From positions 62,001-126,000 of the forward strand of contig JABFXY010000087.1 in assembly GCA_013361525.1 (NCBI GenBank): 64,000 nucleotides of DNA. The letters are read 5' to 3'. Source of the stretch: Polyangiaceae bacterium. GTDB lineage: Bacteria > Myxococcota_A > Polyangia > Polyangiales > Polyangiaceae. The notes under the pieces were generated by a model. It did no database searches and had not been told where the DNA came from. It saw only the letters and a program-made list of their open reading frames with translations. How positions within the stretch are numbered: the first letter of the stretch is position 1; each line of letters starts with the position of its first letter. Below are positions 1 through 64,000 of this stretch, in pieces. The translations under genes were made by a program, and so were the position numbers.

Positions 1-548
1 AGCGCGCCGGCGATCGCTGCGAGCACGTCCACCATCAGCTCGAGGACGACGCTGTTGGAGCGGAGCGCGAGGGCTTTGGCGATCGACTTTCCGTAGCCTC
101 TGCGCAGATACCCGAGCAAGAGCAACGTCGAAGCGACGAGCGCCGCGACGCCGAGCACCCGCGCGAGCATCGTGGCGACGTAGCGATAAAGAGGCGGATC
201 GCGCGTCAGCTCGAAGACCTTCTGGACCGCGCGGAACCCTGGTGGGGGTGGAGCATCCAGCGACGGATCCGCAATCGTCGTCGCAGGCTTCGCGGGCGGG
301 GGATCGGGGCGAGTCGAGGGGTCCACTTTCGCGGACGCAGGGTCGTCGACGACGGTGTCTTTACGAGCAGCGCCGTCACGCGCAGCAGCGTCGTCGGCGT
401 CGACACCCGGGACAGGAAGCGGGCCGCCGCAGACGCGGCAGAACGCACTACCCTCCCGATCCTCCAGCGTCCTGCAGAGCGGGCACCTGACCGCGGGAGG
501 CCCAGCGGTGGGAGGCCCAGCGGTAGGAGGCTCAGCGGCGGGAGGCAC
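1..548 (-). CDS. Zinc-ribbon membrane protein (3' end outside window)
   Basis: Unrecognised protein, 182 residues visible, continuing past the left edge. It starts with GTG 14 nt downstream of the neighbouring gene's stop, so the two are probably cotranscribed; no ATG is available in this frame. A Pro-rich N-terminus (PPTAGPPTAGPP) is followed at about residues 22-40 by a treble-clef-like zinc ribbon, CPLC...CRVCGG. An acidic, Pro-rich linker follows, then a hydrophobic helix around VLGVAALVASTLLLLGYL and a second hydrophobic stretch (VVLELMVDVLAAIAGA) at the edge. The codon pattern is coding-like throughout. The zinc ribbon is likely cytosolic and may bind protein or nucleic acid. Function unknown; another zinc-ribbon-plus-membrane protein lies at 13076-14023. 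Confidence 0.6.
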   Translation of the reverse strand, partial: MPPAAEPPTAGPPTAGPPAVRCPLCRTLEDREGSAFCRVCGGPLPVPGVDADDAAARDGAARKDTVVDDPASAKVDPSTRPDPPPAKPATTIADPSLDAPPPPGFRAVQKVFELTRDPPLYRYVATMLARVLGVAALVASTLLLLGYLRRGYGKSIAKALALRSNSVVLELMVDVLAAIAGA

Positions 549-562
549 GGGAGAAGCGGAGG

Positions 563-1006
563 TCAGCCTTCCTCTTCTTCGATCTCGAAGCGGCGCGAAG
601 CGGTCGCGACGATCGCCGCGGCGCAGTCCTCGCAAAGGCCCGGCTCTTCCCAGCGGAGCTCGCCGTCGCGCGCCCAGAAGTAGAGACCGCGGCCGGCGGG
701 CTCACCCTCGATCGGGCCGTCGCATGCATCGCACGTCGCGGTGGCACCAGCCTCGGAGCCCGGGCGCTCGCGATCGGCATGACGCGCGGCGAGCGCCATC
801 GCCGCCACCTCGTCCGCGACGTACGTGGTCATGGGAACGATCGACGACAGCGCGTCACCATCACGAGCCACGCCGGCCCTGACTGCAGGACCCGATTGCG
901 GCATGGGCTCGTCGCGCATCGGAGCGGCGGCCGGCTTGTGAGCCGTCGTCTCGGATACGGAGCCCTTCGCGCGATGTCGGCCGGAGCTGTCCCCACCGTC
1001 CTTCAT
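563..1006 (-). CDS. Small protein with CxxC pairs, hypothetical
   Basis: Hypothetical 147-residue soluble protein with an ATG start. The N-terminal ~60 residues look disordered. The C-terminal half has two cysteine pairs, CDACDGP (about residues 92-98) and CEDC (about 125-128), spaced like a small zinc-binding fold, separated by an aromatic strand region (GLYFWARDGELRWEE). It ends in an acidic tail (FEIEEEEG). An internal ATG near residue 59 (MTTYVADEV) is an alternative start. The zinc-ribbon membrane protein follows 14 nt downstream. Metal binding is inferred only from the cysteine spacing. Confidence 0.55.
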   Translation of the reverse strand: MKDGGDSSGRHRAKGSVSETTAHKPAAAPMRDEPMPQSGPAVRAGVARDGDALSSIVPMTTYVADEVAAMALAARHADRERPGSEAGATATCDACDGPIEGEPAGRGLYFWARDGELRWEEPGLCEDCAAAIVATASRRFEIEEEEG

Positions 1007-1041
1007 ATTGCAGCCCCGACTCTAGCAGACAGGACGAAGAC

Positions 1042-3330
1042 TCAAGAGGCAGATGAATCGGTCTGCTCCTCGACGTCTTCCGCCGGCTTTTTCTTCGCTT
1101 TCGGTTTCGCGGCCGATCGATCGCCCGTCTGCTCGCAGCTCGCGAGCAGGATCTCGGCGATATCGAGCTGCTTGATCGACTCTTCCTTCGACTCGGCCTT
1201 GAGACCGTCGGTCAACATCGTCTGGCAGAAGGGACACGCGCTCGCGACCGTCTCGGCGCCCGTTTCGAGGAGCTGGTTCGTGCGCTTGACGTTCACGCGA
1301 TCCTTGTTCTGCTCCTCCATCCACATCTGCGCGCCGCCGGCTCCGCAACACAGACCCTTGTTGCGGTTCCAGCTCTCCACCTCGAGCAGCTCGAGGCCGG
1401 GGACGCTCTTGAGGACATCGCGGGGAGCGTCGTACACGTTGTTGTAGCGGCCGAGGTAACAGGAGTCGTGATAGGCGACCTTGGCCTTCACGGTGCCGCG
1501 CGGCTGGAGCTTCTTCTCGTTGACGAGGTTCGAGAGAAACTCTGCGTGGTGCACGACCTCGAACTTGGCGCCGAAGTCGGGGTACTCGTTCGCGAGGGTG
1601 TTGAAGCAGTGCGGGCACGCCGTGACGATGGTGCGGATGCCGCCCTGCTCTTTGTAGCCGTTGAGCGTGGCGACGTTCTGCTCGGCGAGCATGAGGAAGA
1701 GGTATTCGTTGCCGGCGCGGCGGGCGGGATCGCCGGTGCAGGTCTCTTCTTGGCCGAGGATGGCGAAGTCGACGCCGGCCTCTTTCATCAGCTTCGCCGT
1801 CGCGCGCGCGACCTTCTTCGCGCGGTCGTCGTAGCTTCCGGCGCAGCCGACCCAATAGAGGACCTTTGCGTCGGGCTTGTCGCTCATCAACGGGATGTCG
1901 AGGCCATCGGCCCAGTTCGCGCGATCGACGCGCGCGAGGTTCCACGGGTTGCCGTTCACCTCCATCGCGCCGAAGGGGCCGTTGAGCTGCGCGGGGAACT
2001 CTCCCTTGAGCATCACCAGGTTGCGGCGCATGTCGACGATCTTGTCGACGTAGCTGATCATGACCGGGCACTGCTCTTCGCAGGCGCGGCAGGTCGTGCA
2101 GGCCCAGAGCACGTCGGGGTGAACGATGTCGCCGGTGAGCTCGATCGGCGCGGGGGCGCCCTCTTCGGCGACGGCGGCCGCCTCTTCCTCGGTGAGCTTG
2201 CGCGGCGGGTTCTTCTTCGCGTCGATCAGCTCTTCCGCGCGGCCGTAGAGGTGGTCGCGAAGATCGAGGGTCAACATCTTCGGGCTGAGCATCTTGCCCG
2301 TCTTGTGCGCAGGGCAGTTGTCGCTGCAACGACCGCACTCGGTACAGGTGTAGAAGTCGAGGATCGCCTTCCACGTAAAATCCGTGATCTTCGCGGCGCC
2401 GACGGGCTGCGCGTCGGGCTTGTTCTCCATCGCGGCCTCCATGATCGGCATCAGCGCCTCGGAGGAGCTCGCAACGGGCAACAGCCTGCCCGGCGCGTCG
2501 AGGTTCCGGAAGAAGACGTTCGGGAACGACGTGATGATGTGGAAGTGCTTCGAGTGAGGAAGGATGTTCGCGAAGATGAGGACGAGGCTCGAGTGAGCCC
2601 AGAAGCCCGCGTGCGCCAGGAAATGCAGCGTCTTCGGCGTAGCGCCGCCGATGATCGCGGCGAGGATGCTGCTCGCGGGCGCGTGCCACACGAAGCCCAT
2701 CGGCTTTCCGGCGTGATCGCCGAGCGGCGCGACGACCGTCTTCACACCTTCACAGATGGCGTCGTCGGGGCGGGTGCCGAGCGCGCTGTGCGTCGTGCCG
2801 GCGCAAGCGGCCGCGACCTTGGGTGAGAGCGCGAACATCGACGCGTTGTAGAGAATGTCCGCGACCATCATCGTGATGATGATGCCGAGGATGAGCAGGC
2901 CCTCGCCCGAGAGCGTCATGCGCCCTTCGCGGCGAATGGCGCGCATGTAGACGAAGAAGAGCGCGCCCAAGATGACGGCGACCGCGACGATCTCCTTCAA
3001 CAGGTCGTAGACCATGCCGAGCGGCTGCTCGTGCCCGAACAGGAACAGACTGAAGTCCGGGAAGAACCCGCGCCCCCACAGGATGATCGTGTTGATGAGC
3101 AACACGGAGAACCCCACGAAGATCGCCATGTGGGCGATGCCCGCGTACGGGTAGTAGTGCATCTTGCGCTGGGCGAGCGTGTACTCGACGACACCTCGCA
3201 GGCGCTCCGGGATGCGATCGAAGCGGGCCTCGGGTCGACCGACGAGCATGAGCTCGAACCGTTGCTTCGCGGAGAGCCCGAACATCGCCGAAAGGACGAC
3301 GATGACGAAGGCCATGGCGTAGGGGTTCAT
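1042..3330 (-). CDS. Membrane-bound (Fe-S)-binding oxidoreductase, HdrD/GlpC-like
   Basis: Putative electron-transfer protein of 762 residues that joins a membrane cytochrome-like part to a heterodisulfide-reductase-type Fe-S part. About 270 N-terminal residues hold several transmembrane helices (NarI/DUF-like). Two 4Fe-4S motifs follow: CTECGRCSDNCP from C329 and CTTCRACEEQCP from C411. Then come two cysteine-rich CCG-type domains; the first has CTGDPARRAGNE plus ACPHC, the second LCCGAGG plus ACPFC. Such proteins usually pass electrons between flavoprotein dehydrogenases and the quinone pool. The ATG giving MNPYAMAFVIVV was chosen because a GTG 23 codons upstream (3399) adds an Arg-rich segment before the first helix. 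It is transcribed divergently from the kinase-DsbA fusion. Confidence 0.88.
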   Translation of the reverse strand: MNPYAMAFVIVVLSAMFGLSAKQRFELMLVGRPEARFDRIPERLRGVVEYTLAQRKMHYYPYAGIAHMAIFVGFSVLLINTIILWGRGFFPDFSLFLFGHEQPLGMVYDLLKEIVAVAVILGALFFVYMRAIRREGRMTLSGEGLLILGIIITMMVADILYNASMFALSPKVAAACAGTTHSALGTRPDDAICEGVKTVVAPLGDHAGKPMGFVWHAPASSILAAIIGGATPKTLHFLAHAGFWAHSSLVLIFANILPHSKHFHIITSFPNVFFRNLDAPGRLLPVASSSEALMPIMEAAMENKPDAQPVGAAKITDFTWKAILDFYTCTECGRCSDNCPAHKTGKMLSPKMLTLDLRDHLYGRAEELIDAKKNPPRKLTEEEAAAVAEEGAPAPIELTGDIVHPDVLWACTTCRACEEQCPVMISYVDKIVDMRRNLVMLKGEFPAQLNGPFGAMEVNGNPWNLARVDRANWADGLDIPLMSDKPDAKVLYWVGCAGSYDDRAKKVARATAKLMKEAGVDFAILGQEETCTGDPARRAGNEYLFLMLAEQNVATLNGYKEQGGIRTIVTACPHCFNTLANEYPDFGAKFEVVHHAEFLSNLVNEKKLQPRGTVKAKVAYHDSCYLGRYNNVYDAPRDVLKSVPGLELLEVESWNRNKGLCCGAGGAQMWMEEQNKDRVNVKRTNQLLETGAETVASACPFCQTMLTDGLKAESKEESIKQLDIAEILLASCEQTGDRSAAKPKAKKKPAEDVEEQTDSSAS

Positions 3331-3418
3331 GGACGTTGGGAGGGTTTCTAGGGTCGCACCACGCGCGGCGTCAAACCTCCTCTTGTACGCCCCGCGCACG
3401 TGATAAACGAGACGAGCG

Positions 3419-6400
3419 ATGGAAGAGCTCGAGGCGGGGAGCGTCTTCGGCGAGGACTACGAGATCGTCCGGGCGATCTACACCGGCGGGCTCAGCACGA
3501 TCTACGAGGCGAAACAGCGGTCGACCGGCGATCGGCGCGCGCTGAAGGTCGTGCACGGCGCGCTCGGCAAGGACGAAAAGATCCGGTCCGCGTTCCTCGA
3601 GGAGGCGAAGCGCGCGTCGCAGATTCAGAGCCCACACGTCGCGGAGGTCGTCGCGTGGGGGTGTGACCCCGAGACCGGTCACCCGTTCGCCGCGCTCGAG
3701 CTCCTCGAGGGCAAACGCCTATCGCAATACCTCGATGAAAACGGCCCGATGAGCCCGGCGGAGCTGCTCGGTTTCCTCCGCCAGCTCGGGCACGCGCTCG
3801 CGGCGGCGCACGCGGTCCACGTGGTGCACCGCGATTTGAAGCCCGAGGGGATCATGCTCGCCGCGAGCCCGACCGAAGGGCTCGCCTACCGCGTCGAGGT
3901 CCAGTTCGTCGGCGTCGGCAAGATCGCCTCGGAGATCCGCGAGAACACGACCGCCGCGATGAGCCGCGGGTTGTGGATGGCCCCCGAGCAAGCAGAGACG
4001 AACGCTCGCCCGACGCCGGCGACCGACGTGTGGACGATCGGCCTGCTCGCGTTTTGGCTCGTCACCGGCAAGCACTACTGGAAGACGGCGCGCGACATGG
4101 GCTCCGCGATGGTGACGCTCATGCGCGAGGTGTTGTTCGATCCGATCGTCCCCGCGTCGAAGCGCGCGGCCGAGCTCGGCGTCGAACGATTGCTCCCGCC
4201 AGGCTTCGACGCCTGGTTCGCCCAATGTGTGAGCCGCGACCCCGCTCGCCGGTTTCAAAACGCGTGGGACGCGGTGCGAGCCCTCGAGGTGGCTGCAGCG
4301 GCATGGCCGAGACCGGCAACGACGGCGATCCCCGGCTCGGCGACGCAGGCGCCTCAGCAAGAACGAGCGAAACCCGCCGACGCGGCGGCCGCGGCGGCCG
4401 CGGCGGCTGCGCGGCCGGTGATGTTTTCGATCCCCGGCCAACACTCCGCCGTCGAGCCACAGCGTCCCGCTGCGCCGAGCGCGGTCGAAGTACCGGGCGC
4501 TGCTGCGCCTCCAGCCGCTCCACCGCCCGCGATCGAGGAGAGCGACGAACCAGCTCCAGCGCCGATCGCAACGAGCGGTGGCGACGACGCTGCCAAGCCG
4601 GCTCCCCGCGCGCCGAGCCGCGGAGCGAAGACGGCGCGGCTCGTCGCCGGTCTCGTCGTGGCGGCCGTCGTCTCGGGAGTCGGCGGATACTACGCGAACG
4701 GCGCGTACAAGGCTTATCAGCGCAAGGTGAAACGCGAAGAAGCTGCACGCGAAGACGCGGAGCGTGAGGCCGAGCGCGAAGCCAAACGAGAAGAGGCGAA
4801 GCGAAAGAAGAAGATGCTCGAGGAGTGGTCCGACCTCGACGGGTCGGTGCCGATCTCGTTCGCCGATCCGTCGACCGGGAGCCGCACGGCGCCGGTCACG
4901 ATCGTCGAGTTCACCGATTTTCAGTGCAAGCCGTGCCGCAACCTGGAAAAGACGCTCAACCTATTGAAGCTCGAATACCCACCGACCGATCTCCGCGTCG
5001 TGTGGAAGAACTGGCCGCTGCCGGCCCACGATCGCGGCAAGGCCGCCGCGCAGGCGGGAATTGCGGTCTTCAAGAATGCGAAGAGCGACGGCTTCTTCAA
5101 GTTTGCGACGTCGGCGTTCCTCTCCGAAAGTGACGAGCTCTACGACTTCGAGCTCCAGGGTTGGGCGCGCGACGCGGGCGTCAACGACTTCTCCAAGTAT
5201 CTGCGAGACGCCGAAAGCCTCGAGACCACCAAGAAGGTCGAGGCGGACTTGGCGCTCGGCCGAACGCTCGGCGTGCGGCGGGCACCGACGCTGTTCATCA
5301 ATGGCCTTCCGCTCGAGGGCGACCGGCCGATCGAGGAGCTTCGAAAGGTCATCGAGGAGCAGCGCCAAAAAGGGAAATCGGAAGCCGACAAAGGGACGGA
5401 CGCCGACAAGGTTTACGTCGCGCTCACCAAAGAACAATTTGCGACCGTCCCCCGCCCTCAGCCTGCGCCGCCGGACCCGAATGCAATGTACCGCGTGCCG
5501 CTGGACCGGTCGCCCGCTCTCGGCAAGAGCGACGCCCCCGTGACGGCCGTCTTGTTCGCCGACGTGACGTCGCCCGACTGCGCTGCCCTCTATAAGACAA
5601 TCGAAGGTCTGAAGGCGACCTACGGCGATCGGCTGCGCATCGTATGGAAGGATCGACCGCTCGAGACGAGCGCAAGGTCCGTGGCGGCCGCCAACTTCCT
5701 TCGCGAGGCGCGAGCCCTCAAAGACGACGAGCTCTTCTGGAAAGCTGCCGCGCTCCTCTTCGAGCATCAAACCGCGCTCGAAGACGGCGACTTGAAGGGA
5801 TACGCAAAGACGCTGAAGGTGAGCGCCACCAAAACCGTCGACGCCGTCACGTCATTGAAACACAATGCCGACATCGCGAAGGACGAGGCTCTGGCCGAGC
5901 TCTTGGACGTCGATACGGTGCCGCAGCTCTTCATCAACGGCAAACGCGTCGTGGGAAACAAGAGCGCAGCCGACATCGGCAAGCTCATCGACGACGCCGA
6001 GACCGACGCAAAGAGCCTGACGGCAAGAGGCGTCGCAGCGACCGCCGTCTACGACGAGCTCATGAAGACCGCGAGGCCCGACACCCTCGACCTTCGTATC
6101 GTCGATCCGGGCTTCGTCTCCTATATGTCACCTCGCCTGGGCGCGCCCTACGCTGCGACGGTCGTCGTTCAGCAGTTTTGCGATTACGAGTCGCCGGACT
6201 GCAAGAAGATGGCTCCCGTCCTCAAGAAGCTCTCCACCCAAAACCCCGACAAGGTCGTCATTCACTTCCGCTATCTGCCACTGCCTGAAAACGCAAATGC
6301 ACGAACGGTGGCGATGGCAGGAGCCGAGATGAAGACGCAGTGCGGCGATCCGTGCTTCTTCGACTTCGTCGATGTTTGGTACGCCCAGCACGGGACCAAC

Positions 6401-6661
6401 CCACCCGACTTCCGTGCCGCGCTCGGCAAAGCGGCCGCGGCTGCGGCCGCGAAAACATACAGCGTGACCTTCGACGGGACGGCGTTCGAGTCCGCCATCG
6501 ACACGAAGAAACACAACTACACGATTGGCGAGGACGAGAAGGCCGCCGAAGCGCTCGGCATCACCGAAGTGCCCACCTACGTCGTCGGGAAGTACTTGTT
6601 CACCGGCGCCATCAGCGAGCAGAAGTTTCAGGCGCTCGTCGACAGAGTCGCGACGGAGTAA
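3419..6661 (+). CDS. Pseudokinase fused to three DsbA-like thioredoxin domains
   Basis: Transmembrane fusion of 1080 residues. Residues ~10-300 have the Hanks kinase fold: glycine loop GGLSTIYEAK, ALKVV with K43, HRDLKPEG at 137-144 and an APE motif. The Asn that should follow HRDLKPE is Gly144, and the DFG triplet reads FVG (163-165), so both Mg-binding residues are missing and catalysis is unlikely. An Ala/Pro-rich linker, one membrane helix (~404-430) and a charged helix (~433-470) lead to three DsbA-like domains. The first keeps CKPC (503-506). The second and third have SPDC (Cys721, Cys928), lacking the nucleophilic first Cys. All three keep a cis-Pro loop (APTLFING, VPQLFING, VPTYVVG). 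The kinase-like part should be cytosolic and the thioredoxin part periplasmic. Function unknown; signalling or scaffolding across the membrane is an inference. Confidence 0.88.
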   Translation: MEELEAGSVFGEDYEIVRAIYTGGLSTIYEAKQRSTGDRRALKVVHGALGKDEKIRSAFLEEAKRASQIQSPHVAEVVAWGCDPETGHPFAALELLEGKRLSQYLDENGPMSPAELLGFLRQLGHALAAAHAVHVVHRDLKPEGIMLAASPTEGLAYRVEVQFVGVGKIASEIRENTTAAMSRGLWMAPEQAETNARPTPATDVWTIGLLAFWLVTGKHYWKTARDMGSAMVTLMREVLFDPIVPASKRAAELGVERLLPPGFDAWFAQCVSRDPARRFQNAWDAVRALEVAAAAWPRPATTAIPGSATQAPQQERAKPADAAAAAAAAAARPVMFSIPGQHSAVEPQRPAAPSAVEVPGAAAPPAAPPPAIEESDEPAPAPIATSGGDDAAKPAPRAPSRGAKTARLVAGLVVAAVVSGVGGYYANGAYKAYQRKVKREEAAREDAEREAEREAKREEAKRKKKMLEEWSDLDGSVPISFADPSTGSRTAPVTIVEFTDFQCKPCRNLEKTLNLLKLEYPPTDLRVVWKNWPLPAHDRGKAAAQAGIAVFKNAKSDGFFKFATSAFLSESDELYDFELQGWARDAGVNDFSKYLRDAESLETTKKVEADLALGRTLGVRRAPTLFINGLPLEGDRPIEELRKVIEEQRQKGKSEADKGTDADKVYVALTKEQFATVPRPQPAPPDPNAMYRVPLDRSPALGKSDAPVTAVLFADVTSPDCAALYKTIEGLKATYGDRLRIVWKDRPLETSARSVAAANFLREARALKDDELFWKAAALLFEHQTALEDGDLKGYAKTLKVSATKTVDAVTSLKHNADIAKDEALAELLDVDTVPQLFINGKRVVGNKSAADIGKLIDDAETDAKSLTARGVAATAVYDELMKTARPDTLDLRIVDPGFVSYMSPRLGAPYAATVVVQQFCDYESPDCKKMAPVLKKLSTQNPDKVVIHFRYLPLPENANARTVAMAGAEMKTQCGDPCFFDFVDVWYAQHGTNPPDFRAALGKAAAAAAAKTYSVTFDGTAFESAIDTKKHNYTIGEDEKAAEALGITEVPTYVVGKYLFTGAISEQKFQALVDRVATE

Positions 6662-6691
6662 GGGCGCCAGCAGCCAACAATCGGAATAACG

Positions 6692-7273
6692 CTATAGCGT
6701 GAACTCGAACGCTTTTTCGCTCGCCTTGTCGCCGGGCGAGAGCTCGAACGCCGAGGCGTACGAGCGCTGGCCCACGCGCACGCCGAGGCGAACCTTCACC
6801 GGCGCGGTCGCGGTGCCGAGCTTCTCGAGCTTCACGACGACGCGGTAGCGCCCCTTCTCCGGCTCGCCGCTCGCGAGAAAAACGTTCTCCACGTTTTGGC
6901 TGAAGCAACCGCCGTCGCGTGGGCAATCTCGATCCTTGTAGAGACCGCTGGTCGTCGCCTCGCCGGGCTGCGCGACCTCCCCCGCGGCGTCCGTGACCTC
7001 GAGGTTCACGTCGGCCTCGGCCGCGTCCCAGGCGATCGCGAATTGAAGGATGCCGGTATGAACACCACACCCTTCGTCGATGACGCCGTTGCAGTTGTTG
7101 TCGATCGCGTCGAAGCACATCTCGACGCCGCTCGGCGTGCAGGCTTGCTCGAGGCTGGCGCCGTCCGGTGCGGAGACGTCGCGCATCGCGAGCTCCGCAG
7201 GCTTACCGGTGCCGGGCACCTCCAGGCACGCAGACACGGAGGCGATGGCGGCGATGGCGAACAATCGTTGCAC
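6692..7273 (-). CDS. Lipoprotein with MopE-type metal-binding motif
   Basis: Predicted exported lipoprotein, 193 residues from a GTG start chosen because it gives a compact signal peptide ending in SVSAC (lipobox). A TTG further upstream (7318) is less likely. Around residues 50-70 there is FDAIDNNCNGVIDEGC, matching the Cys/Asp-rich putative metal-binding motif first described in the copper-binding protein MopE and common in myxobacterial surface proteins. The remainder (IAWDAAEADVNLEVTD...) looks like a beta-sandwich. Convergent with the kinase-DsbA gene and divergent from the TSUP transporter gene. Ligand and role unknown. Confidence 0.72.
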   Translation of the reverse strand: MQRLFAIAAIASVSACLEVPGTGKPAELAMRDVSAPDGASLEQACTPSGVEMCFDAIDNNCNGVIDEGCGVHTGILQFAIAWDAAEADVNLEVTDAAGEVAQPGEATTSGLYKDRDCPRDGGCFSQNVENVFLASGEPEKGRYRVVVKLEKLGTATAPVKVRLGVRVGQRSYASAFELSPGDKASEKAFEFTL

Positions 7274-7326
7274 GGCGAACAGAGCGGGAGCATGACACCC
7301 GCCGAGGACGGCAGGCAAGCACGGCG

Positions 7327-8079
7327 ATGGATACCCAGGCTTGGATCGCCCTCGCGCTCATCGTCGCATTCGCTTTCGCGGTCGAGTCGGCGCTCGGGTT
7401 CGGCGCGACGGTCGTGACCGTGGCGCTCGCGTCGCTCGTCCTGCCGATCGACGCGATCTTGGCGTCATTCGTCCCGGTGAACATGGTGCTGTCGGCGATC
7501 CTGGTCGCGCGTGGCGCACAATCGGTCGCGTGGAGGATGTTGTGGAAGGGCGTATTGCCCTTCGTGGCAGCAGGTCTACCGATCGGGATCGTCGTCCTAT
7601 CGCGCGTCGACGAGCGGTGGCTCAAGCTCGCGTTCGGCGCGTTCGTCATCGTGCTTTCGGCGATGGAGCTCTTCACCCCCGCGCGCGCCGACGCGGAGCC
7701 CGAGCGACCGATACGGCCGGCGTTGGGCGGTGCGTTCCTCGCGCTCGGCGGGATGATCCACGGCGCGTTCGGCACGGGAGGACCGATGGTCGTCTACGTG
7801 CTCGGCCGGCGGCTGGGCGACGACAAGGCGAAGTTCCGAGCGACGCTCAGCATGTTGTGGCTGTCGCTCAATACCATCCTCGTCGGCTCTTTCGTCGTCC
7901 GGGGAACGCTCACGGCAGCATCCCTTCGGCTGAGCGCGGCGCTTCTACCGTGTTTGCTATTTGGGCTTCTCGCAGGCGAGATCGTTTTTCGTCGCGTATC
8001 GGCCGCGCGCTTTCGCCTCTTCGTCTTCGTGATGCTCGCGCTCGCCGGAGCGGTGCTCGTCATCCGAAGTATCGGCTGA
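7327..8079 (+). CDS. TSUP (TauE/SafE) family membrane transporter
   Basis: Integral membrane protein of 250 residues with about eight hydrophobic helices and the duplicated layout of the TSUP family, which exports sulfite, sulfoacetate or other small organic anions. Family-like features are the N-terminal ALGFGATVVTVAL and the glycine-rich GGMIHGAFGTGGP in the second half. The length is normal for the family. The ATG before DTQAWIALALIV was chosen because the longer reading frame upstream is Arg-rich and overlaps the divergent lipoprotein gene. The stop lies 3 bp from that of the next gene, which is convergent. Substrate cannot be told from sequence. Confidence 0.85.
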   Translation: MDTQAWIALALIVAFAFAVESALGFGATVVTVALASLVLPIDAILASFVPVNMVLSAILVARGAQSVAWRMLWKGVLPFVAAGLPIGIVVLSRVDERWLKLAFGAFVIVLSAMELFTPARADAEPERPIRPALGGAFLALGGMIHGAFGTGGPMVVYVLGRRLGDDKAKFRATLSMLWLSLNTILVGSFVVRGTLTAASLRLSAALLPCLLFGLLAGEIVFRRVSAARFRLFVFVMLALAGAVLVIRSIG

Positions 8080-8082
8080 GCC

Positions 8083-8973
8083 TCAGAACGCGAATCCCAA
8101 GCCGAGCGAAGCGAGCAACTGAATGGCAGAGGTCTTGTCGTAAAAGACAACCTCGTAACGGCCCGCTCGCATCGTCACCTTGTCGGCGGTCGCGTAACCG
8201 ATGCCGACGCCGCCCGCGAGGTTGAAGCCGTATTCGTCGCCGAACACGTTCGAGCTGCCGATCGCGATGCCGATGATCGGCGACGCGATGTCGTCGGTTG
8301 CCGTCTTGTGGAGCTCGGGATCGGTGAGGGTCGCCGAGAAGGCCTCGAAGCCGACCGTCGCTTTGGCGTAGAAGCCATTGAGCGCGTGGCCCGTGAAGTA
8401 CACGAGGAAGTTCGCCTGGAGCGCGCCGCCGGACATATCGAGATTTTCCGCGGAGCTGCCGAAGATCCACGACGGCTCGGCCTCGACGGCGAGCGGGCCC
8501 CAAATGGCGAGCTCGGCCTGGAACGACAAGCGCCGGAACAACAAATCGAATGGATCGAAGCGGACCGCGAACCGGCAGCAACCCGGCTCTTTCGGCTCGA
8601 GCGGCGGGGGCGGCGGGCCCGGCGGAGGGAATTGCCCATAACCATATGCATAACCCTGCGGCGCGGGACCGGCCGGCGGCCCCGGCGGCGGATAGGTGGC
8701 CGGCGGCGGCGGCTGTGCGACACCCCAAGTCTGCGGCGGAGCAGTCGGCGGCGGAGCAGTCGGCGGCGGGGGTGCAGGCGGGGGTGCGGGCGGCGGCGCA
8801 GGCTGCGCAGCCGGCGGCGGTTGCGACCCATCGGACGACGGAGGCGCGTCCGGCTGCGCAGGCGGCGGAGAAGCAGGAGGCGGCGCGGGCGGCGGCGCAG
8901 GTTGCGCGAGCGCCATGGTCGAGACGGCCAGGCTCGCGCCGACCAGCGCGCTCGCGATGATTCGAGGTCGCAT
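8083..8973 (-). CDS. Secreted Pro-rich protein with beta-barrel-like C-terminus
   Basis: Hypothetical exported protein of 296 residues. The signal peptide (MRPRIIASALVGASLAVS..MALAQ) is followed by about 100 residues of Pro/Ala-rich low complexity. The remaining ~170 residues show alternating hydrophobic and polar strands ending in GLGFAF, a C-terminal aromatic residue typical of outer-membrane beta-barrels. The start at 8973 was chosen to place the signal peptide at the N-terminus; ATG 8988 is an alternative. A possible -10 box (TATACT on the minus strand, 9000-9005) fits a short leader. Outer-membrane location is inferred; role unknown. Confidence 0.7.
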   Translation of the reverse strand: MRPRIIASALVGASLAVSTMALAQPAPPPAPPPASPPPAQPDAPPSSDGSQPPPAAQPAPPPAPPPAPPPPTAPPPTAPPQTWGVAQPPPPATYPPPGPPAGPAPQGYAYGYGQFPPPGPPPPPLEPKEPGCCRFAVRFDPFDLLFRRLSFQAELAIWGPLAVEAEPSWIFGSSAENLDMSGGALQANFLVYFTGHALNGFYAKATVGFEAFSATLTDPELHKTATDDIASPIIGIAIGSSNVFGDEYGFNLAGGVGIGYATADKVTMRAGRYEVVFYDKTSAIQLLASLGLGFAF

Positions 8974-9016
8974 CGTCGGCACCACCATAACCCGGATCGA
9001 GTATAGCCGGGGCCGC

Positions 9017-9739
9017 ATGCGAAGAAGCACGGCCAACGTCGAGGCGATAGCGGAGATGCAGCTCGCGTTCGCGCGGGCCGTCGAGCGCCTCTCGATCGAC
9101 GAATTAGAGCGACGGATCGAGGTCCTCACGCCGTTCGCGACCGACGCTCGGAAGGCGAGGCTCGACGCCGTCCTCGGCAGCCGAATCGGCTCACTGACGA
9201 TCCTGCTCGATTCGCTTCACGACCCGTTCAACGGAGCCGCGGTCGTGAGGTCGTGCGACGTGTTCGGCCTGCCGCGCCTGCATGTCGTCGAGCGCAGCGA
9301 GTCGTTCCTCGCAGCGCGATCCGTCTCGCGCGGTTCGGAGCAATGGGTCGATATCGTGACCCATCGAACGGGCGTCGTCGCCGCGGAGCACCTCGTCGCG
9401 GCCGGGTTCGAGCTCGTCGCAGCGCACCCCGAGGGGACCTTGCAGCCGGCGGAGCTCGGCTCGGAGCGTGGCCGTGTCGCGCTGGTCCTCGGCAACGAGC
9501 GTGACGGCATCAGCGTCGATGTTCGCGAGCGATGCAATCGAACGGTGAAGATCCCGATGCGCGGCTTCGCCGAAAGCCTCAATGTCAGCGTGACGACAGC
9601 GATCCTTCTGTACGAGCTGACGAAGGACAGGCCGGGCGACTTGTCGCGTGTCGAGCGCGCGCAACTCTATTTGCGCGGGCTTCTCCAGACGATCCCGAAG
9701 GCGCAGGAGATCCTCGACGCCTCGATGCTCGCGGTCTAG
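9017..9739 (+). CDS. trmH: TrmH/SpoU-family RNA 2'-O-methyltransferase
   Basis: SAM-dependent RNA ribose methyltransferase of the SPOUT (trefoil-knot) class, 240 residues. All three family motifs are present: NGAAVVRSCDVFG (motif 1 with the catalytic Arg), VLGNERDGIS (motif 2), and IPMRGFAESLNVSVTTAI (motif 3, the knot and SAM site). The short N-terminal extension and the C-terminal helical tail after LLYELTKDR resemble tRNA (Gm18) methyltransferase TrmH rather than the rRNA enzyme RlmB, which carries an extra N-terminal domain. The tRNA position is therefore a reasoned guess. An internal ATG at 9055 is an alternative start. Divergent from the Pro-rich secreted protein. Confidence 0.85.
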   Translation: MRRSTANVEAIAEMQLAFARAVERLSIDELERRIEVLTPFATDARKARLDAVLGSRIGSLTILLDSLHDPFNGAAVVRSCDVFGLPRLHVVERSESFLAARSVSRGSEQWVDIVTHRTGVVAAEHLVAAGFELVAAHPEGTLQPAELGSERGRVALVLGNERDGISVDVRERCNRTVKIPMRGFAESLNVSVTTAILLYELTKDRPGDLSRVERAQLYLRGLLQTIPKAQEILDASMLAV

Positions 9740-9825
9740 CGCGAGCTCGAATCAGCCAGCTCGAATCTACCGGCTCGCTCGCCGAGCAGCTTGCACCATG
9801 CCGCGACCCGGCCTAGCGTGCGCAC

Positions 9826-11118
9826 GTGTCGGAAGACGTCAAAAGCCCACACCGGCGCTCGACGACACCTGCGTCTACGGGTAAGCCGACGCGGCAGACG
9901 ACCCGGCGCGTGACCCCGCGCCCGTCGGATCCGAACGAGTCGCCGCCTCCCCCGCCCACGCGACGGGGCGCGATCACTGCGCCGACGCGGAGCCCGTTCA
10001 ACCGCCCGGACACGAAGCAGACGCGACCGGTCCTTCCGCGGGTGCAGGCGTACGGCGGCGTCTTGCCGCTGGCTTCGTCACCGCCGCTCGAGCCTCCCAC
10101 CGTGACGGAGCGGCCGAGCTCTTCGTCGCCACCGTCGCCGTCGTTCGCGCCGAGCTTCTCGCGAAGGCCGCCGGTCTCGAAGGGCGTCGAGCTCACCCGT
10201 ATCGCCGAAGCGCTCGCGGGCGAGACAGTGATGGGCCGCTATCGGATCGACATCCCGCTCGGCCGAGGCTCGACGGGTATCGTGTTTCGCGCGCACGATC
10301 TGCCGAACAACGTCAGCGTCGCGCTGAAGTTCCTCGACCCGGAGCTGTCGCGCGACCCGAGCGTGCTCGAACGATTCCGTCACGAGGCGCTCGCCCCTTC
10401 GACGATCGGCACCGAGAACGTCGCCAGGGTGATCGAAGCCGACGTTTGCCCGGAGCTCGTTCCGATCGCGCGGCCGAACGATCCGCTCTCGCCGCCGATT
10501 CCGTATCTCGTGATGGAGCTGCTGCACGGCAAAGACCTGCGGGCGTACCTGCACGAGCGCGGGATGCTCACCGCGAGCGAGGTGGTCGGCTTCCTTTCGC
10601 AGATCGCGCCGACGATCGATCGCGCGCACGCGCTCGGGATCGTCCATCGCGATTTGAAGCCTGCGAACCTGTTCTTGACGAGCAGACGCGACGGCACACC
10701 GCTCGTGAAGGTGCTCGATTTCGGCGTCGCGCAGCTTGCGGACGCTTCGGCCGCGCGAGGTCTCGGCGGCGGCCTCTTCGGCACGCCTTGGTACATGGCG
10801 CCGGAGCAGGCCGAAGGGCGCCTCGCGACCGCGGCGAGCGATCGCTGGGCTCTCGCGCTGGTTGCGTTCCGCCTCCTCACCGGCGAGAGCTATTGGGCAC
10901 ACGCCCCGATCGGCGAGCTCCTCGGGCAGATCGTCGAGGGGCCGCAGCTCCCGCCGTCGTGGATCATTCGCGAACGCGGCCTCCACCCGCTTTCGCCGCT
11001 CACGACGGCGTTCGATGCGTGGTTCATGCGTGCTTGCCACGTCAACCCGCGGATGCGATTCGCCAGCGTCGTCGAGCAAATCGAGATGATGCGCGCCGCG
11101 CTCCTTCCCGCGGGATGA
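9826..11118 (+). CDS. Hanks-type serine/threonine protein kinase, apparently active
   Basis: Protein kinase of 430 residues with a GTG start. The first ~120 residues are a Pro/Ser/Thr/Arg-rich, probably disordered extension. The kinase domain begins near GRYRIDIPLGRGSTGIVF (glycine loop). It has all catalytic residues: VALKF with K168, HRDLKPAN with D276 and N281, DFG with D298, then the GTPWYMAPEQA activation segment. No transmembrane helix follows the kinase domain, so it is probably cytosolic, unlike many PknB-type receptors. It contrasts with the degenerate kinase domain at 3419-6661. Substrates unknown. Confidence 0.9.
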   Translation: MSEDVKSPHRRSTTPASTGKPTRQTTRRVTPRPSDPNESPPPPPTRRGAITAPTRSPFNRPDTKQTRPVLPRVQAYGGVLPLASSPPLEPPTVTERPSSSSPPSPSFAPSFSRRPPVSKGVELTRIAEALAGETVMGRYRIDIPLGRGSTGIVFRAHDLPNNVSVALKFLDPELSRDPSVLERFRHEALAPSTIGTENVARVIEADVCPELVPIARPNDPLSPPIPYLVMELLHGKDLRAYLHERGMLTASEVVGFLSQIAPTIDRAHALGIVHRDLKPANLFLTSRRDGTPLVKVLDFGVAQLADASAARGLGGGLFGTPWYMAPEQAEGRLATAASDRWALALVAFRLLTGESYWAHAPIGELLGQIVEGPQLPPSWIIRERGLHPLSPLTTAFDAWFMRACHVNPRMRFASVVEQIEMMRAALLPAG

Positions 11119-11165
11119 GCGCGGCCGAAGGGCGTTTGCCCCAATCGAGCAACGAGGAGACAACG

Positions 11166-11921
11166 ATGAAGAGAGCGCTCGTCACGGGCGCGTCGCGTGG
11201 GATCGGATCCGCCCTCGCGAAGCGCCTCGCGAAACGCGGTTACGAGGTCTGGGTCGCCGGACGAAACCCCGCGACGCTGGAGATGGAGGTCGGTGAGATC
11301 GAGACCGCGGGAGGCCGTGCACACGCGTTCGTGCTGGACGTCTCGCGACCCGAGGAAGCCGAAGAACGCGTCCGAGCGCTCGATGCCGAGGTGGGCGGGC
11401 TCGATCTGGTGATCGCCAATGCCGGGATCGGCGGCCGCACCCTGCCCGTCGCGGAGCAGACGCTCGCGCAAGCTCGGACCATCTTCGAGACCAACGTCAT
11501 GGGCGCGCTCGCCACGTTGCTGCCGGTCATTCCGGGAATGGTCGCGCGCGGGAGTGGCCATATCGTCGGCGTATCGAGCCTCGCTGGCGAAATGCCGCTT
11601 CCGGCGGCCGCCGATTACGGAACCAGCAAAGCTGCATTGAGCTTCTTTCTCGAGTCGGCCGCGATGGACCTCATCCCGCGCGGGGTCCTCGTCACCGACG
11701 TGCGCCCGGGGTTCGTCCGCACGGAGCTCACCGCGAAGAACCAATTCAAGATGCCATTTTTGGTGGAGCTCAAAGACGCCGCCGAGATCATCGATCGAGG
11801 CATCGAGCGCGGCCGCCGCATCGTGCGATTTCCAATGCCGCTCACGACCGCCATTACGGCGAGCCGTCTCTTGCCCACCGTCCTACGCAACCGCATCGTC
11901 AACGCGAAGAGGCCCGTATGA
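11166..11921 (+). CDS. Short-chain dehydrogenase/reductase (SDR)
   Basis: NAD(P)-dependent oxidoreductase of 251 residues with a classical SDR Rossmann fold. It has TGASRGIG (residues 7-14) for cofactor binding, an NAG motif, catalytic Ser138 and YGTSK with Tyr151 and Lys155. VRPGFVRTELT is the usual PG motif. A strong Shine-Dalgarno sequence (GAGGAGA) lies about 7 nt before the ATG. The last 4 nt overlap the start of the quinone-oxidoreductase gene (ATGA), so the two are translated together. Substrate unknown; lipid or polyketide-type substrates are common for this class. Confidence 0.9.
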   Translation: MKRALVTGASRGIGSALAKRLAKRGYEVWVAGRNPATLEMEVGEIETAGGRAHAFVLDVSRPEEAEERVRALDAEVGGLDLVIANAGIGGRTLPVAEQTLAQARTIFETNVMGALATLLPVIPGMVARGSGHIVGVSSLAGEMPLPAAADYGTSKAALSFFLESAAMDLIPRGVLVTDVRPGFVRTELTAKNQFKMPFLVELKDAAEIIDRGIERGRRIVRFPMPLTTAITASRLLPTVLRNRIVNAKRPV

Positions 11922-12895
11922 CACGCGCAGTTCGCATTCACGAGCTCACCGGACCGAAAGGCCTGCGCGTCGACGACATCGACGTGCCCGCACCCGGCGC
12001 CGGTGAAGTCCAAATCGACGTCGAAGCAGCGGGGGTCAACTTCCCCGAAGTGCTTCTTTCCTATGGGAAGTACCAATTCAAACCTTCACCGCCCTTCGTC
12101 CCGGGTGGTGAGGCCGCGGGTGTGGTCTCCGCCGTCGGTCCCGGCGTGACCAGCTTTGCCCCCGGCGACCGCGTCGCAGCGACGATGATTCACGGTGCAT
12201 TCGCGGAACGAATCGTCGTGAGCGAGCTCGCGTGCGCGCGCGTGCCGGACGCGGTCTCGTTCGACACCGCGGCGGCGACGCTGCTCACCTATTTGACGAC
12301 GATGCACGCCCTCGTCGATCGCGCATCGCTTCGAGCGGGCGAGACGTTGCTGGTCCTCGGCGCCGCCGGCGGCGTCGGTACGGCCGCGATCGATATCGGC
12401 CGTCGCCTCGGCGCCCGCGTCATTGCAGCGGCCTCGAGCGAAGAGAAGCTCGCGTATTGCCGCGCACGCGGCGCGGAAATGACCATCGACTACAGCCGCG
12501 AGGATCTGAAAGAGCGAGCCAAAGCCCTCACGAAGGGCAATGGCGCGGACGTGGTCTACGACGCTGTCGGCGGCGATTACGCAGAACAAGCATTGCGCTC
12601 GACCGCATGGAAAGGCCGCTACCTCGTCGTCGGCTTCGCCTCGGGGACGATTCCGAAGATCCCGCTGAACCTCGTGCTCCTCAAAGGCTGCCAAATCGTC
12701 GGCGTCTTTTGGGGCCAATTCGCCGCCATGGATCCGACGAAAAACCGCGCCCACGCCGAGCAGGTCTTCCGCTGGATCGAAGAAGGATCGCTATCCCCCC
12801 ACATCAGCGAAACCCTCCCTTTCACCCGCGCCGGCGAAGCCCTCGAACGCCTCGAGCAACGCAAAGTCATGGGCAAAGTGGTGCTCGTGCCCTAA
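11918..12895 (+). CDS. Zinc-independent MDR family NADPH:quinone oxidoreductase
   Basis: Medium-chain dehydrogenase/reductase of 325 residues. The N-terminal GroES-like domain (GAGEVQIDVEAAGVNFPE) is followed by a Rossmann domain with LVLGAAGGVGTAAIDIG. The catalytic-zinc Cys/His of alcohol dehydrogenases and the structural-zinc cysteines are absent, as in quinone oxidoreductases and acryloyl-CoA-type reductases. YSREDLKERAKALT and VVYDAVGGDYAEQALRS fit the QOR branch. It is coupled to the SDR gene by a 4-nt overlap, so the pair may act in sequence on one substrate. The substrate cannot be read from sequence. Confidence 0.88.
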   Translation: MTRAVRIHELTGPKGLRVDDIDVPAPGAGEVQIDVEAAGVNFPEVLLSYGKYQFKPSPPFVPGGEAAGVVSAVGPGVTSFAPGDRVAATMIHGAFAERIVVSELACARVPDAVSFDTAAATLLTYLTTMHALVDRASLRAGETLLVLGAAGGVGTAAIDIGRRLGARVIAAASSEEKLAYCRARGAEMTIDYSREDLKERAKALTKGNGADVVYDAVGGDYAEQALRSTAWKGRYLVVGFASGTIPKIPLNLVLLKGCQIVGVFWGQFAAMDPTKNRAHAEQVFRWIEEGSLSPHISETLPFTRAGEALERLEQRKVMGKVVLVP

Positions 12896-12900
12896 AGCGC

Positions 12901-13068
12901 CTCCGAATCAGAAAGACGAGAGAGGGGTCGCCAAGGGCGCCAAGGGCAGAAGGAGAAAGAGGAGGATTGTTGGGATTCGAATTGCGAATCCTCTTTCCTG
13001 CGAAATCCCTCTTCTTCCTCTCTCTTCTCTTGGCGCTCTTGGCGACCCCTCTCTTCTCGTTTTCGGAC
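12901..13068 (+). repeat. Long imperfect inverted repeat between convergent genes
   Basis: Two arms of about 65 bp are imperfect reverse complements of each other. The best-conserved core is GAGAGGGGTCGCCAAG on the left (12919-12934) and its complement on the right (around 13035-13055). Between them lies a smaller stem, GGATTCG/CGAATCC, with a 5-nt loop. The arms are purine-rich on the left and pyrimidine-rich on the right, with repeated CGCCAAG/CTTGGCG units. The element fills the whole gap between two convergent genes and could act as a bidirectional terminator. Its size is also compatible with an interspersed palindromic repeat family. Confidence 0.75.
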
Positions 13069-13075
13069 GCCGCAG

Positions 13076-14023
13076 CTACGCGGCGCGCGTCACGAGGACC
13101 GCGGTGCCTTGGGGGACCATGCGTTTGGCCAGGGGGTCGCGGTAGGAGTGTGCGGGAGACTCCGTGGGCTCGGCGGTGACGGCGGAGGCGATGCCGACGC
13201 GGGCGCCGGGGGTGAGGATGATTTCGAAGCCGACGTCGCCGGCGAAGGGATGGTTCGCTTGGCGGGGATCATCGTCGCCGAGGACCGGCGGGGGATGTAG
13301 CCGGCGCGCGACGACGAAGGCGTCGGCGATCTTCATCGGGTGGCTCGACAGCTCGATCATACTCGCCGCGATCTCCACGCGGCCGGCGGGGATGTCGATG
13401 CGCTCGCCGCCGTCGGTGAGGATCGTCATCGACGCGCACCGCGCGTCGCGCAGCAGCACCTCGTCGCCGCTGACGATCCAGACCGCCCACGCGGAGCAGG
13501 GCGTTCCGCTGAACGGGGAGAGGAGCGTCGCCTCGCCGTCGACGGTCCCGGCCATACGTGTGCGCGGGGCGTCGGGCCACGGCACGCCGCGTGGACGAAT
13601 GTCCGCGGCGAGGTCGAGACGCACGTCGTGACCGCTGCGCACGCAGTGGCCGAAAAACGCCGACATGAGGATGCCGACCATCCACAGGCCCGGCTTGCCG
13701 AGCGCCTCTGCGGGGTCGTCGGCGAAGAGGCTGAAGAACAGCGTGAGGACGGTCATCGACGCGACGACCACACCGGTCGCGGGCGAGACGAGCGTCTCGA
13801 GGGCGCTCGACCGTGCACGGCGAAAGCGCCGTATCGTGCTCGGCGGGCTGCCGCCCCAGGCGGCGTCGCAGAGGGCGCTCCAGCCGGTGGGTGAGGCGGG
13901 CGCAACCGCCTCCATGCCGCAGGAGCAGGACTCGCCGTCGAGCAGCAATGTTCGGCAACAAAGACAGACGCGCGGCGCGCGAACGGGCGGCTTCGATGCC
14001 TCGTGGGACTCGGGTACAGCCAT
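13076..14023 (-). CDS. Zinc-ribbon protein with two transmembrane helices
   Basis: Hypothetical membrane protein of 315 residues. Near the N-terminus is CLCCRTLLLDGESCSCG, a four-Cys zinc ribbon. Two hydrophobic helices follow (VVVASMTVLTLFFSLF and LWMVGILMSAFFGHCV, about residues 110-150). The remaining ~150 residues read as beta-strands (GTVDGEATLLSPFSGTPCSAWAVW), like the RING-adjacent or GIDE-type folds seen in some two-helix membrane proteins, though that comparison is tentative. The ATG giving MAVPESHEAS was chosen; a longer frame upstream lacks family-like features. It ends beside the long inverted repeat. Function unknown. Confidence 0.65.
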   Translation of the reverse strand: MAVPESHEASKPPVRAPRVCLCCRTLLLDGESCSCGMEAVAPASPTGWSALCDAAWGGSPPSTIRRFRRARSSALETLVSPATGVVVASMTVLTLFFSLFADDPAEALGKPGLWMVGILMSAFFGHCVRSGHDVRLDLAADIRPRGVPWPDAPRTRMAGTVDGEATLLSPFSGTPCSAWAVWIVSGDEVLLRDARCASMTILTDGGERIDIPAGRVEIAASMIELSSHPMKIADAFVVARRLHPPPVLGDDDPRQANHPFAGDVGFEIILTPGARVGIASAVTAEPTESPAHSYRDPLAKRMVPQGTAVLVTRAA

Positions 14024-14196
14024 GATCCGAACCTCGAACACATTCCCACGATTCACTTCGCTTGCCAGCTGAATCCAACGGGCGTGCCGCGTGTCGCGAG
14101 CTGACACAGCGCATCGGAATGGAGCTCGTGCGGGGGCAGATTTTCCGCGCTTCGAGCGGAGATTTTGCGGGGCCCGGGCTTTGAATTCGCACCGGT

Positions 14197-14943
14197 ATGC
14201 CCAGACGAGCGCACGTGCGAATCGGAACGTCGGGATGGGTGTACAGCGATTGGCGCGCTCGCTTCTATCCCAAGAAGCTGCCGCACGCGCGCTGGCTGTC
14301 TCACTATGCAGACCACTTCGACACGGTCGAGATCAATGGGAGCTTCTATCGACTCCCCGAGGCGACGACCTTCGAGGGTTGGCGCGAGCAGGTCCCGGCA
14401 GGCTTTTGCTTCGCGGTGAAGTTCAGCCGATTCGGTACACACATGAAGCGTCTGCTCGGCGCCAAAGAGACGATCGGCCGTTTCCTCGAGCGAGCGATCC
14501 ACCTCGGCCCACGTCTCGGCCCGATCCTCGTGCAGCTCCCGCCACGATTTCACGCCGATCCCGAGCGTCTCGACGAGTTCCTCTCGTGGGCGCCTGCCGA
14601 CTTTCGGTGGGCGGTGGAGGTCCGCGATCCATCGTGGCTCTGCGAGCCGGTCTACGACGTCCTCGCTCGACAGCGCGTCGCGCTCGTCGTCCACGACCTC
14701 TTGCCGAATCACCCCGACGTCCCGACGACCAATTGGAGCTATTACCGCTTCCACGGCGTCGATTACGGAGGCCATTACGACGAGCGCGTCTTGGCTTCTG
14801 CGGCGCGCGCCATTCGGCGAAAGCGGCGCTTGCATCAGGACGTATACGCGTATTTCAACAACGACAAACGTGCCTGCGCGATCGGCGACGCAAAGGCTCT
14901 GCGCGCGATGGTGCTCGGTGAACGAGCTGCCGAAGCAGCATGA
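14197..14943 (+). CDS. DUF72 (YecE-like) family protein
   Basis: 248 residues and matches the DUF72 family, a TIM-barrel fold of unknown biochemical role. Recognisable features are IGTSGWVYSDWRARFYPKKL at the N-terminus, TVEINGSFYRLP, FCFAVKFSRFGTH, LVQLPPRFHAD, AVEVRDPSWL and the terminal YAYFNNDKRACAIGDAKAL. Length is typical. Start is an ATG preceded by ACCGGT with no clear Shine-Dalgarno sequence. Flanked by unrelated genes; convergent with the epimerase gene. Confidence 0.9.
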   Translation: MPRRAHVRIGTSGWVYSDWRARFYPKKLPHARWLSHYADHFDTVEINGSFYRLPEATTFEGWREQVPAGFCFAVKFSRFGTHMKRLLGAKETIGRFLERAIHLGPRLGPILVQLPPRFHADPERLDEFLSWAPADFRWAVEVRDPSWLCEPVYDVLARQRVALVVHDLLPNHPDVPTTNWSYYRFHGVDYGGHYDERVLASAARAIRRKRRLHQDVYAYFNNDKRACAIGDAKALRAMVLGERAAEAA

Positions 14944-14964
14944 GTCGTCGCGGCCGGCGGCCTG

Positions 14965-15894
14965 CTACGACTCGAGGACCGGGAACGCTTCGCGGTATTC
15001 GCGCATCGCCTGATCCTCCGTGACCTCGTGCTGGTATCCCGTCGCGCGGCGGAACGCGCGGTCGTCGATCACGACGGGGTATTTGACGTGGTTCAGCGCG
15101 GCGGCGGGGAGCCTCGGCATCCCGAAGCGGCCGAGGGCGTAACGGAACGCGAAGTCGGGCATCGGCAACGTCGAGCGCCCCGTCGCGCGAACGAGCTGCG
15201 CGAGCGGCACCGGCGGGGGGCCGGCGACGTTGTAGACACCGCGGACGCGGACCCTCAACACAGCCTCGATCGCGCGCGCGACGTCCGTCTCGTGCATGAA
15301 TTGATAGAGCGGATCGAACCCCAAGATCGTCGGCACGCGCGGGCCACGCAAGAAGCTCGCGAGCGTTCCGTGCCCGGTCGGCCCGAGCGTGTACACCATT
15401 CGCAGGACCGTCGTGGTCATGTCGGGCATTCGCCAGAGCGCGGAGCCGGCATACAGATCCGCGGCGACGAGATCCGACAGCTCGGGAAAGCTCGTGACGG
15501 CCATCGGGGGCTCGTCTTCGGTGTGATAAAGCGGCGACTCCGGGCCTGCGCCGTAATAAGTGTGCCGGCCGACGAAGATGACGTGTTTCACGCCATAACG
15601 TCGAGAATGCTCGAACACGGCGCGCGTCCCGCCGAGGTTGATCCGATAGCGATCTTCGCTGCGCGCGACGAGATGCGTGACCGTCGCCATGTGGACGACG
15701 GCCTCCGGCTGGTGGGTGCGGAACAGATCTTCGGCCGGGCGAGAGCGGATGTCGCCGCGGTGCATCTCGACGCCGTCCGGCGCGTCCGGCCAAGAGCGCC
15801 GATCGAAGCCGACGATTTCGTGTCCCGCCTCGAGGAGCCGCATGGCGACGATGCGGCCCGTCGCGCCGGCGATACCAGGGATGAGGATCTTCAT
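14965..15894 (-). CDS. NAD-dependent epimerase/dehydratase family protein
   Basis: Extended SDR protein of 309 residues. The N-terminal Rossmann motif IPGIAGATGRI binds NAD(P). In place of the usual YxxxK there are HTYYGAGPE and later Tyr residues, so the catalytic Tyr-Lys pair is not obvious. NVAGPPPVPLAQL is a common extended-SDR feature. The start overlaps the stop of the acyltransferase gene by 4 nt (ATGA), so the pair forms a translationally coupled unit. This pairing of an atypical SDR with an acyltransferase suggests lipid metabolism, which is an inference. Confidence 0.82.
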   Translation of the reverse strand: MKILIPGIAGATGRIVAMRLLEAGHEIVGFDRRSWPDAPDGVEMHRGDIRSRPAEDLFRTHQPEAVVHMATVTHLVARSEDRYRINLGGTRAVFEHSRRYGVKHVIFVGRHTYYGAGPESPLYHTEDEPPMAVTSFPELSDLVAADLYAGSALWRMPDMTTTVLRMVYTLGPTGHGTLASFLRGPRVPTILGFDPLYQFMHETDVARAIEAVLRVRVRGVYNVAGPPPVPLAQLVRATGRSTLPMPDFAFRYALGRFGMPRLPAAALNHVKYPVVIDDRAFRRATGYQHEVTEDQAMREYREAFPVLES

Positions 15895-16742
15895 CGGCTC
15901 GCGCTCCCCGCGCGAAACTGTTTCAAGGTCTGGTCCGCGAAGCTCTCTCTGCGGACGCGACCGCGCTCGATCATCCCCGCGATGGAGGTGCGCACCTGCT
16001 CGACGTATCCCTCGATGACGGTGTCGGCCTCGGCCCCCGTGCCGTGGAACATCATCGGCTCGCCATATTCGACTTCGAGCTTCACGGGCAGCGGGACAGG
16101 CAGCCCGTACGGGGTAATAGGGACGTAAGGCGCACCGAGCATTCGGCCGAGCGCAACGGCGTTGTGAATGGTGGGCACGGCAGCGCCTCCGCCCAAAAAC
16201 GCAAAAGGAATGATCGGCGTCCGCGTCCGCATGGCGAGACGGACGAAACCCGTGCCGAAGCGGACGAGGTTGTATCGCTCGCGGTAGAGCTTCGCGGTGC
16301 CGCGTGCCCCCTCCGGAAACACCATCAACAGGCGCTCGTCCTCGAGCAATCGAATGCAATGCTCCGGCAGACCGGTGAATTGACCGAGCTTGCCGGTCAG
16401 CATGGAAGCGAACGGCATTCGATTCATGAACTTCTCGACCATTCCCTGCGCGAGACGCGGCGGGTTTTTGGCGAAGAACATGGACGCGATCACCATCGCG
16501 CCGTCGATCGCGATGCCGCCCGAATGATTGCCCACCAACATGCCGCGCCCGCGCGGAGGCACGTTGTCGGCGCCGAGGACCTTCACCGAGAAGTAATGGC
16601 GATAAAGCGGCTCGACCATCGAGAAGCCGACGGCCAGATGCTTCTTCGAGACACCATAGGGGTCCACGCCGAAGGGCCCCCACGGGATCTCGAGCTCTTC
16701 GATCCGACGCTCCACCTCACGGCTGACCAAGGGCGACCCCAC
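15891..16742 (-). CDS. Lysophospholipid acyltransferase-like (LPLAT/MGAT-type) protein
   Basis: Acyltransferase of 283 residues with a GTG start. The acyl-acceptor motif is MLVGNHSGGIAIDGAM, where the catalytic His and Asp are spaced as in the MGAT-like LPLAT branch rather than the strict HX4D of PlsC. Downstream is LMVFPEGARGT, the family's phosphate-binding block. There is no strong membrane anchor, but peripheral membrane association is usual. Likely transfers an acyl chain to a lysolipid, glycerolipid or alcohol; the acceptor is unknown. Coupled to the epimerase gene downstream. Confidence 0.82.
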   Translation of the reverse strand: MGSPLVSREVERRIEELEIPWGPFGVDPYGVSKKHLAVGFSMVEPLYRHYFSVKVLGADNVPPRGRGMLVGNHSGGIAIDGAMVIASMFFAKNPPRLAQGMVEKFMNRMPFASMLTGKLGQFTGLPEHCIRLLEDERLLMVFPEGARGTAKLYRERYNLVRFGTGFVRLAMRTRTPIIPFAFLGGGAAVPTIHNAVALGRMLGAPYVPITPYGLPVPLPVKLEVEYGEPMMFHGTGAEADTVIEGYVEQVRTSIAGMIERGRVRRESFADQTLKQFRAGSASR

Positions 16743-16897
16743 GAGGCCGGAATATCAGCCTACTGTCCCGACTTGCCAGGCGAATCAGGACGCGCGGAAG
16801 GAATCGGTCAAAAGCGTTGCGGCACGGCAGCGCTGGACCGTTGCGCGAGGCAGTCATTTGGGCTAAACCATACGAGCGTTAGTTTTCATCGCCGCCT

Positions 16898-18406
16898 ATG
16901 CCAAGAGAACGCATCGCCCTCGTACGCATCGCCCAAGAGTCGAACTGCTTCTCGCCGTTACGCACACGGCTCGAGGACTTCGAACGCTGCCACTATGTCG
17001 AGGGCAAGGCGCTGCTCATTGGTTCTTCACCTTCGGGAACGGAGGCGGAAGGATATCTGAAGCACGCCGAGCTCACCGGTGCGCTCGATGCGCTGCGGGA
17101 GCTCGGAGCGGAGGCGGTGCCCATTTTCTCCGCGTGGGCGATTCCCGGCGGGCCGGTCGAACAGAGCGCGTTCGAGACGTTACGAGGGCGGCTCGAGGAG
17201 GGGCTGCGCGCAGCGGGTCCGCTCGACGGCGTCGTCCTCGTGCTGCACGGCGCGATGGGCGTCGAGGGCGTGCCGGATCCCGATACGCAGCTGATTCGAG
17301 CCGCGAAGCGCGCAACTGGTGGTCTGCCCGTCGCAGTCACGCATGATCTGCACGCAAACCTGACCCGCGAGCGCGTCGACGAAGCCGACATCCTCGTCGG
17401 CTATCGAACGAACCCCCATCGCGATCAGCGACGAACCGGGTACATCGCGGCGAAGAATCTGATCGCGACGATCCGCGGCGAGCGCAGGCCGACGACGGCT
17501 TGGCGCTCACTTCCCATTTTGCTTGGAGGCGGCGCAACGGTGGATTTTCTTCCGCCGGTTCGCTCGATCTTCAGGCGGCTCACCGCGCTCCACCGCGACG
17601 CGCGCGTGATGAATGCGTCCGTGATGTTCTGCCATCCGTGGAACGACGAGCCGCGCCTCGGCTGGAGCACACACGTCACGACGGACGGTGACCGCGCGCT
17701 CGCAGAAGACCTCGCCGACGAGCTCGCGGAGCGCTGCTGGGCGGTTCGACACGAGCAGCCGCCGGCTTTCTATTCACCCGCCGCTGCCATCGAGCGTGCG
17801 CGCACCTCGAGCCTCGCGCGCAAGCTCGGTATCGTCGTGTTCAGCGACGCGTCGGACGTCGTGTCGGCCGGCGCGCCCGGGGACGGAACTGGCCTCCTCT
17901 CCGCGCTCCTCGACGGAGCGTCGGACATGGTCAGCTACGTGCCGCTGCGTGATCCGAAGGTCGCCAATGATCTGTTCGCCAAAGCCGAAGGAGCCAACGT
18001 TCGCGCGCTCGTCGGCGGCAAGCTCGACCCGCGCGCGTCACACCCCATCGAGGTCGAGGGAAAGCTCACCAAGAAGATCGTCCACCCCTCGCTCGGCAAG
18101 ATGATCGCGCTCGATCTCGGCATGGTGAAGCTCGTCGTCACCGAAGGCCACGCAATGGCCGTGAAGCCTCGCTTCTATTCGGACCTGGGCCTCAACCCCT
18201 GGAAGGCGGACATCGCGGTGGTGAAGAACTTCTTCCCATTCCGCATCTACTTCGCGCTGCTCGCGCGCAAAGTCCTCTACGTGCGCACCGAGGGCGCGAC
18301 CGACCTCGACGCCGCCTTCAAGACGCAGTTCGACGGCCCGATGTGGCCCCGCGATTCGATCCACGAGTGGCGCTCCACCGACGCGCGCCGCCGCCTCGCC
18401 GCCTGA
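16898..18406 (+). CDS. M81 family (MlrC-like) metallopeptidase
   Basis: 502 residues, matching the MlrC family named after the last step of microcystin breakdown, though most members act on other or unknown substrates. Key features are IALVRIAQESNCFSPL at the N-terminus, VLHGAMGVEGVPDPD, THDLHANLT with the metal-ligand Asp/His pair, and VFSDASDVVSAGAPGDGTG in the C-terminal domain. Normal family length. It is probably a zinc amidohydrolase or peptidase in the cytosol. The genes nearby (ADP-ribosylglycohydrolase, ribokinase, permease) hint at catabolism of a conjugate, but that is speculation. Confidence 0.88.
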   Translation: MPRERIALVRIAQESNCFSPLRTRLEDFERCHYVEGKALLIGSSPSGTEAEGYLKHAELTGALDALRELGAEAVPIFSAWAIPGGPVEQSAFETLRGRLEEGLRAAGPLDGVVLVLHGAMGVEGVPDPDTQLIRAAKRATGGLPVAVTHDLHANLTRERVDEADILVGYRTNPHRDQRRTGYIAAKNLIATIRGERRPTTAWRSLPILLGGGATVDFLPPVRSIFRRLTALHRDARVMNASVMFCHPWNDEPRLGWSTHVTTDGDRALAEDLADELAERCWAVRHEQPPAFYSPAAAIERARTSSLARKLGIVVFSDASDVVSAGAPGDGTGLLSALLDGASDMVSYVPLRDPKVANDLFAKAEGANVRALVGGKLDPRASHPIEVEGKLTKKIVHPSLGKMIALDLGMVKLVVTEGHAMAVKPRFYSDLGLNPWKADIAVVKNFFPFRIYFALLARKVLYVRTEGATDLDAAFKTQFDGPMWPRDSIHEWRSTDARRRLAA

Positions 18407-18419
18407 TCGAGCCCCAAGC

Positions 18420-20291
18420 CTACGCGCTGCGTGCTTCTTCGCTCGCCTCGGCGCTCGTGCGAGCCCGCGCAGGCGCGCGCCGCTTCTTCTCGGTGACGGG
18501 CGTCGCGACGACGTTCTTCGGGCGCGGAGCCGCCGCCGTTCGCTCGAGGATGGCGAGGACCAGATCCGCCGTGAGGCGAGCGGTCGGGAGCTTCGGAACG
18601 AAGCCGAGAACGCGCTCGTCGACACGGCGCCCTCGTTGCGCTCGCCCGTAGGGCTCGAGGTGCTGCACGAGCTGATCGCAAGCCGAGCTCTCTTCGAATC
18701 GAAGGAGCACCTCGGGCAAGGGCACGTACCCGCCGGGGCCGGCCGTGAATGCCACGGCGGTTTCGATGGCGCGGAGACCTCGAATCGGATCACGCGGGAG
18801 AAACACGATGCGAAGCTCGTCCGCGTCGGGTTGACCATTCGGAATACGGACGCGCGGAATCACGCGGACCTCACCCCGTGCCTTCTTTTGAACGCGCCGA
18901 ACGACGGCCTCGAGCATCGGAATGGAGTCGACCGCGGGATCCGGGACGAGCGTGGAAGCGCGCCCGCTCACGAAGAGCGCGAGCAGCGGAATGGCGTCCA
19001 AAGCGATCAGAATGCCGTGATACGCCGAGCGCTCGCCGACGAGGCGCGCCCCCGCAATGGTCCCGGCGACGACGAGCAACAGGACGATCGCGCCCGGCAT
19101 GCTGGTCGGCTCGAAGACGCCGCGCGCAGGCGGGCGCGCCATTGCGAATGCCTCTTCGGGCTTGATGCATAGCCACGCGCCGGGACCGCGCAGCGCGGGC
19201 TTCGCGACCACGGAGCGATACCAGATCAGCGGGACACACGCGGCGACGACGAGCGCTCCCCAAAAGCTCGAAGGCTCGGTCAGCTGGAGCCACAAGCCGG
19301 CGACGAACAAGAGGGCCGTCGCAATGGCGCGGACCGCAATGGGCAGACCGACGAGGGGGCGCGGCTTCTGGTCGCGCCGCTCTGCGCGCTGCCGGACCTC
19401 GATGCCGTGCGCGGCGACGAGCGACGCGACGATGAGGAACAGCGCCAGCGCGCCGACCAGCAACATCGTGTCGCGCGGGCTCGAGACGAGGCGCATCGGA
19501 GCACGACCGTCGGGCGGCAACGCCGGCCGCTCCAGCGTCGCCGCAGGGCCGTCGGCGTCGAGCGTGAGCGCATTGCGATCGACGCGGATCGACCAGACGA
19601 CGCGCTCACCGCGGGAGGCGTAGGGCCGGACGACCTCGAGCACGTCCGCCTCGGGCCGACGCGACAACGTCGAGAGAAACGTCCCTGCACCGTCGTCGTC
19701 GTCCCCGGGCTCGATGGCCTTCGGCTCGGCTTTCGCCGACGGCAAGTGGAACCAGGCGCGGGTCGCGTCGAGCCCGTCTTCCCAAGCGGGCCCGACCCAA
19801 TCGATCCGTGCGCTCGCGCCTTCGATGCGGAGGGCATTTTGGCCGACGAGGTTGGTTCGATAGCGAATCACCGCGACGTAACGACCGCGCGAGATACCGC
19901 GACCGCCGTCGACATCGACGACGAGGTCCGTTCGAGACGTCTCTTCGTCGGTGATGCGCTGGACGTACAGCGGCACCGACGTTTCGACCGATCCTGCTTG
20001 ATCGTCCTTTTCGGGGACGACGTAGGCGCCTTCTTCGAGCGCCGCGTCCGCATCGACCCCACGGATCGTGAAGGACTTGAGCGGACCGCCGCTCACCAGC
20101 AAGAGCACCTTGTGCTCGATGCGAGCGCCTCCGTCTCGATCGACGTGCACCCGAACGTCGTCGCGCGCGACGTGCATCTCGACCCAGGCGAACGCCGTCC
20201 GAGGAAGCAAGATGGCGAGCGCCACGAGCGCGAAACCCACGACGGCGAACAAACGCATCCGCCAAGCTCGGACCACGCCCCCTCTTCCCAT
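18420..20291 (-). CDS. Membrane protein resembling DUF2207, hypothetical
   Basis: 623 residues (612 if the ATG at 20258 is used). A signal peptide or first helix (RLFAVVGFALVALAILLP) precedes an extracytoplasmic beta-rich domain of ~230 residues, with VHVDRDGGARIEHKV and RYVAVIRYRTNLVG. About five hydrophobic helices follow (for example MLLVGALALFLIVASLV, GALVVAACVPLIW, PGAIVLLLVVAGTIAG). A soluble region and a basic C-terminus (VTEKKRRAPARARTSAE) close it. The order, exported domain then helices then cytosolic tail, resembles DUF2207 proteins, but no diagnostic motif was found. Role unknown. Confidence 0.65.
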   Translation of the reverse strand: MGRGGVVRAWRMRLFAVVGFALVALAILLPRTAFAWVEMHVARDDVRVHVDRDGGARIEHKVLLLVSGGPLKSFTIRGVDADAALEEGAYVVPEKDDQAGSVETSVPLYVQRITDEETSRTDLVVDVDGGRGISRGRYVAVIRYRTNLVGQNALRIEGASARIDWVGPAWEDGLDATRAWFHLPSAKAEPKAIEPGDDDDGAGTFLSTLSRRPEADVLEVVRPYASRGERVVWSIRVDRNALTLDADGPAATLERPALPPDGRAPMRLVSSPRDTMLLVGALALFLIVASLVAAHGIEVRQRAERRDQKPRPLVGLPIAVRAIATALLFVAGLWLQLTEPSSFWGALVVAACVPLIWYRSVVAKPALRGPGAWLCIKPEEAFAMARPPARGVFEPTSMPGAIVLLLVVAGTIAGARLVGERSAYHGILIALDAIPLLALFVSGRASTLVPDPAVDSIPMLEAVVRRVQKKARGEVRVIPRVRIPNGQPDADELRIVFLPRDPIRGLRAIETAVAFTAGPGGYVPLPEVLLRFEESSACDQLVQHLEPYGRAQRGRRVDERVLGFVPKLPTARLTADLVLAILERTAAAPRPKNVVATPVTEKKRRAPARARTSAEASEEARSA

Positions 20292-20354
20292 GCCGTCCGC
20301 GCCGGGGGCAAATCCTCGGCGCGAGAAACCTGCCGAGCGCGGGCCGATGCCTGC

Positions 20355-21743
20355 TCAGCGCGATCGGGCGTATTCCTCGACGCGCCGGAACTGCGCCAAG
20401 GTGCGCTCGGCGAGCGAACGCATCGAGACGTCCTGGAACCCGATCATCGCCGGCCGAATCGTGTCGTGGAGGCGCTCGACGAGGATGCCGCCGAGACGGC
20501 TGCGCCCGGCCGCCGCACCCACGATGGAGCCGACCGTCGCGCCATTGCAATCGGTGTCGTGGCCGGCCATGACCGCAGTGCAGATCGACTCGCTGGTTCG
20601 CATCTTTCCGTGAAGCAGCGACAGCACGCAGATGAGCGCGTTGTTGATCGTGTGCACCGGGCTCATGGTGACGAGCTCGGTCTCGAGCCTTTCCATGTTG
20701 CGCTCGAAGTCGGGGTCGGCGTCGAACCATCCGATACAGGCCTTCGTCCAACGAGCGAGCCGGCAATCGGCGGGGATCTCCGACAACCCGATCTCCACGA
20801 GGCGGCGAGGGTCGTGCTCGACGAAGCTCGCAGCCTGCATCGCGGCGAACATCATCTCGCCGTAAATGCCATTGCGCTCGTGCGTCCAGGAGGCGTCGCG
20901 ATAGGCGAACTCCGCGGCGAGCTCCGGCTTGCCGGCGCAGATCCACGCCCACCCGTCGGCGCGGATCTGCGCGCCGATCCATTCACGATACGGGTTTCGA
21001 TGACGGCGCGTGAATGCCGGGGTCGCCGCGCAGCTCCAATATCCGGGCCTCGTGCTGCGCGTCTGGACGTTTTCGATCGCTTGGGCCTCCGCGGTGCAAA
21101 TCGCGAAGATGGGGATCGTCGCCAGCCAACACCGCGCCACGTCCTGCCAATCGAAATCAGGCCCGGCTCGCTCGACGACCGCGAGCCCGACGAGCGAATA
21201 GTGGATGTCGTCGTCCGGCTCCATGTACGCGATGTGCTCGCGCTGCGACGCAGGGCACCAGAGCCCGACGCCGTCGCCCGCGTCACGACCGCTGAAGTAA
21301 TCGACGAGCGGCCAATCGCCGCGCGCCTCGAGGTATCGCTTGATGCGAATGCGTCCGGTCACGCGCCCATTCGCGTCGACGCTCATCCCGAGCCCTTCGA
21401 CGGGTTTTCCGAGCGCGCATCCGACCGATCGACCCGTCCATGCTCCGTGAAAGCGATCGAGCGCGTCGGCGTCGGTCGGGCTCCAGCCGAGATCGCGCGG
21501 ACCATCGGGGCGAAGCGCGCGGATGTCGTCGAGCTCGTTCGGCTCCGCGTCGGCGAGGGCGCGATCCTCGGGGAGGCTCATGAGCTCGTCGTAGAGCGGG
21601 TCGACGAGCGCGCTCTCGTAATCGTCGGTGCCGCGGCGGAGCGCCTCGATCCGCGCCAGCAGCTCGGGCGTAACGACACATCCTTCGTCTCTACGCTGCG
21701 TGATCTCCCGTTTCAGAAGCTCGAGCGGCGTGTCCCACGACAT
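20355..21743 (-). CDS. ADP-ribosylglycohydrolase family protein
   Basis: 462 residues. An N-terminal segment of ~100 residues precedes the DraG/ARH-type helical fold. Motifs are GRSVGCALGKPVEG (usual GDALGAPVE; here the Asp is Cys), DDDIHYSL, and near the C-terminus MAGHDTDCNGATVGSIVGAA, holding the second metal-binding block. These enzymes use two Mg2+ ions to cleave ADP-ribose or related N/O-ribosides from protein or small molecules. The extended N-terminus and altered first motif suggest a less typical substrate. A ribokinase and a permease are encoded nearby. Confidence 0.85.
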   Translation of the reverse strand: MSWDTPLELLKREITQRRDEGCVVTPELLARIEALRRGTDDYESALVDPLYDELMSLPEDRALADAEPNELDDIRALRPDGPRDLGWSPTDADALDRFHGAWTGRSVGCALGKPVEGLGMSVDANGRVTGRIRIKRYLEARGDWPLVDYFSGRDAGDGVGLWCPASQREHIAYMEPDDDIHYSLVGLAVVERAGPDFDWQDVARCWLATIPIFAICTAEAQAIENVQTRSTRPGYWSCAATPAFTRRHRNPYREWIGAQIRADGWAWICAGKPELAAEFAYRDASWTHERNGIYGEMMFAAMQAASFVEHDPRRLVEIGLSEIPADCRLARWTKACIGWFDADPDFERNMERLETELVTMSPVHTINNALICVLSLLHGKMRTSESICTAVMAGHDTDCNGATVGSIVGAAAGRSRLGGILVERLHDTIRPAMIGFQDVSMRSLAERTLAQFRRVEEYARSR

Positions 21744-21756
21744 GCAAACGAAGGTA

Positions 21757-22407
21757 TCAGCGCCCGAGGGCCCGCGCGTAGAAGTCGAAGAGGCGCTTGA
21801 TGCTCACCGCGTTCAACAGGTGCCAGACGGCGTGGCCGCCGAGAATGTGGTTCTGGGGGCTGCAGACGAGCTTCGTGATGTCGCCGACCCAAAACGCGAA
21901 GGCCACCGCGAGAATCGCGAGCGCCTGACCGAACAGCGCGAAGCTGGGGCTTCGACCTCGCTGTCGCAACAAGAGCTCGCACGCGATGCCGGCGATCAGA
22001 ATGGTGGCGAACGACGCGATCCCGGACGGAGGAATGACGGCGAGCGCCAGGAGCGGGAGCGCGACGGCGGCGATCCAAACGCGAAGAATGCGACGGTCGT
22101 CGAAGTTGAGGAGGCGGCCGAGACCCAGCGCGAAGATGCAGCCGGACAGGAGGAACATCCCTGTCAGGTCGAGCACCTCACCCGCGAACGTGCCCGTGCC
22201 GTGCAACGCCATCGACCCGAGACCAATGCCGATCTCGGCCGTGGCGACGATCGCGAGCGGCCATCGGCGAGCCGCGCCGCGTTTGGCAAAGAGCCACACG
22301 CCGACGATCACGTAGCCGAGGGAAGACCACGTGTTGGCGGGCTCGGCGACGAGGCCCGGCAAACGCTCCTCACAAAAGCGGACGGTCGCGGGGCCGAGGT
22401 CGAACAT
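21757..22407 (-). CDS. CREST-superfamily, alkaline-ceramidase-like membrane hydrolase
   Basis: 216-residue membrane protein with about seven helices. It carries the conserved CREST residues in the right order: AEPANTWSS near the N-terminus, GSMALHGTG (Ser-x3-His), EVLDLTGM (Asp), and GGHAVWHLLNA (His-x3-His) in the last helix. In alkaline ceramidases these form a zinc amidase site in the membrane. Bacterial members occur but are not widely characterised, so amidase activity on a ceramide-like lipid is an inference. Myxobacteria do make sphingolipid-type lipids, which makes it plausible. The gene is divergent from the permease. Confidence 0.8.
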   Translation of the reverse strand: MFDLGPATVRFCEERLPGLVAEPANTWSSLGYVIVGVWLFAKRGAARRWPLAIVATAEIGIGLGSMALHGTGTFAGEVLDLTGMFLLSGCIFALGLGRLLNFDDRRILRVWIAAVALPLLALAVIPPSGIASFATILIAGIACELLLRQRGRSPSFALFGQALAILAVAFAFWVGDITKLVCSPQNHILGGHAVWHLLNAVSIKRLFDFYARALGR

Positions 22408-22528
22408 GGGGCAAACAGGTACACAATGGATCGCGCCTCGGGCACTCGGATTCCCTGGGCACGGCCTGCGCTCGCTTTCGCGTCTTCGTGAAGCCTGCTC
22501 TCATGTCCCTCGGGTTCGCCCTATCGCC

Positions 22529-23866
22529 ATGAGCGGGAGCGCAACGGACCAAGCCACCGAAGCATCTCGCCCGCTCGGCCTCGTCCACGTGGCGGCGGTG
22601 GTCGTCGGGGCCATTATCGGCGTGGGGATTTTCTTCACGCCGGCCTCGCTCGCGCGCGCGCTGCCGAGCCCGGCGTGGGTGCTCGGCATTTGGTTGCTCG
22701 GCGGCGTCGTCTCGGTCGCCGGCGCTTTCGTCTTTGCCGAGCTCGGCGGCCGCTTTCCGCACGCGGGTGGTCTCTACGTCTTCTTGCGCGAGGGCTTCGG
22801 CCGCGCCGGCCCGTTCGTCGCGTTCTTGTACGGATGGCTCCAGCTCCTCGTCGTGCAACCAGGGTCGATGGCGATCATCGCCATCGTGCTCGTGGATCAC
22901 GTCGAGTACCTGACCGGCACCCTCCCCCACGCTCTCAAGATGGCATGCGCGGTGCTCGTGACCGCCGTCTTCACCGCGGCGAACCTCCTCGGCTTGCGCA
23001 CGGGCGGACGCATTCAGATCGTCATGGCCGGCATGAAGATCGGCGCGCTGGCGCTGCTCGTGCTCGTCGGCTTGGTGTGGGGAGAGACGGCGCGCCTCAC
23101 GGCGCCGCGCTCGACGGCGGTCGAAGGTGGTCCGCTCACGTGGATGGTCCTCGGGCTCATCCCGGTGCTTTTCTCGTTCGGCGGCGCGTACCACGGCACG
23201 TACATCGCAGGTTCCGTGCGCGATCCTCATCGGTCCGTGCCGCGCGGAATCGTCCTCGGCATCCTGATCGTGCTCATCGGCTACCTCGGCGTAAACGTCG
23301 CGTTCCTCCGGTTGCTCGGCCACGATGGGCTCGCCGCGAGCAAGAGCCCGGCGGCAGAAGCTGCGGCGCTCGCCCTGGGACCGGCAGCGGGGAACGTCCT
23401 AGCGGTCGTCATCGTCCTGTCGGCGGCGGGGATCCTCAATACGGTTTGCCTGGGATTCCCATTCGTCATTTTTGCAATGGCCCGTGACAGGCTGTTCTTC
23501 GAGCGCGCGGGCAAGCTCGATCCGAAGACCGACCGACCGTCGTTTGCAGTCGCCATTCAAGGGTTGCTCGCGTGCATTGCGATCCTCGTCGGAGCATCGA
23601 GGGTCGATGTGTTGCTCAAAGGGATTACCTTTGCGGATGCCCTTTTCCAGGGTTCGATCGCGATCGTCCATTTGCGACTTCGCTCGACGCCGGCCAGCGC
23701 AGATCTCGCGGTCCGCGCGCCGGCGCTCTTTGCGTGGACATTCCTCGTCCTGGAAATGGGTCTCGCGATTGGGAGCCTCGTCCGCGCGCCGGTCGAGTCG
23801 GCCTACGGCGCGGGCGTGCTGGTTTTGGGGGTCTTCGCGTGGCGCTGGTGGAGGCGGGAGCGATGA
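22529..23866 (+). CDS. APC superfamily permease
   Basis: 445-residue integral membrane protein with about 12 helices. VVVGAIIGVGIFFTPASLAR is the typical helix-1 substrate and ion site of APC transporters, with FAELGGRFPHAGGLYVFLREGFG following in helices 2-3. Such proteins import amino acids or, in some branches, nucleobases or polyamines. The ATG giving MSGSATDQATE was chosen, since upstream residues are unlike the family. The 3' end overlaps the next gene by 4 nt (ATGA), so it is first in a three-gene operon with an unknown protein and a ribokinase. Confidence 0.88.
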   Translation: MSGSATDQATEASRPLGLVHVAAVVVGAIIGVGIFFTPASLARALPSPAWVLGIWLLGGVVSVAGAFVFAELGGRFPHAGGLYVFLREGFGRAGPFVAFLYGWLQLLVVQPGSMAIIAIVLVDHVEYLTGTLPHALKMACAVLVTAVFTAANLLGLRTGGRIQIVMAGMKIGALALLVLVGLVWGETARLTAPRSTAVEGGPLTWMVLGLIPVLFSFGGAYHGTYIAGSVRDPHRSVPRGIVLGILIVLIGYLGVNVAFLRLLGHDGLAASKSPAAEAAALALGPAAGNVLAVVIVLSAAGILNTVCLGFPFVIFAMARDRLFFERAGKLDPKTDRPSFAVAIQGLLACIAILVGASRVDVLLKGITFADALFQGSIAIVHLRLRSTPASADLAVRAPALFAWTFLVLEMGLAIGSLVRAPVESAYGAGVLVLGVFAWRWWRRER

Positions 23867-25977
23867 TGTCATGGAGACCAGCGGCGACCGGTGGAACGCT
23901 CTCCCTCACGAGCGATGAGAGGCCGAGGCTGCTCGCCGTCGATGCAGTCGGTGGATCGGTCGATTTCGACGGTGCGCTCGTCTTCAGCGGCATTTTGCAA
24001 GACGGCGTGACGAGCGATGGGATCGGATTCGACATCACACATCCCTTGTCGGCACCGCGGGTCGTTCATGTCCCGCATTTGAGCCCGGAAGAGGGGGACG
24101 TCGTCGGTGATGCGGTGTTTCGCTCGCCGGCGATCATCCTGGCCGACGAAGCGTGGGCCGTTGCGTTCATCGTCGACGTGGACGAGGTGGCGCGCGCCGA
24201 CGGGTATCGTCAATTCCTCGATTACGACCACCGCGCGCGGCGCATCTCGTTCCGCGCCGGCGCTTACGAAGAGCGGGGCCACGTGTTCTACCGTCGGCGC
24301 CCGATCGTCGGCCGCGGGCAGCGCGCGTCGATTCGAATCCACGTGCTCGCGAGCGACGATCCATTGGACGTCGAGAACCCTTATGGAATGGCCGCGCGCT
24401 GGGTATGGCAACATTGGGGCTCCGGCGGTCACGCTTCCGGTGGGAGCCAGCGGGCTCCCCTCCCCGTCTACGCCGATTACGTCGTCCGGTGGGCATTCGG
24501 CCCCGACGGGTGGGAGGAATCGGTGTGGCAATCGTTCGAGCTCGACGGGCGCGAGGTCGGCGCTCCGGTGTTCATCGTCGACGTCTCGCGCCACCCTTCG
24601 GTCCCGCCCGAAGATCGCCGCTGGCGCGAGCCGCGCAGCATCTGGAACCAAGCTTGGTTTTCGACGCAGCGGTGTGCGAACGGCCTTCTTCGCCACGCTC
24701 GACGAATCCGCTCGCGCGATCTCGAGGAGCGAGCACGCAAGATGACGGAGATCGCGTTCGCAGCCCCACAATCGGGAGGACTATTCCCATCCGTCGTGCG
24801 GCCCCGCTCCGACGATGTGGGCTGGGCCTCGACGGAATGGACGAGCTCCGATCGCCGGCCGCCCGGCGCTTCGGCGGGAGCGTGTCATATCGTCGATGCG
24901 GCGTTCACCTGCCGCTTGTTGTTGGAATGGCACGCGCTCTCGCCCGATCCGCGGATTGCGCCATTCGTGAAGCGCTTCGCCGAGCGCCTTGTGTCGTTGC
25001 AGCTGTCATCGGGGGCGTTTCCGGGTTGGGTCGAGCCGGACGGGTCATGCGCGCCGGAGCTTCTCGAGAGCGCAGAGAGCGCCATGGCCGTCGCGCTCCT
25101 CTTCGAGCTCGCTTCGAGCGGCAATGCACCGGCGGGCGCGAGCGAGAGCGCCCGGCGCGGAATCACCTTCCTCGAATCGATCATCGGCGACGCTCGTTGG
25201 GAAGACTTCGAGACCTATTATTCGTGCGCACCGTGGGGAGCACCGGAGCTCCTCGGCAAACGTGTTCCACGCAACGGCGCGCACAAGCAAAACACGCTGG
25301 GGATCGCTTGGACGGCCGACGCCATGCTTCGCGCGTACGAGGCCTCCTCCGACCCGCGATTCCTGAGGCTCGCGCGCCGATGCATCGACGAGCTGTCGCT
25401 CTATCAAGCCGTGTGGGACCCGCCGTTTCTTCCGGCGCCGGCGCACGGCGGATTCGGCGTGATGAACGCGGACAGCGAGTGGAACGACGCACGGCAAAGC
25501 CTGTTTGCGCCGCTCTATCTCCAGATGTACCGCCACACCGGGGACGTCGAGCTCTTCGAGCGCGGCGTGAGCGCGCTGCGCGCGTCGTTCAGCATGATGT
25601 ATTGCCCCGAGAACGAAGCGACCAAAGCCGCCTACGAGCGTCGCTTTCCCTTCTTCGGTGAGGAGAGCTACGGCTTCATGATGGAGAACCAGGGCCATAG
25701 CGGCGGCGATCCGATCGGCACCTTCACGATTTTCACGTGGGGCAACGGCTCGGGGTTGGCGACGGCGGCCAAGGTGCACGACCTCTATGGGGATGTGTTC
25801 ATCGATGTGCCCCGGGCCCGCGCGCTCGCCGTCGATGTGACGTCGGCAGAGATCCGCGGGCCGGAGGTCCACGTCCACGATCGCTACGAGCGGCCCCAGA
25901 TCGTCGCCGTGTGGTCCGACGGCCGGCGCCACGTCGTGCAGCTCTCCGCCGGACGAGGGACGTTCCCGCTCGAATAG
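23863..25977 (+). CDS. Large hypothetical protein, possible six-hairpin-fold enzyme
   Basis: Unrecognised 704-residue protein with no signal peptide, so probably cytosolic. The first ~270 residues are beta-rich with Trp/Tyr. The second half has repeated helical pairs (GAFPGWVEPDGS, LGIAWTADAMLRAYEA, FGVMNADSEWNDARQSLFAPLYLQMY, SYGFMMENQGHSGGD), the style of alpha/alpha toroid (six-hairpin) glycosidases. The ATG ATG start overlaps the permease stop, and a ribokinase follows 16 nt downstream. It may therefore hydrolyse an imported glycoside whose sugar the kinase then phosphorylates. That assignment is inference only. Confidence 0.75.
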   Translation: MMSWRPAATGGTLSLTSDERPRLLAVDAVGGSVDFDGALVFSGILQDGVTSDGIGFDITHPLSAPRVVHVPHLSPEEGDVVGDAVFRSPAIILADEAWAVAFIVDVDEVARADGYRQFLDYDHRARRISFRAGAYEERGHVFYRRRPIVGRGQRASIRIHVLASDDPLDVENPYGMAARWVWQHWGSGGHASGGSQRAPLPVYADYVVRWAFGPDGWEESVWQSFELDGREVGAPVFIVDVSRHPSVPPEDRRWREPRSIWNQAWFSTQRCANGLLRHARRIRSRDLEERARKMTEIAFAAPQSGGLFPSVVRPRSDDVGWASTEWTSSDRRPPGASAGACHIVDAAFTCRLLLEWHALSPDPRIAPFVKRFAERLVSLQLSSGAFPGWVEPDGSCAPELLESAESAMAVALLFELASSGNAPAGASESARRGITFLESIIGDARWEDFETYYSCAPWGAPELLGKRVPRNGAHKQNTLGIAWTADAMLRAYEASSDPRFLRLARRCIDELSLYQAVWDPPFLPAPAHGGFGVMNADSEWNDARQSLFAPLYLQMYRHTGDVELFERGVSALRASFSMMYCPENEATKAAYERRFPFFGEESYGFMMENQGHSGGDPIGTFTIFTWGNGSGLATAAKVHDLYGDVFIDVPRARALAVDVTSAEIRGPEVHVHDRYERPQIVAVWSDGRRHVVQLSAGRGTFPLE

Positions 25978-25993
25978 GGGTATGGTCTGACGC

Positions 25994-26950
25994 ATGGCGC
26001 GCGTCGTCGTGGTCGGGAGCCTGAATTGCGATTTCGTCGTTCGCGTCGCGCGGCGGCCGGAGACCGGCGAGACGATCATGGGCAACCGCTTCGACACCTT
26101 CGTCGGAGGTAAGGGGAACAATCAGGCCATCGCATGCGCGCGCGCGGGCGCAGAGGTCTCGATGGTCGGACGAATCGGTGACGACGCGTTCGGTGAGACC
26201 ATTTCGAGAACGCTCCGCACAGCGGGCGTGCGTTGCGACCACCTCGTGGTCGATGCGGACGCCGGCACGGGCATCGCGGACATTCAGGTCGACGACGCGG
26301 GCAACAACGCGATCGTCGTCGTGCCGCGCGCGAACGCCAAGGTGACCGGCTCGGACGTCGATGCAGCGGCGGAGGCGATCGACGGCGCGGCGGTCGTGCT
26401 TCTACAGCTCGAGATCCCGCTCGACGCGGTCGCCGCGGCGGCGCGGCGCGCGAAGGCGGCGGCCGCCACGGTGATCCTCAATCCGGCACCTGCGCCCGCG
26501 GATGGGCAGCTGCCGGAGGCATTGCTGCGTTCCGTGGACATCATCGTGCCGAACGAGAGCGAAGCGCGCGCGTTGACGGGGATCGACGCGCAGAACGAAG
26601 AGGGAGCTCGCTCGGCCGCGAAGGCACTGCAAGCGCTGGGCGTCGCGCGCGTCGTGCTCACGCTCGGAGAAAGGGGTGTCCTCGTCGCCGACGATCGCGG
26701 AATGGAATGGCTGCCTGCGTTTCGCGTGCACGCGGTCGACACGACCGCCGCGGGCGACGCATTCTGCGGCGCTCTCGCCGCACGATTGGCGGGCGGTCTT
26801 GCGCTGCGTGAGGCCGCCTCGTGGGCCGCCGCTGCCGGCGCGCTCGCGTGCACGAGACACGGGGCGGAGCCGTCGCTGCCGATGCGCGCAGAGATCGACG
26901 ACCTCGCACGGCGCGGCCATGAGGCCGGACCGCGCGACGGGGCAACATGA
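25994..26950 (+). CDS. rbsK: Ribokinase (PfkB family sugar kinase)
   Basis: 318-residue PfkB-family kinase. It has GGKGNNQAIACARAG near the N-terminus and the PfkB signature VDTTAAGDAFCGALAARL, where the Asp of GD is the catalytic base. VVGSLNCDFVVRV and AEVSMVGRIGDDAFG fit the ribokinase subfamily, which phosphorylates ribose at O5. Related members phosphorylate other pentoses or nucleosides, so ribose itself is likely rather than certain. It is the last gene of the permease operon. An ADP-ribosylglycohydrolase, whose products include free ribosyl units, lies just upstream on the other strand. Confidence 0.88.
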   Translation: MARVVVVGSLNCDFVVRVARRPETGETIMGNRFDTFVGGKGNNQAIACARAGAEVSMVGRIGDDAFGETISRTLRTAGVRCDHLVVDADAGTGIADIQVDDAGNNAIVVVPRANAKVTGSDVDAAAEAIDGAAVVLLQLEIPLDAVAAAARRAKAAAATVILNPAPAPADGQLPEALLRSVDIIVPNESEARALTGIDAQNEEGARSAAKALQALGVARVVLTLGERGVLVADDRGMEWLPAFRVHAVDTTAAGDAFCGALAARLAGGLALREAASWAAAAGALACTRHGAEPSLPMRAEIDDLARRGHEAGPRDGAT

Positions 26951-27097
26951 CACACGGCATCGCTCCGAAGCCTCTGCTCGCCGAGCCTTGAACGAACACG
27001 TGTTTCCAGTGGCCCCTCGCTTGCACGCGCGCTCCACATTGTGCGTGAGGCGAAAGATGAACACGTCCGATACGCGCAAGATCGAAAACGGCCCCGA

Positions 27098-27550
27098 ATG
27101 CGTCGTGTCGGGGTCGTTCGGCGCCCATTACGGGACAACCCCGTCTATCAAGCCTATTGGATCCTCCACGTCGCGCTCGCCGCCGTTCCGATCCTCGGCG
27201 GCTTCGACAAGCTGTTTCACGTCGTCTCCGCGTGGGAACCCTATTTCGGCTCGCGCATCGCGAGACTCTTCGGCGTAGAGCCGCGCGCGCTCGGAATGGT
27301 GGTCGGCGCGACCGAGATCGTCGTCGGCTTCGTCGTCGCGGTCCGCCCGACCGCGGGCGCATATTTGCTCGCAATCTGGCTCTTCGCCTTCGTCGTCGAC
27401 CTCGTCTTCGCAGGAGCGTACGTGCTCGCGCTTTCGGAGGTCGTGTTGTTGCTCGCCGCATTGGCGCTCGCGCGTCTGGGCGAGCGCTTTCCGGAGCCCA
27501 TTCGTCTCCGTGTACCCGCACAACGAATTGCTAAGCTGCGCCCGTCATGA
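27098..27550 (+). CDS. Small four-helix membrane protein, hypothetical
   Basis: 150-residue membrane protein with about four helices (YWILHVALAAVPILGGFDKLF, ALGMVVGATEIVVGFVVAV, AYLLAIWLFAFVVDLVFA, VVLLLAALALARL). The DKLF stretch after the first helix and the compact four-helix size recall DoxX-like proteins, but the resemblance is weak. The ATG giving MRRVGVVRRPLRDN was chosen; a GTG at 27041 would add an unconvincing charged extension. The stop overlaps the next start by 4 nt (ATGA), coupling it to the lipoprotein. Confidence 0.6.
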   Translation: MRRVGVVRRPLRDNPVYQAYWILHVALAAVPILGGFDKLFHVVSAWEPYFGSRIARLFGVEPRALGMVVGATEIVVGFVVAVRPTAGAYLLAIWLFAFVVDLVFAGAYVLALSEVVLLLAALALARLGERFPEPIRLRVPAQRIAKLRPS

Positions 27551-28500
27551 ACGTCATGGAACCGAACTCCCTATCTCCGCGCTCTCGCCGTCGTTCCGCG
27601 CGCTGGACCTTTGCGAGCTGCGCGCTGCTGGCGCTGTCGCTATCGATCAATGGCTGCGCGAAGAAGAAGATGATCGGGTCCACGACCGACGACTCCGCCG
27701 AGCGCGCGCCGAGCGGCACCCAATCGAACTCGTCCACGCCGTCGACCGCTCGGCAAGGCGAGCCCGTATCGACGGTGGTCGCCCCTTCCGTTTCACTCGG
27801 CAAACCCGGCAAAGGTGTCATCGGACCGAGCGGGGTCGCCGCGTTCGACGCTTTGGGGCAAGAAGATCTGAAGCGGCTGAGAGGTGCCCGCATCTTCTTC
27901 GGGCACCAATCGGTCGGCAACAACCTGATCGATGCGGCGAAGGCGCTGGGCTACGGGTTTCGACACGTCGACAGCGATGCCGACTTCGCGATGGCGGGCC
28001 TCGGCGAAGCTCCCGTGCTCGACAACCACGACCCACACCGCAAGGTACGCAGCTTCGCCGAGCTGCTCGTCGAAAAGAAGGTCGCCGAGCGGGCGGACCT
28101 CGCTGGATTCAAGCTCTGTTACGTCGACTTCGAGAGCTCGATGAAGGTCGCCGGTTTGCGTGAGGCTTACACGGCGAAGATGGACGAGCTCCGCGCGGCG
28201 TACCCGAAGCTGCGGCTCTTCCACGTTACCCCGCCGCTCACCACCACCGGCCACGCAGAGAACCGCGCTCGGCTGGACTTCGGTGATTGGCTGAAGACGA
28301 CGTACGGCAACCGCGACGTGGTGGTCGACCTCGCCGCGATCGAGAGCGAGATGCCCGACGGCAAGCTCTGCACTTCGAATGGCGTGCGCTCGCTTTGTCG
28401 GGACTACGCATCCGACTCGGGCCACCTCAAGGCGGAAGGGGCAACACGCGGCGCGAAGGCGCTTCTCTACGGCTTCGCGCGCGCGCTCGGCGCCACCTGA
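27547..28500 (+). CDS. SGNH-like hydrolase lipoprotein, tentative
   Basis: 317-residue exported lipoprotein; the signal peptide ends in LSINGC (lipobox). A Ser/Thr-rich spacer leads to a hydrolase-like domain with ARIFFGHQSVGNNLID, where Ser could be the nucleophile and GHQS the block I analogue, and DSGHLKAEG near the C-terminus with a possible catalytic Asp/His. HVTPPLTTTGHAENR lies in between. The layout suggests a GDSL/SGNH-type esterase or acetylhydrolase outside the cytoplasm, but the classic GDS motif is absent. It is translated with the small membrane protein before it. Confidence 0.6.
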   Translation: MNVMEPNSLSPRSRRRSARWTFASCALLALSLSINGCAKKKMIGSTTDDSAERAPSGTQSNSSTPSTARQGEPVSTVVAPSVSLGKPGKGVIGPSGVAAFDALGQEDLKRLRGARIFFGHQSVGNNLIDAAKALGYGFRHVDSDADFAMAGLGEAPVLDNHDPHRKVRSFAELLVEKKVAERADLAGFKLCYVDFESSMKVAGLREAYTAKMDELRAAYPKLRLFHVTPPLTTTGHAENRARLDFGDWLKTTYGNRDVVVDLAAIESEMPDGKLCTSNGVRSLCRDYASDSGHLKAEGATRGAKALLYGFARALGAT

Positions 28501-28518
28501 AGCGGGGCTCGTCGTCGC

Positions 28519-28926
28519 TCAGCGCGACTGACAAAGCGTGAAGAAGTTTCCCGAGTCGTCGCGGAACACGGCCTCGAGACCATAAGAGCGCTCCGTCGGC
28601 TCGGAGAGAAACTCCACGCCGCGCCGCCGGAGATCCTCGTAGGTAGCGCGGCAATCGTCGCATTGCAGGACGCCGACACCGAACACGCCTTTTTCGACGA
28701 GCGCGCGAATCATGTGCACCGATTCGTCGTCGACGAGTGGGCTCGCGACGATCGGCATGAGGACGAGCTGGAAGTCGGCCTGACCGGCCGGCCCGACCGT
28801 GAGCCAACGAAACCCGCCGTTCTTGTCGTCGCTCCGCACTTCGAAGCCGAGCTTTTCGGTGTAGAAGGCTTTGGCTCGATCTTGGTCGGCGACGTAGACG
28901 ACGCCGTGGGACAGGCGCTGGATCAT
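28519..28926 (-). CDS. VOC (glyoxalase/bleomycin-resistance) superfamily protein
   Basis: 135-residue protein with two beta-alpha-beta-beta-beta modules. LSHGVVYVADQDRAKAFYTEKLGFEV is the typical first module; the second ends with AVFRDDSGNFFTLCQ. Members bind divalent metals or small ligands and include glyoxalases, dioxygenases and resistance proteins. The ATG before IQRLSHGVVYV was chosen because upstream in-frame residues do not belong to the fold. Divergent from the PNPOx-like gene with 158 bp between them. Substrate unknown. Confidence 0.82.
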   Translation of the reverse strand: MIQRLSHGVVYVADQDRAKAFYTEKLGFEVRSDDKNGGFRWLTVGPAGQADFQLVLMPIVASPLVDDESVHMIRALVEKGVFGVGVLQCDDCRATYEDLRRRGVEFLSEPTERSYGLEAVFRDDSGNFFTLCQSR

Positions 28927-29084
28927 GAAGCCGATCTTCGCGGACGGCCGAACGCAGCGCAAAGGTTGTTCACCGAGCGGCCTCGCCGCGCCCCCCTGAC
29001 CGAGGCCGAGTGCCCCAATCGGCCCCTTGTGACGCCAGCCGATTCGTTCACGCGCTGCGTGGTGCACGAATTGCCAAGCGCCTC

Positions 29085-29606
29085 ATGATGTCTGGACCCC
29101 CGACGAGCAGAACGAACGGCGCGAAGCATACGGTGTCCGAGGTCCTCGCAGCGTTCGCCGATGCGATCCTCTTGGCGTCGCCCGACGTGAAACCCGGCAG
29201 GCTCCAGGGCCGCTCGATGCACGTCGCGAACGTCGACCAGGACGGAACCTTGTGGTTCATGAGCGAACCGGAGATCACCGAGCGCGATGCGCTCGTCGGG
29301 ACGGAGGCCTACGTCGTCTTTCAATCGACCACGCGACAGGTCTTTCTCCGCGGATTGATGGCGCTGGTCACCGAGCCCAGCGAGATCGAAGCTCGCTGGG
29401 ATGCGCGCGCCGAAGCCGCGTTCCCCGGTGGCGCCACGAGCGGCAAGGCCTGCCTCGTGCGGTTCTCGACCGTCGAGGGCGAGCTCTGGGATCACAGGGG
29501 CGTGAAGAGCGTTCGCTACTTCCTCGACATCCCCCGCGCCGTCTTTTGCCAAGAGCGCGCATGCGCCGGCGACCAAGACGAGGTCGCCAGCGTCCGCACG
29601 TATTGA
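29085..29606 (+). CDS. PNPOx-like (general stress protein 26-type) flavin-binding protein
   Basis: 173-residue split-barrel protein of the pyridoxamine 5'-phosphate oxidase-like superfamily. Features are RSMHVANVDQDGTLWFMSEP, where FMN would be expected to bind, QSTTRQVFLRGLMAL and a C-terminal strand-helix end (LVRFSTVEGELWDH). Most such short family members bind FMN or F420 and reduce small molecules or act in stress responses rather than making PLP. Two adjacent ATGs (29085, 29088) could serve as start. Activity is not predictable from sequence. Confidence 0.75.
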   Translation: MMSGPPTSRTNGAKHTVSEVLAAFADAILLASPDVKPGRLQGRSMHVANVDQDGTLWFMSEPEITERDALVGTEAYVVFQSTTRQVFLRGLMALVTEPSEIEARWDARAEAAFPGGATSGKACLVRFSTVEGELWDHRGVKSVRYFLDIPRAVFCQERACAGDQDEVASVRTY

Positions 29607-29621
29607 GCAAGGGCTTCAGGC

Positions 29622-30257
29622 TCAGTTCGCGCCGATTTGCCAGGCGCCGGAGTCTTCCGGCTCGGCGGCTTCGCCTTCGGCAGCGTCCGCCTCTACCGCC
29701 TCGACCTCTTCGTCGCTCGGCTCTTCCGCCGATTGCGCCTGCATCTCCGCTTCCTGATCTTCGGCGGGTGTACCGCTCCGAACCGGGTCGGCGAGGATGA
29801 AGGAGGCGCGCTTCGACAGGCCGATCTCGCCGAGCGTTCGGGGCCCGCCGTGACCGATCTGCACGCCGCTCATCACGAGGCGCGCGGACGAGAGCTCTGC
29901 CCGATCGGGAGCAATGAAGCCGACCTTCACCGTGCGTGCGCGGCCCGGCTCGATGACGATCGGCTTTTCCGCGCGACGGCCGCGCGGACCGGGGAGGAGC
30001 GTGCCGTCACCGAGGCGCAACGCGAGATCGGAGCGATACACGACCATGGGTTTGTCCGACTGGTTGTGCACCCACGTCTTCACGAAAACGCGCTCGCCGC
30101 GAACGTGGGCGTCACTCACGCGAACATAGATTCGATCGCTCGATATGGACTCGCGCGCGTAGAGCGGCTCGCGATGGGCGCGACAACCCATGAGCGCGGA
30201 CGAGCCGATCACGAGGGAGAGAGGGAGCATGATGTGGAGTGCGGCGCGAGCGAACAT
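29622..30257 (-). CDS. Lipoprotein with acidic C-terminal tail, hypothetical
   Basis: 211-residue exported lipoprotein. The signal peptide ends at SALMGC (lipobox). The middle reads as a single immunoglobulin-like beta-sandwich (VRVSDAHVRGERVFVKTWVHN, KPMVVYRSDLALRL, GRARTVKVGFIAPD). It closes with a Glu/Ala-rich, strongly acidic tail (EEPSDEEVEAVEADAAEGE) and an ordinary end, GAWQIGAN. Location outside the cytoplasm is inferred. Nothing in the neighbouring genes explains its role. Confidence 0.68.
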   Translation of the reverse strand: MFARAALHIMLPLSLVIGSSALMGCRAHREPLYARESISSDRIYVRVSDAHVRGERVFVKTWVHNQSDKPMVVYRSDLALRLGDGTLLPGPRGRRAEKPIVIEPGRARTVKVGFIAPDRAELSSARLVMSGVQIGHGGPRTLGEIGLSKRASFILADPVRSGTPAEDQEAEMQAQSAEEPSDEEVEAVEADAAEGEAAEPEDSGAWQIGAN

Positions 30258-30430
30258 TCAAAACGGATAACATCGCGCCTGTATTGCGCGCGGAGCGAGC
30301 ACGGTTCCCACCGAGACTGCGACGTGGAGAACGTGCCCTGAGAATCGGACCCCGCACGCTTGTGGCCGGCCTCCGTTTTTGAGAGCTTGCGAGCCCTTCG
30401 TCGCGTCGACGAAGCCCTTCGAGGCCCATC

Positions 30431-31075
30431 ATGAAGCTCTATTACAACCCCGTTTCGAGCTACTCCCAGAAGGCCCTCATGGCCCTGTACGAGAAGAACG
30501 TCACGTTCACGCCGGTCGTCGTGAACTTGATGGATCCCGCGGGTAGAGCGGAGCTCGAGAAGATCTATCCCGTCGGCAAAGTTCCCGTGCTGATCGAAGA
30601 CGAAGGCAGGGTCGTGCCCGAGTCGAGCATCATCATCGAGCTCCTCGATCAGCGCTTCCCGGACACGGGGCCGCGCCTCCTTCCGACCGATCCTGCGCTC
30701 GCGCTCGAGACGCGCCGGTGGGATCGCTTCGTCGATTGTTACGTCAACGAGCCGATGCAGAAGGTCTTCTTCGACGGCATGCGTCCCGAGGACAAGCGGG
30801 ACGCGTTCGGCGTCGCGCAGGCGCGCGGTCTTCTGACGAAAGCCTGTACCGCGCTCGACGCGCATCTCGCGACGCGAACGTGGCTGAACGGCGAGGCGCT
30901 CTCCCTTGCCGATTGTGGTGCGGCGCCGTGTTTGAGCTACCTGCGAATGCTCCAGCCATACGACACGTTCAAGCACCTTACCGCTTATGCGGGGCGCCTC
31001 CTCGAGCGACCGAGCTTCGTGCGGATCTCGAAGGACGCAGAGCCGATCCTGAAGGCGATGCAGGCCGGCCGGTGA
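30431..31075 (+). CDS. Glutathione S-transferase family protein
   Basis: 214 residues with a thioredoxin-like N-terminal domain and an all-helical C-terminal domain. MKLYYNPVSSYSQKALMAL shows the start of the GSH-binding fold, with Ser residues at the likely catalytic position. VGKVPVLIEDEGRVVPESSII carries the cis-Pro and the ESS glutathione-binding turn. Probably conjugates or reduces with glutathione, or a similar low-molecular-weight thiol. The final 4 nt overlap the next start (GTGA), so it is cotranscribed with the lipoprotein that follows. Confidence 0.88.
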   Translation: MKLYYNPVSSYSQKALMALYEKNVTFTPVVVNLMDPAGRAELEKIYPVGKVPVLIEDEGRVVPESSIIIELLDQRFPDTGPRLLPTDPALALETRRWDRFVDCYVNEPMQKVFFDGMRPEDKRDAFGVAQARGLLTKACTALDAHLATRTWLNGEALSLADCGAAPCLSYLRMLQPYDTFKHLTAYAGRLLERPSFVRISKDAEPILKAMQAGR

Positions 31076-32364
31076 TCGAGCGAATGCGCGGGGCGCTGCG
31101 ACGACGAGCGGTACTCGGCGCATTCGTGTTTTCGGCGGCGCTCGGTTGTCGCGATGCGCCGCCCGACGAGGCGCCGCGGATCACGAGCAGCGGCGCGAGC
31201 GCAGAGCCCGTCGCGAGCGCGTGCGACATGATCCCGACGCCGGCGCCCTCGGCGTTGGGATCATCGTCGGCATCGGCGACGGTGGACGAGGGTGCGGGTC
31301 GAATGGAGATCGTGCTGCCCCTCGCGCGTTCGGTCGCGTTCCACGTCGAGCACCGTGCGGGTATCGGACCGCTCACGACGGGCTCGAGCCGTTACGACGG
31401 CGAGCGAGTCGTCGCGATGTATCAAATGGCGGCGATGGGCCTCGCGCAGCTGGTGCTCGATCATCCTTCGCATCGAGGCGAGCTGTTGCCGGCCATTCGA
31501 GCCGCGGCCGATGCGCTCGTCGAGCCGGAGACCTGGGCGTTCGGCGGCGCTGCGTACAACGACGCGAAGCCCTTCGATGCCGTCGAACAAAGCGCCGGAC
31601 ATGCGTACCTCGGGTACCTCGACCTCGCATTGGGCATGGTCCGCGCGGTCGATCCCGACACGAAACACGCCGCACTTCACGATCGACTGACGGTCGCATT
31701 GGCGAGACACCTCGCCGCGTCCAACGTCGGCGTCCTCGAGACCTATCCCGGCGAGGCTTATCCACCCGACATCGCAATGGTCATCGGCGCGATAGGGCTG
31801 CACGGGCGCGTGACGGGCGCCGATCACGGCGCGGAGATCGAGTCCGCGGTGCGCCATTTCCGTGCGCGATTCGTCGACGCTCGTTCCGGGTTCGTCCATC
31901 AATCCGTGGATCCGATTCGCGGTACGCCGCGTGACGCTCCGCGGGGCAGCGGAACGGCCGTGTCGGCATTTGCGCTCGCGTTCGCCGACGCGGATCTCGC
32001 GGGCGAGCTTCACCGTGCGCTCGTCGCCCAAGGCCGGCAAGACGTGCTGAGCTTCGCTGGTATCGCGGAATACCCGCCCGGACATACCGGAGACGCCGAC
32101 GTGGATGCGGGGCTCGTCTTCCTGGGTGTCGGCGCGACGGCGACGGCGTTCGCGATAGGCTCCGCGCGCATCCAGCGAGACGCGGAGCTCTTCGAAGCGC
32201 TCGCGCGGACCGCCGAGACGTTCGGCGATCCGCAAGAACGCGACGGGCGGCGGACCTACACGCGCGGGGGCGCCGTCGGCGATGCGGCGCTCCTCGCGAT
32301 GTACACCGCCGGCCCGCTCACGGCTCAGCGCGACGGTGCCGCGCGGCGCAACACGAACCGCTGA
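31072..32364 (+). CDS. Lipoprotein with alpha-toroid-like domain, hypothetical
   Basis: 430-residue exported lipoprotein; signal peptide ends FSAALGC. GTG start overlapping the GST stop was chosen; ATG 31084 is an alternative. The body is helical with Gly/Pro turns (WAFGGAAYNDAKPFDAVEQS, AGHAYLGYLDLALGMV, VLETYPGEAYPPDIAMVIGA), reminiscent of linalool dehydratase-like alpha/alpha barrels, though the similarity is weak. Its last 40 nt overlap the end of the convergent DUF2339 gene, which is unusual. Function unknown. Confidence 0.7.
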   Translation: MIERMRGALRRRAVLGAFVFSAALGCRDAPPDEAPRITSSGASAEPVASACDMIPTPAPSALGSSSASATVDEGAGRMEIVLPLARSVAFHVEHRAGIGPLTTGSSRYDGERVVAMYQMAAMGLAQLVLDHPSHRGELLPAIRAAADALVEPETWAFGGAAYNDAKPFDAVEQSAGHAYLGYLDLALGMVRAVDPDTKHAALHDRLTVALARHLAASNVGVLETYPGEAYPPDIAMVIGAIGLHGRVTGADHGAEIESAVRHFRARFVDARSGFVHQSVDPIRGTPRDAPRGSGTAVSAFALAFADADLAGELHRALVAQGRQDVLSFAGIAEYPPGHTGDADVDAGLVFLGVGATATAFAIGSARIQRDAELFEALARTAETFGDPQERDGRRTYTRGGAVGDAALLAMYTAGPLTAQRDGAARRNTNR

Positions 32365-35285
32365 TAGAGGATCGATATCACGATCAGCGACACGGCCAGG
32401 CCGAGGAGCGCTCCGACGCGATAGAGGTCCTCGAGGTTCGCGAGGTCGTAGAGGAAGACCTTGCCGGCGGTGACGAGGACCAGACCGAGGCTCGTCCAGC
32501 GAAGCGGCGCCTCGTCGCGGCGCAAACCGAGGACGAGCAAGCCGACACCGTAGAGCCCCCAAACGAGGGACATGGTGAGGTCGCGTCCTTGGGACGCGGA
32601 CAGCGCGAGGGAGAGACGATCCGTCGTCGAATAGAGGTCGATGACGCAGACGTTCGCCCACACGAAGACGACGACCAGCGCGATGCCGCCGGCGAGCTTC
32701 GCGAGCGCATCCCTTCGCGTCACGGCCCCGGCGCCGACCGCGAGCGCAGCAGGAACGAGGAACGCCGGCGCGATCCAATTGAGAATCGGCACCGCGCCCC
32801 GCGGGTGCATCGACAGGAGCCCGGGGTCGAGCAAGAGCGAGCCACCCAGGATGAGGTGCAGCCCCCCGAGCGCAGCGAACATCGGGTGAGGACGCAGGCG
32901 ATCGAAAACGACCGCACCGAGACCGAATGCAGCGAAGGCCCAAGCGCGATGTTCGCCGTGAAGCGTCGTCACGGTCGCGACCATCACGGCGACCGCGATG
33001 AGTAGACCGTGCGCGTAGCCGGCTTCTTCGCGCGCGGTCGTACGCTGCGCGCCCACGAGGAGCGCGAGCGAGACGAGCGCAGCAACGGAAGCGACGCCGC
33101 CGAGGGGAATGTCGCGCAGCCCTCCACCCGCGGGGAGAATCGCGAGCGCGAAGACGAGGACGAGGAGCGCTTGGTCACGGCTGACGCCCGGTCGGTCGGC
33201 GGTGCGACCGAGAAACATCGGCACAGCGAAGAGGCCGCCGCCGACGAGGAGGTACGCCACCACGACGTGCGCGAGGGGCCCCGGCGCATGCAGCCAACCG
33301 TGCAGCGCCAGCGTAACGGCCGCCATCAGGCCGAGGATCGGATACGTGATGGCTGCGGCACCCCGCGCGGCGAGCGCAATACCAACGAAGCCGATGGTGA
33401 GCGTCGTGGCCTCCGGGAGGCCGAGGCGGGCTGCGCCCGTCCAGAGCGACGCGAGGAGCAACACCGCACCTTGTCCCGCACCCTCGCGGAGCTCACGAGC
33501 CCACGCGGCGTGTGTTTCGGACGAGCGATGCGCGACGCCGAGCGAGGCCGCGAGCCAGATGGCGCCCATCGTCCAAGCGACGGCGAACGAGCGCAACGTG
33601 AGCCCATGCAGAAGGCTCGCGACACAAACCATCGCGAGGCTCGCGGCGAGGCCCGACGTCGCGACACGCGCGAGCGACGGCCAGGCCGTGAAGCGTCCGA
33701 GGGCGCACGCGCCGAGCGACAGCGCCACGAGCGCAGCGACGAGGACGCTGGATGCCGGCGCGACGAAGACGCCGAGGACGACCAGCGACGCCGACACGGC
33801 GAGCACACCCGCCGCGGCGAGGGCTGTGTGCGATCGACGATCGAGGATCGCCGCGACGGGCATTGGAATCGCCGCGCCGACGGCGAGGACCGCGAGGCCG
33901 AAGGAGCGATGCGCCACGCCGACGCCACCCATCCACGCAAGGCAGAGCACCGCGGTGCCGACGACGGCGACGGCGAGAAGCCCCGGCTCTTTGCTGCGTC
34001 CAGCGAGCACGACGGCGAGGACCTGCAACGCCACCGCAAGGACGAGAAGCGCCGCCGGAACGGCCGTGTGCGACGTCATCATCGCGAGCCGGAGCGCGAA
34101 GACGTACGACAGGAGGAGCGCCGCATATCGCGTCGCGACCTCCAGCCCGCTCGGCGGTGCCTCGCGCTGAGCGATCCGATGCGGGGCGAGCGAAGGCAGC
34201 GCGCCGAAGAGCGATGCGAAGACGACGACGATCGCCAGCTGCAAGAGCGGCGGAGCCGACCCCTCGCCCACCGTCCAAGCGATGTAGTAGGTCGTACTGC
34301 CGAGCATCGCGAGCATGGTGAGCGCCCACCATCCGCGACGAAGGGCGAATACAACGGTCGCCGCATCGAGCAGCGCGACGTACGCGAGAACCGCGTAGGG
34401 TCGATCGGGCGCGAGCTCGAGCGACAGCGGCGCCGCGAACCCGCCCGCGATGCCGAGCAGGCCGACGGGGAGCGAGTCGTCACGAAGCGCGAGCGCGATA
34501 CCGATCGCCGTCACGAGCACCGACAACGCAAAGGCCGCGAGCGGACCGACGATCCCGACGAGGTAGTGACCTGCCCAGACCGTCGCATACAAACCGGCGA
34601 CTCCTGCGCCGGTCATCCAGCTCGCGAGCGTCGGGTGCGAATCGCGAACGCGGGTGCGTGCGACGGTCGCGCAAGCAACGCTCACGATGCCGCCGAGCCC
34701 GACGCGCATCGCCGGTGTCAGCCATCCCGCTTCGATCGAGAAGCGTAGGAAGTAGAGGAGCGCGACGACCAGGATCACCGCGCCGGTCGCCGCAGCACCG
34801 CGAACACCGAGCCAGCGCTCCCAATCGATCGGGTTCGGCGTTTCTCCGGCGGCGATGTCGGAAGGCTGCTCGGAGGCAGGTCTCGAGACGGCGTTCGGCT
34901 CGAGCGGTGCTGACGCGGTCGCCTTGCCGAACGCTTCGTTAGCGTCGAGCGAATGCGTTTCGTTGGGTGCGTCGGCCGGCCGTGTTTCGACCCGCTGCGT
35001 CGCGGACGCGACAGCGTCGGGCGCGTTTTCACGAGGTTGCTCGGGCATCGGAGCCCAACCGACGTGCTGCTGTGCGATGGGGTGCGCTTCACGAAACGGC
35101 GACGAGACGGGCGTAGCCGACGATCGAAAAGATGAAGAAACCTCGACGTACGAGATGCGCCGCGTGAGCCCGGCTGTCATCCATTCCATCTGCGTCCGTG
35201 CGCGCTCGAGCTCAGCGATGCGCGCCGACTGTCGACCGACCCAGATGAAGAGCGCGATCACGACAAGAGTAAGCAAGAAGTCCAC
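32325..35285 (-). CDS. DUF2339 large polytopic membrane protein
   Basis: 986-residue membrane protein with many hydrophobic helices (well over 20). The N-terminus, MDFLLTLVVIALFIWVGRQS followed by a charged Pro/Ser-rich stretch of ~130 residues and then WERWLGVRGAAATGAVILVVALLY, matches DUF2339 proteins of unknown role. GTG start with a good Shine-Dalgarno sequence (GGAGG, about 7 nt upstream). The 3' end overlaps the convergent lipoprotein gene by 40 nt. Such proteins are large for bacteria and may act in envelope biology, but no mechanism is known. Confidence 0.85.
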   Translation of the reverse strand: MDFLLTLVVIALFIWVGRQSARIAELERARTQMEWMTAGLTRRISYVEVSSSFRSSATPVSSPFREAHPIAQQHVGWAPMPEQPRENAPDAVASATQRVETRPADAPNETHSLDANEAFGKATASAPLEPNAVSRPASEQPSDIAAGETPNPIDWERWLGVRGAAATGAVILVVALLYFLRFSIEAGWLTPAMRVGLGGIVSVACATVARTRVRDSHPTLASWMTGAGVAGLYATVWAGHYLVGIVGPLAAFALSVLVTAIGIALALRDDSLPVGLLGIAGGFAAPLSLELAPDRPYAVLAYVALLDAATVVFALRRGWWALTMLAMLGSTTYYIAWTVGEGSAPPLLQLAIVVVFASLFGALPSLAPHRIAQREAPPSGLEVATRYAALLLSYVFALRLAMMTSHTAVPAALLVLAVALQVLAVVLAGRSKEPGLLAVAVVGTAVLCLAWMGGVGVAHRSFGLAVLAVGAAIPMPVAAILDRRSHTALAAAGVLAVSASLVVLGVFVAPASSVLVAALVALSLGACALGRFTAWPSLARVATSGLAASLAMVCVASLLHGLTLRSFAVAWTMGAIWLAASLGVAHRSSETHAAWARELREGAGQGAVLLLASLWTGAARLGLPEATTLTIGFVGIALAARGAAAITYPILGLMAAVTLALHGWLHAPGPLAHVVVAYLLVGGGLFAVPMFLGRTADRPGVSRDQALLVLVFALAILPAGGGLRDIPLGGVASVAALVSLALLVGAQRTTAREEAGYAHGLLIAVAVMVATVTTLHGEHRAWAFAAFGLGAVVFDRLRPHPMFAALGGLHLILGGSLLLDPGLLSMHPRGAVPILNWIAPAFLVPAALAVGAGAVTRRDALAKLAGGIALVVVFVWANVCVIDLYSTTDRLSLALSASQGRDLTMSLVWGLYGVGLLVLGLRRDEAPLRWTSLGLVLVTAGKVFLYDLANLEDLYRVGALLGLAVSLIVISILYQRFVLRRAAPSR

Positions 35286-35493
35286 GTCGAATCCTCCGTT
35301 CGCTGGGACATTCGATCGACACGAAGCAGGCCGCGGACCAGCGCGCCGTCAAACACTGCACACGGATTTTTCCGAGCGCGACGACGTGGAGTGCGACGAC
35401 GCGGAAGCAGGCGACGCGCGTACACGTGTTCGCGTGGCACCAATCCGTCATCGAGCAGGAAACCTTCACGCAGCGCCGTGTTCAGAAGCGACG

Positions 35494-36288
35494 ATGCGGG
35501 GGCTTCGATCGATGCTCGTGACGGCGGCGCTCGTCGCGACCGGCTGCGCTCAAACGCCGCCGCCGAAACAGGCCGCGTCCATCACACCGAAGCTCGTGTC
35601 GCAGCCGACGCCCAAGGGTTGCAGCGCAGAGACGCTCGCGAACGTGACGCCCTGGGTCGGTCGCATCACCGATCGAGAACCGATCGAGGCAATGGGAGAC
35701 ACATCCACGATCGTGCGAAATGATTGGGTGCTCTGCAGCGGCCTCGACGTGGAGGACTGCGAAGCCTGGGCGCGACGCACGGCTGAACGCAGCGCGGCAA
35801 GCAACGATTTGACGATCGACGTGTCGCCGGGCAAGTCGTACCGCGGCAAGCTCTGGACGATCGACGTCGGAGACCACGAGGAGGCGCACCTCTTCCCGTC
35901 GAACCGCGAGTTCGTCGCGTACTTTCGATCCCTCGAGCACGAAGGAAAGAAGCCCATCGTCCTCGGCAGCGATCGCGTCGTCGAGGCGCGCTACAACCGC
36001 GTCGAAATCGCCTATCGCACGCCGCCGGGCTACGGCACCGTCCCCGCTGCGCGCTGGCGTTACGAGATCCCGAAGGTGCCCTCGGCGATCGCCGAAGCCT
36101 CGCTCGCATTCGAAGACCTCGAGGCCGACGGCATCGGCCTCACCTCGGCGAGCTGGGTCGCGCTCCACGAGGCTGCGTGGAAGTCCGTGAAGGAAGGTCG
36201 CGTCCCGGAGCTAGCGACGGACACGTCGCTGCCGCCCACCGACGAGGTCTTCGACATGTGGCTCGAAGTCCACTGCGGCACGCCATAA
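35494..36288 (+). CDS. Lipoprotein, hypothetical
   Basis: 264-residue predicted lipoprotein with signal peptide ending LVATGC. The rest is a soluble domain with Cys residues (KGCSAETLANVTPWVG, VLCSGLDVEDCEAW) and beta-rich segments (RVEIAYRTPPGYG). A pair of cysteines could form disulfides. No family recognised. The start at MRGLRSMLVTAAL was chosen to give a signal peptide. A strong hairpin follows its stop and separates it from the convergent lipoprotein gene. Confidence 0.65.
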   Translation: MRGLRSMLVTAALVATGCAQTPPPKQAASITPKLVSQPTPKGCSAETLANVTPWVGRITDREPIEAMGDTSTIVRNDWVLCSGLDVEDCEAWARRTAERSAASNDLTIDVSPGKSYRGKLWTIDVGDHEEAHLFPSNREFVAYFRSLEHEGKKPIVLGSDRVVEARYNRVEIAYRTPPGYGTVPAARWRYEIPKVPSAIAEASLAFEDLEADGIGLTSASWVALHEAAWKSVKEGRVPELATDTSLPPTDEVFDMWLEVHCGTP

Positions 36289-36309
36289 GCACGGCGCTTG
36301 TTGTTGATT

Positions 36310-36342
36310 GGCGAAGAGCGGTTCAAAGCACCGCTCTTCGCC
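36310..36342 (+). terminator. Perfect 13-bp stem hairpin between convergent genes
   Basis: GGCGAAGAGCGGT pairs perfectly with ACCGCTCTTCGCC over 13 bp around a 7-nt loop (TCAAAGC). It lies between two convergent lipoprotein genes and can form on either strand, so it probably works as a bidirectional terminator. No clear T tract follows on either side. Confidence 0.75.
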
Positions 36343-36358
36343 GCCCCCAGCTACGAAA

Positions 36359-37213
36359 TCAGCGGCAGGAGCCCGGAACGTTCGCGCCGGCGAGCGCGCT
36401 GCGAACCGCGGCGAGCGCCTTGGCGGTGTCCGGGTTCTTGCGAGCGTTCTCGCAGGCGCCGGCAGCCATGATGTAGAGGCCGGCCTGCTGCGGAGGTGCG
36501 CTCTTCGCGTTCTGACGGATGGCCGCGCAACACGCCGCGAGACCGTCGCCGCCCTTCGCCTTGGTGATCGAGCGGAATGCGTTGAACACGCTCGCCTGAT
36601 CACCACCCTCGTCCCAGGAGCCGATGACCAGCGTCTGCTCCGACGCCATCATCGCCGCCTTCACCTGGCCGGCGCCGCGCGTGCAGATGCCGTCCGCAAC
36701 CGTCGCGGGCAGCTTCTCTTTGCCGACCGTCGCCTGCTCGGGCGGCGTCGACCACTGGCAGTTCGTGAGGCCGGCGGCCTGCGCGGCAGCTGCCATTCGC
36801 TGATCCGGTCCCTCGGCACCGAAGCCGGCTACCGCGACGCGCGCCTTGTCGTCCGCCGACTTGGCGACCGTGGTGTCGCCCTTCGTGACCGCCCACTCCT
36901 TCGGAGACTGAATGCTCGCCTTCGCGTTCGAGGCGGTGAGCGCGTTGCCGTTCGTGATTCCGTCCGGCTTGTTGTCGACCTCGGACTTCACCTTCGGCTC
37001 GATGCCGGCGGGCTTCGCCGCCGTCTCGGTCGTCGCCGCGGTGGGCGCCGGTTGGGTGGGCGCCGTCGTCGTGGTCGGGGCCGGAGCCGTGGTGCCCGCC
37101 GCCGTCTTCTCGGACGTGGGTTTCTCAGTGGCCTCCTCTTCAGTCGTTTCCTTTTGGGGGCATCCGGACAGCAGGAGAACAGCCATCAACCATGCGCTTG
37201 GGCGAACCTTCAT
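36359..37213 (-). CDS. Lipoprotein with Thr/Ala/Pro-rich linker, hypothetical
   Basis: 284-residue exported lipoprotein. Signal peptide ends LLLSGC. A long Thr/Ala/Pro/Glu-rich linker (residues ~20-75) precedes a domain of ~200 residues with several cysteines (TNCQWSTPPEQA, GICTRGAG, ACCAAIRQ, GACENARK). The linker-plus-domain style is common in myxobacterial lipoproteins. No family recognised. Confidence 0.68.
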   Translation of the reverse strand: MKVRPSAWLMAVLLLSGCPQKETTEEEATEKPTSEKTAAGTTAPAPTTTTAPTQPAPTAATTETAAKPAGIEPKVKSEVDNKPDGITNGNALTASNAKASIQSPKEWAVTKGDTTVAKSADDKARVAVAGFGAEGPDQRMAAAAQAAGLTNCQWSTPPEQATVGKEKLPATVADGICTRGAGQVKAAMMASEQTLVIGSWDEGGDQASVFNAFRSITKAKGGDGLAACCAAIRQNAKSAPPQQAGLYIMAAGACENARKNPDTAKALAAVRSALAGANVPGSCR

Positions 37214-37323
37214 GCGTGGATTCCTCCGCGAAGTGAGTCTGTTGTCAAGCTCCGACGAGCCTACCGATCAAAAAGCGATAACCATTTGCATGCAGACCGT
37301 AGACAGCTCGTCCAACACGTGCT

Positions 37324-37338
37324 GAGCACGGGGTGCTC
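37324..37338 (-). terminator. Short GC-rich hairpin after the Gly-rich lipoprotein gene
   Basis: GAGCAC/GTGCTC form a 6-bp stem around a 3-nt loop, just past the lipoprotein gene stop at 37361. No T run is seen on the transcribed strand, so terminator activity is only suggested. Confidence 0.35.
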
Positions 37339-37360
37339 TTCGGTTACCGAGACCATAACG

Positions 37361-38674
37361 TCACGGCCGCGCTGCAATCGCGACCGATCCGAGCGCCGAC
37401 CCCCCGATAGAGGCCGGGTTCGACCATTGACCCGAGACGAGCCGACTGTGCATCGCACTGCCGGTTTGCGTCGATACGTAAACGAGCTCGGCGTCGGCGC
37501 CGCCCGCACCCGTTGCGACGGCGGGCGGAGTCGGTGTCGCCGCGGCCGCAATGCCGACGGGGTCGGACCATACCGGCGCGCCCGACGGATCGTACACGGA
37601 GGCGTACGCCATCCCGTTCGTTCCTCGAAACGCTGCGACGGCTCGACCACCGGCCATGGGCGCGAGCGTGACCGGGTCTGTCGTGAGCGCGTCGGGAAGG
37701 TCGGCAGGTGACGACCACACGCCGGCGGTGCGCGTCGTGAACGCGATCGTCGAGTCTTGACGATTGAAGACGACGAGGAGCTCCGGTCCTTGATCGAGCG
37801 GCACGATCGCGGGTGTCGTGAAGACATTGGCGAGACCGTGCGGCGAGGCTGCGCCCCAGGTACCGCCGGTTCGGGTTTGATCGAACAAGTCGTGATTGTC
37901 GCCCGCGAAGGTGACGATCGGCTGACCCGACGCGAGCGCGATCGAGGCCGGGAAAGGACCAAAGCTCTGCGGGTTGCCGACCATTTCGTCGTCGGGATTG
38001 AAGCTCGCGGTGTAGACGGCGAAGTAGTGTTTGAAATCGTCGCCCTGAAAGACGGCGAACACCTGCGCCGCATTGGCCGTCACGCTCGGTGCGGCGCGCG
38101 TGGTGATGGCCGCGCCGACATCGTCGGGCATCGACCAACCGAGGCCGTCGAACGTCGAGAACGCGAGCGCGCCGGCATCGCCGCGGAACAATGCCAGCGC
38201 ATCGTCCGGCCCGCGCATCACGACCGCCGGTCGCGCCGAAGGATCGATCGGGTCCCCCGCGAGCGTCTCGGTGTCCCAGCCCGTCGACGGCGTGAACGAT
38301 CCGGCGAAGACACCGCTGTCTCCGAGCGCCATGAGCACGAGCTGACCGTCGTCGGCCATCCCGCCCTCGCCCATCCCGCCCATTCCGCCCTGTCCCGTGC
38401 CGCCGGTCGACGTGCTCTGTCCGCCGTCGCCGCCGGCGCCTCCCGAGCCACCGGACGACGTCTGCCCGCCGGCGCCACCCTGGGGCGCGCCGCCTTGTGA
38501 AGCAGTACCGCCCGCGCCCCCGGCGCCCGTCGAGGTCGTCCAAGGCACGCCGCCGCCCGTCGTCGACGTCGAGGCTTCGTCGTCGGAGCCGTCGGCGCAC
38601 GCGACGAACGACAAGAACAGCACCGCCCACCACCCGTATCCCGGTCCGAGCGAATGGGAATGACTCGACTGCAT
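37361..38674 (-). CDS. Gly-rich-linker lipoprotein with beta-propeller-like domain
   Basis: 437-residue exported lipoprotein with signal peptide ending LSFVAC. About 70 residues of Gly/Ser/Thr repeats (GGAGGTASQGG, SGGSGGAGGDGG) tether a C-terminal domain of ~330 residues. That domain has recurring blades of the type PAVVMRGPDDALALFRGDAG, QPIVTFAGDNHDLFDQ, AVAFRGTNGMAYASVYD and so may be a beta-propeller. ATG 38674 was chosen since it lies 4 nt after the kinase stop and starts at a sensible signal peptide. Third gene of an operon with the aldehyde dehydrogenase and a histidine kinase. Ligand unknown. Confidence 0.75.
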   Translation of the reverse strand: MQSSHSHSLGPGYGWWAVLFLSFVACADGSDDEASTSTTGGGVPWTTSTGAGGAGGTASQGGAPQGGAGGQTSSGGSGGAGGDGGQSTSTGGTGQGGMGGMGEGGMADDGQLVLMALGDSGVFAGSFTPSTGWDTETLAGDPIDPSARPAVVMRGPDDALALFRGDAGALAFSTFDGLGWSMPDDVGAAITTRAAPSVTANAAQVFAVFQGDDFKHYFAVYTASFNPDDEMVGNPQSFGPFPASIALASGQPIVTFAGDNHDLFDQTRTGGTWGAASPHGLANVFTTPAIVPLDQGPELLVVFNRQDSTIAFTTRTAGVWSSPADLPDALTTDPVTLAPMAGGRAVAAFRGTNGMAYASVYDPSGAPVWSDPVGIAAAATPTPPAVATGAGGADAELVYVSTQTGSAMHSRLVSGQWSNPASIGGSALGSVAIAARP

Positions 38675-38678
38675 ACGC

Positions 38679-39458
38679 TCAACCTTTGTCGGTATCGGGG
38701 GTGGCGAGGTCATCGGGAGGCTCGGGCGACGGTGAGCGAACCGGGAGTGAAAACGCGAGGCGCGTTCCTCGTTCGGTCGGCTGGAGCTTCAGCGAGCCTT
38801 GGTTGCGCAGCGCCGCTCGCCGCGCGACGGCGAGACCGAGCCCGCGTCCGTGCTCGTGCAGCTCCAGGCGGAGCGCGCGCCGGAACGTCTCTTCGGTGAG
38901 GCCGGCGCCTTCGTCGCAGATGCAGAAGCTGTACGTGAGGGCGTCGGACGTGCCGAGCAATCGAATCGGCGCTGGTGAGCTCGAATCGGCGTTGGCCGCC
39001 TTGTCGCCATAACGAGATGCGTTGTCGAGAAGGCGCGACAGCGCGACGACGACCTCCGCTTCGTCGGCGAACGGTGCGCCGGGCGCGAGATCGACGTCGA
39101 CGGAACGCGAGATGCGAGCATCCTCGATCGCGAGGCGAGCCACACGCTGCGGATCGATCGATCGCGGCTCGCGGCCGTGGACGCGCGCGAGGATCGGGTG
39201 GGCGCTCAGCTGGTGGTCCGCTTCGGCGAGCTGCGCGTCGATCAGGTCGAAGAACTTCGCGAAGCGTGGGTCCTTCTGCATGAGCTCGGAACCCTCGGAA
39301 CGGCGCCGCAGGTATTGGGCCGCCTGCCTCGCCGCCGCGAGCTTGTTGCGAACGTCGTGACGAAGGACGGCGAGGACCTCGTCGACGACCGCGGCTTCCG
39401 CCGCGTGATCCCGCTCGTCTTGCACCACGCTCGCCCCTCTGTCGCCGTTGACCTGCAC
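38679..39458 (-). CDS. Soluble histidine kinase
   Basis: 259-residue kinase without membrane helices or a recognised sensor domain. The H-box HDVRNKLAAARQ places the phospho-accepting His near residue 34. The ATP-binding part has the N-box LSRLLDNASRYG, a G1-type DEGAGLTEETF and the G2-type GRGLGLAVARRAAL. It has a GTG start, 4 nt after the aldehyde dehydrogenase stop, and its own stop is 4 nt before the next lipoprotein. The cognate regulator is not next to it. As a cytosolic kinase it must sense through partners; input and target unknown. Confidence 0.82.
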   Translation of the reverse strand: MQVNGDRGASVVQDERDHAAEAAVVDEVLAVLRHDVRNKLAAARQAAQYLRRRSEGSELMQKDPRFAKFFDLIDAQLAEADHQLSAHPILARVHGREPRSIDPQRVARLAIEDARISRSVDVDLAPGAPFADEAEVVVALSRLLDNASRYGDKAANADSSSPAPIRLLGTSDALTYSFCICDEGAGLTEETFRRALRLELHEHGRGLGLAVARRAALRNQGSLKLQPTERGTRLAFSLPVRSPSPEPPDDLATPDTDKG

Positions 39459-39462
39459 GACC

Positions 39463-41172
39463 CTATCCCCTCATTGCGGCCGCTACCAATGCCGGAAGCC
39501 GAGCGTACCCCGGGGACGCTTCCATTTTCATCAGGGCGCGTGCGGTCGCCGCCTGGGTTTTGTGGTCGCTGAACCAGAGCGGCGTCGGTCGCATTCGAAA
39601 AGGCGCGCGAACGATGGACTTTTGCGGGTGATCGAACAGGTAGGCGTTGTGGACCACCCCGCGCCCGCTCTGGATGTCTTCGAGCGGGTGCCCGGGGAAC
39701 GCCCCCCACGACGTCACGACGAGGCCATAAATCACGCCCGCCCACGCATTGAAACCAATCCCACCATAACGGAGGTCGCCGAGCGCGCGATCCACCTCGC
39801 GTTGGTGCGCCTTCTCCGTCGTCGGGTGGCAGAGCACGATGCACGAGAGCGACCCCCACATGGTGTCGTTCGCGAACGGGACGGCCTCCGCGAGGAAGCT
39901 CGGCGCGTCGTGCGCCTCGAGCTCGACGATCGCGAGCACCCCGCAGAACGCCTCTTGCGTGAGGGCGTATTCACCTTTGGTCGCGGGGACACCGGGAATG
40001 ATCGTCCACGGAACGACATCCTGCGTCTGCTCGGACAGCTTTTCCGCGCGAGGGTAGCGGTCGAGAAAGCCACGATACCGATCCTGCGCGCCGGGGTAAT
40101 ACGCTTTGCGGGGCGTCATTCGGCCGAGCTGCTTCTTCACGGCATCGAGGAAGCGGTCCTTGTGCTCCCAGCCCTTCGCGACGACGAGCACCTTTGCCGC
40201 ATTGCAATTGAAGCTCGCATTGTTCGCGACCATCGACGCGACATGCCGCGCTTGAAAGTCGATGTCGCCGTCGTTCCAGGGGCCCGGCACCACCAACACC
40301 GGCGTCACGGCGCCGAGCTCACTCGAAATCGGTTTGTCGACGAGCGGGCGCTTCTCCGCTTTGCGGCGCTTCTGCTCTTCCGCGTTGGGGCCCCACACGA
40401 TTGCGTCGTGCGTGCGATCCGAGCCGGTCATGTGAATGGTCGCCACCTTCGGGTGTTGGACGATGTGCGACCCTACCTCGGCCCCGCCGTGGACGACGCG
40501 GAAGACCCCTTCTGCGACCAGCGGGCTCATCGCGCGCTCGATATGGGGGCCGAGATACGCATTGACGGGGTTCGTCTTCAAAATGACGACCTCGTCCTCG
40601 GCGAACAATTTGTAGAGCGCGTCCATCGGCCCGATCGACGCGACGTTGCCCGCACCAAGCACGAGCGAGACCTTGCCCTCGATCGGCTGGCCAGCCGCCT
40701 TTTCACGATAGATGCGGCCCTGCGATGCCTCTTTGCCCGGCTCGATCCACACCTCGGCGCTGACGCCGCCCATCATCAGCTTGTCGAGCGTGGAAGCGGG
40801 GAATACCCGCGCGACGAGCTGCCCCGATTCCAATCGACGCGTATCGGGAGCCGGGCGCGCGCCGCCATGTCGGAGCGCCTCGACGAGCAGCCGCATGTTG
40901 CGAATGGTCGTGACCGGACCACCCAACCACTCCTCACCCGCCTGCGGTGAGCCTTCGGGGATACCTTTCGCGCGGCACGCGTCGGCGACCCACGCATCGG
41001 CGCACGCGAGCGTCTCTTCGATGCATCGCTCGAGCAACCGAATGCGCGCGCCGACCCCGACGGCGGGCCACTCGGCGCGCTTTTCCCACAGCTCGTCGAT
41101 CATCCGATCGACCTCGGAAAGCGGCGTGGGCGGGACTGCGGGCGGCGGCTCCGGAAAGAGGGGCGACGACAT
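39463..41172 (-). CDS. Aldehyde dehydrogenase family protein
   Basis: 569 residues, a little longer than typical ALDHs. The catalytic Cys is C323 in NNASFNCNAAKV. SLVLGAGNVASIGPMDALY is the NAD(P)-binding turn region, and IHMTGSDRTHDAIV and ELGAVTPVLV are further family blocks. The canonical Glu of the general-base motif was not confidently identified. It is first in an operon with a histidine kinase and a lipoprotein, so it may be regulated together with them. Likely oxidises an aldehyde or acyl-CoA-forming aldehyde with NAD(P); the substrate is unknown. Confidence 0.85.
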   Translation of the reverse strand: MSSPLFPEPPPAVPPTPLSEVDRMIDELWEKRAEWPAVGVGARIRLLERCIEETLACADAWVADACRAKGIPEGSPQAGEEWLGGPVTTIRNMRLLVEALRHGGARPAPDTRRLESGQLVARVFPASTLDKLMMGGVSAEVWIEPGKEASQGRIYREKAAGQPIEGKVSLVLGAGNVASIGPMDALYKLFAEDEVVILKTNPVNAYLGPHIERAMSPLVAEGVFRVVHGGAEVGSHIVQHPKVATIHMTGSDRTHDAIVWGPNAEEQKRRKAEKRPLVDKPISSELGAVTPVLVVPGPWNDGDIDFQARHVASMVANNASFNCNAAKVLVVAKGWEHKDRFLDAVKKQLGRMTPRKAYYPGAQDRYRGFLDRYPRAEKLSEQTQDVVPWTIIPGVPATKGEYALTQEAFCGVLAIVELEAHDAPSFLAEAVPFANDTMWGSLSCIVLCHPTTEKAHQREVDRALGDLRYGGIGFNAWAGVIYGLVVTSWGAFPGHPLEDIQSGRGVVHNAYLFDHPQKSIVRAPFRMRPTPLWFSDHKTQAATARALMKMEASPGYARLPALVAAAMRG

Positions 41173-41466
41173 GGGGGCGCAAACTTACACAGCGACGGCT
41201 CCGCCGCGCGAGCGAAGCGCGCGGAGTGCCCGAACGCGCAGGGCCTGCAGGGGCTGGACGCCGATTGGACCACTGTGGCGTGCTGCCGCACTGCCTTCGA
41301 GGAGCGATTGTTCGCCGCCGAGCGTGGTTGCCTGATCACAACCGTCCTGGTGCAAATCTGTGCTAACGACGGAGGCGTCGCGAAGCCCCGCGACATTTCT
41401 TCCTTTTTTTCGCCGCTCGCCGCGCGCCGCTCGAATGCGCACCGCCGCGGCGCATCCAACCTCCTG

Positions 41467-41850
41467 ATGCGATTGCTCTCCCTGCTGCCGGTCCTTGCGC
41501 TGTGCGCCTGCGATCCGAACCACGCATCCACGCAGACCCTCCACGGGGAAAACCTCAGGCTCGACTTCACCCTCCGCGCCGATGACGACCCGACGGTCGG
41601 GTTCAACCACTTCGGTCTGGTCGTGCGCGACAAGAAGGGCGGCGTGCCCATCGACCCGCCGGTCGTCAGCGCCAGCAGCGCATCGGCGCCAGGCACCGAG
41701 GTGCCCGTCAACGTCCAGCCGCTCGGCGACGGACGCTTCGCGTTGCTCGACGTGATGTTCGCGACGAGCGGGATGTGGACGCTCTCGGTGCGCAGCAGCA
41801 CGACCGACGGCAGCAACGACAGCGCGCGATTCGACATCGCGGTTCAGTGA
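41467..41850 (+). CDS. Small lipoprotein, possibly FixH/YtkA-like, hypothetical
   Basis: 127-residue lipoprotein; signal peptide ends LALCAC. The mature part is one beta-sandwich-like domain (LRLDFTLRADDDPTVGFNHFGLVV, TEVPVNVQPLGDGRFALLD, GMWTLSVRSSTTDGSNDSARFDIAV), which vaguely recalls YtkA/FixH-type domains. The start at MRLLSLLPVLAL was chosen; the longer frame upstream is not signal-like. A peroxidase operon lies 430 bp downstream. Confidence 0.65.
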   Translation: MRLLSLLPVLALCACDPNHASTQTLHGENLRLDFTLRADDDPTVGFNHFGLVVRDKKGGVPIDPPVVSASSASAPGTEVPVNVQPLGDGRFALLDVMFATSGMWTLSVRSSTTDGSNDSARFDIAVQ

Positions 41851-41872
41851 TCGCGATTCGTTGGATCTCGTT

Positions 41873-42177
41873 TCGCGCAATCGTTGCTCGATTCGACGGC
41901 GCACACCCGTGACGAATTGCGCAAACGACTCTCGATGAGCCGAAACGCGCGCGATTCATAGGCTGGCATTCGACGTGCTCGTCGCGCCGCCAAAAACGAA
42001 AGGGCCCCGCCGCCGACCAGCGGCACGAGCCGCCGGTCGACGACACCCTGCCTCGGGAGCAGGGAGGCCGAGGCGCGCGTTGCGCAACCATTGCGCAACC
42101 GGGCCGGCTCTCACCCATCGTCATTGCGCAGCCCTTGCGCGACCATCAAATCAATGACCATGTCGCGCAAAGCGCGA
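41873..42177 (+). promoter_or_regulatory. Array of TTGCGCAA-type elements, likely activator binding sites
   Basis: Elements on the consensus TTGCGCAA occur at 41873-41880 (TCGCGCAA), 41917-41924, 42080-42087, 42091-42098, 42124-42131 (TTGCGCAG), 42135-42142 (TTGCGCGA) and in a hairpin-like palindrome TCGCGC-AAA-GCGCGA at 42163-42177. The pairs at 42080/42091 and 42124/42135 are 11 bp apart, about one helical turn, as expected for cooperative binding to one DNA face. They sit roughly 65-160 bp upstream of the likely start of transcription, the usual distance for sigma-54 enhancers, so the downstream regulator probably binds its own promoter. Site function is inferred. Confidence 0.6.
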
Positions 42178-42214
42178 CCAGCCATTGAGGATCGCTCGCG
42201 ACGAACCTCAATCG

Positions 42215-42230
42215 TGGCACGTGGGCTGCA
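42215..42230 (+). promoter_or_regulatory. Near-consensus sigma-54 promoter of the regulator-peroxidase-kinase operon
   Basis: TGGCACGTGGGCTGCA matches TGGCAC-N5-TTGCA with a single mismatch (C for T at the fourth-last element start). The invariant GG (-24) and GC (-12) are present with correct spacing. It lies about 50 bp before the TTG start of the response regulator, which itself carries the sigma-54 contact loop GAFTGA, so positive autoregulation is plausible. Confidence 0.65.
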
Positions 42231-42280
42231 CTTCTCGCCCTGGCTCTGCTCCGTTATCGTGGCAGACAGGGGAGGCTTTT

Positions 42281-43761
<1,481 letters not shown>

Positions 43762-43765
<4 letters not shown>

Positions 43766-44769
43766 GCCACGGGCTCGCGATCTTCGTCGCGACGGCACTT
43801 GTCGCCTGCAATGGGGAAGGCGCGACGGAGACGGCCGACGTGAATTTGCTGGAGACCGCGCAAACGCGGGCGGTTTCGATCGACGATCCGATCGAGCCAA
43901 TCCCGCTCCGCGTCGAGGTGGACGCGCGCAAGCGGGCGCTCGGGGAGCGGCTGTTCCGCGACCCGATCTTGTCGCCGGACGGCGCCGTCGCGTGCACGAC
44001 CTGCCACGACCTCGCGAACGGCGGGGACGATGGACGCACGAAGAGCGACATTGTCGGCCGCACGCCGGCGCTCGTGAACACACCCTCCATCTTCAATGCG
44101 GCGTTCAACTTTCGGCTGCATTGGGGAGGCGGCTACGACGAGCTCGCCGCGCAGCTGAAGGTCCCGATCGAGAGCCCGCGCGTCATGGCGACGTCGTTCG
44201 ACGAGGTCCTTTCGCGCCTCCGCACGCGTCCGGACTACCGCGATGCATTCGCGGGAATCTACCCGGAGGGGATCACCCAGCGATCGTTCACCGACGCCAT
44301 CGTCGAGTTCGAGCGATCCCTCGTCACGCCGAACGCCGCATTCGACCGCTGGCTGCGCGGTGAAGCGGACGCGCTCACCGAACGAGAGAAGGAGGGCTAC
44401 TCGATCTTCAAGAGCCACGGTTGCATCAGCTGCCACCAAGGCGTCAACGTCGGCGGCAACATGTTTCAGAAGCTCGGCGTCATGCGCGAGTTCTTCGAGG
44501 AGCGCGGCACGGTGACCGAGGCGGACCTCGGTCGATACAACGTGACGAAACGCGACGAGGACCGGCACGTCTTTCGTGTGCCGAGCTTGCGCAACGTCGC
44601 CGTGACGGGGCCGTACTTCCACGACGGCTCGGCCGAGACGCTGGAGGAGGCGGTTCAGATCATGAGCGTCTACCAGCTCGGTCGCCCCCTCGACGACGAC
44701 CAGGTCGACGCCATCGTCGCTTTCTTGCGGACCTTGACGGGGCGATACGAGGGAGGCACGCGGCCGTGA
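43762..44769 (+). CDS. Diheme cytochrome c peroxidase/MauG-type lipoprotein
   Basis: 335-residue exported lipoprotein with a GTG start that overlaps the previous stop by 4 nt. The signal peptide ends ATALVAC. Two heme c sites are present: CTTCH (78-82) and CISCH (221-225), spaced about 140 residues apart as in bacterial diheme peroxidases. FRVPSLRNVAVTGPYFHDGSAETL near the C-terminus is a conserved block of the family, and a calcium site is likely near LRNV. It could reduce hydrogen peroxide with electrons from a periplasmic donor, or act as a MauG-like modifying enzyme. It sits between a response regulator and a histidine kinase, so it may be a regulated target or part of the sensing. Confidence 0.92.
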
Positions 44770-46385
44770 GCCGCGCCGCCAGAGCCGTGTGGATCGCAGC
44801 GCTCCTCGGAGCAGCGGGGCTCGCCGCGGATGGATGGCGAACGGAGCCCGACCCCCGCGTGCTCGACCATTACCGGCGCGACATTCGCGAGCTGCAAGCG
44901 TTGGACGCGCGCATCGACGGGCAGGTCATGCAATCGCGCCAAGCACTCGTCGCTCATTACGACGGCATCGTGCAGACGATGACCGACACGAATACGGTGC
45001 TCGCGCGGCTCGAGCGCGTCGAAGACCTCGAAGGGCCGGCGGACCGCGAACGTGTCGTGAGCGGCCTCGGCGCCCTTCGCGCGTCGCTCGCGGAGAAGGC
45101 GGCGCTCGTCGAGTCGTTCAAAAGCGAAAACGCGATTCTGCGGAACTCGGTACGGTACTTTCCCATTGCGGCAAAACGTCTTCGTGACGAGCTCGCGGCA
45201 TCGCCCGAGACGCAAAGGCTCGCGGCCGACGTGAACGACGTCCTCGTCTCGGTCCTCGAGCTGAACGAGACGCCGAGCAGCGAAGAGGCGTGGAGCCGCG
45301 CCCAATCGAGCATCGACACGTTGAGCGTCCTTGTCGTACCCCTCGGAATGGAGGAGGATTTCGAAGTTGTCCTTCGGCACGCGCAGACCGTGGTGGATCG
45401 GGGGGTCCGGGTCGACGCGATGACGGCGGACATCCTCGCGGTGCCGTCCGCTTCCGATGCGGTGGCGGTCGACACCGCGCTCGAGCGGGCCATGCGGGAC
45501 GCATACCGGCGCGCCGACCACCGGAAAATCGTGCTCTTCGTGACGCTCCTCGGTGCCGTCGTCGGCCTGTCGGTCGACATCATCCTCCGGTTGCGTCGCT
45601 CCGCCGCGCAGGAGCGCAAAGCGACCGCGCGCCTCGCGGAAGCGAACGAAATCCTCGTTCGAGAGAAAGAGCGCGAACGAGAGCTTCTCGAGCTGAAGAG
45701 CCGCTTCATCTCGATGACGTCGCACGAGTTTCGAACGCCGCTCGCCGTAATCCTCTCGTCGACGGAGCTCCTCGAGGCTTATGGCGAGCGCTGGACACCC
45801 GCAAAAAGGGCCGACCATTTCGCGCGAATCAAAGACGCGACCGCGGGGATGGAGCAAATGCTCGACAGCATCCTGGTCATCGGAAAGAGCGACAGCGGCA
45901 AGCTCGAATACAACCCCGTGCGTTTGGATCTGGCGCGATGGACGCACCATTTGGTCGACGCGTTCCGCCCCACGCTGACGAAGAGCCATTCGCTCGAAGC
46001 GAGCATCGACGCGGCACTGGCCGAGGCCTGCGTCGACGAGAAGCTCCTCAATCACATCGTGACCAATTTGCTGTCCAATGCCGTGAAGTATTCACCTGCC
46101 GGCGGCGTCGTGCGCTTCGCGGTGAAGCGTGACGGCGATCGCGCGGTCTTCGTCGTCACCGACGACGGCATCGGCATCCCCGCGCAAGATCAGCCGATGT
46201 TGTTCGACAGCTTTCATCGATGCAGCAACGTCGGCCACATCCGTGGCACGGGCCTCGGCCTCGCCGTGGTGAAGCGCGCGATCGAGGCCCACCGCGGCGA
46301 GCTCCACCTCGCGAGTGACGTGGGCCGAGGGACGACGTTCACCGTTTCGATTCCCCTCGGCGCCCTACATGAGCTGGTCGAATAG
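44766..46385 (+). CDS. Membrane histidine kinase with DAHL-like helical sensor
   Basis: 539-residue sensor kinase with a GTG start that overlaps the peroxidase stop by 4 nt. The N-terminal helix (AVWIAALLGAAGLAA) and a second helix near KIVLFVTLLGAVVGLSVDIIL frame a periplasmic all-helical region of ~250 residues (DHYRRDIRELQALDARIDGQV, NTVLARLERVEDL, TDILAVPSASDAVAVD), which fits a DAHL-type ligand domain. A charged cytoplasmic helix leads to HisKA with H320 in TSHEFRTPL, and the HATPase with NLLSNAVKY, DDGIGIP and GTGLGLAVV. It should phosphorylate the NtrC-type regulator encoded two genes upstream. Assigning DAHL to the sensor is by eye. Confidence 0.88.
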   Translation: MSRAARAVWIAALLGAAGLAADGWRTEPDPRVLDHYRRDIRELQALDARIDGQVMQSRQALVAHYDGIVQTMTDTNTVLARLERVEDLEGPADRERVVSGLGALRASLAEKAALVESFKSENAILRNSVRYFPIAAKRLRDELAASPETQRLAADVNDVLVSVLELNETPSSEEAWSRAQSSIDTLSVLVVPLGMEEDFEVVLRHAQTVVDRGVRVDAMTADILAVPSASDAVAVDTALERAMRDAYRRADHRKIVLFVTLLGAVVGLSVDIILRLRRSAAQERKATARLAEANEILVREKERERELLELKSRFISMTSHEFRTPLAVILSSTELLEAYGERWTPAKRADHFARIKDATAGMEQMLDSILVIGKSDSGKLEYNPVRLDLARWTHHLVDAFRPTLTKSHSLEASIDAALAEACVDEKLLNHIVTNLLSNAVKYSPAGGVVRFAVKRDGDRAVFVVTDDGIGIPAQDQPMLFDSFHRCSNVGHIRGTGLGLAVVKRAIEAHRGELHLASDVGRGTTFTVSIPLGALHELVE

Positions 46386-46417
46386 GGCCCCCCTTTCGCC
46401 CCTCGGCCCACGTGCTG

Positions 46418-46804
46418 TCAGCGCGAAGCGAGGTCGATGCGATCGACGTAGACGTACGCTTTGGCGCTGCACCGGCCGCTGCACGGTGAGCTGCAGTCGA
46501 TCCAATAGATGCCGTCGAGACCAGCCTCCGCCGCATGCCGGCGCATCGCTTCGATGCTCGACGGATTGTTCGAGGTCTTCGTGGAGAGCTCCCGCACGAC
46601 GACGAAAGGACGCTCGGGCTTCGAATCGAGCAGCACTTCCACGTCCCCGACACGCGCTCCGTGGCGAGGGGTCGTCTCGTCTTCCGTGTCCCGCGGGACC
46701 GGCGCCGTCGCGCGGACATTGGTCGCCGAACAGCCGGTCGCTCCCAGCGCACCTTGTAATCCCAGCCAAGCCACGACCACGGTCCGCGACCACGTCTTGC
46801 TCAT
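46418..46804 (-). CDS. Small lipoprotein, hypothetical
   Basis: 128-residue lipoprotein with signal peptide ending LGATGC. The mature part has a conserved-looking beta-strand region (VGDVEVLLDSKPERPFVVVREL), then a helix and YWIDCSSPCSGRCSAKAYVYV with three cysteines. Such proteins often bind heavy metals or form disulfides, but the family was not recognised. Convergent with the kinase gene. Confidence 0.65.
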   Translation of the reverse strand: MSKTWSRTVVVAWLGLQGALGATGCSATNVRATAPVPRDTEDETTPRHGARVGDVEVLLDSKPERPFVVVRELSTKTSNNPSSIEAMRRHAAEAGLDGIYWIDCSSPCSGRCSAKAYVYVDRIDLASR

Positions 46805-46906
46805 GTGACTCCCTCCGCGCTGGGGTCCTTCGCAAGGCGAATGCCACGGCGAAACAGCTGAAAGACAGCTACCGAACGAGCGCGGCGCGGCACGAGCTTG
46901 CCCGCG

Positions 46907-46946
46907 TTGCGCAAGCGAGAGCAGGAGTTGCTCGAGTCGAGCAACG
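46907..46946 (+). promoter_or_regulatory. TTGCGCAA element plus perfect hyphenated palindrome
   Basis: TTGCGCAA at 46907-46914 is followed 13 nt later by GTTGCTCGA-G-TCGAGCAAC at 46928-46946, a perfect 9+1+9 palindrome. A GTTGCTCGA half-site also lies at 41883-41891 in the operon's upstream array. Together they look like binding sites for a shared regulator between 46.8 kb and the nuclease gene start at 46990. Confidence 0.5.
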
Positions 46947-46989
46947 CGCGAACGCCGAGCCAGCGCTGGGGTTGTGCTACGTCTCGAGC

Positions 46990-48138
46990 ATGGTCGCTTC
47001 GCCGCGCGGCGCTTCTACCGCGTTCTTATCCCTCACTTTGTTGCTCGTGAGCTGCTCCGACTCGGAGGGACCGCAGGGTGGCGGGGGCAGCGGCGGCCAA
47101 GCGCAGACGACGTCGACCGGCGGAGCGGGCGGGACCGGCGGAAACCCGACGAGCGCGGGTGGCTCCGCCGGCGCCGAGACGGGCGGCCAGGGCGGAATGG
47201 TCGTCACGGGCGGCGGCGGAGCGGGCGGCGGCGGGGCGAACACGGGAGGCGGCGGCGCAGCCGGTGGAGAAGGCGGCAGCGGCGGCGCAGGCGGCGACGG
47301 TGGGTCAGGTGGCTCGGGCGGCGACGGTGGAGCGGGGGGCGCAGAGCCTCAAGGGACGCGCGTGCGACTCGTCGCTGCGAACCTCACGAGTGGCAACAAT
47401 CAATCCTACGATCCGGGGCACGGAATTCGGATCCTTCAGGGGATCGACCCCGACATCATTTTCGTCCAGGAATTCAAATACCAAGACAGTGACACGACCG
47501 ACTTGACGACATTCGTCACCAACGTCTGCGGCGCGTCTTGCCAATACGTGCGCGGGCCCGCGGCGGAGATACCGAACGGCGTCATCAGCCGTTATCCAAT
47601 CCTCGCGTCCGGCAGCTGGGTCGACGACGAGGTCTCGAACCGCACCTTCGTGTGGGCACGCATCGACGTCCCGGGGCCGACGGATCTCTGGGCCATCAGC
47701 GTGCACCTTCTGACGAGCAGCGCGACCGATCGCAATCAGGAGGCGCAGGCGCTCGTCGATCTCATCGAGACCAACATCCCCGCCGGCGATTACGTCGCGC
47801 TCGGTGGTGACTTCAACACCGACGTGCGGACCGAAATGGCGATCAGCACCTTCGATCCGATCTTCGTGACCACCGCACCCTTCCCCGCGGACCAAGCCGG
47901 CAATGAGTTCACGAACACCAATCGATCGAAGCCCTACGACTGGGTCCTCGCCGACGACGATCTCTCGCCGCTCGCGACGTCGGTGACGATCGGCCAGACG
48001 ACGTTTCCGAATGGGGCAGTCATCGACACCCGCGTCTACAGCCCGCTCGCGGACATCAGCCCCGCACAGCTGAACGACAGCGGCGCGCCGTCGATGCAAC
48101 ACATGGCCGTCGTGCGCGACTTCGCGTTTCCCGAATAG
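46990..48138 (+). CDS. Lipoprotein of endonuclease/exonuclease/phosphatase family
   Basis: 382-residue exported lipoprotein with signal peptide ending LLLVSC. A Gly/Ser/Thr-rich linker of ~110 residues (GGGGSGGQ, GGNPTSAGGS) precedes the catalytic domain, which matches the EEP fold: LVAANLTSGNNQ, IDPDIIFVQEF (metal Glu), GGDFNTD (Asp-Asn), and QHMAVVRDF (catalytic His). Metal-dependent phosphodiesterase, nuclease or sphingomyelinase-type activity is expected outside the cytoplasm; extracellular DNA degradation is one possibility. A strong hairpin terminator follows. Confidence 0.85.
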   Translation: MVASPRGASTAFLSLTLLLVSCSDSEGPQGGGGSGGQAQTTSTGGAGGTGGNPTSAGGSAGAETGGQGGMVVTGGGGAGGGGANTGGGGAAGGEGGSGGAGGDGGSGGSGGDGGAGGAEPQGTRVRLVAANLTSGNNQSYDPGHGIRILQGIDPDIIFVQEFKYQDSDTTDLTTFVTNVCGASCQYVRGPAAEIPNGVISRYPILASGSWVDDEVSNRTFVWARIDVPGPTDLWAISVHLLTSSATDRNQEAQALVDLIETNIPAGDYVALGGDFNTDVRTEMAISTFDPIFVTTAPFPADQAGNEFTNTNRSKPYDWVLADDDLSPLATSVTIGQTTFPNGAVIDTRVYSPLADISPAQLNDSGAPSMQHMAVVRDFAFPE

Positions 48139-48157
48139 GACGCGGAACAAAAAGAAA

Positions 48158-48193
48158 CACGCGGGACCCGCCTTTCGGCGTGTGTCCCGCGTG
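48158..48193 (+). terminator. Hairpin terminator after the EEP lipoprotein gene
   Basis: CACGCGGGAC (48158-48167) pairs with GTCCCGCGTG (48184-48193); inside, CGCC and GGCG add a 4-bp stem with loop TTTC, with a small asymmetric bulge. The stem is followed by a loosely T-rich stretch (TGTTGTTCGCTT). It begins 20 nt after the stop. Confidence 0.6.
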
Positions 48194-49870
48194 CTGTTGT
48201 TCGCTTGGCTCGATGCGGCTCGGAAGACCGCGACCGATATCTTTCAACCGGTTGAGCCCACCACCTCTTTCGGCTCGAGGTGGCATCCCGCTTCGTCGTC
48301 ATTTCCTTCCTCGCGGCGGTCCGTTCGCGCGTCCGCTGGGGGGAAGGTGCCTTCGTTCTTCACTCCGGCAGCTTCGGTATCCGATACGGCGTTGCAGCAT
48401 GAGAGGAGGGGGCGTTCGCTCTCAGGAGGCTGCGCGGTCTTTCCCCATCGAGGGGAGAGCCGACGCCGTACTCGATACCTCTGATACGCTTTCCGGCCGG
48501 GCCGTGGGGGGCGTGCGCTCCGACGCAATGCCCTCCTGGTCGCAAGGACCAGCCCGGTCGGTCGAGCCAACCCGCGACCGACCGGGGTCGACCGGGCGCG
48601 TGGAGGCTCGCGTACCTGTCTCGATCGAGGCTGCTCTCTTTCGAGAGCATGGCGTCGAGACACACGGTTTTGGTTGTGTGTCTCGACGGCCGGCACCGCG
48701 TTCGGCGGGCAGTAGGATCGAGGCGCGCTCGTCGGCGCCGCAATCGCTTCCGCTGCCTAGCCGCTCACCTCCGCAGGTGAGGGCCCGATGCTGCCCAATC
48801 GAATCTGCAAACGACGAATCGAATCGTGCACTCGTGACAATGCGCGGTGCGCTCGACCCCCCTCACCCGCTCGCGCGGAACGAAGGGAGCGACGCCGGAT
48901 CCCGGAGACGGATTTCACCGGAGCCCGAGGCGCCTCTTGCAATGGTCCATCGACGCATTGAAATGGCGCCGGCGACCGGAATGCCCCCCGTCGTGCGGTA
49001 CGATCAGGAGCAGCCCGTCATGGTCATTTCGCACGTGCCAACGAGCGAACGCCATTGAAGCGCGACCCGCGATGGGGAGGATCCGACCTTCCCCCGGGTG
49101 CGCCTTCGCCTTCGGCGGCGAGCCCGAACGTATCGGGTGCCGCCTCTGTCACCGTGACATCACCGCGAGCACGAGGTCGCACGCTTCCATCGACCTCAGC
49201 CGGCCCGCCGATAGCCGTGGCGCGGCGATCGACGAACCACCCGCCCGAGCGGGGTGCGCTCGACCAGGTCGTTCATGGCTGAGCGGCTCAGGGACGAGTC
49301 CCCTCGCCGGCGGCACCCAATGTGCGGCTCGGTTCCGTGTGCGCCGCGCAATGCGCGAACGCCCAGGAGCCCACATTGCGATGCGCAACACCTCTCGTCA
49401 CGACACCGGGGCCCGAGCGAATGCGGAGACATTCGCCCAGACGACACCATGACCCGGTGACGCCGAAGAACCCGTTCGATCCCGGCCGCCTCGCGAAAGT
49501 ACGGCTCGAGTCGAGGATTCGAGGTGCCATCCACCGAGCGATCGAGCGGCCGCGCGCCTGCTTTGGACAGGTGCGCGGTGGGGGAACCCCGGTGTGCGCT
49601 CGATTGCGATGCCCCTCGCGGACCCGAGGGCCACGAGGGTGAAGACCTTCACCGTTGGTGTCGGCCTTCGCTCGCGGGTTGCCTTTTCGACCTTCGATGG
49701 GCGCAGGCCCGACGTGGCCTGCGACCGTCGAGGCTCGGATGGGGAGGGCATCTGCCCTACCGCCGCCCGCAGCACCCGCGCTCGGTTTCAGCGTTGTGAA
49801 GCATGCGGCCTTGATGTGCCGCCTAACAACGAAGCCGAATATGCTCTTGCCCGAACCGATTCGCAAGACG
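48194..49870 (+). other. 1.7-kb non-coding region rich in inverted repeats
   Basis: No open frame here has coding character, a clear start or recognisable motifs, and the sequence lacks the strong third-position GC of flanking genes. Instead it holds compact dyads: CCACCTC/GAGGTGG (48261/48277), CCGGTCGGTCG/CGACCGACCGG (48554/48575, 10-nt loop), GCTCTC/GAGAGC (48633/48643), CGTCGAGACACAC/GTGTGTCTCGACG (48653/48676, 13 bp, 10-nt loop), GGTGAAG/CTTCACC (49638), GCAGGCC/GGCCTGC (49703), AGGGCA/TGCCCT (49745), and a two-part stem GTTGT/ACAAC with GCGGC/GCCGC (49793-49830). It could hold a structured RNA or a protein-binding locus; the role is unknown. Confidence 0.55.
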
Positions 49871-49889
49871 TAAGTACTCGAAATCTAAA

Positions 49890-49940
49890 GATTTTTATCC
49901 ACAGTTATCTCCACAGCTCGGCCTCAGCTTGTCCACAGTT
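49890..49940 (+). promoter_or_regulatory. Putative DnaA-box cluster in AT-rich DNA
   Basis: A perfect DnaA box TTATCCACA (49895-49903) and a near match TTGTCCACA (49929-49937) lie on the same strand, with TCTCCACAG between them, inside an AT-rich stretch (AAATCTAAAGATTTTTA) that is unusual in this GC-rich window. This resembles an origin or DnaA-binding locus. However, dnaA, dnaN, rpmH and gidA-type neighbours are absent, so it may instead regulate the gene starting at 49990. Confidence 0.4.
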
Positions 49941-49989
49941 TGAACACCTTTGGGCGCGAGACCTCTCGGCGCGCTATGCCCTGTCACGT

Positions 49990-50643
49990 ATGCTTCGCGC
50001 CCCCGTGCGTTTCGCAGCTTCGTTTGCGTTCCTTGCTTGTCTCACCACCGCCGGCTTCGCGAGCGCGCAAAGCGCAGGGCGCAGCTCGATCACCGTTCAG
50101 CCGCCCCCGCCGCCCGCGGGCGACGTGCGCGTGACCGTCGAGGTCGACGGTCGCACGTGGCCCACGCAGACGTACGGGCAACCGATGCCGATCGAATCCG
50201 GGCGGCACCTCATTCGTGCCTACGGGCGCGACGGCAAAGACGCGGTGCTCGCCCCCGACTACGGGCAGGCGATTTACATCCCTGCGAATGTCGCGTTCCA
50301 AGTCGGCATTCCGCGCGCGAGCTATCAGCCGCGCTCCGGGCTCGTGGCGGGCGGGATCGCCATTACGACGCTCGGCGTGCTCTCGTTCGTCGGCTCCATT
50401 TTCGCGTTCTACGTCGCGGACGCCGCGGGCACCGAATGCCACGAGGAGGGCTTCGCGACCGGCGTCTGCGGCGCCCCTCCGGGACCCTATATCGGCGCGG
50501 GTGTGGTCACGCTGCTGTTCGGTCTCAATGGGATGATCGGTGGTCCGGTCATGATCGCCGAAGGCGTGAAGCCGAAAATGTCGTGGGACGCGCCGCAGCT
50601 CAGAGCGAGCTCGAACGGGCTGCAGGTGCGCTGGCAGTTCTGA
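49990..50643 (+). CDS. Exported membrane protein, hypothetical
   Basis: 217-residue protein with a signal peptide (MLRAPVRFAASFAFLACLTTAGFASAQ). A beta-rich segment (VTVEVDGRTWPTQTYGQ, RHLIRAYGRDGKDAVL) resembles PEGA-like surface repeats, followed by two membrane helices (IAITTLGVLSFVGSIFAFYVA, GPYIGAGVVTLLFGLNGMIGGP) and the end LRASSNGLQVRWQF. PEGA-like domains are often found attached to kinases and receptors in myxobacteria, so the first part may bind the cell wall. Role unknown. Confidence 0.68.
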   Translation: MLRAPVRFAASFAFLACLTTAGFASAQSAGRSSITVQPPPPPAGDVRVTVEVDGRTWPTQTYGQPMPIESGRHLIRAYGRDGKDAVLAPDYGQAIYIPANVAFQVGIPRASYQPRSGLVAGGIAITTLGVLSFVGSIFAFYVADAAGTECHEEGFATGVCGAPPGPYIGAGVVTLLFGLNGMIGGPVMIAEGVKPKMSWDAPQLRASSNGLQVRWQF

Positions 50644-50698
50644 GCGCACCGCGCGCAAGTTTGGCCCTCGCGCGGACCGGGTCGCACAATGCGAGCCC

Positions 50699-51301
50699 AT
50701 GCTCGACTCGTGGTACGTCGCGATGAACGGCTCGGTGCTCGGCCCGATCGAGCACATCGACGCGCTGGTCAACGAGGTGGCATCGGGGAACGGCTCGGCG
50801 GCCGCCGACCGATTCGCGTGGCGTCCGCCGTGGAGCGACTGGCGCCGATTCGATTCGCTCCGCGAATACCGAGCCATCCGTCGGGCGCAGCGCTCGAGGG
50901 GTCCGGATTGGTCGCCTTCCTCGGGCTGGGCACGCGAGGAGCGCGCCTTCGGCCTGAGCAAAGCGGCCGCCAGGATCGCGAGCGCGAGCGACGCACGCGA
51001 GGTGGTGATGATGACCCTCGAAGCGATGCGCCGTGAAACGCACGCGACCGTCGGCCTCGCACACTTCTCGGGCGAGGCGATGATCAGCGCGTTCGGACGC
51101 GGGGGGACCCCAGCCGCACCCCGTCTCGGAAAGGAGCGCCTGCGCGGCGCCGCGTTCGTCCCGATCCATGCGGGCACGCGTCCGTTCGCCGTCATCGAGC
51201 TCGGCAAACACGACCACTCCTTCCGGCAAGCCGACCGCGCGTGGTTGCGATCGATCGCTCGGATTGCCTCCTCGCACGTCGCGCTTCGCAAGACAGCCTG
51301 A
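50699..51301 (+). CDS. GYF-like plus GAF domain protein
   Basis: 200-residue cytosolic protein. The N-terminus (SWYVAMNGSVLGPIEHIDALV...WRPPWSDWRR) matches GYF-type 2 modules, which bind peptides or proteins in bacteria. A GAF domain follows (residues ~85-195), with EVVMMTLEAMRRETHATVGLAH and GTRPFAVIELGKHDHSFRQADRAWLRSIARIAS. GAF domains bind small ligands or serve as interaction platforms. No output domain is present, so it likely works as a partner for another signalling protein. Confidence 0.7.
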   Translation: MLDSWYVAMNGSVLGPIEHIDALVNEVASGNGSAAADRFAWRPPWSDWRRFDSLREYRAIRRAQRSRGPDWSPSSGWAREERAFGLSKAAARIASASDAREVVMMTLEAMRRETHATVGLAHFSGEAMISAFGRGGTPAAPRLGKERLRGAAFVPIHAGTRPFAVIELGKHDHSFRQADRAWLRSIARIASSHVALRKTA

Positions 51302-51366
51302 GCGCAAGCAAGAGGTGGACTGCGGCACGCATGACGAGCTGCGTACGCGGGTTTATGTACTAGGCT

Positions 51367-52644
51367 TTGCGGGTGCCGAGGCTCCCGAGACGATCGCTGG
51401 TTGCGTGCGTCGGTGCGCTGCCCCTCGCTTGGGTGTTCAGCCGACATTTGCGCGCCGAGGCGACGCCGCTCGTTCCCGATCCGGACGGCATCCTCGATCT
51501 GCTCGAAGGTTTTTCGTACACGATCCTGCAGCGCCGATTCGCAGACATGGACGACGGTTATCGCGTCCCCGACAAGTGCGACGGCATGGCGTGTTTCGAC
51601 GGGACACCGACGGCCGATGGGCGCGCGACGCTCGTGCTCATGCGAAACCACGAGCTCGAAGGCAACCAGATCGCGCTCGGCCCCTGTAAAGACGGCCAAG
51701 CGCCTCCAGCCGAAGCGTACAATCGGAACGCGCCGGGCGGCGTGACGCGGCTCGTCCTCGATCGCGAAACCCTCGAGCCGCTATCGAGCAATCTCGTGCT
51801 CACGGGCACACTGCGCAATTGCAGCGGCGGGTTGAGCCCTTGGGGATGGCTCAGCTGTGAAGAGATCGTGATCGACGGTCACGGCTACGTCTTCGTGTGT
51901 CGAACCGACGCAGCGACCGTGCAGCCGGCGAAGCCGATTCGGGGCTATGGTCGATTTCGTCACGAGGCGGCACACGTCGATCCCTCGACTCATATTGCCT
52001 ATTTGACGGAAGACGAGCCTGTATCGGCGCTCTATCGATTCGTGCCGCGCGGAGCGGATCCGTTCGACGGAACACTACAAGCCATGGCGGTGAAACGCGC
52101 GCCCCGCGCATCACTCACCAATATGGAGATTGGCCAGCGGCTCGACGTCGCCTGGGTTCCTGTCGACGACCCGGAAGGCACGTCCGTCCGCGTCGGCGAC
52201 CAAGCGCGGGCGCTCGGGGCTGCGGTCGTCGTCCGAGGAGAGGGGCTGTGGCTCCACGACGACGCCGTCTATTTCTGCGCGACGGAGGGTGGTCCGTTCG
52301 GGGCGGGTCAAATCTTCAAGCTTCACCCCGAAGGGGACGAGGGGGTCCTCGAGCTCGTCGCGATCGGCTCGAGCCCCGACCTGCTCCGCTGTCCGGACAA
52401 CATCGCGGTGCACCCCGACGGGGGCATCGTCGTCGCGGAGGACGGGCCGGGCGGCGATTGTCTACGCGGGATCGACGTCGACGGCCGCCCCTTCGACTTC
52501 GCGCGAAACGTGAAGAGCGACGGCGAGCTCGCGGGGGTCTGCTTCGATCCGAGCGGGTCGGTGATGTTCGTCAATCTCTATGAAGAGGGGCTGACGCTCG
52601 CGATTCGCGGTCCCGTGCGGTCCCTTTTCTCTGCGAAGGGCTGA
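51367..52644 (+). CDS. PhoX-like (DUF839) alkaline phosphatase family protein
   Basis: 425-residue protein resembling the PhoX/DUF839 family of Ca/Fe-dependent alkaline phosphatases. The twin-Arg stretch LPRRSLVACVGALP suggests Tat export, as is usual for PhoX. Features are LVLMRNHELEG, GGVTRLVLDRETLEPL, NCSGGLSPWGWLSCEE, and the propeller-like IFKLHPEGDEG and NIAVHPDGGIVVAEDGPGGDCLRG. TTG start; GTG 51373 is an alternative. Likely hydrolyses phosphate esters outside the cytoplasm, though PhoX-like members can lack activity. No phosphate-regulation motif was found. Confidence 0.75.
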   Translation: MRVPRLPRRSLVACVGALPLAWVFSRHLRAEATPLVPDPDGILDLLEGFSYTILQRRFADMDDGYRVPDKCDGMACFDGTPTADGRATLVLMRNHELEGNQIALGPCKDGQAPPAEAYNRNAPGGVTRLVLDRETLEPLSSNLVLTGTLRNCSGGLSPWGWLSCEEIVIDGHGYVFVCRTDAATVQPAKPIRGYGRFRHEAAHVDPSTHIAYLTEDEPVSALYRFVPRGADPFDGTLQAMAVKRAPRASLTNMEIGQRLDVAWVPVDDPEGTSVRVGDQARALGAAVVVRGEGLWLHDDAVYFCATEGGPFGAGQIFKLHPEGDEGVLELVAIGSSPDLLRCPDNIAVHPDGGIVVAEDGPGGDCLRGIDVDGRPFDFARNVKSDGELAGVCFDPSGSVMFVNLYEEGLTLAIRGPVRSLFSAKG

Positions 52645-52652
52645 GCCGGTCG

Positions 52653-53063
52653 TCACATGCGCGGAACGACCTGGCAGAGCGCCCCCGTTCTGCAGGCCGT
52701 GATCCGGGCGAGCTTGTCCCTCGCGCTCTCGCAGTTTTCGTTTTGCATTCGCGCGAGGCACTCGGAGAGCTCGCCCTCGTCGACCCCACCCGGGCATTCG
52801 TCGGCGCTCAAATCGTAGGTCGTCCGCCGCCGCATCGAATCTTTGCAAGCGTCGTCGTCGGCGAATCGCTGGTCGGGCCCGATCTCGCCGCACCGCGCTT
52901 CCCGATCGCAATAGCCGTCGACGATGCGCGCGACGGTGTTTGCGTCGGCGCCGGCCGCGCGCGCGAGGGCCACGTCACGTTCCTCGGCGGTCGGCTTTTC
53001 GCAACCGGACGTTCCACACATCGACACGATGCTAGTGAAGACGGGGACGATGGCATTGCGCAT
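52653..53063 (-). CDS. Cys-rich lipoprotein, DUF6184-like
   Basis: 136-residue lipoprotein; signal peptide ends MCGTSGC. Eight or so cysteines in the mature part (DGYCDREARCGEIG, DDACKDSMRRRT, ADECPGGVDEGELSECLARMQNENC, ITACRTGALC) likely form disulfides. The pattern resembles DUF6184 lipoproteins from myxobacteria, an uncharacterised group. The start at MRNAIVPVFTSIVS was chosen to give the signal peptide. Confidence 0.65.
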   Translation of the reverse strand: MRNAIVPVFTSIVSMCGTSGCEKPTAEERDVALARAAGADANTVARIVDGYCDREARCGEIGPDQRFADDDACKDSMRRRTTYDLSADECPGGVDEGELSECLARMQNENCESARDKLARITACRTGALCQVVPRM

Positions 53064-53089
53064 GGGAGCTCCTCGATTGGCGGGCGACC

Positions 53090-53770
53090 TCACCGAGGCG
53101 GCCGCGGCCAATGTTGGTATGGCGCGGGCACTTCGCGCGCGATGTCTTTCGTGGTTCCGGCGTCGAGCTCGCGGGCCCGCGCGCGGTTCTTCGTCAATTT
53201 GTCGCGCAGATCGCTCTCGATGAGCGCCCGGATTTCGGATCGATCGATATCGTCGAGGAGGCGACCCTCGAGCAGATCGATGAGGTAATCGTGGTCGGCG
53301 ACGACCTGCGCGAGGAACGCCTTGTCGAACACGGTCGCGTCGAGACGCATGAGGGAGAGCATGTCGTTCTCCGTGCCGACTCCGATCATCAGCCGCGTAT
53401 CCGATGGTGCGGGCGACATCTCGATCCGTTTGCCGAGCGCGTCCTGACGCTCGCGATAGGCGGCATAATCGGCCGCCATATCCCCCGCAAAAGACCGAAC
53501 CTCCGGGCTCAACGCATTGGAGCGCGCGAGGGTCGACTCGACGACGAGCTTGCCGCAGGCCTGGTCGACGATTCCCAGGATCTGCGGATCGGTGAACGAG
53601 TCGGCGGCCTCCGGCAGCGGTTTCGGCTCCGGCCGCGGTGTTACGGGCGTCTCCGCCGGCAACGGCGCAGCTGCCGGTGTCGCCACTTCAATCCCGTCAC
53701 GAGAACAAGCGGCGATGTGGCAAGAGACAACAATCACGCTCCCCAATGAGATCCAACTGCGACCCTTCAT
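53090..53770 (-). CDS. DUF4142 family lipoprotein
   Basis: 226-residue exported lipoprotein; signal peptide ends SCHIAAC. After a Pro/Ala/Glu-rich linker, the ~170-residue C-terminal domain is all-helical and matches DUF4142: FTDPQILGIVDQACGKLVVES, LSPEVRSFAGDMAADYAAYRE, DKAFLAQVVADHDYLIDLLEG and LRDKLTKNRARARELD. DUF4142 proteins may bind ferritin-like or metal ligands, but their role is not established. The gene is followed by the Cys-rich lipoprotein, 26 nt away. Confidence 0.72.
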   Translation of the reverse strand: MKGRSWISLGSVIVVSCHIAACSRDGIEVATPAAAPLPAETPVTPRPEPKPLPEAADSFTDPQILGIVDQACGKLVVESTLARSNALSPEVRSFAGDMAADYAAYRERQDALGKRIEMSPAPSDTRLMIGVGTENDMLSLMRLDATVFDKAFLAQVVADHDYLIDLLEGRLLDDIDRSEIRALIESDLRDKLTKNRARARELDAGTTKDIAREVPAPYQHWPRPPR

Positions 53771-53956
53771 TGGAAGTCTCCATCCGACGAATCTTCGTCG
53801 CCATGATCTTCGTTGCAAACTCGGTGCGAATCGACACGATCGAAAAGAGCGACGATTCGCTACGCCTTCGCGGTCGATGCGCCACACTTGAGGCGCCCGC
53901 GTGTCGCCATGGGGTGGTATCTTCATCGGTCCGGTCGAGCGCGAAAAGGAGTGGGG

Positions 53957-55516
53957 ATGGGACGAAGTCACGAGGATCTTGCCGCTATCGTCACGTTCGC
54001 GGACGCGCTCCCGGTCGCCATATGGGTGGGTCGCGCGCCGAGCGGCGAATGCGTGTACGTGAATCGCGAGTTCGAAAGAATCCTCGGAATCGCGCCGCCG
54101 GAGGATGCAGCGCGCGGTAACTACGTCGGGCCCTACGGCGTGCACCTTCCCAATGGCGACGTGTATCCGGAAGACCGGATGCCGTTCGAGCGTGTCCTTC
54201 GATCGAAGCGAACCGAGGTCATCGACGATCTCGTCATTCATCGGCACGACGGCGAGCGCACGCATTTGCGCGTCTTCGCGGCCCCCCTCTTCGCGGACGA
54301 CGGCGCCATCGCTTTCGTCGTCGAGGCGTTCACCGATATCACCCGCGAGGTCGAGGCCGAGCGCCGCCGAGCCGAAGGCGAGCGACAGCTTCAGGCAATG
54401 CGCCGGCTCGAATCGATTGGAAGCCTCGCCGGCGGCATCGCGCACGACTTCAACAATCTCCTGTCGATCGTCACGCTGGTCGCCGGGCACCTGCGGACGG
54501 GCGAAGACGACGCTTCACGCCTCGCCATGATCGAGCACCTCGAGGAGGTCGCCGGCAGTGCTTCGAAACTGACACGCGCGCTACTCGGCTTTGCGAGGCG
54601 CGGGAAACATCTGTCCGCGCCCGTGTCCCTGCACGAGATCGTCGGCTCGGTGGTCGAGCTCGCGCGGCGCACGTTCGAGCGCAGGCTGGAGGTCGTCGCG
54701 GCGCTCGACGCGGATCGCGACACCGTGCTCGGTGACGGTGTCCAGCTCGAGCAGGTCGTGATGAACCTCGTCATGAACGCACGCGATGCAATCACGGCGC
54801 AGGGACGCATCACGGTGCGGACGTACGTGGCATCGTTCGCCGCGGGTGAGCACGCGATCGTCGGGCCGGGCGATTACGCCGTCCTGGAGGTCGAGGACAC
54901 CGGCAGCGGGATCGACGGCACCGTGCGCGATCGAATCTTCGAGCCGTACGTGACGACGAAGGCGTCGGGCGCGCACAAGGGAACCGGCCTCGGCCTCGCG
55001 ACGGTGTATGGCATCGCGCGCTCCCACGGCGGAGCGGCCGAGGTCGCCACGACCTCGACGCGCGGGACGACCATGCGTATCGCGCTGCCCCTGACGAGCC
55101 AGCCCCTCGCGGCGCGCGAGAAGCGAGCCCATTGTGGCATTGTAAAAGGCCGCGGAACCATCCTCGTGGTCGACGACGATCCGCTCGTCCTCCGAATGAC
55201 GGTGAAGGCGGTCGGCGGGCTCGGCTACGAGGTGCTCTCCGCACAAGGCGGCGCGGACGCCATCGAGCTCTTCCGAACGTCGCGCGATCGCGTGACCGCC
55301 GTGGTGCTCGACATGATCATGCCGGGCATCGGCGGCAAAGAGACCTACCTCGCGATGAAGAACATCGAGCCGACCGTGCGCGTGTTGCTCACGACGGGTT
55401 GGTCGCTGAACGACGAAGCGCAGCACATCCTCGATCTGGGCGTGCGAGGCTTCCTCTCGAAGCCCTTCGATCTCGCGGGCCTCTCCCAGGCGCTCGCGCG
55501 CGTGGTCGCCGCCTGA
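53957..55516 (+). CDS. Hybrid histidine kinase with PAS-like sensor and receiver
   Basis: 519-residue cytosolic sensor. Residues ~5-125 form a PAS-like domain (LPVAIWVGRAPSGECVYVNRE, LRVFAAPLFADDGAIAFVVEA). Then HisKA with H163 in AGGIAHDFNNLLS, the ATP domain with NLVMNARDAI, DTGSGID and GTGLGLATV, and a receiver at the C-terminus with Asp452 in VVLDMIMPG. ATG start with AGGAG 5 nt upstream. The AHDFNN H-box is that of the NtrB/hybrid class. Phosphate may flow from His to its own Asp; a downstream partner is not next to it. Confidence 0.9.
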   Translation: MGRSHEDLAAIVTFADALPVAIWVGRAPSGECVYVNREFERILGIAPPEDAARGNYVGPYGVHLPNGDVYPEDRMPFERVLRSKRTEVIDDLVIHRHDGERTHLRVFAAPLFADDGAIAFVVEAFTDITREVEAERRRAEGERQLQAMRRLESIGSLAGGIAHDFNNLLSIVTLVAGHLRTGEDDASRLAMIEHLEEVAGSASKLTRALLGFARRGKHLSAPVSLHEIVGSVVELARRTFERRLEVVAALDADRDTVLGDGVQLEQVVMNLVMNARDAITAQGRITVRTYVASFAAGEHAIVGPGDYAVLEVEDTGSGIDGTVRDRIFEPYVTTKASGAHKGTGLGLATVYGIARSHGGAAEVATTSTRGTTMRIALPLTSQPLAAREKRAHCGIVKGRGTILVVDDDPLVLRMTVKAVGGLGYEVLSAQGGADAIELFRTSRDRVTAVVLDMIMPGIGGKETYLAMKNIEPTVRVLLTTGWSLNDEAQHILDLGVRGFLSKPFDLAGLSQALARVVAA

Positions 55517-55540
55517 GCGACGGCGACCGGGTCCGGACCT

Positions 55541-56257
55541 TCAGGTCGGAGGTGGATTGGGGCGCTCGCAGCTCGACGCATCCCCGGCCGACATGGAGCG
55601 GCAGCGCCCGAGCTCGAGCTGCCGCTGATAACGAGCCATCGCGCGAAGCGGCGCGCGTGTCCGAGCCGGGTGATCCTGCGCGACGTTGCCGTGCAACGCT
55701 GCGAGCGCCGCATACCCCTGCGCGCTGGCGACGACGTCTTTGCTCTCGAGTCGCTCGAGGACCTCGATCGCCTCGCGGCGGCGCGACGGAATGTAGCTGA
55801 GCGTTTCACCGAGATCCGTCTGCACCACCGCATCGTCGGGCCGGCGGATACGCAGCTCTTTCAAGGTCTGGGCGGCCCACGAGAGCGCCTTTTCGCGTTG
55901 CTCGAGGCTGGGGTCGCTGACGCCGTGGCCGTGGAACACCCTGCCCTCCGACCGCGTCGCGACCCGCGCGAGCACGACCAGCGCGCGATCGGTAATGGTG
56001 TCGGTGCCGACGGGGCGCTTCGCCGCGAGGGGAAATGCGGCGAGCAATCGCTTCTGCGCTTCTGCGGAGTCGCCCGCGGCGACGAGCCGCTCCGCGGTGT
56101 TGACCGCGCTCACGCGCGGGTCGACGCGGATCTCGACCTCGTTGCCGCACGCGCGCGTCTCCTTGTTCGGGACGAGCGCGCACAAGGACGCGACGGCGAT
56201 CATCGAACCGAGCCGAACGAGCGCACTGCCACGAGGACGTGAGGTTCTCTTCGCCAT
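55541..56257 (-). CDS. Exported protein with helical repeat, hypothetical
   Basis: 238-residue secreted protein; signal peptide ends ALVPNKETRAC, with a possible lipobox-like Cys. The mature part is helical with repeats such as AERLVAAGDSAEAQKRLLAAF, ALVVLARVATRSEG, EALSWAAQTLKEL-like pairs and AIEVLERLESKDVVASAQGYAALAAL, resembling TPR/helical-repeat folds. A strong Shine-Dalgarno sequence (GGGAGGAG) precedes the ATG. Function unknown; helical repeats usually bind partners. Confidence 0.68.
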   Translation of the reverse strand: MAKRTSRPRGSALVRLGSMIAVASLCALVPNKETRACGNEVEIRVDPRVSAVNTAERLVAAGDSAEAQKRLLAAFPLAAKRPVGTDTITDRALVVLARVATRSEGRVFHGHGVSDPSLEQREKALSWAAQTLKELRIRRPDDAVVQTDLGETLSYIPSRRREAIEVLERLESKDVVASAQGYAALAALHGNVAQDHPARTRAPLRAMARYQRQLELGRCRSMSAGDASSCERPNPPPT

Positions 56258-56344
56258 CTGCTCCTCCCAGACGTGGTGAACGGACGAAAGACACCGGGAA
56301 CTCGCGCGGGTTCCCGATGTCCTGACTTCGTTGCGAGGGCATTC

Positions 56345-56803
56345 ATGAAAACAGCGCAATCGGCGGGGCGATTCGTGGTGCGACTTCTCGGGCTCGCGCC
56401 GTTGGCGGTTGCGGTCGTGAGCGGCTGTGGCGACGCGACCGGGCCCCAAGCAGCAGCGAGCACGAGCGCGCGGCCCGCGAAGACCGTCGACGTCGCCGCG
56501 ACCTGCAGGAGCCTCTGCGATCGTGCGACCGCGTGTGGGCTCGAGGCAGCAGAGAAGCTCGCACGAACGACGCCCGACGAGCGCTCCGAGCTCACGCGGA
56601 TGAAGGGCGAAGCGGCGACCGACGCAGCGAAATGCGCCGAGGAGTGCGCAGCGGAGAAGGTCGACGATCACGAATCCGGACCGCTTGCGATAGCGGGCCG
56701 GTGCGTCGAGCAAACGACCTGCGACACGTTTCGTTCGTGCCTGGAGCAACACGCCGACCCGTTCGATGGCGACGACCGATCGCGCGAAGCTTCTCGACGC
56801 TGA
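56345..56803 (+). CDS. Cys-rich lipoprotein, hypothetical
   Basis: 152-residue lipoprotein with signal peptide ending AVVSGC. Paired cysteines (ATCRSLCDRATACG, KCAEECAAE, GRCVEQTTCDTFRSCL) suggest a disulfide-rich helical domain; similar short Cys-rich lipoproteins are common in myxobacteria. Transcribed towards the alpha-2-macroglobulin-like gene, which starts 48 nt after its stop, so they may be in one unit. No function can be assigned. Confidence 0.65.
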   Translation: MKTAQSAGRFVVRLLGLAPLAVAVVSGCGDATGPQAAASTSARPAKTVDVAATCRSLCDRATACGLEAAEKLARTTPDERSELTRMKGEAATDAAKCAEECAAEKVDDHESGPLAIAGRCVEQTTCDTFRSCLEQHADPFDGDDRSREASRR

Positions 56804-56851
56804 GCTCTGCGTTCAGGAACCTCGCGACGCTCGCGCTGTCCTCAGCCGAGC

Positions 56852-59800
56852 ATGTCTTTTCAAGGTCGGGCGCCCCGCGGGCGCGACGGTCGTCGCCGGT
56901 TGATACAGGGGCTGCGGATCGTTCTGTTGGGGGTGGTCGTCGCGCTCGTCGCAACCGCGTTGCCACCACGCGCGCGAGCCGCGCTGCCGACCGAGCGCGG
57001 GCTCGACCTGTTCGTTCACGCGCCGGGCCTCGCGGCGGGCGGCGAGGTCTTGCCGATCGACGTCCAGGCGCTCGGGTTTCCCACCGCGACGACGACCGTC
57101 CCGCTCTCGGGCGCCGCCGTCGAAGCCGCCTGGGATCTCGAGTCACTGCTCGATCCGACGCAAAAGGACGCGTCGCCGGCTGCGGCGCCGCCGTCGGTGC
57201 GAGCCGTCGCGGACGATCAAGGGCGAGCGACGCTCCTTCTACCGGTGCCCAAAGGACGAACGAAGGCCATCACGCTGCTCGTCTCGATCCGCTCGGCCGA
57301 CCGCGAGCGCGTTCGGGAGCTCGTCGTTCAGCGAACCGCCGCGGAGCACCTGTCGTTATTCGTCTCGGATCCTCAGGTGGTTCCAGGAAGCGAGGTCGTC
57401 GCGTGGGCTCGTTGGAGCTCCACCGACGGCAGCAGGCCGATCGAGAACGGCCCTGTCGAGTTCGTCCTCACCCAAGGAGGCGTGATTCGCTTCCGACAGC
57501 GGGCGAAGACCGATGCATCGGGTACGGTGATGGCGCGGGTGCCGATTCCTCGCGACGACGAGCCGGGCGTCGAGTGGGTGCTCACCGCGCGCGCGGCGGA
57601 TCGACCGCCCGCCGAAGGCGACGAGCTCAAAGACGCTGCGACGCTCGGCGCGCGCGAAGAGACGCCGGGACGGCCGTCGCTGTGGTCGGGCTTCGACGAG
57701 GGCCGCGTGGTGGCTGGTGCCAAGGCGCGCTACCGAGTCCGTGTTCGCGATGCATCGGGCGAAGGCATCGCCGGCCACCCGGTGTGGGTCTGGACCGGTC
57801 CGAACGGGACGTCCGCCCCCTCCGACGTCGACGAGTTTCGCAAGGCATCGAAGAAGCTGCTCACCGACGGCGCCGGCGAGATCGTGTCGGAGATCGCCGC
57901 GCCGACGACCATCCCGCTCCGTGGAACGCAGGTTCACCTCGAAGCGCGAACGGAGATCGACGGCCTCGCGCGCGCGACCACGAGCATCGTCGACGTCGGA
58001 CAGCGCCGGGGCCACGCCAACCTCACGCCCGAAGGAGGAGAAATCGTTCCGGGGCTCGAGCAGCGGCTGACGCTGTCGCTTTGGGGTGACGATAATAACC
58101 CCCTCGTCGGCTCGTTCATCGCGAAGGGCGATGGGCTCGACGCAACCTTCACGACGAACGATCACGGTGAGGCGGAGGTCCTGTGGAAGGCGCCGCTCGG
58201 GATCGGTGCCGCGCGCAACACGGGGCCGTGCCCCGGATCGGTCGCCGCGCAGGTGACGCTGCGCGCGAAAGATGCCGAGAGCGCGAAGTCGTCGTTCGGC
58301 GGCGCGCTCACCGACACGGCGGGCATGGGTCTGTGCGTGCCGGTTCGACGGGGCGCGACGATGCTCGTTCGGCCGGAGAAGCTCGTCGTTCGCGAGGGCG
58401 AGGAGATCACCGTCCGCGTCGTGGGCGCCGACAAGAAGCCCGCGAGCATCCTTCTGACGCAGATCGGCGGTGCGCAATCGGTGGCGACCTGGCTGAAAGA
58501 CGCGGGGGCCCCTGCGCGCGTGAAGGTGCCGAGCGGATCGGCCGGCACGCTCACCATTCACGCCGCGGTGCCGAAACCCAACGGCGCGACGGAGATCGCC
58601 AGCGCCGCGGTGCTGGTGCTCCCCGCGCGACTGCCGAGCGTCACCGCGAAGATCTCCGGCGGGCGCGCGGCGCCGGGTGGCAAGGTCATGCTCTCGGCGC
58701 AGCTCGCCGACGAGACCGGTAAACCGATGACCGGCTCGGTCGCGGCGATCATGATCGACAAGCTCGGCGGTGGAAGCTTCGGCGCCCTCGCCAGCATGGA
58801 TACCAAGCGCAACCTCTGCGCGGCCGTCGGCGCGTGGGACGAACGCTGCGATCCGGCATTGTTCGGCGGGCCGGAAATGGATCCGCTGCGGCGCACGAGC
58901 TTGAGCCCGATCGCGCCCATCGCGCCCACATCCGATCCGAGCGCGAACGCTAAGTCGCAGATGGACACGACCTTCGCGGCCGTCGTTCGCTCTCTCGAGG
59001 GCGCCGTGTTCGAAGCGGCGCGTGCGCAGGAGACGCTGCCGGACGTGCGTCGCAAGGACAAGGGCAAGTTCACCTTCAACCCGGAGCTGATGACGCTCGT
59101 CACCGACGCGATGAGCGACAAGCCCCTCACGCCCGGCGGTGAGCCCGTCGCGCTCGCCGATCTGATCGCGATCGACAAACAGATCACGTACGACAACGTC
59201 GCGCGCAGGGTCGCGCGGCTGAAGATGTTCGACGTGCTCTCGAACGTGCGCGGGGCGCGCACCGGGCTCGATCCGGACGAGCCGATCCTCGCGGAGCCGA
59301 ACGTCTTTCTTCGCAAGCTCGTGCGAGACGGCGTCGTGCCCGAAGAAGGTCTGTTGGATCCGTGGGGCGGGCAGCTGTCGTTCTTCAAAGCCGAAGGCGA
59401 GCACGTTCCGTTCGTCTCGGTCCGCCGCGGTTGGGAGCTTCGATCACCCGGCCCCGACGGAAAGATGGGCACCGCGGACGACGTGAAGAGCCCGTTCGAG
59501 CGGGTCGTGAAGTCGGGCACTCCGTACGCGCGCGCGATGAACGAAGACCGCGTCGTCGACGCCCGCTACGACATGCTCGTCGCCGATGCGACCGTCGAGG
59601 GCTGGTCGCAGACATTGCTCGAGTCGACGGGCACGGCGCTCGGTGACGGGATCGGCCTCGGCAACATCGGCACGATCGGCCACGGAAGCGGCCAAGGCTT
59701 CGGAAGCGGAAGCGGCCGCCTCGGCAGCTCGCACAGATCGACCGGGCCGATTGTCAAAGGCGTGGCGTTCGTCGCCGCACCGATTCGAACCGACGCGCAA

Positions 59801-61708
59801 GGCCGCGTGTCGATCGAGATCCCGCTCGGCGACATCGAGACCACCTGGCAGGTCGCGGTCGTCGGGCTTCCCGATGGTGCGCGAACCGCGATGAGCACCG
59901 TCGACGTGCCGGTGACCGTTCCGCTCTCCTCGAAGGTCAACGCAGGCTCCAGCTGGACGGACGGTGATCGCGGCGAGGCGGTCATCCAAGTTCGCAATCG
60001 AAGCGATCAGGACCGCGACGTCTCTCTTGCCATCGCGTCGCGCGGCGCGATCGTCGTCGACGAAAAGAGCCGCGCTCCTCGCCTGAAAGTGGCGAAGCGC
60101 GGCGTCGCGACGGTGCGGATCCCGATCTCCGCGAAAGGGTCGGGCCGCGGCTACCTCGACGTGCGAACGACCGCGAGCGGTCTACCCGAGGACGCGCTCA
60201 CCCACGAGCTCGAGGTGCGCCCGAAGGGCGAGCTGCTTCGAATCGCGCGGACGACGTGGATCACCGAGGAGCACGATCTGGCTGCGGCGCTCGACCGCCG
60301 CCCGTTCGTCGCGGCCGGGCGCGCGACGCTCATCCTCGATCGCGGCGACCGGAGCGCGCTCGAAGCGGCGCTCGAGTCGCTCGCCCCCGAGCGGAACCTC
60401 AGCAACGAGGAGCTCGCCGAGATCGCGTCGACGGCAGGAGATCTGCAACGTCATTTCGTCGCGCTCGAGGGCGACGGATCGAAGCTCGCCTCCCGCGCGC
60501 GGGAGATCGGCCGGACCGCGACGGCCAAAGTGGCCTCGCGGGTCGTCCCCGGCCAGCCCCTCGCCTTCTCCCTCCTCGGTCGCACGATGGTGGCTGGTTT
60601 CCTCGAGTCGTCCGAGCTCGGCAAAGCGCTCGACCTCTGCCCGCCTGAAGGTGCCGATCTCGATCCGAGCGTCCAGGCGGCGGCTTTCGAGGCCGAGCCC
60701 GCGCCTCTCGGCGGGGCGGTACGTGATTGCTGGACGACCTTCGTCGCGCGCGGAACGAACCAGCTCACGTCCAATGGCACATCCGGCGACCTCGCGCGGG
60801 CGGTGCTCGCGCTCGCGAGGAGGCCACACCGCGCCACCGAGCTGAAGACGCTCACGAAGGAGCTCGAGAAGCGCGTCGAGCTCGACGACGACGGCAACAT
60901 CAGCGTCTCCGCGAGCAGCTCGCGCGCGGAGCGTGCGCTCGTCTATGCAGCGCTCCTCGTCGCGTCGAAGCCTGGCGAAGAAGGCACGTCGAAGCGCGCT
61001 CGCATGTTGCGCTGGCTCTTGGTGCAGCGCGATGCAGGCGGCAGCTTCGGCAGCGCGGCCGCGACGCGCGGCGCGGTGCAAGCCATCGTCGCGGCATCGA
61101 GCGAGCTCCGCGGACCGAAGGCCCCCATCGAGGTGAACATCGACTTCGGCGAAGGCGGCGAGAAACACGTCGTCGTGAAGCCCGACGAGCGCGTCGAGAT
61201 CGCGATCCCCGCGAACGCCGACGAGGTGCGCGTGATGCCCTCAGGAGGCGGCGTCATGGCGCGGCTCGAACGCACGTTCCTTCGCCCGTATTCGGTCGCG
61301 CCTCAGCCCGGCGACGCACCGATCGCGCTCGAGACGGAGTGGCCCGCCGCGACGGATTGCGCACCTTCCGTGAAGACGAACGGTGCGTGCCCGAAAGAGC
61401 TCAAGCAAGGCCGCGTCGGAAACCTCCGCTTGACGGTCAAAGAGCTCGCCGACAAGAGCGCGCGATCCGTCGACGTGCGCATCCCGCTGCCGCCCGGCGC
61501 GACGCTCGCAGATGTGACGAGCGGCGTGCGGCAGGTGCACGGCGCTCTCTACGTCCGCACGAACGTCAGCGGCGAAACCACGGTGATGGTTCCGATCCGC
61601 TTCTCGCTCGCGGGCTCTTTTACGGTGCGCGAAGCGACGGCGAGCGTCCGAGACAGCGCTGCGGATGCGGCGATCGCGCGCGCTCGGCCGCTGGTCATCA
61701 AACCCTGA
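56852..61708 (+). CDS. Alpha-2-macroglobulin-family large exported protein
   Basis: 1618-residue protein with an N-terminal membrane/signal segment (LRIVLLGVVVALVATALPP). Repeated beta-sandwich MG-type domains fill much of it, including VKGVAFVAAPIRTDAQGRVSI and DIETTWQVAVVGLPDGART, the conserved block before the thioester region in this family. The reactive CxEQ thioester was not seen, so it is probably a non-thioester member. Around residues 930-960 is a Gly/Ser/His-rich linker (GTIGHGSGQGFGSGSG). These proteins guard the envelope against proteases in other bacteria, but here that is an inference. Length is close to the family norm. Confidence 0.85.
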   Translation: MSFQGRAPRGRDGRRRLIQGLRIVLLGVVVALVATALPPRARAALPTERGLDLFVHAPGLAAGGEVLPIDVQALGFPTATTTVPLSGAAVEAAWDLESLLDPTQKDASPAAAPPSVRAVADDQGRATLLLPVPKGRTKAITLLVSIRSADRERVRELVVQRTAAEHLSLFVSDPQVVPGSEVVAWARWSSTDGSRPIENGPVEFVLTQGGVIRFRQRAKTDASGTVMARVPIPRDDEPGVEWVLTARAADRPPAEGDELKDAATLGAREETPGRPSLWSGFDEGRVVAGAKARYRVRVRDASGEGIAGHPVWVWTGPNGTSAPSDVDEFRKASKKLLTDGAGEIVSEIAAPTTIPLRGTQVHLEARTEIDGLARATTSIVDVGQRRGHANLTPEGGEIVPGLEQRLTLSLWGDDNNPLVGSFIAKGDGLDATFTTNDHGEAEVLWKAPLGIGAARNTGPCPGSVAAQVTLRAKDAESAKSSFGGALTDTAGMGLCVPVRRGATMLVRPEKLVVREGEEITVRVVGADKKPASILLTQIGGAQSVATWLKDAGAPARVKVPSGSAGTLTIHAAVPKPNGATEIASAAVLVLPARLPSVTAKISGGRAAPGGKVMLSAQLADETGKPMTGSVAAIMIDKLGGGSFGALASMDTKRNLCAAVGAWDERCDPALFGGPEMDPLRRTSLSPIAPIAPTSDPSANAKSQMDTTFAAVVRSLEGAVFEAARAQETLPDVRRKDKGKFTFNPELMTLVTDAMSDKPLTPGGEPVALADLIAIDKQITYDNVARRVARLKMFDVLSNVRGARTGLDPDEPILAEPNVFLRKLVRDGVVPEEGLLDPWGGQLSFFKAEGEHVPFVSVRRGWELRSPGPDGKMGTADDVKSPFERVVKSGTPYARAMNEDRVVDARYDMLVADATVEGWSQTLLESTGTALGDGIGLGNIGTIGHGSGQGFGSGSGRLGSSHRSTGPIVKGVAFVAAPIRTDAQGRVSIEIPLGDIETTWQVAVVGLPDGARTAMSTVDVPVTVPLSSKVNAGSSWTDGDRGEAVIQVRNRSDQDRDVSLAIASRGAIVVDEKSRAPRLKVAKRGVATVRIPISAKGSGRGYLDVRTTASGLPEDALTHELEVRPKGELLRIARTTWITEEHDLAAALDRRPFVAAGRATLILDRGDRSALEAALESLAPERNLSNEELAEIASTAGDLQRHFVALEGDGSKLASRAREIGRTATAKVASRVVPGQPLAFSLLGRTMVAGFLESSELGKALDLCPPEGADLDPSVQAAAFEAEPAPLGGAVRDCWTTFVARGTNQLTSNGTSGDLARAVLALARRPHRATELKTLTKELEKRVELDDDGNISVSASSSRAERALVYAALLVASKPGEEGTSKRARMLRWLLVQRDAGGSFGSAAATRGAVQAIVAASSELRGPKAPIEVNIDFGEGGEKHVVVKPDERVEIAIPANADEVRVMPSGGGVMARLERTFLRPYSVAPQPGDAPIALETEWPAATDCAPSVKTNGACPKELKQGRVGNLRLTVKELADKSARSVDVRIPLPPGATLADVTSGVRQVHGALYVRTNVSGETTVMVPIRFSLAGSFTVREATASVRDSAADAAIARARPLVIKP

Positions 61709-61717
61709 GGAGCGATT

Positions 61718-61743
61718 GCCTCACAGTGAGGCCTCCGTTTTTT
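61718..61743 (+). terminator. Intrinsic terminator after the A2M-like gene
   Basis: GCCTC and GAGGC pair around ACAGT (7 bp counting the tight inner pairs), then CTCCG and a run of six T residues. It lies 10 nt after the stop and is a textbook rho-independent terminator. Confidence 0.8.
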
Positions 61744-61852
61744 CGCGTTCGCCTTCGGCGCAGCTAGCCGAAAGGCTTCCTTGAGGGGGCGGCTGGGATT
61801 ATAGTGCCACTGGAATCAGGGCCCACCCCCCCTCTGGACCCGGGAGCGCACT

Positions 61853-62461
61853 GTGGCAATTACGACCCCCGCCATTCGAATCCTCGTCTGCGACGACGAC
61901 AAGGCTATCTGTGACTACGTCGAAACCCTGCTCACGAAGGACGGGCATGAGGTCAAGACGCTGAGCGACCCGGCAGCGGTCGAGGACGAGGTCAAGAACG
62001 GCCACTACCAGATCCTCATCCTCGACCGGATGATGCCGAAGATGGACGGCATCGAGGTCCTTCGTCGGGTGCGCCGCATCGACGACGACATCTCCGTCAT
62101 CATGTTCACCGGCTTCCCGAGCCTCGACTCCGCCGTCGCCGCGATGAAGCTGCAGGCGGACGACTACCTCAAGAAGCCGTTCAACGCAGAGGAGCTTCGC
62201 GAGGTCATCGACCGCATCGCGAAGCGCAAGGGCATCGTCCGCTCGGCGGAGGAGCAGCTCCACCGCGTCATCGGCGACACCATTCGCAAGCTGCGCAAGG
62301 ACAAGGACCTCACGCTGAAGCAGATGTCTCACCGCACGGGACTCAGCGTGTCGCTGCTCAGCCAGATCGAGCGGGCGGAGTCGAGCGCGTCGATTTCATC
62401 GCTCTACAAGATCGCGACCGCGCTCAGCGCCAAGGTCCAAGATCTGTTCGGCGGCTATTGA
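61853..62461 (+). CDS. Receiver-HTH(XRE) response regulator
   Basis: 202-residue regulator with a GTG start. The N-terminal receiver has Asp-rich DDDKAICDYVETLL, phospho-Asp58 in LILDRMMPKMDG, and a conserved Lys in DYLKKPFNAEEL. The C-terminal ~70 residues form an XRE-type helix-turn-helix: RKLRKDKDLTLKQMSHRTGL followed by SLLSQIERAESSASISSL. This is an uncommon pairing, since receivers usually drive Fis-, OmpR- or NarL-type outputs. It probably binds DNA as a repressor or developmental regulator; the partner kinase is not in the window. Confidence 0.88.
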   Translation: MAITTPAIRILVCDDDKAICDYVETLLTKDGHEVKTLSDPAAVEDEVKNGHYQILILDRMMPKMDGIEVLRRVRRIDDDISVIMFTGFPSLDSAVAAMKLQADDYLKKPFNAEELREVIDRIAKRKGIVRSAEEQLHRVIGDTIRKLRKDKDLTLKQMSHRTGLSVSLLSQIERAESSASISSLYKIATALSAKVQDLFGGY

Positions 62462-62507
62462 GCCGACTGGTGCCCGGATGCCGAGGACGCGCCGTCCTCG
62501 GCGTCGC

Positions 62508-63011
62508 TCACGCCGTCTCGCGCGATGCCTCTTTGGGGCGCGCAGGCCGGCGGTAGCCCTGCGGCGAGAGGTTCGCCGGCCGCGGGATGCCGGCCTTCTC
62601 CAAATCCTTCAATGCGCCTTCGATTGCGTCGGCGGGCGTCGCGACAATGACGCTCTCCGAAAGGCGCTCGTCGAGCCAGCCGAGCGCCGTCAAGACGCCG
62701 CGAATGAGCGCGTTGTGCACGATGATGTAACTCTGGAACGTGAAGTCCCTCACGTCCGGGCCGAGCGATTTGAAGCCGTCTGCGATGCGCTTTCGCGCGG
62801 CCGGTGAAGGCCGCGTCGACGCGTACGTGTCGGTGATCAGAATGAAGCGCCGGCGCTCTTTGCGGTGGCGATCCAGAAAGGCCCCGTGCCACGAATAATA
62901 TTGATCGACGAGCTCGACCGTCGGCTCGCCGAACCAGCTCGCGATGAGAATTCCGCGCGCCGCATCGTCGACGACGACCGCCGACTCTTTGTCTTTTAAG
63001 ACCGCACCCAT
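62508..63011 (-). CDS. Hypothetical protein, possible STAS-like fold
   Basis: 167-residue soluble protein. The segment ESAVVVDDAARGILIASWFGEPTVELVDQYYSWHGAFL and later FILITDTYASTRPSPAARKRIADGF follow an alpha/beta pattern similar to SpoIIAA/STAS-type proteins. No phospho-acceptor was assigned. The C-terminus is Pro/Arg-rich. ATG start at MGAVLKDKES, with GGGGA upstream. Convergent with the receiver-HTH gene. Role unknown. Confidence 0.6.
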   Translation of the reverse strand: MGAVLKDKESAVVVDDAARGILIASWFGEPTVELVDQYYSWHGAFLDRHRKERRRFILITDTYASTRPSPAARKRIADGFKSLGPDVRDFTFQSYIIVHNALIRGVLTALGWLDERLSESVIVATPADAIEGALKDLEKAGIPRPANLSPQGYRRPARPKEASRETA

Positions 63012-63157
63012 TCGGTTCCCCTGCCGGATGAGTATCAGGGTTCGCCTGTGATGTCGCCGTCGTACGCGAACGCAACCAACGAGACGTCTCGCCGATCTGC
63101 TCCGCAGTTCAGCGTTCGCGGAGAGACGATACAAAAGCGAGGTGCGAAGCCCTCACG

Positions 63158-64000
63158 TCATGCGGCGAGCCGCTCGCGCGCTTCTTCGGCCGAAACGACG
63201 CGAAGGGAGCCGTCCCCGGGTCCGACGAGCTCGTCGTACCGCTCGAGACCGAGGACGTGTTGGGCCGCGACGAGCCCCGAAATCGTCGTACCGGCGACGC
63301 CGTGCGAGAGCGTGCTCGCGCCGCAGAGGTGCAGGCCATCGACCGGGCCGCGCGATCCGAAGGCGAACGGGCCGACCTGACGAGGCGTCTTCGCCGTTCC
63401 GTAGATCGCACCGTGGTGCGTGCGGCAATAGAAGTCGTTCGTGAGCGGCGACCCGATCGAGAGGAACCGCAATCCGCGCCGCAAGCCGGGCACGACGTTC
63501 TCCGCGGCGTCGAGCATCCGCGCCGCCAGCTCGTTCTTGAGTCGCTCGTATTCGATGCTGCGCAGCCCGGTCTCGCTCGCGCGCCACCGCGAAAATGGCT
63601 CGTAAGGGACGAAGGTGAACATCTCGAGGGTGTGCGTCTTCGTTGGAATGGGGCCCGGGTCCTTCAGCGTCGTCACGCTGAGAAACAGGCAATCGATTGC
63701 CTTGCCGGGCAACCCCTGCTCCGCAGCTTCGTATGCGGCGTCGAGATCGTGGCTCCGGTAATACCAATAGTTGCCCGAGTCGAATCCCATGCCCTCGAGA
63801 TCCATGTCGACGGCGGCAAACAGGGAAACGACCCCGACGGTGTAATCGGTCTTCGCGAGCTTGCGCAGCTCCCGCGGGCAATGCTCGGGCGCGAGGAGCT
63901 TGCCGTACGTCACTGCGGGGTCGGCGTTGCAAACGACGTTGTCGGCGAAAATGATCTCGCTGTCGTTCACTTCGACGCCCCTGACGCGGCCCCCCTCGAC
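63158..64000 (-). CDS. FAD-dependent phytoene desaturase-like oxidoreductase (5' end outside window)
   Basis: 280 residues of the C-terminal part are visible; the frame continues past the right edge. The FAD-binding C-terminal block is GLHLCGASTLSHGVAGTTISGLVAAQHVLG, typical of carotenoid desaturases and related retinol saturases. Other features are FADNVVCNADPAV and SIGSPLTNDFYCRTHHGAIYG. Likely a flavoprotein dehydrogenase acting on an isoprenoid or polyene, perhaps pigment synthesis. The FAD-binding Rossmann motif would be outside the window. Confidence 0.8.
   Translation of the reverse strand, partial: VEGGRVRGVEVNDSEIIFADNVVCNADPAVTYGKLLAPEHCPRELRKLAKTDYTVGVVSLFAAVDMDLEGMGFDSGNYWYYRSHDLDAAYEAAEQGLPGKAIDCLFLSVTTLKDPGPIPTKTHTLEMFTFVPYEPFSRWRASETGLRSIEYERLKNELAARMLDAAENVVPGLRRGLRFLSIGSPLTNDFYCRTHHGAIYGTAKTPRQVGPFAFGSRGPVDGLHLCGASTLSHGVAGTTISGLVAAQHVLGLERYDELVGPGDGSLRVVSAEEARERLAA

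Follow-up and report, generated by a model that had tools for sequence, protein, structure and literature searches.

A predicted membrane pseudokinase with three DsbA-like domains carries the same catalytic lesions in a same-genus orthologue

What could a receptor-like protein do when its kinase domain appears to have lost the catalytic metal site and is joined, through a predicted membrane helix, to an array of three DsbA-like domains? One gene in the window, by which we mean the whole 64 000-nucleotide stretch of Polyangiaceae DNA that we analyzed, raises this question. The gene (positions 3419..6661, + strand) begins with ATG and runs for 1080 codons without an internal stop, with a GC3 of 0.73–0.89 across all its segments and of 0.81–0.89 within its four domains. 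Its 1080-aa translation matches Pfam Pkinase at residues 14–279 (2.5e-25), Thioredoxin_4 in three stretches (1.7e-47) and DSBA, while a search of the protein against NCBIfam returned nothing specific above cut-offs. A hydropathy scan located one hydrophobic stretch, at residues 403–426 (4625..4696, +), between the kinase and DsbA parts and followed by a long charged stalk. Together with the Pfam matches, this single stretch bears out an earlier sequence-only reading, according to which one membrane helix joins a kinase part to three DsbA-like domains. The order of kinase domain, single helix and DsbA-like part is that of Mycobacterium tuberculosis PknE and, by analogy, the kinase-like domain is predicted to face the cytoplasm and the DsbA-like domains the outside. 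The architecture is not a chance arrangement, because a same-genus orthologue and three further fusions exist.

We compared the catalytic residues of the kinase-like domain (residues 8–294, about 1–300; 3440..4300, +; delimited by Pfam Pkinase, AlphaFold2 and fold matches) with those of 90 stand-alone relatives from the same and related genomes, using the window protein's numbering throughout. The alignment shows that the domain retains the beta3 lysine K43 (3545..3547, +), the alphaC E62, H137, R138, D139, K141, G165, E190, D203 and R278. In the catalytic loop, HRDLKPEG (residues 137–144; 3827..3850, +), Asn144 is replaced by Gly; FVG stands in place of DFG (residues 163–165; 3905..3913, +), with Phe for Asp163; and the third glycine of the glycine loop, Gly26, is Ser. 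The sequence-only reading had reported K43 and HRD as kept and Asn144 and DFG as lost, and both claims hold in the alignment. From the active Hanks-type set the domain thus has K43 and D139, with Gly at N144 and Phe at the DFG Asp; all four residues (K, D, N, D) are intact in 87 of the 90 stand-alone relatives. A displaced acidic residue at the metal site was also considered, and no replacement acid is apparent in the alignment beside the DFG position (VEVQFVGVG), the sole near acid being E160, three residues upstream.

The fold itself is confidently predicted. AlphaFold2, supplied with an alignment of relatives, modeled the window's kinase domain with a pLDDT of 87.5 and a pTM of 0.86, leaving the activation loop (residues 166–181) poorly defined. 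The model matches the structures of PknA, PknB, PknI and PknE with Z about 26–30, PknA being closest (Z = 30.3 over 263 residues, rmsd 2.1), and in agreement with the Pfam match it has the bilobal fold of Hanks-type, PknB-like kinases. Taken together, alignment and model indicate that the domain keeps the kinase fold and has lost its metal site, and it is very probably inactive as a kinase.

Has this loss been maintained? A search of same-genus genomes found a full orthologue (genome G001, locus L063, 938-4063, –), whose kinase domain reads HRDLKPEG and FVG and so has both lesions. Between the two proteins, identity is 59% in the kinase domain, where dN/dS is about 0.32 (dS 1.1), and 38, 47 and 38% in the three DsbA-like domains, D1, D2 and D3, where the dN/dS ratios are 0.77, 0.62 and 0.73; these values come from a simple Nei-Gojobori calculation at fairly high dS and are trustworthy in their ranking only. 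Of all the parts compared, the kinase domain is conserved best and is under the strongest constraint. This ranking and the orthologue's identical lesions indicate that the pseudokinase is being maintained rather than decaying.

The same architecture was sought in other genomes, and four further fusions were found in the family, each with a damaged kinase, so that five kinase-DsbA fusions were detected among 108 same-family genomes, the window's included. Besides the two described above, the G024 fusion has Lys replaced by Glu, HGNLSPST, DLG and three DsbA domains; the G057 fusion has K43 replaced by Glu and HGELEPGN, where the HRD Asp is Glu, keeps Asn and DFG, and has three DsbA domains; and the G005 fusion has HQDLRPAT, DLG and two DsbA domains, and keeps K43, D139 and the Asp of the DFG position. 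The last is the weakest predicted loss and, judged by these residues, may retain some kinase activity. None of the five has the full set of Lys, HRD Asp, Asn and DFG Asp, and no single lesion is common to them all. A deviation in at least one of these residues is found in 5/5 fusions versus 3/90 stand-alone relatives (Fisher p about 1e-6, which does not count independent events as the rows are related by descent). The structural residues E190, D203 and R278 are kept, and the reading frame is intact, in all five. The orthologue's identical lesions, the purifying selection on the kinase domain, its confident fold and the deviation of every fusion in the family strongly support the pseudokinase reading.

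We also asked how widely, and how often, such fusions have arisen. Long open frames suspected as fusions, examined as 20 plus 20, were kinase-free DsbA proteins or DsbA-free kinases, bar the known five. Among DsbA loci of another family in the same order, sampled from 13 genomes, no kinase-DsbA fusion was seen, and a search of viral contigs found no related protein. A class-wide kinase scan of 318 genomes considered the best 7 candidates of each, all with E below 1e-103, and so does not prove absence elsewhere. An independent origin of the five fusions was suggested by a first quick tree, which needed three changes, but constrained trees scored better than the one that the free search itself produced: those holding all five, or four, fusions together were not rejected (p-AU 0.85 and 0.82). 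The trees therefore allow, but do not show, that the five kinase domains arose once. Separately, a kinase relative with no detected DsbA part, at the start of locus L175 (G031, contig C89), differs at only one of the four catalytic residues checked, the catalytic-loop Asn, which is Thr.

We now turn to the three DsbA-like domains. D1 (residues 471–660; 4829..5398, +), identified by Pfam Thioredoxin_4 and DSBA and by matches to DsbA structures in the PDB, contains CKPC at residues 503–506 (4925-4936). D2 (residues 691–870; 5489..6028, +) and D3 (residues 896–1080; 6104..6658, +), delimited by Pfam, inspection of cysteines and a three-domain alignment, each contain SPDC (5570-5581 and 6191-6202), in which Ser replaces the nucleophilic Cys and the second motif Cys is retained (C721 and C928). 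The cis-Pro is invariant across all three, which together with the three Thioredoxin_4 stretches marks them as DsbA-like. It had been claimed that D1 alone has CxxC and that all three keep the cis-Pro, which is correct, and that D2 and D3 each have a single Cys, which is true of D2 (C721) and not of D3, where C921, C975 and C979 could form other disulfides. An AlphaFold2 model of D3 alone was poor (pLDDT 50), and we draw no conclusion from it.

The pairing of one active with two degenerate thiol domains, put forward by the sequence-only reading, is not supported as an operating principle, for CxxC is present throughout the DsbA domains of the four remaining fusions. By the same comparison, SPDC is a change private to the window copy; as a feature of the family it is ruled out by the orthologue, whose domains have CPFC, CPYC and CPFC.

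DsbA arrays are common in these bacteria. Matches to the array were found in 104 of the 108 family genomes, mostly in kinase-free proteins whose domains usually all carry CxxC. Because kinase-free arrays are near-ubiquitous in the family, the fusion is best read from these comparisons as a widespread local module that has gained a kinase-like domain. A signaling protein of another type also has the array as its outer part: locus L135 (917-3382, –; G040, contig C99) encodes a TIR_2 domain (3.6e-12), a membrane helix and DsbA/Thioredoxin_4 domains with CxxC. Among the lipoproteins with triple DsbA domains, those at L123, L125, L126, L127 and L136 have CPFT or CPFS instead of CPFC in D1 and often in other domains, a separate loss of the motif's second Cys.

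The genomic neighborhood offers a possible redox connection. The divergent neighbor (1042..3399, –) encodes a membrane Fe-S protein, an HdrD-like oxidoreductase with two Pfam CCG matches and Fer4, and taking the ATG at 3330 as its start codon places that codon about 88 bp from the ATG of the fusion. The same divergent pair, a CCG oxidoreductase beside the fusion, occurs at the orthologous locus (L063, 4084-6396, +), and a redox link or a shared promoter is possible; the CCG neighbor is conserved in that one other genome only, and the genes beside the G005 fusion differ. Convergent with the fusion gene is a small gene (6692-7318, –) whose lipoprotein-like product has a MopE copper-binding motif. 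The genome, about 11.9 Mb long, contains well over a hundred kinase-like matches. It also has three VKOR genes, of which at least two encode a fused DsbA-like domain, and the VKOR-DsbA proteins could keep the fusion's DsbA domains oxidized. Elsewhere, at L021 (8391-11513, +), lies a second degenerate kinase, with HGQLKPSN, LGVA for DFG and Sel1-like repeats behind it; a similar gene, in which HRD and DFG are both intact, directly adjoins it upstream, and the two are possibly an active-dead kinase pair.

How does the protein compare with known systems? PknE of M. tuberculosis combines a kinase, one membrane helix and one extracytoplasmic DsbA-like domain (PMC3792642), a plan also noted elsewhere (PMC1262709). 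PknE (Rv1743) and the window protein share the N-terminal Hanks-type kinase domain, the single helix and the DsbA-like part, and 2h34, the structure of the PknE kinase, ranks with the best matches to the window domain (sequence 3.1e-23, fold Z 26.0), although PknA is nearer in fold and slightly nearer in sequence. The two differ in that PknE is described as a protein kinase, a type expected to have complete catalytic residues, with a single DsbA-like domain (CPPC), whereas the window protein is missing both metal ligands and has three such domains (CKPC, SPDC, SPDC). We consequently regard it, from its sequence, as a putative PknE-type receptor plan with a dead kinase and multiple DsbA domains, and do not class it among PknE-type kinases. 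The kinase-helix-DsbA plan has thus been described before, though for a kinase with a single DsbA domain; a literature search, mainly of non-subscription papers, found no description of a pseudokinase-DsbA protein, and a prior description is possible.

Among bacterial pseudokinases, ActPs3 (MviN) is a membrane protein in which a bulky active-site aromatic blocks ATP (PMC12599244), comparable to F163 here; ActPs3 has, however, lost all three canonical catalytic motifs and has a deletion in its activation loop (PMC12599244), whereas the window protein keeps K43 and HRD. DYD pseudokinases have the beta3 Lys replaced by Arg and the alphaC Glu lost, and DLHK pseudokinases have no transmembrane region (PMC12599244), while the window protein keeps K43 and E62 and has one predicted membrane helix. 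The 2025 review of bacterial Ser/Thr pseudokinase families mentions neither thioredoxin nor DsbA nor Myxococcota (PMC12599244). Within the family, the triple-DsbA membrane proteins and lipoproteins have the same three-domain array without a kinase domain, mostly with CxxC in all three, and the VKOR-DsbA fusions of the same genome share a membrane-bound DsbA-like domain, with a multi-helix quinone reductase in place of the kinase-like domain.

Our preferred explanation, which we hold tentatively, is a single-pass receptor with a periplasmic thiol or redox input and an inner pseudokinase that acts by binding a partner, without catalysis. Thiols, disulfides or thiol-containing peptides would react with the three periplasmic DsbA-like domains or be bound by them; the cytoplasmic domain would not bind the catalytic metals and hence would not phosphorylate, and would instead relay its state by conformation, most likely by pairing with one of the cell's many active Hanks-type kinases or another partner. 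The sequence-only reading had suggested redox sensing or an allosteric scaffold, and this is still the best candidate mechanism. The receptor model is supported because both lesions are identical in the syntenic orthologue despite divergence elsewhere; because all five fusions are deviant while the kinase fold is confident and E190, D203 and R278 are kept; and because CxxC is kept in the other fusions' DsbA domains, VKOR-DsbA proteins are present and PknE provides a precedent. Weighing against it are the conservation of the CCG neighbor in only one other genome, the differing lesions of the five fusions and the least deviant kinase, that of G005. A purely redox-catalytic input is weakened, since two of the three DsbA domains in the window copy are without the nucleophilic Cys. 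More doubtfully, the fusions may form a distinct lineage of redox receptors in which a transmembrane pseudokinase, in place of an active kinase, senses the state of the disulfides in a periplasmic DsbA array and binds other kinases to control them, the array being a swappable outer module that is also used, for example, by the TIR protein.

Other explanations account for part of these observations. The protein could be held at the membrane to serve exported proteins as a thiol oxidoreductase or chaperone, its pseudokinase serving as a cytoplasmic anchor or docking scaffold with no signaling role. The widespread kinase-free triple-DsbA proteins (104/108), with their membrane or lipoprotein anchors, indicate that the array works without a kinase, and the CxxC retained in the other fusions fits such a role; yet a mere anchor would hardly be expected to be the best-conserved part of the protein, as the kinase part is, and the window's D2 and D3 are without the nucleophilic Cys, so that we consider this rather unlikely. 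It is improbable that the kinase-like domain still catalyzes the transfer of phosphate or some other group by unusual means, whether independent of metal or along an alternative route. The two metal ligands are missing, Ser replaces the third Gly of the glycine loop, the Phe replacing the DFG Asp could fill the pocket, and in other fusions it is K or D that is lost, so that no common chemistry is preserved; in favor of such catalysis are the retained K43, E62, D139 and K141, and the bacterial DLHK pseudokinases with a kept HRD Asp, which are also considered possibly active (PMC12599244). Least probable is a decaying fusion heading toward a pseudogene, even though fusions were detected in only 5/108 genomes, lesions vary by lineage and two CxxC motifs have also been lost in the window copy. 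Against decay, the frame is intact in 5/5 fusions, GC3 remains high in the window gene's domains, the kinase dN/dS lies well below 1, and the orthologue keeps both the lesions and the synteny.

Bacterial pseudokinases are largely unstudied, and here the predicted dead state is conserved between species. The dead kinase is tied to one outer module whose input would be chemically testable, and the same genomes hold many intact paralogues for contrast. This combination makes the role of a bacterial receptor pseudokinase directly testable.
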